35,571 nt of DNA, from positions 1 through 35,571 of the forward strand of contig JAFTAH010000113.1 in the NCBI GenBank assembly GCA_017458625.1. Reading direction: 5' to 3'. A program made the translations under genes and the position numbers. The notes under the pieces were generated by a model. It searched no databases. It was not told the origin of the DNA and saw only the letters and a list, made by a program, of their open reading frames with translations. Source of the DNA: Kiritimatiellia bacterium (GTDB lineage Bacteria > Verrucomicrobiota > Kiritimatiellia > CAIQIC01 > Lenti-01). Of the stretch, positions 1 through 35,571 are shown in pieces (the stretch's first letter is position 1; each line of letters opens with the position of its first letter).

Positions 1-5
1 CAGGC

Positions 6-140
6 GTCTCCCTCGACCGCGAAAGGCCAAATGATATGTCTATATTTTCATAGACATGCGATTTTCGACTGTTTTTCAACAAACAAGGCCATTTTCTGCC
101 CGTCCTCCATTGAAACCCTTACACTTTTTGCTCACACCCC
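6..140 (+). repeat. Dispersed 135-bp repeat, copy A
   Basis: This stretch matches the reverse complement of 35338-35472 without gaps at about 88% identity (about 16 differences by hand alignment). A block around 18-43 is nearly identical in both copies, as is the stretch around 105-130. Positions 36-43 and 50-57 form a perfect 8-bp stem around a 6-base loop. In the other copy most of this stem is kept, with one U-A pair replaced by U-G. It lies just past the stop codon of the minus-strand gene at 158-751 and runs antisense towards it. A short reading frame crosses both copies, but the changes do not clearly look like coding constraint. It may be a structured RNA, a regulatory leader or a mobile repeat. 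The left edge may continue outside the window. Confidence 0.8.
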
Positions 141-157
141 CAGGACGAGACACTCGT

Positions 158-751
158 CTATTGCGGAGCACCGAGAACCCCGGCACCGTACCAGTCGCGG
201 ACGCGCACGCCGTCGAGCACCACCGGCCACCACTCCTGAAGCACGAAATCGTGCGCAAAGAGCAGGCAAAAACTATCCACCACATGCTCTTGGTCGGCGA
301 GCGCGCGGTTGTTATCGACGATAACGAACATGCCGGTGTCGCTATAGCAGAAGATGTCCCTCCCCTCCTCGTCTCTCTTGATCCGCCGCGGCCGTCCGAA
401 CTGCCGATAGGCATCGCCGACCGTGAACCCCGGTGCCAGCCGGGACTCCAGCTCGGAATAAGGCATCGGCACGAACTTGCCTAGCGCCTCCTCGCTAATT
501 GGAAACTTCCGGTCTCTCCGCCATTCATGCAGCTTGGCCGCAATCGGCGGTTCCAAGACGGCAACGAGAACGCCAAGGACACCAAGGCCCACCACGTTCA
601 AAACCACGTGCAGGAATCCTCCGAGGAGGCATCCCCATGTCGTTTTCGCGCTGTTTTTCACGGTATTCCTTCTTGACACGGACAAGCGGGCGGGCATCGA
701 CTGGCCGAACGCGTTTGCCCCGTTTGGGTCCACCGTTTCTCGGCCCGTCAT
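158..751 (-). CDS. Membrane-anchored hypothetical protein with a BamE-like C-terminal pattern
   Basis: The protein has 197 residues. A polar N-terminus is followed by one hydrophobic segment at about 40-66, so it is probably a single-pass protein with a C-terminal extracytoplasmic domain. Within that domain, around residues 105-135, the stretch GFTVGDAYRQFGRP followed by a charged turn and IFCY resembles the start of BamE/SmpA-type folds (small domains where a helix with a Gly-x-Pro turn precedes a beta strand). That is a pattern impression, not a family assignment. The ATG at 751 is preceded by a weak AGCAGG site, and a promoter-like pair lies at 770-798. An overlapping plus-strand frame is judged a shadow because the minus frame has a sensible membrane segment and balanced residues. 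The stop is TAG. Confidence 0.65.
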   Translation of the reverse strand: MTGRETVDPNGANAFGQSMPARLSVSRRNTVKNSAKTTWGCLLGGFLHVVLNVVGLGVLGVLVAVLEPPIAAKLHEWRRDRKFPISEEALGKFVPMPYSELESRLAPGFTVGDAYRQFGRPRRIKRDEEGRDIFCYSDTGMFVIVDNNRALADQEHVVDSFCLLFAHDFVLQEWWPVVLDGVRVRDWYGAGVLGAPQ

Positions 752-769
752 GTCCTGCTTGCCATTCGT

Positions 770-798
770 TGTTTACTGGACTTTTCGCGCAGAGTCAA
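770..798 (-). promoter_or_regulatory. Candidate sigma-70 promoter for the 158-751 gene
   Basis: On the minus strand, TTGACT (793-798) and TAAACA (770-775) are separated by 17 bases. The start codon at 751 is 18 bases after the -10 element. The -35 box matches five of six consensus bases, while the -10 is weak. The rest of the 752-989 divergent spacer shows no other clear structure. Confidence 0.4.
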
Positions 799-951
799 GC
801 GCAAGAAAAGCCATCGGCGAAGTCGTGGGGCCAGGCTCCGGAATGCCGGGTTCCCGGCACGCCGATTTGAGGCGATGGCCAATCCTTCGACTCTTCCCGA
901 GATCTGGGCTGGGAGAGCGAAACGTTTTACTTCTGGCGGTGCTTTTTCCCC

Positions 952-980
952 TTCACGCGCGCGAGGGCAACGCGTAAAAT
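952..980 (+). promoter_or_regulatory. Candidate promoter immediately upstream of the modular nuclease gene
   Basis: TTCACG (952-957), a 17-base spacer and TAAAAT (975-980) precede the ATG at 990. Exactly nine bases separate the -10 hexamer from the start codon, so transcription would begin at or within about three bases of the ATG. The same N9 arrangement is seen at four other genes in this window. Confidence 0.45.
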
Positions 981-989
981 CATGGAGTT

Positions 990-3900
990 ATGCAAGTGAA
1001 TTGGACATGGCGGCTCCTGATGGCGGGCGTGGTGGCGGGCCTCGTCTGCTGGGGCGTCGGTCTGCGCGGCGCGCAGGCGGTGCAGGTCCGCATCGCCTCA
1101 TGGAACATCCTCAACGGACTGGACACGGGCAGCAATGCCTCCGACGCGTCAGAGTCGCGCGAGGACGACTACTGGCAGGTGGTGGACTCGATCCGCCGCG
1201 TGGAGCCGGACATCGTGGGGTTCGCGGAGCTCAACAACGACGACGCGACCCGTCTCCCGGAGCTCGCCTCCCTGCTGGATTATCCGTACTACGCACTTTC
1301 GACCGAGAAGATGAACACCGGCTCCTATCGCCAGGGGATCATCTCGCGCTGGCCGATCACCTCCGCCTCGCTCGTCAAGGAGAACACGGTCGATCCCGCA
1401 GCCGCGGAAATCAAGCGCTGGCCCATTCATGCGGTCGTCGAGGTCCCGGGCGCGCTCAACCCGCTCCACGTCTTTGTCGTGCACACCCACCCCGGCACCA
1501 CGGGCAAGGAAGACCGTCTCTGGCGCGCAATGAACGCCTGGCGCATGCGGCAGTACCTCGCCGCAATGAACGCCGCGCTGCCGGAGGACACCGAGTACGT
1601 CGTCATGGGCGACTTCAACGAGAACTCGACGGGCACCACCGGTGCCAATCAGCATGAGGCCTTCACCTATGCCTACTACACCAACCGCCTCGCCTCCGGC
1701 AACCTCTTCGGCGACTGGTTCCACCTCGGCTCGGACTTCCCGTGGTCCACGAACACCGCCTTCGTTTTGCCCTACAAGCTCTATCCCGATGAGCGCTTCC
1801 TCGACCTCCAGCCCATGACCAACACCTACCGCACCGGCATGGAGGCTGCGCACGACGGCACGACCTATCCATCCACGACCCACAAGCTCGACTACATCCT
1901 GTTCAGCGACGAGATCCGCGCCTCCGCCTACGGCGCGCCGCAGTGCGAGGTCTACTGGGCGTCGAACGACGTCGAAAACGGCTCCGCGGGCCTCCCGAAG
2001 CCGGGGCCTTGGCTCCCGACCCTCGCCACCAACTCGGCCCTGACCGTCGCGAAGAAGGGCCTGGACCATCTCATGGTATTCGGCGATTTCCACATGATCG
2101 ACTCGGTGGCTGGCCTCACCCCCGTCGCCATCCTCTCCGAGGTCGCCCACTGCGCCGGCACGAACTCGGCCAACTACGTTGAAATCGCCAACACCGGCGC
2201 CGCCCCCCTCTCCATCACCAACTACACGCTCGAGGTCTACTTCGACGGGGCCTCCACCAACGCTCTCTCCGTCACCCTCGACGGCTCCATCCCCGCCGGT
2301 GGGGCCTACTGGGTCGCCGCCTACAAGGGCGGCGCCTCCAACGTCTGGTCCAAGACCTGGGACCACGCCCCCGACCAGCTCGCCAGCGGCCTCAAGAACC
2401 TCGACGGCAACGATACCATCGTCCTCCGCAACGCCTCCGGCGTCATCCTCGACATCTACGGTGCCATTGGCATCGACGGCACCGGCCACGCCTGGGCATA
2501 CGCCGACTCCCTCGCCGCCCGCAGCCCCGGCGTCTCCGAGCCCTCCACCACCTGGCGCGCGTCCGAATGGTCCATCGCCCCCCTCGCCTCCTCCGATGCC
2601 ACCCCGGGCGCGCACCACGCCATCTCCGAGGCCGACGTCCTCCTCTCCTCCGTCGCGCTCTCCCCGGCCTCGCCCCGCGCTGGCGAGCCCTTCCAGATCA
2701 CCGCCAGCGCCACTCCCAACGCCCTCGCCTCCAACCTCGCCCTCCGCGCCTGGTTCTCCGTCAACGGCGCCGCGTGGGACACCAACGCCGTCCTCACCAA
2801 CCTCTCCGCCTCCGCCTGGTTCACGCCGCCCATCGCCATCGCCGCCGCCCCTGGCGACACCCTCTCCTACCTCGTCGAAGCCACCTTCGACGGCCCTGGC
2901 GGTCTCTCCCCCGTCTACGCCTCCCAGCACGACCACGTCTTCCCCGGCCTCACCAACGCCCACGGCCGCCTCGACGCCGTCCTCTTCAACGAAGTCGCCC
3001 TCACCTCCCCCCAGTTCGTCGAGCTCGTCGGCCCCGCCGGCAAGGACCTCTCCGGCTACTCCCTCGCCCACCACCGCGGCGCCCCCTCCGCCGACGGCCC
3101 CGCCTGGACCTACGCCTTCCCCGACGGCACCGCCATCCCCTCCGGCGACAACGCCACCGACGAATGGGACAACCCGCTCGGCTTCCTCGTCCTCGCCCAG
3201 TCCGACGACGGCGAAACCACCGCCGTCGCCAACGCCGGCCTCCTCGTCACCAACAAGGCCTCCTCCTACTCCATGCTCTACGGCGGCCCCCACGCCCTCA
3301 TCCTCTACGACGCCGCCTCCAACGTCGCCGACGCCGTCGTCTGGCTCTACGCCGAAGACGACACCTTCGACACCGCCGAAGACGACCCCGGCAATGTCCA
3401 CACCAACGTCGCCCAGGGCCTTCCCTACTACCTCCACAACCTCGGCGTCCGCCCCGCCCACTCCAACGCCTGCTCCCTCCAGGCCCCCAACTGGGTCCTC
3501 ACCGGACGCGACACCGACGCCCTCCTCGACATCAACTCCTGGATCCGCTCCCCGCCCACCCCCGGCACCCTTAACGCCAGCCAGGCCACCGGCGCCCTCC
3601 GCCTCGCCCGCGTCGACCGCGACGCCGACAGCCTCCTCGACGACGAAGACAACTGCCCCTGCGCCGCCAACCCCACCCAGGCCGACATCGACGGCGACGG
3701 GCTCGGCGACGAATGCGACCCCGACAAGGATGGCGACGGCATCCCCAACGACCTCGACAACTGCCCCTCCGAATACAACCCCGACCAGGCCGACTCCGAC
3801 GGCGACGGCATCGGAGACGCCTGCGACCCCGACTTCGACCCCGATGCCCATGGTACCGCCCCCGACGCCGACCACGACGCCGCCATCCGTGTCGCCTACG

Positions 3901-5861
3901 ACGGTCTGCCCCACACCAACACCTTCGCCGTCTCCCCCGCCACCGCCGTCTGGACCGTCACCTACGCCGACGCCACCGGCGCCGACACCAACCTCCTCGC
4001 CGCCCCCGTCGAAGTCGGCGCCTACTCCGCCACCGTCACCGTCCTCGCCTCCGACGACGCCCTCCCCGCCACCTTCCTCTTCCCCTCCTCCGTCGTCATC
4101 CGCCCCTTCATCCGCGCCCCCGAAGCCGTCGCCGTCGAATCCCTCGCCTCCCACTGCACCGCCGTCCTCTCCGCCACCGTCGTTCCCTGGACCGACGAAG
4201 GCGACGACCCCGTCCCTGTCATCTTCGAATACGGCCCATCCGCCTCCTTCGGCAACAAGGTTCTCGCCGACGAATCCCCCGTCGCCGGCACCAACGCCGT
4301 CCCCGTCTTCGTCACCCTCGACGGTCTCTCCCCCTCCACCCTCTACTACTGGCGCGTCCGCGCCGGCAACACCATCTCCGCCCCCCTCTCCTTCACCACC
4401 GACGAGCTCCCCGTCCCCGCCCTCTCCATCTACGCCATCGGCACCAACGAGCTCCTCGCCGCCTGGGAACCCGTCGAAGGCGCAACCAACTACGTCCTCG
4501 ACGTCCACACCCTCTCCGCCGCCGCCCCCGCCCAGACCATCGCCGAAGACTTCACCGACTGGGCCTACTACTACGACTACTTCGCCAGCTTGGGCATGGG
4601 CAACTCCCTCCACGTCCAGGAAACCGGCGCCGGCACCTGGACCACCACCAACTCCTCCGTCCTCAACACTGGTGCCAAGTCCGTCCCCGGCTCCAAGGGC
4701 TACGTCGCCATCTCCTCTGGCGGCTGGCTCCAGACCCCGCCCCTGCCCAACCTCGGCCAGGCCGCCTTCGTCGCCCGCACCTCCAGCGGCTCCGGAACCC
4801 TCCAGCTCCTCGTCTCCGAGGACGGTGGCGCCACCTTCGCCGAAGCCGCCTCCTACGTCCTCTCCAAGACCGCCGCCTGGAAGACCAACACCTGGGCCAC
4901 CCCCCTCCCCGACGGGGCCATCCTCCGCCTGGCCAACGCCTCCACCCGTGAAATCCGCCTCCACGACCTCGTCCTCTCCTCCTCCGCCACCGCCGCCGCC
5001 GCCCTCCCCGGCTACCCCCTCGCCCTCGACGCCGCCTCCGCCGGATCCCCCCCCGCCTACGTCGTCACCAGCCTCGACCGCCTTACCACCTACCACGTCA
5101 CCCTCCAGGCCCAGGGCGTCGGCTGGACCACCGAATGGGCCGAGACCATCTCCGCCACCACCCTTGCCGATGGCCACACCCCTGCCTTCTCCCCCTGGCT
5201 CACCACCCCTTCCGTCGCCGTCGGAGACACCCTGACCGTCACCGTCGCCGCCTCCGGCGACCCCGCACCCGCCCTCGAGCTCCTCTCCGCGACCGCCACC
5301 GGCTCCGCCGAGCTCCTCTCCCCCGTCGCCGCCGACGTCACCACCACCGCCACCCTCGCCTACGCCCCCGACCCCGCCGACATCGGCACCAACACCTTCC
5401 GCATCCTCGCCTCCAACCTCTACGGCGCCGTCACCAACGACTTCTCCGTCCTCGTCACCCCCGCCACCAACGCCGCCGCCCGCTACGAGGCCTGGATCGC
5501 CGACGCCATCCCCGATCCCGCCGCCCCCGCCTCCGACCTCCTCCCCTCCGCCGACCCCGATGCCGATGGCCAGACCAACTGGCAGGAATTCCTCGCCGAC
5601 ACCGACCCTGCCGACCCTGCCAGCCTGCTGGAGCTCGTTCCGATGGCCTTCGACGCCGATGGCGCCCTCCTCTTCACCTTCCCCGCCTCCACCGGCCGCT
5701 ACTACCAGCTCCTCTACGCCACCAACCTCCTCCAGCCTTTCGCCACCAACGCCCTAGGCTACGGCCCCGCCGCCGACGCCCCTCTCTTCACCAACCCCCT
5801 CCCCGCCACCTCCCCCGCCCTCTTCCTCCGCCTCCGCGCCCTCCTCGCCCCCCCCGAATAA
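990..5861 (+). CDS. Giant secreted endonuclease/exonuclease/phosphatase-family protein with lamin-tail, thrombospondin type 3 and Fn3-like modules
   Basis: The 1623-residue protein begins with a Sec signal peptide (cleavage likely after AQA, residue 30). Residues 32-370 form an endonuclease/exonuclease/phosphatase domain: SWNILNG (37-43), the acidic site FAELNND (78-84), VVMGDFNEN (204-212), HKLDYILFS (298-306) and LDHLMVFGD (358-366) supply the expected Asn, Glu, Asp-Asn, Asp and His positions. A lamin-tail-like domain follows (about 380-500), then a second one near 660-780. Two Asp-rich thrombospondin type 3 repeats (about 876-953, probably calcium-binding), an MBG-like segment, Fn3-like and Ig-like segments, and an EF-hand/dockerin-like loop near 1540 come next. 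The C-terminal 80 residues end in [12 protein letters not shown] and may be a sorting or repeat tail. It probably hydrolyses extracellular nucleic acid or a phosphoester; the substrate is unknown. Codons become far more C-rich after about position 2180. Confidence 0.88.
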
Positions 5862-5914
5862 CCCCGTCCCTTGCTCAACCGGAACAGCTACCTTCCCTCC
5901 CCGGAGACCTCCCC

Positions 5915-6577
5915 ATGAACAACGACTACACCCACCTTGGAATCCCCCAATCCCCGACCTCCTCCCCTGCCCATCGCTCCGGCGGCACGAACTCCGCCGG
6001 GTGCCTCACAACCATCGTGACGGTCGCCGTCGTGCTCCTGGTGCTGGCCGCCATCGTGGCCTTCGCCGCCATCTGGGTTCGCAACGGGCTCGTCGAAAAG
6101 TCGGAGGCCGTGTCCGCCCAGTGGAGCGAAATCGACAACCAGCTCCTCCGCCGCGCCGACCTCATCCCCAACCTCGTGGCCACCGTCAAAGGCTACGCCC
6201 AGCACGAGGAGGACATCTTCAAGGCCGTCGCCGACGCCCGCTCCGCCCTCCTGGCCGCCTCCAGCGCGCCCGACAAGGCCGCCGCCGACTCCGCCCTCGA
6301 CGCCTCGCTCTCCCGCCTGCTCGCCATCGCCGAAAGCTATCCCGAGCTCAAGGCCAACGAAAACTTTGCCCGCCTCCAGGACGAGCTCGCCGGCACCGAA
6401 AACCGCATTGCCGTCGCCCGCACCCGCTACAACGAGGCCGCCCAAGCCCTCAATGCCGCCCTGCGCAAGTTCCCCGAGTCGCTTTTCGTGCCCGGCCTCG
6501 GCCTGGAAAAGGCCGACTACTTCCAGCCCCCGGCCGACGCGCCCGACCTCCAGCATCCGCCCACCGTCGCCTTCTAG
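5915..6577 (+). CDS. lemA: LemA family protein
   Basis: The protein has 220 residues. A Pro/Ser/Gly-rich N-terminal stretch of about 30 residues precedes one membrane segment (about 31-55). The LemA signature follows: a helix with SAQWSEIDNQLLRRADLIPN, then VKGYAQHEE (residues 92-100), and further long alpha-helical segments. ATG 5915 is preceded by GGAG at 5903-5906 with eight bases of spacing. A longer frame running back into the previous gene has an Arg/His/Pro-rich translation and is rejected. LemA proteins are membrane-anchored helical-bundle proteins of unclear molecular function, very often paired with TPM-domain proteins. Here that partner starts 18 bases after the stop, so the two are almost certainly one operon. 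Confidence 0.93.
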   Translation: MNNDYTHLGIPQSPTSSPAHRSGGTNSAGCLTTIVTVAVVLLVLAAIVAFAAIWVRNGLVEKSEAVSAQWSEIDNQLLRRADLIPNLVATVKGYAQHEEDIFKAVADARSALLAASSAPDKAAADSALDASLSRLLAIAESYPELKANENFARLQDELAGTENRIAVARTRYNEAAQALNAALRKFPESLFVPGLGLEKADYFQPPADAPDLQHPPTVAF

Positions 6578-6595
6578 CCCCTGGTCCTCCGCCCC

Positions 6596-7465
6596 ATGGC
6601 CGCCGCCCGCACCCGCAACGCGAAAACCCGCCGTTGGCTGCAACGCGATGCCATCGGGACCGGTCTCATCCTGGCCGGACTGCTACTTTTGGCCGCGACC
6701 GTCGTCATCCTTCCGCTGCCCCTGCTCGTCCAGTTTTTCGCCAAGCACGCGCCCCCCGCGCCGCTCGAAGTGCCGCCCCTTACCGGCCGCGTCGTCGACC
6801 TGGCCCAGACCCTCTCCCCCGAGGATGCCGACGCCGTCGATGCGGAAATCCGCGCCCTCGAGGCGCATACCGGCGGCCAGATGGCCATCCTCCTCATCCC
6901 GTCCCTCAAGGGCAATCCGCTCGAGGAGTATGCCCTCAAGGTCGCCCAGGCCTGGCAACTGGGCCATGCCGGGGCCGACAATGGCGTCCTGCTCCTCCTC
7001 TCCCTGGAGGAACACGCCGACCGCCTCGAAGTCGGCCTCGGATGGGAGCCGCAGCTCACCGACGCCAAGGCTGGCGACATCCTGCGCGCCATGACGCCCT
7101 ACCTTCGCGCCGACGCCGTGCGCGACGCCCTCCTCCTCGCCGTACGGTCCGTGGCCGAAGCCATCGCCGGTCCCACCTCCCTGCCGTCCCTCCCCCCGCC
7201 CCCGAACGCCCCCGCCCAGAAGACCCCCCTTTTCGCGTGGATTCTCATGATTCTCACGGGTAGCGCCATTGGCTCGCTCATCGCCGGGGGCATCATCCTC
7301 CCCGACGGGCCCGGGTCCGGCAGGTCCCGCACAAGCTCCTCTTCCGGCTCCTCCGCCCGCAGCCATTCCAGCTCCTCGCGCTCCTCCTCCAGCCATTCCT
7401 CCGGCTCGCATTTCTCCGGCGGCGGCGGACACTTTGGCGGCGGCGGCGCCTCCGGCCACTGGTAG
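6596..7465 (+). CDS. TPM-domain (YgcG/Psb32-like) membrane protein
   Basis: The protein has 289 residues. A membrane segment at about 20-48 is followed by a TPM domain (about 60-200) containing VVDLAQTLSPEDADAVDAEI, GGQMAILLIPSL and NGVLLLLSLEEHADRLEVG, all typical of the family. A second membrane segment lies at about 215-238. The tail is Ser-rich (about 242-272) and ends in GGGGHFGGGGASGHW, the usual glycine-rich end of this family. TPM domains have been linked to photosystem repair and phosphatase activity in some relatives, but in bacteria paired with LemA the role is probably envelope maintenance. The ATG has no strong ribosome site. It lies 18 bases after lemA, so translational coupling is likely. 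Confidence 0.92.
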   Translation: MAAARTRNAKTRRWLQRDAIGTGLILAGLLLLAATVVILPLPLLVQFFAKHAPPAPLEVPPLTGRVVDLAQTLSPEDADAVDAEIRALEAHTGGQMAILLIPSLKGNPLEEYALKVAQAWQLGHAGADNGVLLLLSLEEHADRLEVGLGWEPQLTDAKAGDILRAMTPYLRADAVRDALLLAVRSVAEAIAGPTSLPSLPPPPNAPAQKTPLFAWILMILTGSAIGSLIAGGIILPDGPGSGRSRTSSSSGSSARSHSSSSRSSSSHSSGSHFSGGGGHFGGGGASGHW

Positions 7466-7564
7466 CAGGGCTCACGTTTCCTCGGGGTGCGGGGCGTCGC
7501 CCTCCCCCTCCCCCGCCTGCTGCCTCCCGCCTCCTCCGGTGTAGCAACGGCCGCTTTTCTCCCG

Positions 7565-7589
7565 CCCAAAACATGTTTCCATTGTCTGG
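7565..7589 (+). repeat. 25-base direct repeat, copy 1
   Basis: Identical to 7699-7723; the core reads CATGTTTCCATTGTCTGG. It is one of two perfect copies 134 bases apart, and this copy lacks the downstream pairing arm found in copy 2. Confidence 0.8.
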
Positions 7590-7698
7590 CGAAGCGGAGC
7601 GCAAAGCCCAAGCCCGCAGGGCGACGGGCGACCGCGACGCTTGAGCTTCCCGCAGGGAAGAAACGAGCGGAGCAAAGCGACGCGGAGTGGTCCAAAAC

Positions 7699-7723
7699 CC
7701 CAAAACATGTTTCCATTGTCTGG
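7699..7723 (+). repeat. 25-base direct repeat, copy 2
   Basis: Perfect second copy. Together with the following bases it forms the hairpin TTTCCA-TTGTC-TGGAAA. A related palindrome with TTCCATT and AATGGAA arms follows at 7742-7756, suggesting a family of TTTCCA/TGGAAA hairpin repeats. Confidence 0.8.
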
Positions 7724-7741
7724 AAAAATGCCCAAAGATGC

Positions 7742-7766
7742 TTCCATTCAATGGAAACCTGTTTCC
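7742..7766. repeat. Overlapping palindromes TTCCATT/AATGGAA and GGAAAC/GTTTCC
   Basis: TTCCATT (7742-7748) pairs with AATGGAA (7750-7756). GGAAAC (7753-7758) can instead pair with GTTTCC (7761-7766), so two exclusive hairpins share the middle arm. It could be a degenerate third unit of the adjacent direct repeat or a weak terminator for the genes upstream. Confidence 0.5.
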
Positions 7767-7868
7767 CCGTTGCCGACGAAATCGCCCCAACCGACCTCCT
7801 CCTCTCGGCGTCTCCGCGTCTCGGCGCGAGCACCGTCTCCCGCCAGCGGTCGCACTGAATTGCGACCC

Positions 7869-7908
7869 TTTCACCCTTCAACTTTTCAACTCTTCAACCT
7901 TTCAACTT
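7869..7908 (+). repeat. Tandem octamer repeat, TTCAACYY type
   Basis: TTCAAC begins at 7877, 7885, 7893 and 7901, an exact 8-base period. A degenerate unit precedes it at 7869. It sits 22 bases upstream of a TATACT hexamer and about 90 bases upstream of the DUF3142 gene. Confidence 0.75.
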
Positions 7909-8001
7909 CCCGGACGCACGTTCGCCCAGTATACTTGAGAATAGTGGAGGACATGGACGCGTACGGGCGGTTCTGCCGGCCGACGGTCCGCCGAAAACCC
8001 A

Positions 8002-9258
8002 ATGAAATCCATGAAAACGACCTTTTCCCGCGCTGTTTTCGCCCTGCTCGCGATTCCGCTGGCGGTTTCTGCCGCCGGGGAGGGCGGGCGGAATGGGTTT
8101 TATGTGTGGCAGCGCCACTGGACTCCCGCCGTGGAGGCGACCCTGTCGAATGTGCTGTCGAACAGCCAACGGCAGCTGTACGTGCTCGGCGGCGAGTTGG
8201 CCGTGGAGGCGACGGGCCAGCTGGCGTGGGCCAGTGCCGTGCCGCCGGAGGACCTGGTGGCGAATGGACGCGTGACGGTGGTGTTTCGGCTTCCGGTCGC
8301 GGCGCTGGACTGCCTGGAAAAGACGGCGGAGGCCGTGGCGGACCGCGCGTCCAGGGCCGGTGCCACGCGGCTCCAGCTGGATGTGGATGTGCCGGAAAGC
8401 CGCCTGCCGGACTATGCGCGCCTCCTCGCCGCCGTGCGGCATCGGTTGCAGATGCGGAGCCCCTCGCTCGTTCTCGGGGCGACGTTTCTCCCCTGCCATC
8501 TGGAACATGAAACCGCCCTGCAGCAGCTCTTGCGCTATCTCGACGAACCCGTTCTGCAACTCCATGGCATCGACCCGCCCCAGCGGCTGGAAGACGGCTG
8601 GGCGCTCATGCGGCGCGATGTCGTGTTCCCCGCCATTGAACGCGCCCAAGCCCTCGATTCCCGCTTCCGCTTTGCGTTGCCGACCTATGCCTACGTGCTG
8701 GAGTTTGCCCCCGATGGCTCGTTTTCGCGTCTTCATGCGGAAAGTTTTCCGGGCGTGGAAGCGTTTCCGGCCGACCGCATCCTGCAACTGGCGGCGCCTG
8801 ACCCCGCGCTACTGGTCGAGGCTTGTGAAAAGTGTGGCCCGGGCCATGTTGTCTGGTTCCGGCTACCCATGCCGGGCCTCGACCGCCTGGCGCTGGACAC
8901 TCAGACGCTGGCAGATATCGAAGGGGGCCTCGTTCCCGCAAAAAGGCTACGGCTGGAAAGCGTCCGCCCCTCTCCGAACGGACCACTGGAAATCTGGGCG
9001 CGCCACGAAGGCTACATCCCCCTGGCCGGACGGACTGTCCCCTTGACCTGGCAGGAAACCCCGCCCGCCACTGGCGAGTTCTGGCCGCTGGGCGGATGCA
9101 AGCTGCCGGAGCCCACCGTGGCCGGCGGACCGCTCCCCACGGCTCTCCGGATCGCGCCCCACGCCTGCGGAGAACGCTTCCTGGCCGCCCGCGTGCTAAC
9201 GCAGGCGGAGTTCTGCGACCTTCAGCTCGAGGACCAAAACGATGAGGAAAAACCGTAG
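8002..9258 (+). CDS. DUF3142-type exported protein
   Basis: The protein has 418 residues with a Sec signal peptide (hydrophobic core about 11-22, ending AVSA). Near the mature N-terminus NGFYVWQRHWTPAV carries the FYVWQR-W hallmark of the DUF3142 family. The repeated beta/alpha pattern that follows (LYVLGGEL, VVFRLPV, LQLDVDVPE, LVLGATFLPCHL, LQLHGI, FRFALPTYAYVL) looks like a TIM-barrel-type fold. No catalytic function is known to me for the family; a glycosidase-like role is only an inference from the apparent barrel. The ATG at 8002 has no good ribosome site, and a second ATG lies at 8011. It overlaps the next gene by 17 bases, so both are co-translated. The same gene pairing occurs in other bacteria as far as I recall. 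Confidence 0.82.
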   Translation: MKSMKTTFSRAVFALLAIPLAVSAAGEGGRNGFYVWQRHWTPAVEATLSNVLSNSQRQLYVLGGELAVEATGQLAWASAVPPEDLVANGRVTVVFRLPVAALDCLEKTAEAVADRASRAGATRLQLDVDVPESRLPDYARLLAAVRHRLQMRSPSLVLGATFLPCHLEHETALQQLLRYLDEPVLQLHGIDPPQRLEDGWALMRRDVVFPAIERAQALDSRFRFALPTYAYVLEFAPDGSFSRLHAESFPGVEAFPADRILQLAAPDPALLVEACEKCGPGHVVWFRLPMPGLDRLALDTQTLADIEGGLVPAKRLRLESVRPSPNGPLEIWARHEGYIPLAGRTVPLTWQETPPATGEFWPLGGCKLPEPTVAGGPLPTALRIAPHACGERFLAARVLTQAEFCDLQLEDQNDEEKP

Positions 9259-11479
9259 AATCTCAATTTTTCTGCACCTGCTGGCGATTGCGGCGGGCGG
9301 GCTTGCGGCGGCGGCGGCGTGGGCCTGCGGTCCGTTCTTCCCCGCCTCCTATTTCCCCTATCCCGAAGGAAACGGCTGGAAATCGCTCTATGACGTCCAT
9401 CCCGACAAGCTCGCGGAACTGGCGCTGATCGGGCGTCACTACTATCCTGAATGGGTCGGCAAGGCCCCGCCGCGCAATCCCGTCAAAAGCGCCGAGGCCG
9501 ATGAGCTGGATTTCCTCGCGGCCGCCCGGGCCGCCGGGGCGGATGCAACGTTTTTTCACGATTTTTCCCAGTTTTGCGCCTTTCGCGATGCCGCCGCCGA
9601 CCTGCTGAAGGCTGGCGAAGAGGTTGCGCTTCCCCAAGACATTCCCCTCTGGGCGCGGGAATTCTACCTCTATGCCTTCGGGCGAGCGCAACGGCTGGCC
9701 GATGCCGAAATCCGCGACCCTGCCCCTTGGCGCGAACTGCTCGCCCTCCCGCCGGAGCAACGGCACTATCGCACCGTCTGGGTGCATTTTGGCCTTGTCA
9801 TTGCCCAGGACAATGCCGATGGCCCCGCCATCGACGCCCATCTGCGCGACCTCCGCCGCGCCCTCGACGACGGCTTTGCCGACACCTGCGCCCTGGGCGA
9901 ATCCGTCCTCCGCCAGCTGGCCCGCCGCGATGGCCCCGTCACGGGACTCCGCTTCCTGCCGCTTTGCCTCGCCGCCTATCTGCCCGCGACAGACGCCAAA
10001 AACGCCCCGCCGCCGCCCGACCTGGAGTGGATCCGCCGCGACCTCGCGATGTGGTTCGGGCATCCGTGGGAATATCCAACGCGCAACGCCATGGGCCGCG
10101 CCACCGCCGCCCGCCAGCACGCATTCGCACAGTGGGCCAACGCCGACCCCGTATGGGCCGAAGTGCTGCTCGCCGTCGATGCGCTCCCGTCCGACGTCAT
10201 GCCGCCGCATCCCGTCCTGGAAGCAGATCGCCAGGCCTGGTGGGCCTTCGAACGCGGCGACCTCGCCAAGACCCGCCGGCTTCTCGCGCTCGCGCCCGAA
10301 GACTCGCTCATCCGCCTTTTCCTGGAGGCCCGCCTGGCACGACTCGACGGCGACATCGACCTTTCCGCCAAAAAGCTGCATCGCTGGCTGGAGGTCTGGG
10401 AGGAACAGGCACGTCCCGCCGTGCCCGCCTCCCGGGTCGGCTACACCGACCGCCTGGACGCGTCCTTCCTCTACAATGCGCCGCAGGACCCGGGCTTCCC
10501 TGCCGTCGTCGCCGGGGAGCTGGGCGTCATCGAGGTGACCCAGGCCGACGTCCAGGAGGCCCTGTGGACGTTTTCCCTGGCACACGACTGGCTGGACATG
10601 GCCTACGTGGCGGAACGCTGCCTGCTCCCCGACGAGCTGGCCGCCTTCCTGCGCGCCCACGCCGCCTCCCCTGCCGGGACGGCCCAGGAACTCTGGTCCG
10701 GCGACAACCTCCAACACCTGGCGCTCCGGCGATTCCTCCGCCTGGAACGCGACGACTTGGTCGCCGAGTTCGCCCCGCCGGGCACCCGGGACGACATCGA
10801 CCGCTACCAGCGGCTCCGTGCCGCCGTGGCCGACCTCTCGGCCACCGACGACGCGCGCGCCCTCGCCGCGTTCAACCTGGCCCTGCTGCTTTCCGCGCGC
10901 GGCATGCAGCTGCTGGGCACCGAACTCGAACCCGACAACCGCATCAACGAGGGGCGCTACCCCATCAGCGGCTTCCCGCAGCAACCGGAAGCCCGCCGCG
11001 GATGGGGCGGCTACTCGCCCGCCTCGCCCTTGGCGCCCGAACGCCCCGACAACCTGATGGCCCCCACCGCCTTCCCCCACACGGTGGCCGCAACGTGGCA
11101 AAACCGCACGATTCCGTCCGACATCAAGACGCTACGCTACCACTACCGGCGCCTCGCCCTCGACGCCGCCGACCGCGCCGCCACGCAGGCGACCGACCCC
11201 GACCTCCAGGCCGCCGCGCTGGTGCTGTGCGGCGCGCTCAACTGGCCCGACGCCTCCCAGGCCGATTTCTGGTACAAGCAGCTCTGCAAGCTGGGCGACC
11301 ATCCCTTCGCCGCCGATGCCCTCGCCACCCACTGGTTCCCCCGGCTTCCTCTCCAGGCGCTCCAGGACTCCATCCACCGCGACCGCCGTCCCTACGGCCC
11401 CGCCTTCCCTCCCCTCTGGACCCTCGACGACATCCACCGCTTTGTTTCCTCCTCCGGTGCCCTCCTCCCCTCCCCCTGA
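9242..11479 (+). CDS. Exported helical-repeat hypothetical protein, partner of the DUF3142 protein
   Basis: The protein has 745 residues. The N-terminal signal peptide (hydrophobic core about 9-27) is followed directly by WACGPFFPASYFPYPEG. This CGPFFP-type start recurs in uncharacterised exported proteins encoded beside DUF3142, as I recall, although the sequence before the Cys is not a good lipobox. The rest is rich in paired alpha helices (for example AFERGDLAKTRRLLALAPED near 335-355 and the ADRAATQATDPDLQAAALVL stretch near the end), resembling TPR/SEL1-like solenoids. It therefore probably binds proteins or acts as an envelope scaffold rather than an enzyme. GAGGA lies eight bases before ATG 9242, inside the end of the upstream gene. 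Confidence 0.75.
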   Translation: MRKNRRISIFLHLLAIAAGGLAAAAAWACGPFFPASYFPYPEGNGWKSLYDVHPDKLAELALIGRHYYPEWVGKAPPRNPVKSAEADELDFLAAARAAGADATFFHDFSQFCAFRDAAADLLKAGEEVALPQDIPLWAREFYLYAFGRAQRLADAEIRDPAPWRELLALPPEQRHYRTVWVHFGLVIAQDNADGPAIDAHLRDLRRALDDGFADTCALGESVLRQLARRDGPVTGLRFLPLCLAAYLPATDAKNAPPPPDLEWIRRDLAMWFGHPWEYPTRNAMGRATAARQHAFAQWANADPVWAEVLLAVDALPSDVMPPHPVLEADRQAWWAFERGDLAKTRRLLALAPEDSLIRLFLEARLARLDGDIDLSAKKLHRWLEVWEEQARPAVPASRVGYTDRLDASFLYNAPQDPGFPAVVAGELGVIEVTQADVQEALWTFSLAHDWLDMAYVAERCLLPDELAAFLRAHAASPAGTAQELWSGDNLQHLALRRFLRLERDDLVAEFAPPGTRDDIDRYQRLRAAVADLSATDDARALAAFNLALLLSARGMQLLGTELEPDNRINEGRYPISGFPQQPEARRGWGGYSPASPLAPERPDNLMAPTAFPHTVAATWQNRTIPSDIKTLRYHYRRLALDAADRAATQATDPDLQAAALVLCGALNWPDASQADFWYKQLCKLGDHPFAADALATHWFPRLPLQALQDSIHRDRRPYGPAFPPLWTLDDIHRFVSSSGALLPSP

Positions 11480-11718
11480 CCGCGCCCTTCTGATGTCCCC
11501 GGAAGGTGCGGGGGCTCCCTCCGTCCTTTGCTCCCCCTCTCCCCGCCCCCTTTTCTCTCAGGGTGCGGAGCGTCTCCCCCGCCCCTCCCCCGCGCCCCCA
11601 TTGCACGACTCTTCGCAACGGATGCGGTGCGTTGACTCTGGCGAAGCGCCATCTTGCCCGGGCTTTTCTTTGCGCTCGACAAGAGCCCGCAACGCGCTAG
11701 AATGAAGCTACATTTGTC
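11480..11718. other. Intergenic spacer with a pyrimidine-rich repeat
   Basis: The 239 bases are mostly C/T-rich on the plus strand. Segment 11561-11593 closely resembles 7484-7517; both begin GGGTGCGG and continue GCGTC then C-runs. Both lie downstream of plus-strand operon ends. No gene is seen, and the promoter of the dehydrogenase is near the right end. Confidence 0.5.
11676..11703 (+). promoter_or_regulatory. Candidate promoter of the alcohol dehydrogenase gene
   Basis: TCGACA (11676-11681), 16 bases, then TAGAAT (11698-11703); both boxes match five of six consensus bases. The leader to ATG 11719 would be under ten bases and has no ribosome site. Confidence 0.4.
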
Positions 11719-12870
11719 ATGAACTCCTTCCAGATTCCCACCGCGATCCACTTTGGCACCGGGGCCCTCGACTGGCTGAAGACCCTCAAGTGTCGCCACG
11801 TCTTCGTCGTCGCCGACCCCTTTGTCGTCAAAAGTGGCGCGATTACGCAGATCACGGGCCGGCTCGAGGCCGCCGGCGTCCCCTCCACCATCTTCTCGGA
11901 AGTCATTCCCGACCCGCCCATCGAGACGGTCGCTGCGGGCGTCAAGGCCCTCCTGGCCACGGAAGCCGACGTCATGGTCGCCATCGGTGGCGGCTCCGCC
12001 CTCGACACCGCCAAGCTCATCCGCGAATTCGCCCGCCCGATGCGCTCCGGCAACACGCTGCTCCGCCTCGTCGCCATTCCCACCACCTCCGGCACGGGCT
12101 CCGAAGTCACCTCCTTCGCCATCGTCACCGACACCGCCGCCCGCAACAAGGTCACGCTCGTCGACGACTCCCTGCTTCCCCAGGACGCCATCCTCGACGT
12201 CGAGCTCGTCAAGACCGTCCCCCCCGCCCTCGTCGCCGACACCGGCCTCGACGTCTTCACCCACGCCATGGAGGCGCTCGTCTCGCCGCAGCACAACGAC
12301 TTCACGGACGCCCTGGCCCAGAAGGCCATCGAGCTCGTCGGAGCCTATCTACTGCGCTCCTACCTCGATGCCGGCGACCTCCGCGCCCGCACCAAGATGC
12401 ACTCCGCCAGCTGCCTGGCCGGGATGGCCTTCAACGCCGCCAGCCTGGGCCTGAACCACGGCATCGCCCACACCCTGGGCGGCCACTTCCACATTCCCCA
12501 CGGCCGCGCCAACGCGATTGTCCTGCCCCAGGTCATCGCCTTCAACGCGGGCCTGGAGCCGGGCATGGCCACGTCCGCCCTGCAATCCACGCATGCCGTC
12601 CGCGCCTATGTCGCCTGCGCTCGTCTGCTGGGCCTCCAGTCGATGTGCGCCGCCACGGCCGTCCGCGCCCTGATCCAGTGGGTCGGCTTCATGCGCCACG
12701 AGATGAAGGTTCCCGCCTCCGTCTCCGAGACGGGCAAGTGCTCCGAGGCCGAATACCGCGCCGCCGTCCCTGAAATGGCCGATGCCGCCCTCAAGGACCG
12801 CTGTACTGCCGGCAATCCTCGCCCCGCCACCCACGACCAGGTCGTCGCCATCCTCAACGCCCTCTGGTAG
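11719..12870 (+). CDS. Iron-containing (group III) alcohol dehydrogenase, PduQ-like
   Basis: The protein has 383 residues, the full family length. The N-terminus (SFQIPTAIHFGTGALDWL) and the NAD-binding loop AIGGGSALDTAKLI (about 90-103) are typical, as is IPTTSGTGSE (about 117-126). The metal site is given by GLDVFTHAMEALVS (Asp and His) and by GIAHTLGGHFHIPHGRANAI (two His). It should reduce aldehydes to alcohols, or the reverse, with NAD(H) and Fe2+. The sequence is closest in my memory to PduQ (1-propanol dehydrogenase), including DFTDALAQKA and the closing NPRPAT, but no microcompartment genes are near. It is probably monocistronic and faces alaS convergently. Confidence 0.92.
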   Translation: MNSFQIPTAIHFGTGALDWLKTLKCRHVFVVADPFVVKSGAITQITGRLEAAGVPSTIFSEVIPDPPIETVAAGVKALLATEADVMVAIGGGSALDTAKLIREFARPMRSGNTLLRLVAIPTTSGTGSEVTSFAIVTDTAARNKVTLVDDSLLPQDAILDVELVKTVPPALVADTGLDVFTHAMEALVSPQHNDFTDALAQKAIELVGAYLLRSYLDAGDLRARTKMHSASCLAGMAFNAASLGLNHGIAHTLGGHFHIPHGRANAIVLPQVIAFNAGLEPGMATSALQSTHAVRAYVACARLLGLQSMCAATAVRALIQWVGFMRHEMKVPASVSETGKCSEAEYRAAVPEMADAALKDRCTAGNPRPATHDQVVAILNALW

Positions 12871-12889
12871 GCCCGACCTCGCCCCCCCA

Positions 12890-12971
12890 CTAGCATCCTA
12901 GAATCCTAGAGCCCTAGCCATTCTAGCTTTTCTAGATATCTAGATATCTAGATATTTCTAGAAATCTCTAG
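12890..12971. repeat. CTAG-rich palindromic spacer between convergent genes
   Basis: Ten CTAG tetramers occur in 82 bases. The stretch 12932-12951 is a perfect 20-base palindrome built on CTAGATAT units, flanked by near-palindromic TTCTAGAA-type copies. It separates the stops of the dehydrogenase (plus) and alaS (minus) and could act as a two-way transcription block. CTAG is usually one of the rarest tetramers in bacterial DNA, so the cluster is not expected by chance. Confidence 0.8.
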
Positions 12972-13017
12972 AATTTTCCAACCTTTCGCCCTCTCCCCCT
13001 GCCCCCCCCCGCTCACC

Positions 13018-15678
13018 CTAGCCCTGCAGGGCGGCGGAAATGGCGGTGCGGGCGGCTTGCAAGGCGGCTGCCAGCTGGGTGGCGTCCTTGCCGCCGGCCT
13101 GGGCCTGGGCGGGCTTGCCGCCGCCGCCGCCGCCGACCAGCTTCGCAACCGGACCGATGAGCTTGCCGGCGTGGAGTCCGCGGGCCAGGGCGTCGGGCCC
13201 GAGCTTGAGGATGAGGGTGACCTTGCCGCCATCGGTGCCGGCGAGGAACGTCGCCCCGGCCGGATGGCTGGCAAACAGGGAGTCGGCCAGGGCGCGCAGG
13301 GGCTCGGCGGCGAGTTCGCCCGCGCTTTCGACCAGCACGGGCACGCCCGCGACGTCGGCAAAATTGGCGGCCAGGGCGGCCCCCTTCTCCAACGCGGCCT
13401 TTTCGGCGGCGGCCTTGAGGTCCTTTTCGAGCTTGCGCACCGTCTCCTGCAAGGCGGCGACGCGGGCGGGCACTTCGGCGGGCGTGATGGACAGGGAGCT
13501 GGAGAGCGTGGACAGGATTTCGTGCTCGTCGGCGGTATGGTCGCAGGCGGCAAGGCCGGTCATGGCCTCGATGCGGCGGACGCCGGCGGCGACGCTCGTC
13601 TCGGCGACGATGCGGAAGGGCCCGATGTCGCCAGTGGCGGAGACGTGGGTGCCGCCGCAGAGCTCGCGGGAGACGCCGTCGCAGTCGACGACGCGGACGA
13701 CGTCGCCATACTTTTCGTCGAAGACGGCGACGATGCCGGAGCCGGGGATGTCGCGGAAGGGCATCTCGTAGGTCTTGACGGGGTGGTTCTCGCAGATGAA
13801 GCGGGTGACGAGGCGCTCGATGGCGCGGAGCTTGTCGGCGGGAATGGCCTCGAACCAGGTGAAGTCGAAGCGCAGGCGCTCGGGCGAGACGTAGGAGCCG
13901 GCCTGCTTGATGGAGTCGGTGCCGAGGACCTGCTTGAGGGCCGCGTTCAGGAGGTGGGTGGCGGTGTGGTGGCGGCGGATGGCCGCGCGGCGGTCGGCGT
14001 CGACACGGGCGGTCAGGAGGTCGCCGCGGCGGAGGGTGCCGGCGGCAAGGCGTCCCTTGTGGAGGACGATGCCGAGGGCGGGCCGCTGCGTGTCGGCGAC
14101 GTCGAAGCGGAGGCCGGTGGCCGCGTTCTCGAGGATGCCGGTGTCGCCGACCTGGCCGCCGGACTCGGAGTAGAACGGCGTTTCGGCCAGCAGGACGGCG
14201 GCTTCGGCGCTGGCGGAAATGGAGTCGACGGGGGCGCCGTCGGCGAGGATGGCGAGGACCTGGGTGTCGGCGACCAGGGTGGTGTAGCCGACGAAGCTGG
14301 TCTTGAGCCCCTGCTCGACAAAGGCGGAGACGATGTCGTTCTCGGCGGCGGCGTTGGTCTTGCGGGCGGCGCGGGCGCGGTCCTTCTGCTCGGCCATGAA
14401 GCGCTCGAAGGCGGGGGCGTCGAGCTTGAGGCCCTTCTCCTCGGCCATCAGGACGGTGAGGTCGACGGGGAAGCCATAGGTGTCGTAGAGCTTGAAGGCC
14501 TCGTCGCCGGGGAACGTCTTGCCGCCGGCGGCCTCGATGCGGGCGACGACCTCGTTGAAGAGCGCGATGCCGCGGTCGAGCGTCACGCCGAACGACTCCT
14601 CCTCGGCCTTGAGGGCGCGGAGGATTTCGGCGCGGCGGGCGGTCAGCTCGGGGAAGATGGGGGCCATTTGCGCCTCAAGCGTCGGGAAGAGGTCGCAGAG
14701 GAACGGCTTCGTCAGGCCCAGGCTGCGGCCGAAGCGCGCGGCACGGCGGAGAAGGCGGCGCAGCACGTAGCCGCGGCCGTCGTTGGAGGGCATCACGCCG
14801 TCGGCGATGGCGAAGGAAAGCGTGCGGAGGTGGTCGGCGATGACGCGCATGGCAACGGCGTCCTCGGGGGCCTTTTCCGGCGCGTAGGGCCGTCCCGCCA
14901 GCGCGGCAACGGCGGAAATCAGCGGCATGAAGACGTCCGTGTCGTAGTTGCTGTGCTTGCCCTGGAGGATGGCCGTGACGCGCTCGAAGCCCATGCCCGT
15001 GTCGACGCACTTCGCCGGCAGGTCGTCGAGCGAGCCGTCGGACTTGCGGTTGTGCTGCATGAAGACGAGGTTCCAGATCTCGATGACGTCGGACGTGCCG
15101 GCGTTGACCATCGCAGCCGTGGCGTTGCCGTCGGGCGTGCAGTCGTAGTGGATTTCGCTGCAAGGGCCGCAGGGGCCGGTCTCGCCCATCTCCCAGAAGT
15201 TCTCCTTCTCGCCAAAGCGCAGGATGTGCGTGGGGTCGATGTCCGTCACGGAGGCCCACAGCTCGGCGGCCTCGTCGTCGGTGCGGTAGACCGTCGCCCA
15301 GAGGCGGCGCTTGTCCAGCCCCCAGACCTTGGTCAGCAGCTCCCAGGCCCAGGAGATCGCCTCGCGCTTGTAGTAGTCGCCGAACGACCAGTTGCCCAGC
15401 ATCTCGAAGAGCGTGTGGTGGTAGGTGTCGCGCCCGACCTCCTCGAGGTCGTTGTGCTTGCCGGACACGCGGATGCACTTCTGGGTGTCGGCGACGCGCT
15501 TCCATTCGCTCTTGCGCGCCCCCAGGAAGATCTCCTTGAACTGGTTCATGCCCGCATTGGCAAACAGCAGCGTCTTGTCCGTCGGAATGACGACGGGGCT
15601 GGACGCGACGATTTCGTGGCCCTTGGACTTGAAGAAGTCGAGGAACGACTGGCGGATTTCGGAAGATGTCATGGTCAT
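13018..15678 (-). CDS. alaS: Alanyl-tRNA synthetase
   Basis: The protein has 886 residues, close to the usual 875. Class II catalytic motifs appear at the start: SSEIRQSFLDFFKSKGHEIV, SSPVVIPTDKTLLFANAGMN and the KCIRVSGKHNDLEEVG region. The editing domain contains HTATH (about residue 568) and CGGTH (about 673), the zinc-binding His/Cys sets that clear mischarged tRNA. A C-Ala-type tail ends with a GGGGGGKP-type glycine loop. I chose ATG 15678 because AGGAGG lies five bases upstream and MTMTSSEIRQ aligns with family N-termini. The open frame runs further upstream into lnt but that part is non-homologous. A second ATG two codons later is equally possible. It lies 104 bases after lnt and is probably the last gene of the operon. 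Confidence 0.97.
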   Translation of the reverse strand: MTMTSSEIRQSFLDFFKSKGHEIVASSPVVIPTDKTLLFANAGMNQFKEIFLGARKSEWKRVADTQKCIRVSGKHNDLEEVGRDTYHHTLFEMLGNWSFGDYYKREAISWAWELLTKVWGLDKRRLWATVYRTDDEAAELWASVTDIDPTHILRFGEKENFWEMGETGPCGPCSEIHYDCTPDGNATAAMVNAGTSDVIEIWNLVFMQHNRKSDGSLDDLPAKCVDTGMGFERVTAILQGKHSNYDTDVFMPLISAVAALAGRPYAPEKAPEDAVAMRVIADHLRTLSFAIADGVMPSNDGRGYVLRRLLRRAARFGRSLGLTKPFLCDLFPTLEAQMAPIFPELTARRAEILRALKAEEESFGVTLDRGIALFNEVVARIEAAGGKTFPGDEAFKLYDTYGFPVDLTVLMAEEKGLKLDAPAFERFMAEQKDRARAARKTNAAAENDIVSAFVEQGLKTSFVGYTTLVADTQVLAILADGAPVDSISASAEAAVLLAETPFYSESGGQVGDTGILENAATGLRFDVADTQRPALGIVLHKGRLAAGTLRRGDLLTARVDADRRAAIRRHHTATHLLNAALKQVLGTDSIKQAGSYVSPERLRFDFTWFEAIPADKLRAIERLVTRFICENHPVKTYEMPFRDIPGSGIVAVFDEKYGDVVRVVDCDGVSRELCGGTHVSATGDIGPFRIVAETSVAAGVRRIEAMTGLAACDHTADEHEILSTLSSSLSITPAEVPARVAALQETVRKLEKDLKAAAEKAALEKGAALAANFADVAGVPVLVESAGELAAEPLRALADSLFASHPAGATFLAGTDGGKVTLILKLGPDALARGLHAGKLIGPVAKLVGGGGGGKPAQAQAGGKDATQLAAALQAARTAISAALQG

Positions 15679-15782
15679 GGGAACCTCCTGGGGCCTTGCG
15701 CCCGCAAAAACGCGCGTGATTGTGCCACGCCCCCGCCAAAAGGGAAGGAAAAACGCAAGCCAAGGCGAAAAATTGGCGGAAA

Positions 15783-17585
15783 TCAGGCCGCAACGGCAGA
15801 GGTCGCGCGGAGCCGCTGGCGCAGACGGCGCACGCCCAGGGTGCCCATCTGGACGAGGGCCAGCAGGGCCAGGGCCGGATCCAGAAAATAGCCGAAGCGG
15901 ACGAAGAAGGTGGTGGGCGGATAGGCCGGGATGGGCACTTGCACGTGCAGGACGCCGGGACGCGCCGTGACGGGCCCTGGTGCCGCCGCCGAGGCCTCCG
16001 GCAGGGAGGTCGGCGCAGCCGACGGCAGGCCCAGGATGGCGCTGAACCGTCCCGAGGGGTCGATGGCGCACGTCAGCCCCGTATTGGCGCAACGCAAAAG
16101 CGGACGGCGGGTCTCGATGGCCCGCAACGAGGCGTTCGCGGCGTGCTGCCGTGGACATTGCACGTCATCGAACCACGCGTCGTTGGTCAGGTTGACCAGC
16201 AGGGATGAGCCATGGGCCACGTCGGCACGGGCCAGCCCCGGAAAGATGTCCTCGTAGCAGATGAGCGGCGACAGGGCCCATTCGCATCCCGGCAGCCGGA
16301 AAAGTCCGCTGGTCTTGCCTGCAACGAGCGAGAGCGGCGTCCCGACATGGATGGCCAGCCATTCCTGGACTCGGGTGGACAGCCAACAGAGTATCGGCGT
16401 GTATTCGCCCACGATCACGAGCTTCCGCTTGGCATAGCTGGCCAGGGGCTTGCCGCCAGGCGCGAACAGGATGGCCGAATTGGCGTAGTCGTACGTCGCC
16501 TTGTCCTCATGGACGAACAGGTCGAGGGAGCCAATCAGCAGGGAGGGACACCGCCCGGGAAACGCGGCCAGCAGGTTGGTCACAACCGCATAGGAGCGCG
16601 GCGAATAGAGGACTTCGTCGGGCAGCGCCGCCTCGGGCCAGATGAGCAGGCGGGGCGGAACCGCAACGGCAGAGGAAGACATCGAAAGCCCCGTCCCTTC
16701 CCCTGCGGCCGTGGAGACGACCTGCATGGCCTCTCGCGAAAGGGTATCCAGACGCGAATAGATGAGGTCGACCTTTTCGGCATTCCACTTGTCGGGCTGG
16801 GGAATGGCCGGCTGGACGAGCGCGACCGGAAGCGTATCCGCGGCATAGGCCGGAGCCGCGAGGCGCGCATCGATGCGCCCGAGCAGCCAGTGGCCAGTCC
16901 AAAACGCCCCGGGAAGCAGCACCAAAAGCAGCGCAGCCGGAGCGCGTCGCCGCCACGGCTGGCAAGCCGGCACCAGCAGCACCGCGAGCGCCGCCGCCAC
17001 CAGCGCCGCCAGCAACGTCAGCAGGGGCGTCCCGCCCAGCTCGGCCAACTGGGCCAGCGGCAGACAGCTGGCGACGCCCACGGCCAGACGGTTCCAGGGG
17101 AATCCCCCGAAAAGAAAGGCCAGCAGCGACTCCCAGGCCGTGTAGAGCAAGGCGGTCTGGAGCGCCCAGCGGAACGGACAATGGCTACTCGTGGGCGGCG
17201 CATGCACGGCCGCATAGCGGATTGCCGGCAGCACCATCGCGGCACAGGCCGCCGCCAGCACGATCCAGCCTACGACGGAGACGCCCGTCAGCCAATGGAG
17301 CGTCAGCAAACGTCCCCCAAAGGCCGCCAGAAAGGCCCAGCCGATCGCCTGCCGCGGCGGCAAGAGGCGCGGCAGCGCAAAGAGAAAAGCCAACGACAGC
17401 ATCGCCGCCACCGCCCCATGCCACGTCGTCCCCGCAGTCGTGAAGTCAAAGGCAACCTCCGGAGCCGCCAGCGCATGGCTCACGACCGCCGGAATCGCCA
17501 CCAGCAACGCCAGCCAAGAACGGGAATCAAAAAATGACAGCTTTTTCACGGCAATATCGTAGCGGTTCGTGGGTTTTGTCGGCAA
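15783..17585 (-). CDS. lnt: Apolipoprotein N-acyltransferase
   Basis: The protein has 600 residues (family usually about 510). Several hydrophobic segments fill the first 240 residues, followed by a nitrilase-type catalytic domain. The catalytic triad is visible: Glu318 in IWPEAALP, Lys386 in YAKRKLVIVGEYTP and Cys443 in LICYEDIF. It transfers the third acyl chain from phospholipid to the N-terminal Cys of lipoproteins in the inner membrane, and implies an outer membrane. The open frame starts with TTG directly after the stop of the muramidase gene. A GTG at 17549, giving MKKLSFFDSRSW, is an equally reasonable start; neither has a strong ribosome site. Relative to typical Lnt it has an insertion of about 20 residues between the Glu and Lys region and the nucleotides upstream of it (around residues 285-310). 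Confidence 0.95.
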   Translation of the reverse strand: MPTKPTNRYDIAVKKLSFFDSRSWLALLVAIPAVVSHALAAPEVAFDFTTAGTTWHGAVAAMLSLAFLFALPRLLPPRQAIGWAFLAAFGGRLLTLHWLTGVSVVGWIVLAAACAAMVLPAIRYAAVHAPPTSSHCPFRWALQTALLYTAWESLLAFLFGGFPWNRLAVGVASCLPLAQLAELGGTPLLTLLAALVAAALAVLLVPACQPWRRRAPAALLLVLLPGAFWTGHWLLGRIDARLAAPAYAADTLPVALVQPAIPQPDKWNAEKVDLIYSRLDTLSREAMQVVSTAAGEGTGLSMSSSAVAVPPRLLIWPEAALPDEVLYSPRSYAVVTNLLAAFPGRCPSLLIGSLDLFVHEDKATYDYANSAILFAPGGKPLASYAKRKLVIVGEYTPILCWLSTRVQEWLAIHVGTPLSLVAGKTSGLFRLPGCEWALSPLICYEDIFPGLARADVAHGSSLLVNLTNDAWFDDVQCPRQHAANASLRAIETRRPLLRCANTGLTCAIDPSGRFSAILGLPSAAPTSLPEASAAAPGPVTARPGVLHVQVPIPAYPPTTFFVRFGYFLDPALALLALVQMGTLGVRRLRQRLRATSAVAA

Positions 17586-18788
17586 TCAATAGAACCGCCT
17601 CGGGACAAAGGCGGCCGGGGACGCAAACGGGGCCTCCGCCGGGGCACCCCACAGCTTCTGGAGCCATTCCGGACGCGCACCGGGCGTTGTCCAGAGCCCG
17701 CCGCGCGAGGCATACAGGATTTCCAGCACCTTGAGCAACGCCTTGCCCGTCTTCGCGGGGAGGTAGCGCACGGGCGAGGTCACGCACAGGCCAATCCCCT
17801 CCCGTCCCGTCGTCGGGTCGGGCTGCCGCGTCAGCTCCACCCCGGGCAACTCTTCGTCGCGAAGCCGCCCCAACGCCTCGCCTACGTCCAGGTCGGGTGC
17901 CGAAACCACCTGAAACGCCTGGTCGCTCGCCCGTGCATGGGAAAAATAGGGCAAGGCCTCCAGGAAGACCGTCGCCGGAAAGCAAAGAGCCGCCTCCAGG
18001 TTCCGAATCGCCGGCGATGGCACCGGGAAGGCCCCCGGGAACAACGCACGCAACTGCACCAGCGAATCGTCCGCCACCTCCTCCCCCCCGCACCCTGGCC
18101 GCGCTTTCCTGGCATGGCTTGCCTTGCTCACCGGCCGCGCCAGCCCGTGAACCCGGGCCACCAGCAAGTCCAGCTGCGGCAACGGCAGCGTCGCCTTGAG
18201 CTGCCAGGCCACTTCGCCCGGCGTCAAGCCATAGACGAAAGGCACGGGAGCCAGCGCCACGAAAGAGCTGTATGCCGCCGCCAGCATCGGTCCGTCCGGC
18301 GCCGTGAACATCAGCGGATCCGCGCGATCCGCCACCACCAGCGGAATATGCCGCGCCGCACACGCCTCCATCACCAGCCGCAAGGTGGAAACATACGTGT
18401 AGGCCCGGCATGCCAGCGTCTGGAGGTCGAAGATCATCAAATCCAGCCCCTCCAGCATGGCCGGTGTCGGGGCGCGCGTCTCGCCGTACAGCGAATAAAT
18501 CGGCAGCCCCAACGCCGGATGCACCCCACCGGCCACCGCATCTCCGGGGCCGGCCCGCCCGAAAAAGCCGTGCTCCGGACCGAAAAGCGCCGCCAGCGGA
18601 AGCCCTTGGCGCAGCAGGTAGTCGCATGAATGCTCCCCTCCCCCCGTCAGCGACGCCGGATGCGCCACCAAGCCGATGCGCCTCGCGCCCCGCACCAGCG
18701 GGCTGTCCGGAAGGTTTTCGATGCCGGGCCGTATCCCCTCCCCCGCCTCCGCCGCGGACGACCGGGCCTCCCTGCGGCCACGGATCAC
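17586..18788 (-). CDS. NamZ-like exo-beta-N-acetylmuramidase (DUF1343), apparently without signal peptide
   Basis: The protein has 400 residues. DUF1343 hallmarks are clear: RIGLVAHPASLTGGGEHSCD (about 37-56), LFGPEHGFFGRAGPGD (about 68-83), LPIYSLYGETRAPTPAML, DLMIFDLQTLACRAYTYVST and a YGLTPGEVAW block. The family removes N-acetylmuramic acid from the non-reducing end of peptidoglycan fragments. Two usually strict motifs are altered: the DRPNP-type motif reads DRADP, and the later SPN motif reads SPAIRN. The N-terminus is polar and shows no signal peptide, while known NamZ proteins are mostly secreted, so this one may act in the cytoplasm or be exported differently. GTG 18788 overlaps the previous stop (GTGA) and has a strong AGGAGG-type site, so it is translationally coupled to the regulator. 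Confidence 0.85.
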   Translation of the reverse strand: MIRGRREARSSAAEAGEGIRPGIENLPDSPLVRGARRIGLVAHPASLTGGGEHSCDYLLRQGLPLAALFGPEHGFFGRAGPGDAVAGGVHPALGLPIYSLYGETRAPTPAMLEGLDLMIFDLQTLACRAYTYVSTLRLVMEACAARHIPLVVADRADPLMFTAPDGPMLAAAYSSFVALAPVPFVYGLTPGEVAWQLKATLPLPQLDLLVARVHGLARPVSKASHARKARPGCGGEEVADDSLVQLRALFPGAFPVPSPAIRNLEAALCFPATVFLEALPYFSHARASDQAFQVVSAPDLDVGEALGRLRDEELPGVELTRQPDPTTGREGIGLCVTSPVRYLPAKTGKALLKVLEILYASRGGLWTTPGARPEWLQKLWGAPAEAPFASPAAFVPRRFY

Positions 18789-19585
18789 TCCCCCCCCTCC
18801 TTCGGAGCCGCCGCGCCTCCAGCCACCCCCGAAGCCCCATCCACTCCGGCGCTCGATGCTCCCGCCCCGCTCGCCACCGCCGCCGCCGCAGTCGGCGCAT
18901 CGAACTGCTCCGCCGCCGCCAGAATCTCCTCGCGCGACGCCTCCCGCATGATGAGGCCCTTGAAGTGCGGATTCCTCAACGCAAACGTGATTCTTGCCAG
19001 CAACTGCAAATGGACGCGAACATTCGGGGCCAGCGGGCAGAACAGAATCCGCACCGGATGCCCGTCAATCGCTGCAAATTCCAGCGGATGCTCCAGAAAC
19101 CCCAGGAAAATCCGCGGCGACTGCAACTCCAGCACGCCCGGATTCCGCAAATGCGGCAGGGCAATCCCTTCGCCGATGCCCGTGGATTGCAGCTGTTCCC
19201 GCGCCAGCAGGGCCTGACGCAGGAAAGGACGGTTCACCGTGTCCGGCAGATTCATCAGGGCCACCACATGCTGGAAGACCTCCTCCAATGTCGTTCCTTC
19301 GATTCGATAGTGGATGCCGCCCTGGCGAAGCGCCTGGGCCAGAGACACCGCCGGAACCGATGTGTTGACCATCGGGGCCGTTCCTCCCCCGGTCGCACCG
19401 CTAGACGGCTCGTCCGGCGTGAAATTGATCCGCTTGGAGGTCGCCCACTCGAAAAGCATGGCCCGGTTGATCCGATACTGCCCCGCTACCCGGTACGCTG
19501 GCAACCCGCCCGTCTGAATCCAGCGGTAAATCGTCTTCTCGCCCACATTGAGCGCCTGCGCCGCATCCTTGACCGTCAATTGCAT
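18785..19585 (-). CDS. Helix-turn-helix regulator fused to a fructose-type PTS EIIA domain
   Basis: The protein has 266 residues. Residues 1-48 are an excisionase/MerR-like winged helix (LTVKDAAQALNVGEKTIYRW, then LPAYRVAGQYRI). Residues about 80-230 form an EIIA (PtsN-type) domain whose phosphorylatable His is H145 in GIALPHLRNPG, with the second conserved His at 192 (VHLQLLARI). An Ala/Gly-rich tail of about 35 residues follows. The architecture suggests a DNA-binding protein whose activity responds to phosphotransfer from HPr-like proteins and hence to sugar or PEP status. ATG 19585 has GGAG seven bases upstream and a consensus promoter. An upstream in-frame extension lacks homology and crosses the promoter. 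It leads an operon with namZ-like, lnt and alaS. Confidence 0.88.
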   Translation of the reverse strand: MQLTVKDAAQALNVGEKTIYRWIQTGGLPAYRVAGQYRINRAMLFEWATSKRINFTPDEPSSGATGGGTAPMVNTSVPAVSLAQALRQGGIHYRIEGTTLEEVFQHVVALMNLPDTVNRPFLRQALLAREQLQSTGIGEGIALPHLRNPGVLELQSPRIFLGFLEHPLEFAAIDGHPVRILFCPLAPNVRVHLQLLARITFALRNPHFKGLIMREASREEILAAAEQFDAPTAAAAVASGAGASSAGVDGASGVAGGAAAPKEGGE

Positions 19586-19609
19586 CGCTTGTCTCCTTCC
19601 GATGGGAAA

Positions 19610-19638
19610 AATGTACAATCCGCCGGGAGAAATGTCAA
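19610..19638 (-). promoter_or_regulatory. Strong candidate sigma-70 promoter for the EIIA-regulator/namZ/lnt/alaS operon
   Basis: On the minus strand a perfect TTGACA (19633-19638) and TACATT (19610-19615) are separated by 17 bases. The leader to ATG 19585 is short and carries the AAGGAG ribosome site. This is the best promoter match in the window. Confidence 0.6.
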
Positions 19639-19753
19639 CTCCGCTCCACGCGGCCCAGATTGCCCAAAACAGCACTCACAACGCTCATCCCGTCAGTGGA
19701 GACGCGAGCCACATCGGCCTCCAGGGCTCGCACGACCACTGTTGTTCATGGAA

Positions 19754-20377
19754 TCACTCTTCCGCTTCTCGCGCCCGCCATGCCGGAAGCTTCCGGCGGA
19801 GCAACTCCGGCAACTGCGAAAGACAAGCCAGACGGTAGGTCGCCTCGCTCGGCAACTGGGCCTCGGGCGGAGCGGGGGTGCCGTCGTCGTCGACCCGCAC
19901 GGTGACCGCCACCCCGGCATTGAGCCCGGTCAGGACATCTCGTTCGCGGTCGCCAATCATCCAGGACCGCGTCAAATCAATGGCGTATCGCGCTGCCGCC
20001 CGTAGCAACAACCCAGGATGCGGCTTGCAGTCGGGATGGCCCGCATCGAGGCCGGTGTAGCACAGGATGTCAAGCAGCTGGAGCCCTTGCGCCCTCGCCG
20101 CAGAACGCAGGGCGTCATGCATTGCGTCGAGCTCCGCCGGAGGCACGAGCCCCTTCCCCACCCCGCGCTGATTGCTCACGATCACGGCAGACCAGCCCTT
20201 TTCAGCCCCCGCCGCCACGGCCGCCAGAAACTCGGGCCGAATGTGGAAGTCGGCCCGCTTCGTGACATAGCCGGGCCCTGGGGAAATGTTGGCAATGCCG
20301 TCGCGATCGAAGAAGAGGCAGGGCCGCAGTCCCTTCGGAGAGGCCTTGCCATCGGAAACAGCACCCGTCGCGCTCAC
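19754..20377 (-). CDS. HAD-IIIA phosphatase, GmhB/histidinol-phosphatase-like
   Basis: The protein has 207 residues. HAD motif I is LFFDRDGIANISPGPGYV with nucleophile Asp24 and acid/base Asp26. Motif II is VIVSNQRGVG, motif III the Lys in CKPHPG, and motif IV MIGDRERDV. The order and size fit the D,D-heptose 1,7-bisphosphate phosphatase subfamily. That enzyme acts in ADP-heptose supply for LPS and S-layer glycans, though histidinol phosphatase relatives look alike. The zinc-binding loop near CYTGLDAGHPDCKPHPG is shorter than in GmhB, so substrate assignment is uncertain. GTG 20377 overlaps the stop of the glycosyltransferase gene (GTGA), which supports a role in the same polysaccharide pathway. 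Confidence 0.83.
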   Translation of the reverse strand: MSATGAVSDGKASPKGLRPCLFFDRDGIANISPGPGYVTKRADFHIRPEFLAAVAAGAEKGWSAVIVSNQRGVGKGLVPPAELDAMHDALRSAARAQGLQLLDILCYTGLDAGHPDCKPHPGLLLRAAARYAIDLTRSWMIGDRERDVLTGLNAGVAVTVRVDDDGTPAPPEAQLPSEATYRLACLSQLPELLRRKLPAWRAREAEE

Positions 20378-21789
20378 ATCCCCGTGCCCCGAATCATGGC
20401 CCCCAGTGTCTTGGCTAGAATCTTGAAGTCGAGCAACAGGCTCCAGTTGTCAATGTACTGGAGGTCGAGGTGCATCCATTCCTCAAACGACAGCGCATTG
20501 CGGCCGCCAATCTGCCAAAGGCAGGTGCAGCCCGAGCGCATCGACAGGCGCCGACGCTGCCAGGGCTCGTATTTCTCGACCTCGGCCGGAATCGGCGGAC
20601 GTGGCCCCACCAGCGACATGTGCCCCAGGAACACGTTGAACAGCTGCGGCAGCTCGTCCAGGCTGTAGCGACGCAAAAACTTCCCGACCCGGGTCACGCG
20701 CGGGTCGGCCTTGATCTTGAAGGTCGGCCCCGTGGATTCGTTGCGGGAGGCCAGCTGCTCCAGCATCTTGTCCGCCCCCTGGACCATGGTCCGGAACTTG
20801 TACATCGGAAAGGTGCGGCCACGCCGGGTGGATCGGACCTGGGTGTAGATGACCGGCCCCGGCGACGTCAGCTTGATCAGCAGCGCAATCACCGCCAGCA
20901 ACGGCGAGAAGAGCAGCAGCAGGAACGCGGAGCCAATGATGTCGAACAACCGTTTGAGCGCCAGGGACAGCCCGCTCTTCCGGGTGGCGGAGAAGAGCAG
21001 GATGGGGCGCCCTTCCACTTCGTCGATGACGGGCAGGCACAGCCCCCGCCGCAGATAGGACGGCATCAGCCACGTCTCGATGCCTTCGATCTGGCAGAGA
21101 TTGAAGAGCGACGCCGCCGAGGCGTGCGTCAGCGAGTCGGGGAAGATGGCCACGATGTCGGTGGCGTTGTGGTGGATGTAGTCCGCCATCGTCTCAGGCG
21201 ACCCGACGCGGGGAATGGAGAACCCCTCGGGCACCGGCGCGTCGGCAAGGATGCCGACTGGCTCAATCACGTGCCGATAGTTCGGATTCGTGATGATTGA
21301 GACAAACTTCTGGGCCTCGGCGGACAGCGATCCCACGGCCACCAGCAGGTGCGGCGGCGTTTCCGTGCGGAACAGGAACGGCTGAATCCAGGTCGCCCGG
21401 ATGAGGATGGCCCCCGCCGCATAGAGGGCGTGGAGGAAGAGAATCGTGCGCGGCACCGAGTAAATCCGCAACGCGTAAAGCAAGGCCAGCGTCGCAAAGA
21501 GCGAAATGCCAGCCGCCACCACGATCCGGATGCGGCGGGGACGGTCCGCCGGCACGAAAATGCGGTTGTAGACTCCCGCCAGCTCCAGCGTCAGGCACCA
21601 GATCGGCACCACCGCCAAATACAGCCACGCCGTGTGCCAGAACATGTCGAAGGTGGCAAAGAGGTTCGCCGTGTCGAAATAGTTCAGGATCTTGTGCGTG
21701 ACCAGTGCGGCGAGCAGCGTGAGCACCACCAGCACGCCATCGATGAACGCCGCGAGGCCGGATTGGAAATGACTAGACTTGAAAAGCAT
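20374..21789 (-). CDS. Undecaprenyl-phosphate sugar phosphotransferase (exopolysaccharide initiating, WbaP/WcaJ-like)
   Basis: The protein has 471 residues. Four N-terminal membrane segments (about 12-32, 48-73, 86-108, 114-138) are followed by a Rossmann-like central part. The C-terminal catalytic domain opens with the re-entrant helix KRLFDIIGSAFLLLL and continues with SPGPVIYTQVRS, FPMYKFRTM, SLDELPQLFNVFLG, MSLVGPRPP and LWQIGGRN. The Asp-Glu of SLDELP are the expected catalytic dyad. The enzyme moves a sugar-1-phosphate from a nucleotide sugar to undecaprenyl phosphate, the first committed step of capsule, exopolysaccharide or O-antigen assembly. No other glycosyltransferases or flippases are nearby, so it is an orphan initiator here. 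ATG 21789 has no strong ribosome site. The STAS gene ends 30 bases upstream. Confidence 0.95.
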   Translation of the reverse strand: MLFKSSHFQSGLAAFIDGVLVVLTLLAALVTHKILNYFDTANLFATFDMFWHTAWLYLAVVPIWCLTLELAGVYNRIFVPADRPRRIRIVVAAGISLFATLALLYALRIYSVPRTILFLHALYAAGAILIRATWIQPFLFRTETPPHLLVAVGSLSAEAQKFVSIITNPNYRHVIEPVGILADAPVPEGFSIPRVGSPETMADYIHHNATDIVAIFPDSLTHASAASLFNLCQIEGIETWLMPSYLRRGLCLPVIDEVEGRPILLFSATRKSGLSLALKRLFDIIGSAFLLLLFSPLLAVIALLIKLTSPGPVIYTQVRSTRRGRTFPMYKFRTMVQGADKMLEQLASRNESTGPTFKIKADPRVTRVGKFLRRYSLDELPQLFNVFLGHMSLVGPRPPIPAEVEKYEPWQRRRLSMRSGCTCLWQIGGRNALSFEEWMHLDLQYIDNWSLLLDFKILAKTLGAMIRGTGM

Positions 21790-21819
21790 TTTCGGGTGCC
21801 GAAAAGAAATCGACCATGC

Positions 21820-22386
21820 CTACGGAGCTGACGTGGTCCGCGCGAAATCCTGGCGCAGAAGTTCGACCACCGACCGGAAGCGGGCCAGGTTTTCCGGCGA
21901 AAGCCGCGCCAGCGTCTCGTGGGTGTCGAGCAGCGTCGCCGCCATCGCCTGGTCGCCGACTGGCCCCGCCTCGACGGGGGCCAGCGCCGCCACCAGCGCC
22001 GAGAGGTCAACCTCGTCGGAGGCCGGCACGATGCGCATGAGCCGGTCGACGCCCAGCCCCTTCAGCAACGCCAGGATTCGCGCCGGAATGTTCAGGAACC
22101 GCAAGGGCACCGCCTCCGGCTTGCCCGCCGCCTGCGAGGCCGAGGCAATCGCCCCCATGAAGGACGAATCCACCGCCGTGGTGGCCGCCATGTCCACCAA
22201 AATCACTGTCGGCGCAGACAGCCTGGCCGCCTGGAGCGCCTGCCGGAAGGCCGGCACCAGCCGGAAACTCGCCCGCCCGGAAACTGCCACCAGCGCCACG
22301 TTCTCGGCCGTCGCCGCCAGAATCCGGGTCGGCGCTTCGGCTGTGGGCGCGGGAGACGTGGAAGGATCGAAAGGGGTGTCTGTCAT
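21820..22386 (-). CDS. STAS-domain protein (anti-sigma-factor-antagonist-like)
   Basis: The protein has 188 residues. After a Pro/Thr-rich start, residues about 28-125 look like a STAS domain: ENVALVAVSGRAS, a strand ending VILVDMAATTAVDSSFMGAI, and LRFLNIPARILALLKGLGVDRLMRIV. Ser74 or Ser75 in VDSSFMG is where SpoIIAA-type proteins are phosphorylated. A C-terminal helical part of about 60 residues (ARLSPENLARFRSVVELLRQ) is unassigned. STAS proteins relay partner-switching signals to sigma factors, and related ones sit beside exopolysaccharide genes. No cognate kinase or phosphatase is in the window. ATG 22386 has AAGGAT nine bases upstream and follows the previous stop by ten bases. The stop is TAG. 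Confidence 0.82.
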   Translation of the reverse strand: MTDTPFDPSTSPAPTAEAPTRILAATAENVALVAVSGRASFRLVPAFRQALQAARLSAPTVILVDMAATTAVDSSFMGAIASASQAAGKPEAVPLRFLNIPARILALLKGLGVDRLMRIVPASDEVDLSALVAALAPVEAGPVGDQAMAATLLDTHETLARLSPENLARFRSVVELLRQDFARTTSAP

Positions 22387-22396
22387 CACAAGATCC

Positions 22397-22912
22397 TTAT
22401 TGGGGCCAGTCGACGGACTCGATTCGCTGCAAGACGCGCCCCCGCGAGGCGAGCGTCGCACGCCAGTGCAGAACCGGAGAATAGGCACGCGGAATGGGAA
22501 TGTCCATGGCATGGTAGCCCGCCGGGGTCGTGGGCAGCCGCATCGCGGTCGAATGATTGACCATCGGCAACGACACGGTGCGGTAGTCGAAGACCAGCAA
22601 CAGCGGCAACGTGGCGGCGGCCGGCGTCGTGAAGTATCGCACCGTGTATTGCTCGGAGGAGGAGGGCGTATCATCCTCCATGTCGGCAAAGGAAATCCGA
22701 GCCCCACGCGGCGGCGGGGTCGGCGGCGGCAACGCGGAATGCTCGACCGTCAGCAACAGGGCAGAGGTCGTCGCGCGAGAAGTCGATGCCGCCGGCGCCC
22801 GGCCCTCAGCCCCCCGCTGGGCCCAGACCTCGACTGCCCCCCAGACGAGCAATGTCACCGCCAGCCCTCCCACCAGCGACAAACGTCCAATTTTGGAAAA
22901 AAACATAGGCAT
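22397..22912 (-). CDS. Exported hypothetical protein, first gene of the polysaccharide group
   Basis: The protein has 171 residues. An N-terminal hydrophobic segment (about 10-31, ending VWAQ) looks like a signal peptide or anchor. The rest has beta-strand character (YTVRYFTT, LPLLLVFDYRTVSLP, VLHWRATL) after a Pro-rich linker. I recognise no family. ATG 22912 is chosen; TAGGGT lies nine bases upstream, fitting the leaderless-type arrangement seen at four other genes. ATG 22906 and an upstream TTG are alternatives. It ends ten bases before the STAS gene, so co-transcription with STAS, the sugar phosphotransferase and the HAD phosphatase is likely. Its role could be envelope or polysaccharide related. 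Confidence 0.62.
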   Translation of the reverse strand: MPMFFSKIGRLSLVGGLAVTLLVWGAVEVWAQRGAEGRAPAASTSRATTSALLLTVEHSALPPPTPPPRGARISFADMEDDTPSSSEQYTVRYFTTPAAATLPLLLVFDYRTVSLPMVNHSTAMRLPTTPAGYHAMDIPIPRAYSPVLHWRATLASRGRVLQRIESVDWPQ

Positions 22913-22967
22913 ACGCCCCAAACCCTACCACGCCACCACTGGCAAGAAAAGCACAGAAACGGAAAGC

Positions 22968-22992
22968 GGACGGGATTTTTCGCCTCCCGTCC
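22968..22992 (-). terminator. Candidate intrinsic terminator downstream of the ABC permease gene
   Basis: On the minus strand GGACGGGA and TCCCGTCC form an eight-base stem around a nine-base loop, followed by a moderately T-rich stretch. It lies between the permease stop (23129) and the start of the next group (22912). The T-tract is not uniform. Confidence 0.4.
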
Positions 22993-23128
22993 TGCCTCCA
23001 AGGCCGTTCCCATGTCCCCTGGACACAAAATGAAAGAGGCGGAATTCCTGAATAATTCACCGAAATCTCATGGCACCGGGGCGCGATGGGAACACGGGGG
23101 CCCCGGAAAACCGTGATGCCAGCTCGTG

Positions 23129-24940
23129 CTACTTCTCGACGGGAACCACGATGCCGCGCAACAACACCCGCTGGCAGGCCAGAAACACCGCCAAGGTCGG
23201 AATCGCCGCCAGGATGAGCGAGGCCTGCACCACGCCCGGCCCGCTGCGCTGCTGGAGCTGATAGAGCCAGACCATCAGCGTCCACATCTTCGGCGACTGG
23301 CAGATCAGCAGCGCATACATGAAGTTGGCGTAGGCCACCGTGAACGCCTGGAGCGCAATCACCGACAGAATCGGCGTCGACAGCCGCATGGTCAGTTGCC
23401 AGAACAGCGTCCACTCCCCCGCCCCGTCGATCTGCGCCGACTCGTACAGCTCCTGCGGCAGCGAGTCGAAGAACCCCTTGAGCAGGAAAATCGAGTAGCC
23501 GCTGGCCATGCCGGGCAATAGCAGCGCGGCAAACGTGTTGAGCAGCCCCAGCTCGCGTAGCAGGATGAATACCGGGATCTGCGTCACCATGTGCGGAAAC
23601 GCCATCGTCAGCATCAGGAAGAAGAGAACCTGGTTCGTGGCCCGCAACTTCGCCCGGCTCAGCGCATAGGCCGCCAGCGGATTGACCAGCAGCGCCAGCA
23701 GCACCGCCAGTGCGCAGTAGACGACCGTGTTGAGGATGCCCCGGCCATGGAACAACACGTAGTCGAGCACCGTCCGGTAGTTGCGCCAGAGAAATTCGCG
23801 GCGGATGGCCGTGCGGTGCTCCCGGAAAAGCCGCGCATGGTAGGCCAGTTGCGGCATCGGCACCCAGGCACCATCGGCCGGCACGCGCCCCGTCTCGCGC
23901 AGCCACGCATTCCAGAGGTGGTCGGGCGTCCGGAGGCGGCCATCGACGGTCCGCCACCGCGACGACAGCGACTGCCCCGCAAACTGCCGCCAGACCACCC
24001 CGAAGGCCGGCGTCGGCTCCATCATCCACGTCGCCGCCTCCCCCGCGTCACGCGGTGAGATTACGGTGGAATCTTCGGGTTTTTCCGCATTTTCTCCTTC
24101 CACCCCGGCCGCCGCCGCCCCTTCTTCCGGCTCGGGCGGCCCCCCCTCGCACAAGAGATCGGACATCAGATGCAGGGTCTCCGGGAAAGGAATCTCCGCC
24201 CAGCTCCGGTAGCCCGTCCCGAGGGCGCGATTCACCTCCTCCAGTCCCGGACCGTACCGTGGCTTCAGAAACAGCCGATGCCAGTAGCCTTCCGCGCAGG
24301 CCACGCTCCGGGTCCAGGCGGGCGCGGACGTCGCCGTGTAGTCGCGGAGCGCCTGCACGACCGCCGATTCAGGCACGTCCGAGTGCGGGAAAAGCGTTGC
24401 CGGCGGCTGGGCAAAGACGTCGTACCACGCCTCAAAGTCCGTCCCCAGCGCCTGGTTGAGGGCGTCCAACGTCCCAAAGCGCCATTGAAGCGCCTCCCGG
24501 AACCCGCGCAAGGCCACCGGAAACGCCCCCGCCTGCGGTGCCCAGTAGTGGCCCTGCAAAAACGCCGCCGCCGGCAAGGCCCCGCTCGCCAGGAACGCTT
24601 CCCACGCCTCCACCCATTCCTCCCCCGGTGCCTCGCCTTCGGCAGGCAGGCGCGCATCCGCAAACGTCGTCCAGCTCGTGTCCAGCGCGATGTTCATGGC
24701 ATCGACGGACTCGTTGAACAACGCTTCCAGATGCTTCTGCCAGAGCAACTGCTCATGCTGCAGGAACCCCGGCACCAGCCGCGCCTCGCGCTGGTCCGCC
24801 ACCGACTTCGTACTGCCCGCCAGCACCAGCCCCAGCGGAATCACCATGCACGCCGCCCCCGCCGTCAGCAATGCATAGATCGCCCCCACGAGCAGCCGCC
24901 CGCGCCAGGATCGTCGGTTGATGGGACTCAAAATGGCCAT
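23129..24940 (-). CDS. Carbohydrate ABC transporter permease (MalG type) with a ~330-residue loop insertion
   Basis: The protein has 603 residues; the family usually has about 270-300. Membrane segment 1 lies at about 16-42. Residues 50-380 form a hydrophilic insertion. The family core resumes at NYRTVLDYVLFHGRGILNTVVYC (388-409) with further segments, and the EAA loop that contacts the ATPase reads ELYESAQIDGAGEWTLFWQL (497-516). The insertion should be extracytoplasmic because it follows the first segment. It contains two related units, TLDALNQALGTDFEAW (157-172) and LEEVNRALGTGYRSW (233-247), perhaps a third near 338-360. These resemble the YGT-LNxAxGT-Y-W signature found in GH42-type beta-galactosidases. 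No partner permease, ATPase or binding protein is nearby. ATG 24940 has TAGGAT nine bases upstream. The stop is TAG. Confidence 0.9.
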   Translation of the reverse strand: MAILSPINRRSWRGRLLVGAIYALLTAGAACMVIPLGLVLAGSTKSVADQREARLVPGFLQHEQLLWQKHLEALFNESVDAMNIALDTSWTTFADARLPAEGEAPGEEWVEAWEAFLASGALPAAAFLQGHYWAPQAGAFPVALRGFREALQWRFGTLDALNQALGTDFEAWYDVFAQPPATLFPHSDVPESAVVQALRDYTATSAPAWTRSVACAEGYWHRLFLKPRYGPGLEEVNRALGTGYRSWAEIPFPETLHLMSDLLCEGGPPEPEEGAAAAGVEGENAEKPEDSTVISPRDAGEAATWMMEPTPAFGVVWRQFAGQSLSSRWRTVDGRLRTPDHLWNAWLRETGRVPADGAWVPMPQLAYHARLFREHRTAIRREFLWRNYRTVLDYVLFHGRGILNTVVYCALAVLLALLVNPLAAYALSRAKLRATNQVLFFLMLTMAFPHMVTQIPVFILLRELGLLNTFAALLLPGMASGYSIFLLKGFFDSLPQELYESAQIDGAGEWTLFWQLTMRLSTPILSVIALQAFTVAYANFMYALLICQSPKMWTLMVWLYQLQQRSGPGVVQASLILAAIPTLAVFLACQRVLLRGIVVPVEK

Positions 24941-25289
24941 GGCCCGTCCATCCTAGCCGCCCCTCTTCCCCGCCGCGAGCAAAAACGCCACCAGGATTGG
25001 CAATGCGTGGCCATGGGATTGCATTGGAGTTGTCATGCGAAAAACTATAGAGATGGCGCCGGATTTTCCGACGACGGACTCGGCGGAAAAGACAAGCAAA
25101 ATCCATAGATTTTCGCTTGACGACTCCATTGGACACGCCGCTGCTGTCGTGAATCGCAGCCATTATACATACGAATGTCCAGCGACCACACCTTGCGCTT
25201 GACTCCTCGGCCTCTTTCCGCTTCACTTGGGGGCACATGAATGGGTTCTCTTTCCATCTTTCCTCCTCGGCGGAAGGCTGTGTCCAGCC
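24941..25289. other. Divergent regulatory region between ABC permease and LptF/LptG-like genes
   Basis: No gene is seen in these 349 bases. It has lower GC than its surroundings, as promoter regions often do. A short inverted repeat AAAATC-CATA-GATTTT lies near 25099-25114. TTGACG follows it and TTGACT lies near 25200 as possible plus-strand -35 boxes, without convincing -10 partners. On the minus strand TAGGAT at 24950-24955 is nine bases before the permease ATG. Confidence 0.45.
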
Positions 25290-26393
25290 ATGAAGCTCTA
25301 CCAGCGTTATCTTCTCGCGCAGGTCCGGCGCCCGTGGGCTTATATTTTGGTCGGCTTTTGCGCCATTGTGGTGCTCATCGACCTCTTCGACAACTTCTCC
25401 GACTTCATGGACGGCAGCCTTCCGCTCCACCAGATCGCACTGTACTATTCCATTCTGATTCCAACGTATCTGCCGTACATGCTGCCCGTTTCGATTCTGC
25501 TGGCGCTGCTCTATGCCCTATGGAATCTGGGCAAGTCATCCGAAATCACGGCCATGCGCGCTTGCGGCTTGTCGCTGTCGCAGATTATCTCGCCCTTTCT
25601 GTGGATGGGACTGGTCTGTAGCATGGCGCTGTTGACCATCAACGAATGCTTCAACCCGTGGGCGATGCATTGGACGCGTCAATTCCGGGAGGAACGCCAC
25701 GATGGACAGACGGTTGGCGACCATGTCGTCTGGAATATCGCCTACATGAACGAGCCGGCGCATCGGCGCTGGCAGGCCGCCTCTTTCAATCCTCGGGCTT
25801 CCGCATCCTACGAACTCCGGGACCTGTCCATCACCCAACAGCGGCCTGACGACACCGTGGAGTTTCGGCTCGAGGCGACACGTGGGGCCTGGGTCGATGG
25901 CCACTGGTGGTTCGAGAACGTCAACACGCGCTATTTCGATCGCAACAACCGCCCTCTCGGCCGCGTCGAGCCGGCGGCGCAGCTTGATCTCACGAGCCTG
26001 TCCGAGATCCCGCGCGATTTCATCGACGAAACCAAGGATCCGGAGACGGAACGCTCCATGGCCGACATTCGCCGCTTCCTTGCCACGCACAACATCTCGC
26101 GGCAGACGCGGAACCGCTTCCTCGTGGACTACTGGTATCGGCTGGCGTCTCCCTGGCTGTGCCTGGTCGTCGTGCTGCTGGGCGTGCCGTTCGGCACCTC
26201 CACCTCGCGACGCGGCATGGGCATGGGCATCTTGTTCGCTCTGTTGTCGTTTTTCGGCTATTATGTGCTGATGAGCTTTTGCCTCCACTGGGGCAAGATG
26301 CCTCCTCAGGCGCTTCCGCCATTTGTGGCGGCCTGGCTCCCGAATCTTTTGTTCTCGACGCTGGGAGTGACTCTGCTCTATCGAATCCGCTAA
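25290..26393 (+). CDS. LptF/LptG family permease (YjgP/YjgQ)
   Basis: The protein has 367 residues, a normal family length. The N-terminus KLYQRYLLAQVRRPWAYIL is typical, with membrane segments at about 15-37, 55-78, 98-120 in the first half and three more after residue 280. Between them lies the large periplasmic beta-jellyroll-type domain (about 140-270, with DDTVEFRLEATRGAWVDGHWWFENV). The pair LptF and LptG with the ATPase LptB pulls lipopolysaccharide from the inner membrane and passes it to LptC/LptA. I cannot tell which of the two this is, and the partner is not here. The start at 25290 is preferred over an upstream GTG because it aligns with family N-termini. GGAAGG lies about 12 bases before it. 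Confidence 0.93.
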   Translation: MKLYQRYLLAQVRRPWAYILVGFCAIVVLIDLFDNFSDFMDGSLPLHQIALYYSILIPTYLPYMLPVSILLALLYALWNLGKSSEITAMRACGLSLSQIISPFLWMGLVCSMALLTINECFNPWAMHWTRQFREERHDGQTVGDHVVWNIAYMNEPAHRRWQAASFNPRASASYELRDLSITQQRPDDTVEFRLEATRGAWVDGHWWFENVNTRYFDRNNRPLGRVEPAAQLDLTSLSEIPRDFIDETKDPETERSMADIRRFLATHNISRQTRNRFLVDYWYRLASPWLCLVVVLLGVPFGTSTSRRGMGMGILFALLSFFGYYVLMSFCLHWGKMPPQALPPFVAAWLPNLLFSTLGVTLLYRIR

Positions 26394-26417
26394 GATAATG
26401 CGTGGCCGCATGCGGCA

Positions 26418-26433
26418 CCCCAGGAGGCTGGGG
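26418..26433 (+). terminator. Hairpin CCCCAG-GAGG-CTGGGG after the LptF/LptG-like gene
   Basis: A perfect six-base stem with a four-base loop starts 24 bases after the stop codon. There is no T-tract, so it is either a weak terminator or simply a hairpin. Just before it GCCGCATGCGGC is also self-complementary. Confidence 0.3.
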
Positions 26434-26614
26434 CCGGGGATGAGGAACGGGGCGGAACGCCTTTCGGATGGCCGCGTGCGGGCCATAAGCGGTTCGAACA
26501 TCGGCGGCCCTGCAAACCGTCCTTGCGCTTGCTGCACATCTGGATAAGCTGACCAGTTCATTTTGGATCTTTTCCCTTCCCCTCTCCCTCCCTTTCTGCT
26601 ATCTTTTGTCGACC

Positions 26615-27784
26615 ATGCAATCCCGCCGTCTACTTTTCGCCCTGCTTTTCCTCGCCCTTGCCCTGGGCGTCATTGCCGCCCTCTGGACGGGCCGCCTCGG
26701 CATTGCCCGCCTGCTGGGGCTTTCGCGCCCCCATGCCCCCGCCGTGCCCCTTGCCGCCTCCGTCCAGGATGCCCTCGGCCGTACCATCCCCGTCCCGGAC
26801 ACCCGCCCCCGCCGCATCCTCATTGCCGGCAAGGCCCCCTTTGCCATCCAGGACACGCTCATGCTCTTCCCGTCCGTCCGCGCCTCGGCCACGCTTCTAG
26901 GCCGCCGCGCCGCCGCCCAGCGCGAGGACGGAGCCGCCGTCCAGGACCTGCTGCTTGACGCCTGGGCCTCCCCTTCCGTCCGCTCCCCATCCCTCTCGCT
27001 CTTCACCGAAGGGTCGGCCGAGGACATTGCCGCCGCCGACCCCGATCTCATCCTCCTCAAGTCCTCCTCCCATCTCTTCGGCGAATCTCTGGAGCCCCTT
27101 GGTCTGCCCCTCGCCTACCTCGACCTCGAATCCCCGGACGACTACGCCCGCGACCTCCTCCTCCTGGGCGACCTCCTCCACGCCCCCGACGATGCTGCCC
27201 GCCTCGCCGCCACCTACGCCGCCACCGTCGCCGACGTCACCACCGCCGTATCCCGCGCCCGCGCCGCCGGTGCGCCCGCCCCGCGCGTCTTGCTCTGCCA
27301 GGTCAACGCCTCCCGCGGCCCGGACGGCTGCCGGGTCCCGCCCCCCGACTGGATCCAGACCTGGCTGGTCACAGCGGCTGGCGGCATCCCCTGCTGGACG
27401 AACGCCATCCTGCCCGGCCAGTGGGCCAACGTCACCCTGGAGCAGGTTGCCGCCTGGGATCCCGACGCCCTCGTCGTCATCTCCTACGCCACCCCCGCCA
27501 CCACTGCCGTCGAGTGCCTCGCCACCTCGCCCGCCTGGACCTCCCTCCGCTGCTGGCGCACCGGCCGCGTCTATCCCATGCCTGGCGACTTCTGCAGCTG
27601 GGACCTACCCGACCCGCGCTGGCTCCTTGGCCTCCAATGGATGGCCACCCGCCTCCTTCCCCCCGACGCCTTTCCCGACTTCTTCTCCATGGAACAGGCC
27701 CTCGTCGACTTCTACGCCCTTCTAGGACTCTCCCCCGCCACCACCCGCGCAAAGCTTCTCCCCCTCATCCCCGAGCCCCTCTAG
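26615..27784 (+). CDS. Periplasmic metal-complex-binding protein (iron/cobalamin ABC type, PBP2-like)
   Basis: The protein has 389 residues. An N-terminal hydrophobic segment (about 6-26) serves as signal or anchor. The two-lobe, helix-linked fold of cobalamin, heme or iron-complex binding proteins is suggested by TIPVPDTRPRRILIAG, GSAEDIAAADPDLILLKSSS, the long central helix DDAARLAATYAATVADVTTA, WANVTLEQVAAWDPDALVVI and SLRCWRTGRVYPMPGDFCSWD. The ligand is unknown and may be a metal chelate. No permease or ATPase gene follows. ATG 26615 is used; an in-frame TTG three codons earlier is possible. TATCTT lies nine bases before the ATG and there is no ribosome site. Codons are strongly C-ending, giving long shadow frames. 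Confidence 0.82.
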   Translation: MQSRRLLFALLFLALALGVIAALWTGRLGIARLLGLSRPHAPAVPLAASVQDALGRTIPVPDTRPRRILIAGKAPFAIQDTLMLFPSVRASATLLGRRAAAQREDGAAVQDLLLDAWASPSVRSPSLSLFTEGSAEDIAAADPDLILLKSSSHLFGESLEPLGLPLAYLDLESPDDYARDLLLLGDLLHAPDDAARLAATYAATVADVTTAVSRARAAGAPAPRVLLCQVNASRGPDGCRVPPPDWIQTWLVTAAGGIPCWTNAILPGQWANVTLEQVAAWDPDALVVISYATPATTAVECLATSPAWTSLRCWRTGRVYPMPGDFCSWDLPDPRWLLGLQWMATRLLPPDAFPDFFSMEQALVDFYALLGLSPATTRAKLLPLIPEPL

Positions 27785-27811
27785 CTCCGCGCCATTCCGC
27801 TCCAGAATCTG

Positions 27812-27840
27812 CAAATTCCCCTTGCTCCCACCGTAATCTC
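27812..27840 (+). repeat. Intergenic direct repeat, copy 1
   Basis: Matches 28050-28079 at roughly 80% with one length difference; shared core CAAATTCCCCTT and ACCG, then AATCTC. Confidence 0.6.
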
Positions 27841-27990
27841 TCAGTCCTTTTCCACTGCATGATCGGCGTCTGGGGGGGACACGCTCCGCCGCGTCCGTTC
27901 GTGTTCCATCACGCCCTGAACGTTCGCCCCCTTGGCAGGGCGAGCTGTCCCCAGCGAACCGCCCCCCATCCCGCCGTGCCCCCGCTGTAA

Positions 27991-28010
27991 CAACGGCGTT
28001 CCCGCCGTTG
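27991..28010. repeat. Perfect hairpin CAACGGCG-TTCC-CGCCGTTG
   Basis: An eight-base stem and four-base loop. It is followed by C-runs rather than T-runs, so it does not look like a standard terminator. It could be a REP-like palindrome or could end transcription of the binding-protein gene 207 bases upstream. Confidence 0.55.
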
Positions 28011-28049
28011 CTCCCCCCCCGTCCTCGCCCTCATCGCGCCCGAAACGCT

Positions 28050-28079
28050 CAAATTCCCCTTTGTTCGACCGAAATCTCA
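28050..28079 (+). repeat. Intergenic direct repeat, copy 2
   Basis: Second copy of the 27812-27840 element, same orientation, about 240 bases away, in the leader region of the mra cluster. Confidence 0.6.
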
Positions 28080-28318
28080 CATTGCTTCCGCCCCTTCTCC
28101 CCCCCCCTCGTCCCTCCCGCAAGCGCCCTTCGTGCACCCTCCCACACAGTTCCACCATCGCACGCGTTCCAGCGTCCCTGCCCTTCCTTCCCCCTTTCGC
28201 CTTCCCCACACCCTGTTAATAACTTGTTGACTTTGCCGCCCATTCCCCCTCATTCTCACGCCTAACGCGTTGCCCCTCAACTATTTATACAAAAAATGAC
28301 CTCCTTGTTGATTTTCCA

Positions 28319-28348
28319 TTGACGAATGGTGGGACAAAGTGGGATAAA
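28319..28348 (+). promoter_or_regulatory. Candidate mra-cluster promoter overlapping the MraZ boxes
   Basis: TTGACG (28319-28324), 18 bases, GATAAA (28343-28348). If real, the -10 lies inside the MraZ repeats, so MraZ binding would block polymerase directly. An alternative AT-rich start region lies at 28280-28300. Confidence 0.3.
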
Positions 28349-28354
28349 GTGGGG
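28330..28354 (+). promoter_or_regulatory. MraZ operator: three TGGGR boxes at 10-bp spacing
   Basis: TGGGA (28330), TGGGA (28340) and TGGGG (28350) are spaced exactly 10 bases apart, each followed by an A-rich linker. This matches the known MraZ-binding arrangement of TGGG-type repeats upstream of mraZ in other bacteria. The last box abuts the GAGGG ribosome site of mraZ, so autoregulation of the division operon is very likely. Confidence 0.85.
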
Positions 28355-28369
28355 CAGAGGGAAACCCCC

Positions 28370-28852
28370 GTGGAGAAGCTGATCACAACTACAACCGAAC
28401 GCACCGAAAGGCTCGATGACGCCTTTGTCGGCCTCTATCCGCATTCCCTCGACGGCAAGCGGCGCTTCACGATTCCCTCCGACTGGCGCGAAGGCGTCGC
28501 CAGCGAGCCCCTCTACGTCATCCCAGGCTTCAACACCCCCTGCCTCCACGTGTTCACCGCCCGCGACATGTCCGAGCGCCTCAAGACGGCCCGCACCGTC
28601 TCCATCGCCAACGTCAAGGCCCAGCAATTCCTCCGCTACATCTTTTCCAAGGCCTGCCGCGTCGTCCTGGACGCGCAGGGCCGGATTCGCGTCTCCGACA
28701 GCCTTCTGGACGCCGCCGGCATCAAGTCCCAGGTTATCCTTGTTGGCGCCGCCAACCGTTTCGAGCTATGGAGTCCGGAAAAATGGCAAGAGCAATGTTC
28801 GTTGCTGGAGCAGAACAGTTTCGAGGACGTGGCGTCCTCTCTCGGGTTGTAG
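28370..28852 (+). CDS. mraZ: Transcriptional regulator MraZ
   Basis: The protein has 160 residues with the two tandem AbrB-like swapped-hairpin halves of MraZ. The first begins VGLYPHSLDGKRRFTIPSDW and the second reads CRVVLDAQGRIRVSDSLLDAAGI. MraZ forms a ring-shaped oligomer that binds the TGGG repeats in its own promoter and tunes the division and cell-wall gene cluster. The GTG start at 28370 is preferred because GAGGG lies nine bases upstream and the frame before it would run through the operator. The N-terminus carries about 15 extra residues relative to short homologues. The stop TAG overlaps the start of the next frame. Confidence 0.94.
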   Translation: MEKLITTTTERTERLDDAFVGLYPHSLDGKRRFTIPSDWREGVASEPLYVIPGFNTPCLHVFTARDMSERLKTARTVSIANVKAQQFLRYIFSKACRVVLDAQGRIRVSDSLLDAAGIKSQVILVGAANRFELWSPEKWQEQCSLLEQNSFEDVASSLGL

Positions 28853-29559
28853 ACTTCCTCGGCCGCGTCCTCCTGGGCATCGGCGAAGACGCCTCTTCCA
28901 CCGCCCCCGAGGCCTGGTGGAAGCAGTCGGGCCCCGATGTCGCCGACGACGACGCCTCGGCCGCCGACGCCCGGTCCTCCCGTCTCGTCCTGGGCCGCCA
29001 GGCACGCCTTTTCGACGACGACGGTAGCATCTCCACCGACCTCGACGCCTCCGACGAGGACGCCTCGGCCGCCGCCAAGCCCTCCGCCCACACCCCCTCC
29101 CCCTCCTCCTCCGTCCCCTCCGCCGTCGCCGCCTCCCCCTTCGCCAAGCCCCTTGTGCTGGCCGTTCCCGCCACCACCGCCACCGGCATCGGCCACGTCC
29201 AGCTTCTCCCCTCCACCGAGGTCTCCGTGCGCGCCCGCGACCGCCGTACCGCCCGCGTCGTCGCCACCACCCGCTCCCGTTCCCGGGCTGCCGCCTCCAC
29301 CGCCACCGCAGCCGCCTCCGCCGAGGCCGCAGCCGCCGTCGCGCTTCCCGGCACGCTCATCCGCTCCCTAGGCCGCAGCAACTCCCTTTCGCGCGGACAG
29401 GACGAGGTCCGCTGGTATTCCGTTCCCCGCCGGACCGTCCTGCCGCGTTATCGCCTCTTCGCCGGCGCCGATGCCGTCCACCAGGACCGTCGCACCGGCA
29501 TCATGACCGTCGAGCCCCGCGCCACCCACGCCAGCCGCAGCCGCGTCTGGTTCGGCTAG
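28795..29559 (+). CDS. Unknown Ala/Ser-rich protein between mraZ and rsmH
   Basis: The protein would have about 254 residues. I recognise no domain. An N-terminal amphipathic stretch (VLSRVVDFLGRVLLGIGED) precedes an Asp/Ala/Ser-rich low-complexity middle, then a strand-like segment with IGHVQLLPSTEVSVRARDRR. The C-terminus is basic and aromatic (DEVRWYSVPRRTVLPRYRLF). Codons have the same C-ending bias as the neighbouring genes, and minus-strand frames here translate to poly-Gly/Ala, so a real gene is favoured. The start is uncertain: ATG 28795 overlaps mraZ by 58 bases, and ATG 28768 is in frame too. The gene ends 21 bases before rsmH. Its place in the division cluster suggests a division or envelope role, but that is inference only. 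Confidence 0.6.
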   Translation: MFVAGAEQFRGRGVLSRVVDFLGRVLLGIGEDASSTAPEAWWKQSGPDVADDDASAADARSSRLVLGRQARLFDDDGSISTDLDASDEDASAAAKPSAHTPSPSSSVPSAVAASPFAKPLVLAVPATTATGIGHVQLLPSTEVSVRARDRRTARVVATTRSRSRAAASTATAAASAEAAAAVALPGTLIRSLGRSNSLSRGQDEVRWYSVPRRTVLPRYRLFAGADAVHQDRRTGIMTVEPRATHASRSRVWFG

Positions 29560-29580
29560 CCTTTCCGCAGGAATGTCGAC

Positions 29581-30534
29581 GTGCCGCCAGATCCCTCCAG
29601 CCGCCCACACATTCCTGTGCTCCTCCCCGAGACCGTCGATGGTCTCGTGACGCGCCCCGGAGGCCTCTACATCGACTGCACCGTCGGCGCCGCCGGCCAT
29701 TCCGCCGCCCTCCTCGCCGCCGCCGGCCCAGAAGCCCGTCTTCTCGCCCTCGACCGCGACCCCTCCGCCCTTGCCCTCGCCACCGATGCCCTCGCCCCCT
29801 ACGCTCCGCGCGTCACCTTCCGCCACGCCCCCTTCTCCGCCCTCCCCGCCATCGCTCGCGACCTCTCCATCGCTCCCGCCTCCGTCCGCGGCATTCTCCT
29901 CGATATCGGCGTCTCCTCCATGCAGCTCGACACCCCCGCCCGCGGCTTCTCCTTCCAGGCTGACGCCCCTCTCGACATGCGCATGGACCCCACCTCCCCC
30001 GTCACCGCCGCCGCCCTCCTCGCCTCCCTCCCCGAAGCCGACCTCGCCGACCTCCTCCACCGCTACGGCGAAGAGCCCGCCGCCCGCCGCATCGCCCACG
30101 CCATCGCCGCCGCCCGCGAGGCCAACGCCCTCCCCACCACCACGGCCGCCCTCGCTGCCCTGGTCGAACGTGCCGCCGGCCCCCGCCGCGGCCGTATCCA
30201 CCCCGCCACCCGTACCTTCCAGGCCCTCCGCATCGCCGTCAACCGCGAACTCGACGAACTGTCCGCCGTCCTGCCCGCCGCCCTCGACCTCCTCGAACCC
30301 GGCGGCCGTCTCGCCGTCATCTCCTTCCATTCCCTCGAAGACCGCCTGGTCAAGCAGTTCATGGCCGCCCACGAAGGCCGCATGGAAGCCCTCATGGCCG
30401 GCGGCGAACGCTGGTCGGGGCTGCTCCCCCGCGCCCGCCGCGTCACCCGCCATCCCCTTTCCGCCTCCCCCTCCGAAACCGACGCCAACCCCCGCGCCCG
30501 ATCCGCCAAGCTCCGCATCCTCGAAAGGATCTAG
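29581..30534 (+). CDS. rsmH: 16S rRNA (cytosine(1402)-N4)-methyltransferase RsmH
   Basis: The protein has 317 residues, normal for the family. Signatures are [13 protein letters not shown] (10-22), the SAM-binding loop [14 protein letters not shown] (32-45), [49 protein letters not shown] and [16 protein letters not shown]. It methylates N4 of C1402 in the decoding centre of 16S rRNA using S-adenosylmethionine. GTG 29581 has AGGA about nine bases upstream. The small spacing on both sides, 21 bases before and 2 after, places it in the mra operon. The stop is TAG. Confidence 0.97.
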
Positions 30535-30536
30535 CC

Positions 30537-30884
30537 ATGCCCCGCAAGAACCGCAAGATTTCCGCCGCCGCCGCCCATACCCCCGCCAAGGCCATCGCCG
30601 CCATCGGCCTCGCCGCCATCGCGGCCATCGCCTACCTCTCCCTCCAGTCCCGCAACGACGAGCTCGGCCGCGAGATCAAGGCCCTCGAGCGCGCCATCCC
30701 GCCCCTCGAGAAGGAGCTTGCCAGCGAGCAACGCAATTGGACCGCCGCCAAGTCCATCCAGAACATGCAGCTCCTCCTCGCCCGCCACGGCATCGAGATG
30801 TCCTGGCCCGCCGAGTCCCAGATCGTGCGCCTCGTCGAAGAGACCGACGACGCCGTCAAGTACCAGCTCCACGCCTCCCGCTGA
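30537..30884 (+). CDS. FtsL-like division protein
   Basis: The protein has 115 residues. A basic cytoplasmic start (MPRKNRKISAAAAHTPAK) is followed by one membrane segment (about 18-36) and then a heptad-rich helix (RNDELGREIKALERAIPPLEKELASEQ, written here only as region 39-65). The remainder is a short periplasmic end. The size, topology and the place between rsmH and ftsI are those of FtsL, the bitopic coiled-coil subunit of the FtsQLB complex. FtsL sequences diverge so much that position and topology are the main evidence. ATG 30537 has AGGAT about eight bases upstream, two bases after the rsmH stop. Confidence 0.8.
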   Translation: MPRKNRKISAAAAHTPAKAIAAIGLAAIAAIAYLSLQSRNDELGREIKALERAIPPLEKELASEQRNWTAAKSIQNMQLLLARHGIEMSWPAESQIVRLVEETDDAVKYQLHASR

Positions 30885-30931
30885 CCGCGTAGCCGCTCCT
30901 CCCCTCCCCTCCTCCGCCTCTCCCTCCCCCC

Positions 30932-32815
30932 ATGGCCTCCAAGAGCCCCAGTCCCCGCTCCCCGGCCCCATCCTCCCCCTCCTCCCCGGCCCGCGCCCGC
31001 CGCGCCGCCGCCCCGCCTCCCGCCTTTCCCAAGGCCCGCTTCATCCTCATCGGCGCCTGCCTCCTCCTCGCCTGGTTTGGCCTTGCCGGACGCGTCGCCT
31101 ACCTCCATCTCGGCCCCAACGTCCATCTCCACGCCCGCGTCAACGCCCTCCGCGACTTCACCGACGATGTCTCCGCCCGCCGCGGCCGCATCCTCGACCG
31201 CAACGGCCAGCTCCTCGCCCTCGACGTCCCCGTCACCCGCATCGACGCCAACCCCTCCCTCCTCGCCTCCAACAACGCCGTCGGACGCATGGCCTACGGC
31301 CTCGCCCAGGCCCTCGACCGCCCCCTCAACGAGGTCCTCCGCAGCCTCGACCACACCAACCGCCTCGGCGTCACCGTCATGCACTACGCCACCACCGACC
31401 TCGTCCAGCGCGTCCAGGCCATGACCAACCGCCTCGCCCTCGACGGCCTCGCCTTCCATCCCGAGTCCGTCCGCTCCTACCCCGGCGGCTCCCTCGCCTG
31501 CCACGTCGTCGGCTTCGCCAACCGCGAGGGCATCGGCTCCGCTGGCGTCGAGCAGCAGTACGACTCCTATCTCCGCCCCCACTCCGGCCTCCTCGGCGGC
31601 CTCAAGGACGGCTCCCGCCGCGAAATCCGCACCCGCCGCACCATCGAGGTCGAGCAGCTCGACGGCGCCGACGTCACCCTCACCCTTGACCAGAACGTCC
31701 AGTACTTCGCCGAGTCCGCCCTCGCCGCCGCCATCACCAACTACGACGCCGAGGGCGGCTGGGTCATCGTCGAGGAAGTCAAGACCGGCGCCATCCTCGC
31801 CATGGCTTCCTGGCCCCCCTACGACCCCAACGCCTACTCCGAGGCCTCCCCCCACGAACGCCTCAACCAGGCCATCGGCGCCACCTATGAGCCCGGCTCC
31901 ATCTTCAAGGTCGGCGTCGTCGCCGCCGCCCTCGACGCCGGCCTCGTCGCCACCAACGACCTCTTCGACTGCGAAAACGGCCTCTGGATGCACAACGGAC
32001 GCGCCCTCCACGACTTCCATCCCTACGGCATCCTCGACGTCACCGGCATCATCGCCAAGTCCTCCAACGTCGGGGCCGCCAAGATTGCCGTCCTTCTCGG
32101 CGAACCCCGCCTCTACAAGTACCTCACCAGCTACGGCTTCGGCCGCCGCGCCGCCGTCGGCCTCCCCGGCGAGGAGGGCGGCATCCTCTACGCCGACTGG
32201 CGCAAGCACGGCATCGACATCACCCGCATCGCCATGGGGCACTCCGTCGCCATCACCGCCCTCCAGATGGTCACCTTCCTCTGCTGCATCGGCAACGACG
32301 GCTACCTCATGCACCCCTACCTCCTCAAGTCCGTCACCACCCCCGATGGCCAGGTCCTCCTTTCCGGTGCCCCAGAGACCATCGGCCGCCCCCTCACCGA
32401 ACGCACCGCTCGCCAGATGCGCAACATGCTCACCGCCGTCACCGGCCCCGAAGGCACCGCCAAGAAGGCCAACATCCCCGGCTACGTCGTCGGCGGCAAG
32501 ACCGGCACCGCCGAAAAGCTCGAGCACGGCCACTACGTCAAGTCCAAGAACATGGCCTCTTTCATGGGCCTCGTCCCCGCCGACAACCCCGTCGTCGGCA
32601 TCATCGTCACCCTCGACGCCCCACGCCGCAACCGCACCGCCGGACAATGCGCCGCCCCCTTCTTCGCCTCCGTCGCCGCTCCCGTCGCCCACTACCTCGA
32701 CATCCCCACCTCCGACGCCTCCGACACCGTCGCCTACAACCGCATCCTCGCCCTCCCCGACGCCCCCGAGGACGCACTCGACGCCTCCCTCGACGCCCCC
32801 CCCCTCCCCGACTAG
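30932..32815 (+). CDS. ftsI: Class B penicillin-binding protein, septal transpeptidase FtsI/PBP3
   Basis: The protein has 627 residues. A Pro/Ser/Arg-rich cytoplasmic start (about 33 residues) precedes one membrane segment (about 36-56). The dimerisation/pedestal domain begins with RRGRILDRNGQLLALDV (84-100). The transpeptidase motifs are complete: Ser323-Ile-Phe-Lys326 in YEPGSIFKV, Ser377-Ser-Asn379 in AKSSNVG and Lys523-Thr-Gly525 in GGKTGTAEK. It crosslinks septal peptidoglycan together with FtsW. The gene begins 47 bases after ftsL. Unusually, no murE/murF/mraY genes follow. The cluster stops here and a repeat mosaic begins 44 bases after the TAG stop. Confidence 0.95.
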   Translation: MASKSPSPRSPAPSSPSSPARARRAAAPPPAFPKARFILIGACLLLAWFGLAGRVAYLHLGPNVHLHARVNALRDFTDDVSARRGRILDRNGQLLALDVPVTRIDANPSLLASNNAVGRMAYGLAQALDRPLNEVLRSLDHTNRLGVTVMHYATTDLVQRVQAMTNRLALDGLAFHPESVRSYPGGSLACHVVGFANREGIGSAGVEQQYDSYLRPHSGLLGGLKDGSRREIRTRRTIEVEQLDGADVTLTLDQNVQYFAESALAAAITNYDAEGGWVIVEEVKTGAILAMASWPPYDPNAYSEASPHERLNQAIGATYEPGSIFKVGVVAAALDAGLVATNDLFDCENGLWMHNGRALHDFHPYGILDVTGIIAKSSNVGAAKIAVLLGEPRLYKYLTSYGFGRRAAVGLPGEEGGILYADWRKHGIDITRIAMGHSVAITALQMVTFLCCIGNDGYLMHPYLLKSVTTPDGQVLLSGAPETIGRPLTERTARQMRNMLTAVTGPEGTAKKANIPGYVVGGKTGTAEKLEHGHYVKSKNMASFMGLVPADNPVVGIIVTLDAPRRNRTAGQCAAPFFASVAAPVAHYLDIPTSDASDTVAYNRILALPDAPEDALDASLDAPPLPD

Positions 32816-32858
32816 AGGGATCAACATTTTCTGTCGCCGTTTCGGTTGCGCATTGGCA

Positions 32859-32998
32859 CTAGAGCATTTTCAAGAATATTGTAGCCATTTGGCGGGCGGC
32901 TTCCGGAGGTGCGGCTTCCAGCCGCGCAATGAATTTGGGCGCGACAGGATGTCGCACCTCCGAACCTTGCGGCCACACATTTTCGCAAAATGCTCTAG
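32859..32998. repeat. 140-bp nested palindromic element with CTAGAGCATTTT ends
   Basis: Perfect 12-base terminal inverted repeats (32859-32870 and 32987-32998) enclose an inner pair GGAGGTGCG (32905-32913) and CGCACCTCC (32953-32961). Inside these lie two small hairpins, GCGGCT-TCC-AGCCGC (32911-32925) and GCGACA-GGA-TGTCGC (32941-32955). Folded, this would give a long stem with a multi-branch head. There is no coding capacity. It resembles a non-autonomous MITE- or REP-like element and may also stop transcription from ftsI. Confidence 0.82.
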
Positions 32999-33096
32999 TG
33001 GTCGCAGTAAACCGCGCCCCTCCCGCTGTACCCCAGCGCGGGAGGGACGCAATTCATTGCGTCCGGCGGGCTATGCTTTTCATGGAACCGCTCTAG
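32999..33096. repeat. Second palindromic element, ending at the UGSC-like gene stop codon
   Basis: It contains CCCTCCCGC/GCGGGAGGG arms (33018-33026 and 33038-33046), then GGACGCAAT and ATTGCGTCC (33045-33064), and ends GGAACCGCTCTAG (33084-33096). The CTAG at this end supplies the TAG stop codon (33093-33095) of the minus-strand gene. The AATTCATTGCG-type core is shared, inverted, with the neighbouring element (near 32924-32934). Confidence 0.7.
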
Positions 33097-35273
33097 CGAT
33101 AGCGGGACGAGTCCGAGGAGGGACGGCGACGAGTCGGATAGGACGGACGGGCGCCGGGCGCGAAGCGGTCGGCGGGAGCTGGGCGGTCGGCGGAAGCGTC
33201 GGCGTCTTCGCCGTCGGTCGTAGGGCGGCGGAAGGAAGATGCGGGGCGCTGGACGGATGGATTGCGGGAGGCAGGAGTGGAAGGCGGCCGGCGAAGGTTG
33301 CGCGATGGAGTCTCGGGAACGAGGTCACTGGAGAGGTAGAAGGTGGAGAGCGGAGCGTAGCCACGCTCGGCCATGAGGGCGTCCCAGCCGGCGGGAAGGT
33401 TCAGCTTGATGGTGGCAAAGCCGCCGCCGGGAACGCAGAGCTCCTTGTTGCGGGCGGGGTCGCCGGTGACTAGGAATGCACTTTTGCCAGCTTCCATGGC
33501 GGGGACGGTCGGCAGGGAGGGCTGCCCGGTCCAGGCGAGCCAGGACGGGGTGGGCGTCTCGGCGGCGCCTTCGGCCTCGGCGATGCGCGCTTCGTGGCTG
33601 CGGAGGGGGAGTCCCTTGGCGTCGAGCGCGCTACCGGGATTGCCCCAGTAGTTGGCAAAGGCGCGCTGGCCGAGCGGAATCCGGGAGGTGGCCACGAGGG
33701 CTTGCTCGAGCGCGGCTTTCGAGGGGTAGGCGGCCGCCAGGTCCCGCGCCACGCCAGGCGTGAGCAGGAAGACGCGGTAGACGCAGGGCATGCCGCTCGC
33801 CAGCGCCATCTGCGATTTTTCGGCGGCGTCCCAGGCGATCATGTCCTTGATGCGTTCGGGGTCGGCGGTGGCGGGCACGAGGTTGTTGCCCCAGTTGATA
33901 GCGGAAGCGGCGGTAAGGGCGGAGTCGTTGAGGGCGAATCCGCGCTGCATGTGGTGGGGCTTCCAGCCGACCGCCAGGGCCGCCGCCTCGTCCTCGGCCA
34001 GGCACCAGGGCATGAGGTAGCCGAAAGTGCCCATGCGGTTTTCCTTGACGCGGTAGCCGCCGAGGTTGAGCAGCGCGAGGTTGATGAAGCGGCCGAGCTG
34101 GGCGTTGCGGGCCTCGGAGATCTCGCCCTGGGCGCAGTCGAAGCCGAGCTGGCGGGCGACGGGGCCGTTGAGCCAGCAGTAGGGCGTCCAGGCGTGGGTG
34201 GAGGAGAGCGGGCGGCGGAAGTCGCCGTCCTTCATGGCCTCGACAAAGGCGAGCAGCAGCGGCATGAACTCGGGCGGGCAGCCGGCCATGACGCCGTTGG
34301 CGGCGACGTGGCGGGGCGTGACGGCACGCTGGGCGGGCGGGAGGTCGCCGAGGGAGGCGTCGGGAGGCAGGTCGGTGAAGCGGAGGAATTCGGCGACGGC
34401 GGACGAGGTGGGCAAGACGATAGGCAGTCCGTCGGTCCAGCCCGCCTCGGCGAATGCGGCAAGACCCTCGGACTCGGTGGCGAAATAGTCGATGGGGGTC
34501 GGCCCCTCGGCGCTGGCGGAGTCGGCGGCGGGAAGCGGGGAGGTCAGCCCCTGTTTGATTTGAGGCCATAGAATCGAACGGGTGTTCTCCAGCAGCTCTT
34601 CGCGGGTATGGGAGGCGAAGGGACCGGGATATTCGGCGATGGCGAGGACGGCGAGCCCGGCGGCCTGCGCGGTGGCGCGAGCCTGCTGGACGAAGCCGGG
34701 CGCGGCGATCATGACGGACGGAATGCCTAAAACCTCGGCGGCCAGGCACGAGCCGGTCTCCTTGGGCGTGCAGAGGCCGCAGCCGCCGTTGCCGGAAATG
34801 ACGGCATCGACGCCGAATTCGCGAAGCCGCTGCTGGAATTCGTCCTTGGCGCGGCGGGAGACGCCGGGACGGGGATAGGGACCGGCGGAACCGATCTCGT
34901 CCAAAAGGTAGACCTTGGCAGTCGGGAACTCGGCAAGGATGAGGCGGCGGAGCTCGGGATGGGTCACGTTGGCCATGAAGCTGCCGCCGACCAGCGCGAT
35001 GGTTTTGCCGTCGAGCGTGTCGAGGCGCGGCGCAGGCGGCATCGGCTCGATGACCGTGCCCGGAACCGGACAGACCACCGCCACGGATGGCGGCAGCTCC
35101 GGCACCAACGCTCCCTGCCTCTCCGTTTCTTCCTCCGCCAGCGCCCAGGCCGGCAGCGCACAGGACGTCTCCCCGCAGTCGTCCAGTTCGTCTCCGCAAA
35201 CTGACAGGGTGAAAAACGCGGCCCCAAGAACGGCGACGGCAAGGGGCAGACAATAGCTGGGGCTTGACTTCAT
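33093..35273 (-). CDS. Exported UGSC-family-like redox protein (Cys form) with a large second domain
   Basis: The protein has 726 residues. A signal peptide (hydrophobic core about 9-24) is followed by a Cys-rich patch (DDCGETSC). Residues about 85-240 resemble the UGSC family, often selenoproteins: DEFQQRLREFGVDAVISG, then GNGGCGLCTPKETGSC with Cys165, Cys168 and Cys176, then LGIPSVMIAAPGFVQQA. The usual U/C-G-S-C motif is C-G-L-C here. Residues about 270-560 match a domain I recall in the same proteins: DGLPIVLPTSSAVAEFL, VAANGVMAGCPPEFMPLLLA, INWGNNLV. The last 90 residues are a Pro/Ser/Arg-rich disordered tail. The function is unknown; a thiol redox or organometallic role is only suggested by the family. 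ATG 35273 has GAGGGT close by and TATAGT nine bases upstream. The longer open frame crosses the repeat and is rejected. Confidence 0.78.
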   Translation of the reverse strand: MKSSPSYCLPLAVAVLGAAFFTLSVCGDELDDCGETSCALPAWALAEEETERQGALVPELPPSVAVVCPVPGTVIEPMPPAPRLDTLDGKTIALVGGSFMANVTHPELRRLILAEFPTAKVYLLDEIGSAGPYPRPGVSRRAKDEFQQRLREFGVDAVISGNGGCGLCTPKETGSCLAAEVLGIPSVMIAAPGFVQQARATAQAAGLAVLAIAEYPGPFASHTREELLENTRSILWPQIKQGLTSPLPAADSASAEGPTPIDYFATESEGLAAFAEAGWTDGLPIVLPTSSAVAEFLRFTDLPPDASLGDLPPAQRAVTPRHVAANGVMAGCPPEFMPLLLAFVEAMKDGDFRRPLSSTHAWTPYCWLNGPVARQLGFDCAQGEISEARNAQLGRFINLALLNLGGYRVKENRMGTFGYLMPWCLAEDEAAALAVGWKPHHMQRGFALNDSALTAASAINWGNNLVPATADPERIKDMIAWDAAEKSQMALASGMPCVYRVFLLTPGVARDLAAAYPSKAALEQALVATSRIPLGQRAFANYWGNPGSALDAKGLPLRSHEARIAEAEGAAETPTPSWLAWTGQPSLPTVPAMEAGKSAFLVTGDPARNKELCVPGGGFATIKLNLPAGWDALMAERGYAPLSTFYLSSDLVPETPSRNLRRPPSTPASRNPSVQRPASSFRRPTTDGEDADASADRPAPADRFAPGARPSYPTRRRPSSDSSRYR

Positions 35274-35282
35274 AGCACCCTC

Positions 35283-35312
35283 ACTATAGCGGTTCCCGGG
35301 TGCGGACGGCAA
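35283..35312 (-). promoter_or_regulatory. Candidate promoter of the UGSC-like gene
   Basis: TTGCCG (35307-35312), 18 bases, TATAGT (35283-35288), then nine bases to ATG 35273. The transcript would have a leader of only a few bases. Confidence 0.4.
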
Positions 35313-35337
35313 CCATTTTTGGCCTGCCCGCAACCAA

Positions 35338-35472
35338 GGGGTGTGGGCAAAAAGTGTAAGGGTCTCAATGGAGGACGGGCAAAGAATGGCCTTGTTTGTT
35401 GAGAAACAGCCGACAGTTGCATGCCTAGATAAAAATAGACATATCATTTGGCCTTTCGCGGGCGAGGGACAC
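35338..35472 (-). repeat. Dispersed 135-bp repeat, copy B (inverted relative to copy A)
   Basis: Read on the minus strand this matches 6-140 without gaps. It lies upstream of the UGSC-like gene in the sense direction, 65 bases from its start codon, so it could be part of that gene's control region or an independent element. The hairpin in the first third is kept through a U-G pair. Confidence 0.8.
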
Positions 35473-35484
35473 GACTGGGGGCGC

Positions 35485-35571
35485 GGGCGGCCCGCCCGCG
35501 AAAATCCAAAGGATGGCGGCAGAACGGTCCACCAAGGGGCGCTCCCATGGAACATCGCGGGCGGGCCGCCC
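35485..35571. repeat. GC-rich inverted repeat at the window edge
   Basis: GGGCGGCCCGCCCGCG (35485-35500) is the exact reverse complement of 35556-35571, and each arm is itself close to a palindrome. Between them lie about 55 bases without recognisable coding. The element may continue past the window end. Confidence 0.6.

Follow-up and report, generated by a model that had tools for sequence, protein, structure and literature searches.

Within the window, the whole 35,571-nucleotide stretch of DNA that was analysed, the open reading frame at 23129-24940 on the reverse strand begins with ATG, contains zero internal stops, and has coding-like GC contents at the three codon positions (0.66/0.48/0.86); its start codon is consistent with the starts of its relatives. 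Judged from its sequence, the encoded protein is a MalG-type subunit of a CUT1-type sugar ABC importer. The gene and its permease portion comprise the following features.

23129..24940, reverse strand: predicted MalG-type (CUT1) ABC permease gene, 603 aa (open reading frame and translation; BPD_transp_1, 7e-14; full-length homology to relatives)
24839..24895, reverse strand: TM1, residues 16-34 (hydropathy)
23162..23659, reverse strand: permease core, BPD_transp_1, residues 428-593 (Pfam)
23366..23452, reverse strand: presumed EAA-type ATPase-coupling loop, residues 497-525, ELYESAQIDGAGEW... (sequence; columns near-invariant across relatives)

The Pfam domain BPD_transp_1 was matched with 52.4 bits against a curated cut-off of 26.4 (E = 7e-14), and the best sequence matches in solved structures, AlgM2, SugB, and MalG, all run from approximately residue 379 onward, which bears out the original prediction of a MalG-type permease. 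The window permease is nearest to the MalG/UgpE/SugB-type subunits, and shares with E. coli MalG, UgpE, SugB, and AlgM2 (CUT1) the same permease core, the BPD_transp_1 domain, and the EAA-type loop, which we take to be residues 497-525. The NCBIfam models for UgpE, MalG, and GlcU also match the core, each below its own equivalog cut-off, so that the type of the subunit is clear and no substrate can be called from them. The second membrane segment was placed by hydropathy at residues 401-419, and the core is 77-82% identical to that of the other genera in the window's family.

An insertion between TM1 and TM2

Between the first two membrane segments, the protein carries an insertion of approximately 335 residues. 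Alignment with the relatives and hydropathy, which leaves approximately residues 44-390 as extracytoplasmic, agree with the roughly 330 extra residues (50-380) that had been predicted at this position. Assuming the usual MalG topology, we infer that the insertion lies outside the membrane, in the periplasm. In E. coli MalG and the other CUT1 permeases, by contrast, the first periplasmic loop is short. The features of the insertion are listed below.

23801..24811, reverse strand: extracytoplasmic insertion between TM1 and TM2, residues 44-380 (alignment with relatives; AlphaFold2; missing from ordinary MalG-type permeases)
24563..24751, reverse strand: repeat unit 1, residues 64-126 (unit HMM 51.7 bits; overlooked in the original prediction)
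24317..24523, reverse strand: repeat unit 2, residues 140-208, which takes in 157-172 (unit HMM 33.2 bits; Pfam GH42 match at 143-176)
23948..24298, reverse strand: repeat unit 3, residues 215-331, which takes in 233-247, split by a low-complexity linker (unit HMM 36.4 bits)
23963..24118, reverse strand: disordered acidic/Gly/Pro-rich linker inside unit 3, residues 275-326 (AlphaFold2: most of the model residues 232-283 have pLDDT <50)
23843..23935, reverse strand: last unit, worn down to a remnant, residues 336-366 (alignment position; no unit HMM match)

When the whole protein was used as the query, 190 of 289 genomes of the phylum had a match, a count that includes permeases matched through the core only; an insertion-only profile reached E = 1e-10 or better in 14 of 79 genomes of the phylum, from 12 genera. 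The scan with one genome per species yielded 79 loci, with titles naming Kiritimatiellae, Verrucomicrobia, Lentisphaerae, Planctomycetes/Phycisphaerae, Armatimonadetes/Fimbriimonas, Elusimicrobia, Sumerlaeota, Hydrogenedentota, and Zipacnadia. The insertion is thus carried by many homologous permeases, and its occurrence in many genera and several phyla rules out an assembly artefact. Across the other genera of the window's family, it is approximately 50% identical. Matches are encoded in 1764 plasmid records, and in none of them does the match cover 80% of the query, indicating that the insertion is not general to such permeases.

The AlphaFold2 model of the window insertion (residues 44-392) has a mean pLDDT of 81.8, with values of at least 90 in 209 of the 349 residues, and its low-confidence stretch corresponds to model residues 232-283; a disordered insertion is ruled out by this ordered model. 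For the five-unit insertion of a relative (L075), the pLDDT was 94.6 and the pTM was 0.90, and the model consists of five repeats of a helix, a helix, a short 3-10 turn, a helix, and a short strand. As modelled, the insertion is an ordered helical array of tandem units.

Tandem units within the insertion

The aligned insertions show a recurring pattern of approximately 70 residues, roughly YR.xLxxxY..xI..LN...xTxY.SF....P....DW..F. An HMM of the unit, built from 40 relatives with the window and its close family left out, found three units in the window protein, and the best score among 1000 shuffles was 6.4 bits. The two units originally marked at residues 157-172 and 233-247 are real and fall inside units 2 and 3 of the HMM. 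A possible third, near 338-360, has no match to the unit HMM, and by its position it corresponds to what is left of the worn last unit. By-eye comparison showed that the linker of approximately 50 residues in unit 3 is missing from close relatives, such as L041.

Among 88 full-length sequences, in which the window protein is counted twice, once as the query, five units were found in 57, four in 5, three in 18, and two in 8. The window's family lacks the fourth unit and half of the fifth, with boundaries set by eye from the alignment. The near-invariant residues of the insertion are mostly repeated scaffold positions, as opposed to a unique pocket; this pattern in the sequences leans weakly towards a scaffold role.

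Similarity of the unit to a segment of glycosidases

The Pfam GH42 model matched the window protein with E = 0.0013 and 18.6 bits, under the cut-off of 21, and the match is limited to residues 143-176, which correspond to profile positions 150-184 of 376. In the relatives, the same model gave stronger matches (4.8e-16 for L096 and 2.3e-10 for L075). The profile of the whole insertion matched 29 distinct PDB sequences (best E = 7.6e-6) and the profile of a single unit matched 32 (best E = 5.2e-7), all but one being carbohydrate-active enzymes in each case. Each matched enzyme aligns with the unit over one stretch alone. In addition, the unit is present once in two GH42-like enzymes encoded near the relatives L086 and L075.

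Thus, in the GH42 beta-galactosidases, GH14 beta-amylases, GH50 agarases, and GH167 enzymes, one segment of approximately 35-55 residues resembles each unit. These enzymes possess a barrel and a catalytic site, whereas the array consists of tandem copies with neither, on a membrane-bound importer. The original prediction of a GH42 surface motif was therefore right as to the GH42 likeness and too narrow as to the family, because GH14, GH50, GH167, and other barrel glycosidases share the segment. A functional glycosidase is ruled out by the local extent of the match and the lack of a catalytic barrel, and with no full-length match above the curated cut-off and no barrel, the protein falls outside GH42. 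The sequence likeness suggests that the unit and the glycosidase segment are likely to share descent, although short helical motifs can converge.

Foldseek comparison of the array models with the PDB gave no match at E <=0.001 and no whole-fold relative, so that, for the predicted models, there is no fold-level match to guide the function of the array. The weak local matches were mostly to beta-amylases, agarases, GH42, GH167, and one beta-1,2-glucosyltransferase, the tightest having an rmsd of 1.0-1.7 A across 35-44 residues.

A fused binding protein and permease as the probable partner

Of the loci, 69 were informative, having enough upstream DNA, with two ordinary Lachnospiraceae permeases set aside. 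In 42 of the 69, from several phyla, the permease gene directly follows an open reading frame in which SBP_bac_1 is fused to a MalF-type permease, SBP_bac_1 and BPD_transp_1 being found in one polypeptide. In the window itself there is no binding protein gene near the permease gene, just as had been noted from the sequence. However, the proposal built on this observation, that the loop may take the place of an absent binding protein, is for the most part incorrect, since a fused one precedes the gene in those 42 loci and is encoded on contig C43 in the window's genome; an ordinary permease that simply has no binding protein is ruled out for the family for the same reason.

The fusion in the window's genome (G000:C43:8089-10875) aligns with the binding-protein half as well as the permease half of the fusion P0002 and also matches Pfam SBP_bac_1, and the window permease is located on contig C63, in an assembly of 2.69 Mb in 165 contigs that is 80% complete. 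The products of these two unlinked genes are presumed to pair. Each of the 12 related genomes tested has retained the fusion gene. Within the window's family, it is adjacent to the permease gene in G104 (124 bp); in G068 the two lie 2.4 kb apart on either side of a helicase gene, and in G095, G226, G265, and G090 the distance is 4-6 kb. Two candidate TOBE_2 ATPases are encoded on contig C38 of the window's genome, and like the fusion they are unlinked to the permease. Near some relatives, glycosidases and sulfatases are encoded, and the neighbouring enzymes vary by locus.

The window's genome also encodes another permease of the MalF type, 587 residues long, whose extracytoplasmic loop is large (G000:C135, L035:1652-3415). 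It lies on a 4-kb contig without a MalG and is a possible alternative partner of the window permease; for this reason, the fusion is not certain to be the partner in this genome.

In 18 loci, the available flanking DNA contains no fusion partner, and the two-unit permeases of Fimbriimonas-like Armatimonadota are among them. The short two-unit versions at L100, L104, and L107 have no importer gene nearby; they adjoin conserved genes for a rhomboid protein, a DUF5693 protein, and a polysaccharide pyruvyl-transferase.

Co-divergence of the insertion and the binding domain

Distance matrices were compared for 44 pairs of fusion and permease over four segments, the binding domain, the MalF part, the insertion, and the MalG core. 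With both permease cores controlled, the partial correlation between the insertion and the binding domain was 0.504 (reached in 0 of 2000 permutations), whereas that between the insertion and its own MalG core was 0.285; the test was post hoc and the sequences are related, so that these distance correlations are only suggestive. The value for the binding domain and the MalG core was 0.05, which was not significant in the 44 pairs. The value for the insertion and the binding domain was 0.42-0.49 when the controls were cubic, rank, or p-distance, and 0.478 when the window's family was left out. Calculated per unit and per third of the insertion, the co-divergence showed no clear hot spot and no single unit ahead of the others. 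By this measure, the insertion has diverged more in step with the fused binding domain than with the permease core to which it is joined, a pattern that would arise from physical docking and also from a shared ligand.

Proposed role of the array

Our preferred reading, to which we give about an even chance, is that the array is a periplasmic scaffold, which would dock or position the tethered domain or the glycan that it binds. In this distinct importer architecture, the binding domain would be tethered to the channel through its fusion to the MalF-type permease, and a rigid array of helical units of approximately 70 residues would project from the MalG-type subunit between TM1 and TM2. The array would then dock the tethered binding domain, possibly with bound glycan, and position it over the channel, thereby doing the job of the MalF P2 loop in E. 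coli. Both the docking role and an oligosaccharide as the substrate are presumed here, and a fused binding domain might need such an arm less, not more.

The array may instead bind oligosaccharides itself, as originally suggested, and so provide an additional site of capture, from which glycans would pass to the channel or at which they would be concentrated near the membrane. Direct capture would suit the likeness of every unit to a segment of carbohydrate-active enzymes, the glycosidases and sulfatases near some loci, and the co-divergence with the binding domain, which is compatible with a shared ligand. On the other hand, a binding protein is already there, fused to the partner, the matched segment lacks the barrel in which the enzymes have their active site, and the near-invariant residues are mostly repeated structural positions, as opposed to a unique pocket; we regard direct capture as the main rival reading, and a less likely one. 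It is rather doubtful that these loci represent an undescribed and widespread class of importer, in which a tethered binding domain would act together with a periplasmic solenoid of a repeated glycosidase segment, and this solenoid would hold the glycan or guide it into the channel.

Contact with another component of the envelope, such as peptidoglycan, a glycosidase or sulfatase that is either secreted or membrane-bound, or some other protein, with products handed directly to the importer, appears improbable: the array is large and modular with a variable number of units, and degradative enzymes are encoded near some loci, but the neighbouring enzymes vary, whereas the fusion to the binding protein is the one recurring partner. 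Finally, in the window's lineage the array could be a relic, and the permease may use another partner or be disappearing. The lineage has three units where five are found elsewhere, a worn last unit, and a linker in unit 3, its fusion partner is on another contig, and another MalF-type permease is present on C135. Nevertheless, the reading frame is full, the core is conserved at 77-82% identity across the genera of the family, the insertion is ordered and approximately 50% identical, and the related genomes have retained the fusion gene in 12 of 12 cases, which makes a relic very unlikely.

Comparison with known importers

The MalF P2 loop of E. coli contacts the binding protein and, like the array, is an extra periplasmic domain on a CUT1 permease; to our knowledge, it has no such repeats. 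It is carried by MalF between TM3 and TM4 and has approximately 180 residues, whereas the array is carried by the MalG-type subunit, and its position between TM1 and TM2 places the insertion outside the MalF P2 type. The Bdellovibrio MalE-MalF is a binding protein-permease fusion, and we know of no repeat array on the second permease of this system, GlnPQ, or OpuA. GlnPQ and OpuA also have a binding domain fused to the permease (PMC8025302, PMC11065425). In all three, the binding domain is covalently tied to the permease, as in the partner fusion; GlnPQ and OpuA carry other substrates.

In MalG1/MalG2 of the Thermotogales, approximately 500 hydrophilic residues of unknown function lie between TM1 and TM2, reported in 2008 as having no similarity to known proteins, and the partners are reported as separate MalE and MalF genes (PMC2246101). 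This insertion, compared by its published description alone, is at the same place on the same subunit as the array, and a large MalG insertion as such is accordingly less novel. Neither the repeat array nor the fusion-permease gene pair was described in the open-access literature that was searched.

If the preferred reading of a docking scaffold is true, a piece of carbohydrate-active enzymes would have been reused in tandem as the periplasmic arm of a sugar importer, and many little-studied glycan-degrading bacteria would import through a tethered binding domain and such an arm. The array offers a testable case for the positioning of tethered binding domains, and may bear on the unexplained insertion of the Thermotogales MalG.

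Other observations at these loci

Arrays of the palindrome TTTTCCA-N5-TGGAAAA, with spacings of 22 and 30-31 bases, immediately precede both the fusion gene and the unlinked permease gene in several relatives (L150:539-660, L041:7906-7922, L050:7854-7977, and L151:5986-6055), and the window has a site at 7711-7727. The shorter form TTTCCA-N5-TGGAAA gave 104-420 forward matches per genome and 0 in the reversed control, and at some loci the repeat extends into the N-terminus of predicted proteins. The palindromes as proof of co-regulation of the unlinked genes are ruled out, being a striking interspersed repeat that is not confined to this importer.

Relatives of the window's family encode a second sugar importer (L161:1730-4141 and 4268-6040, reverse strand), in which two permease subunits form one open reading frame of 803 residues beside a binding protein of 590 residues. 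In the window, the protein encoded at positions 18785-19675 on the reverse strand has a helix-turn-helix at its N-terminus and also carries a PTS EIIA-2 domain.
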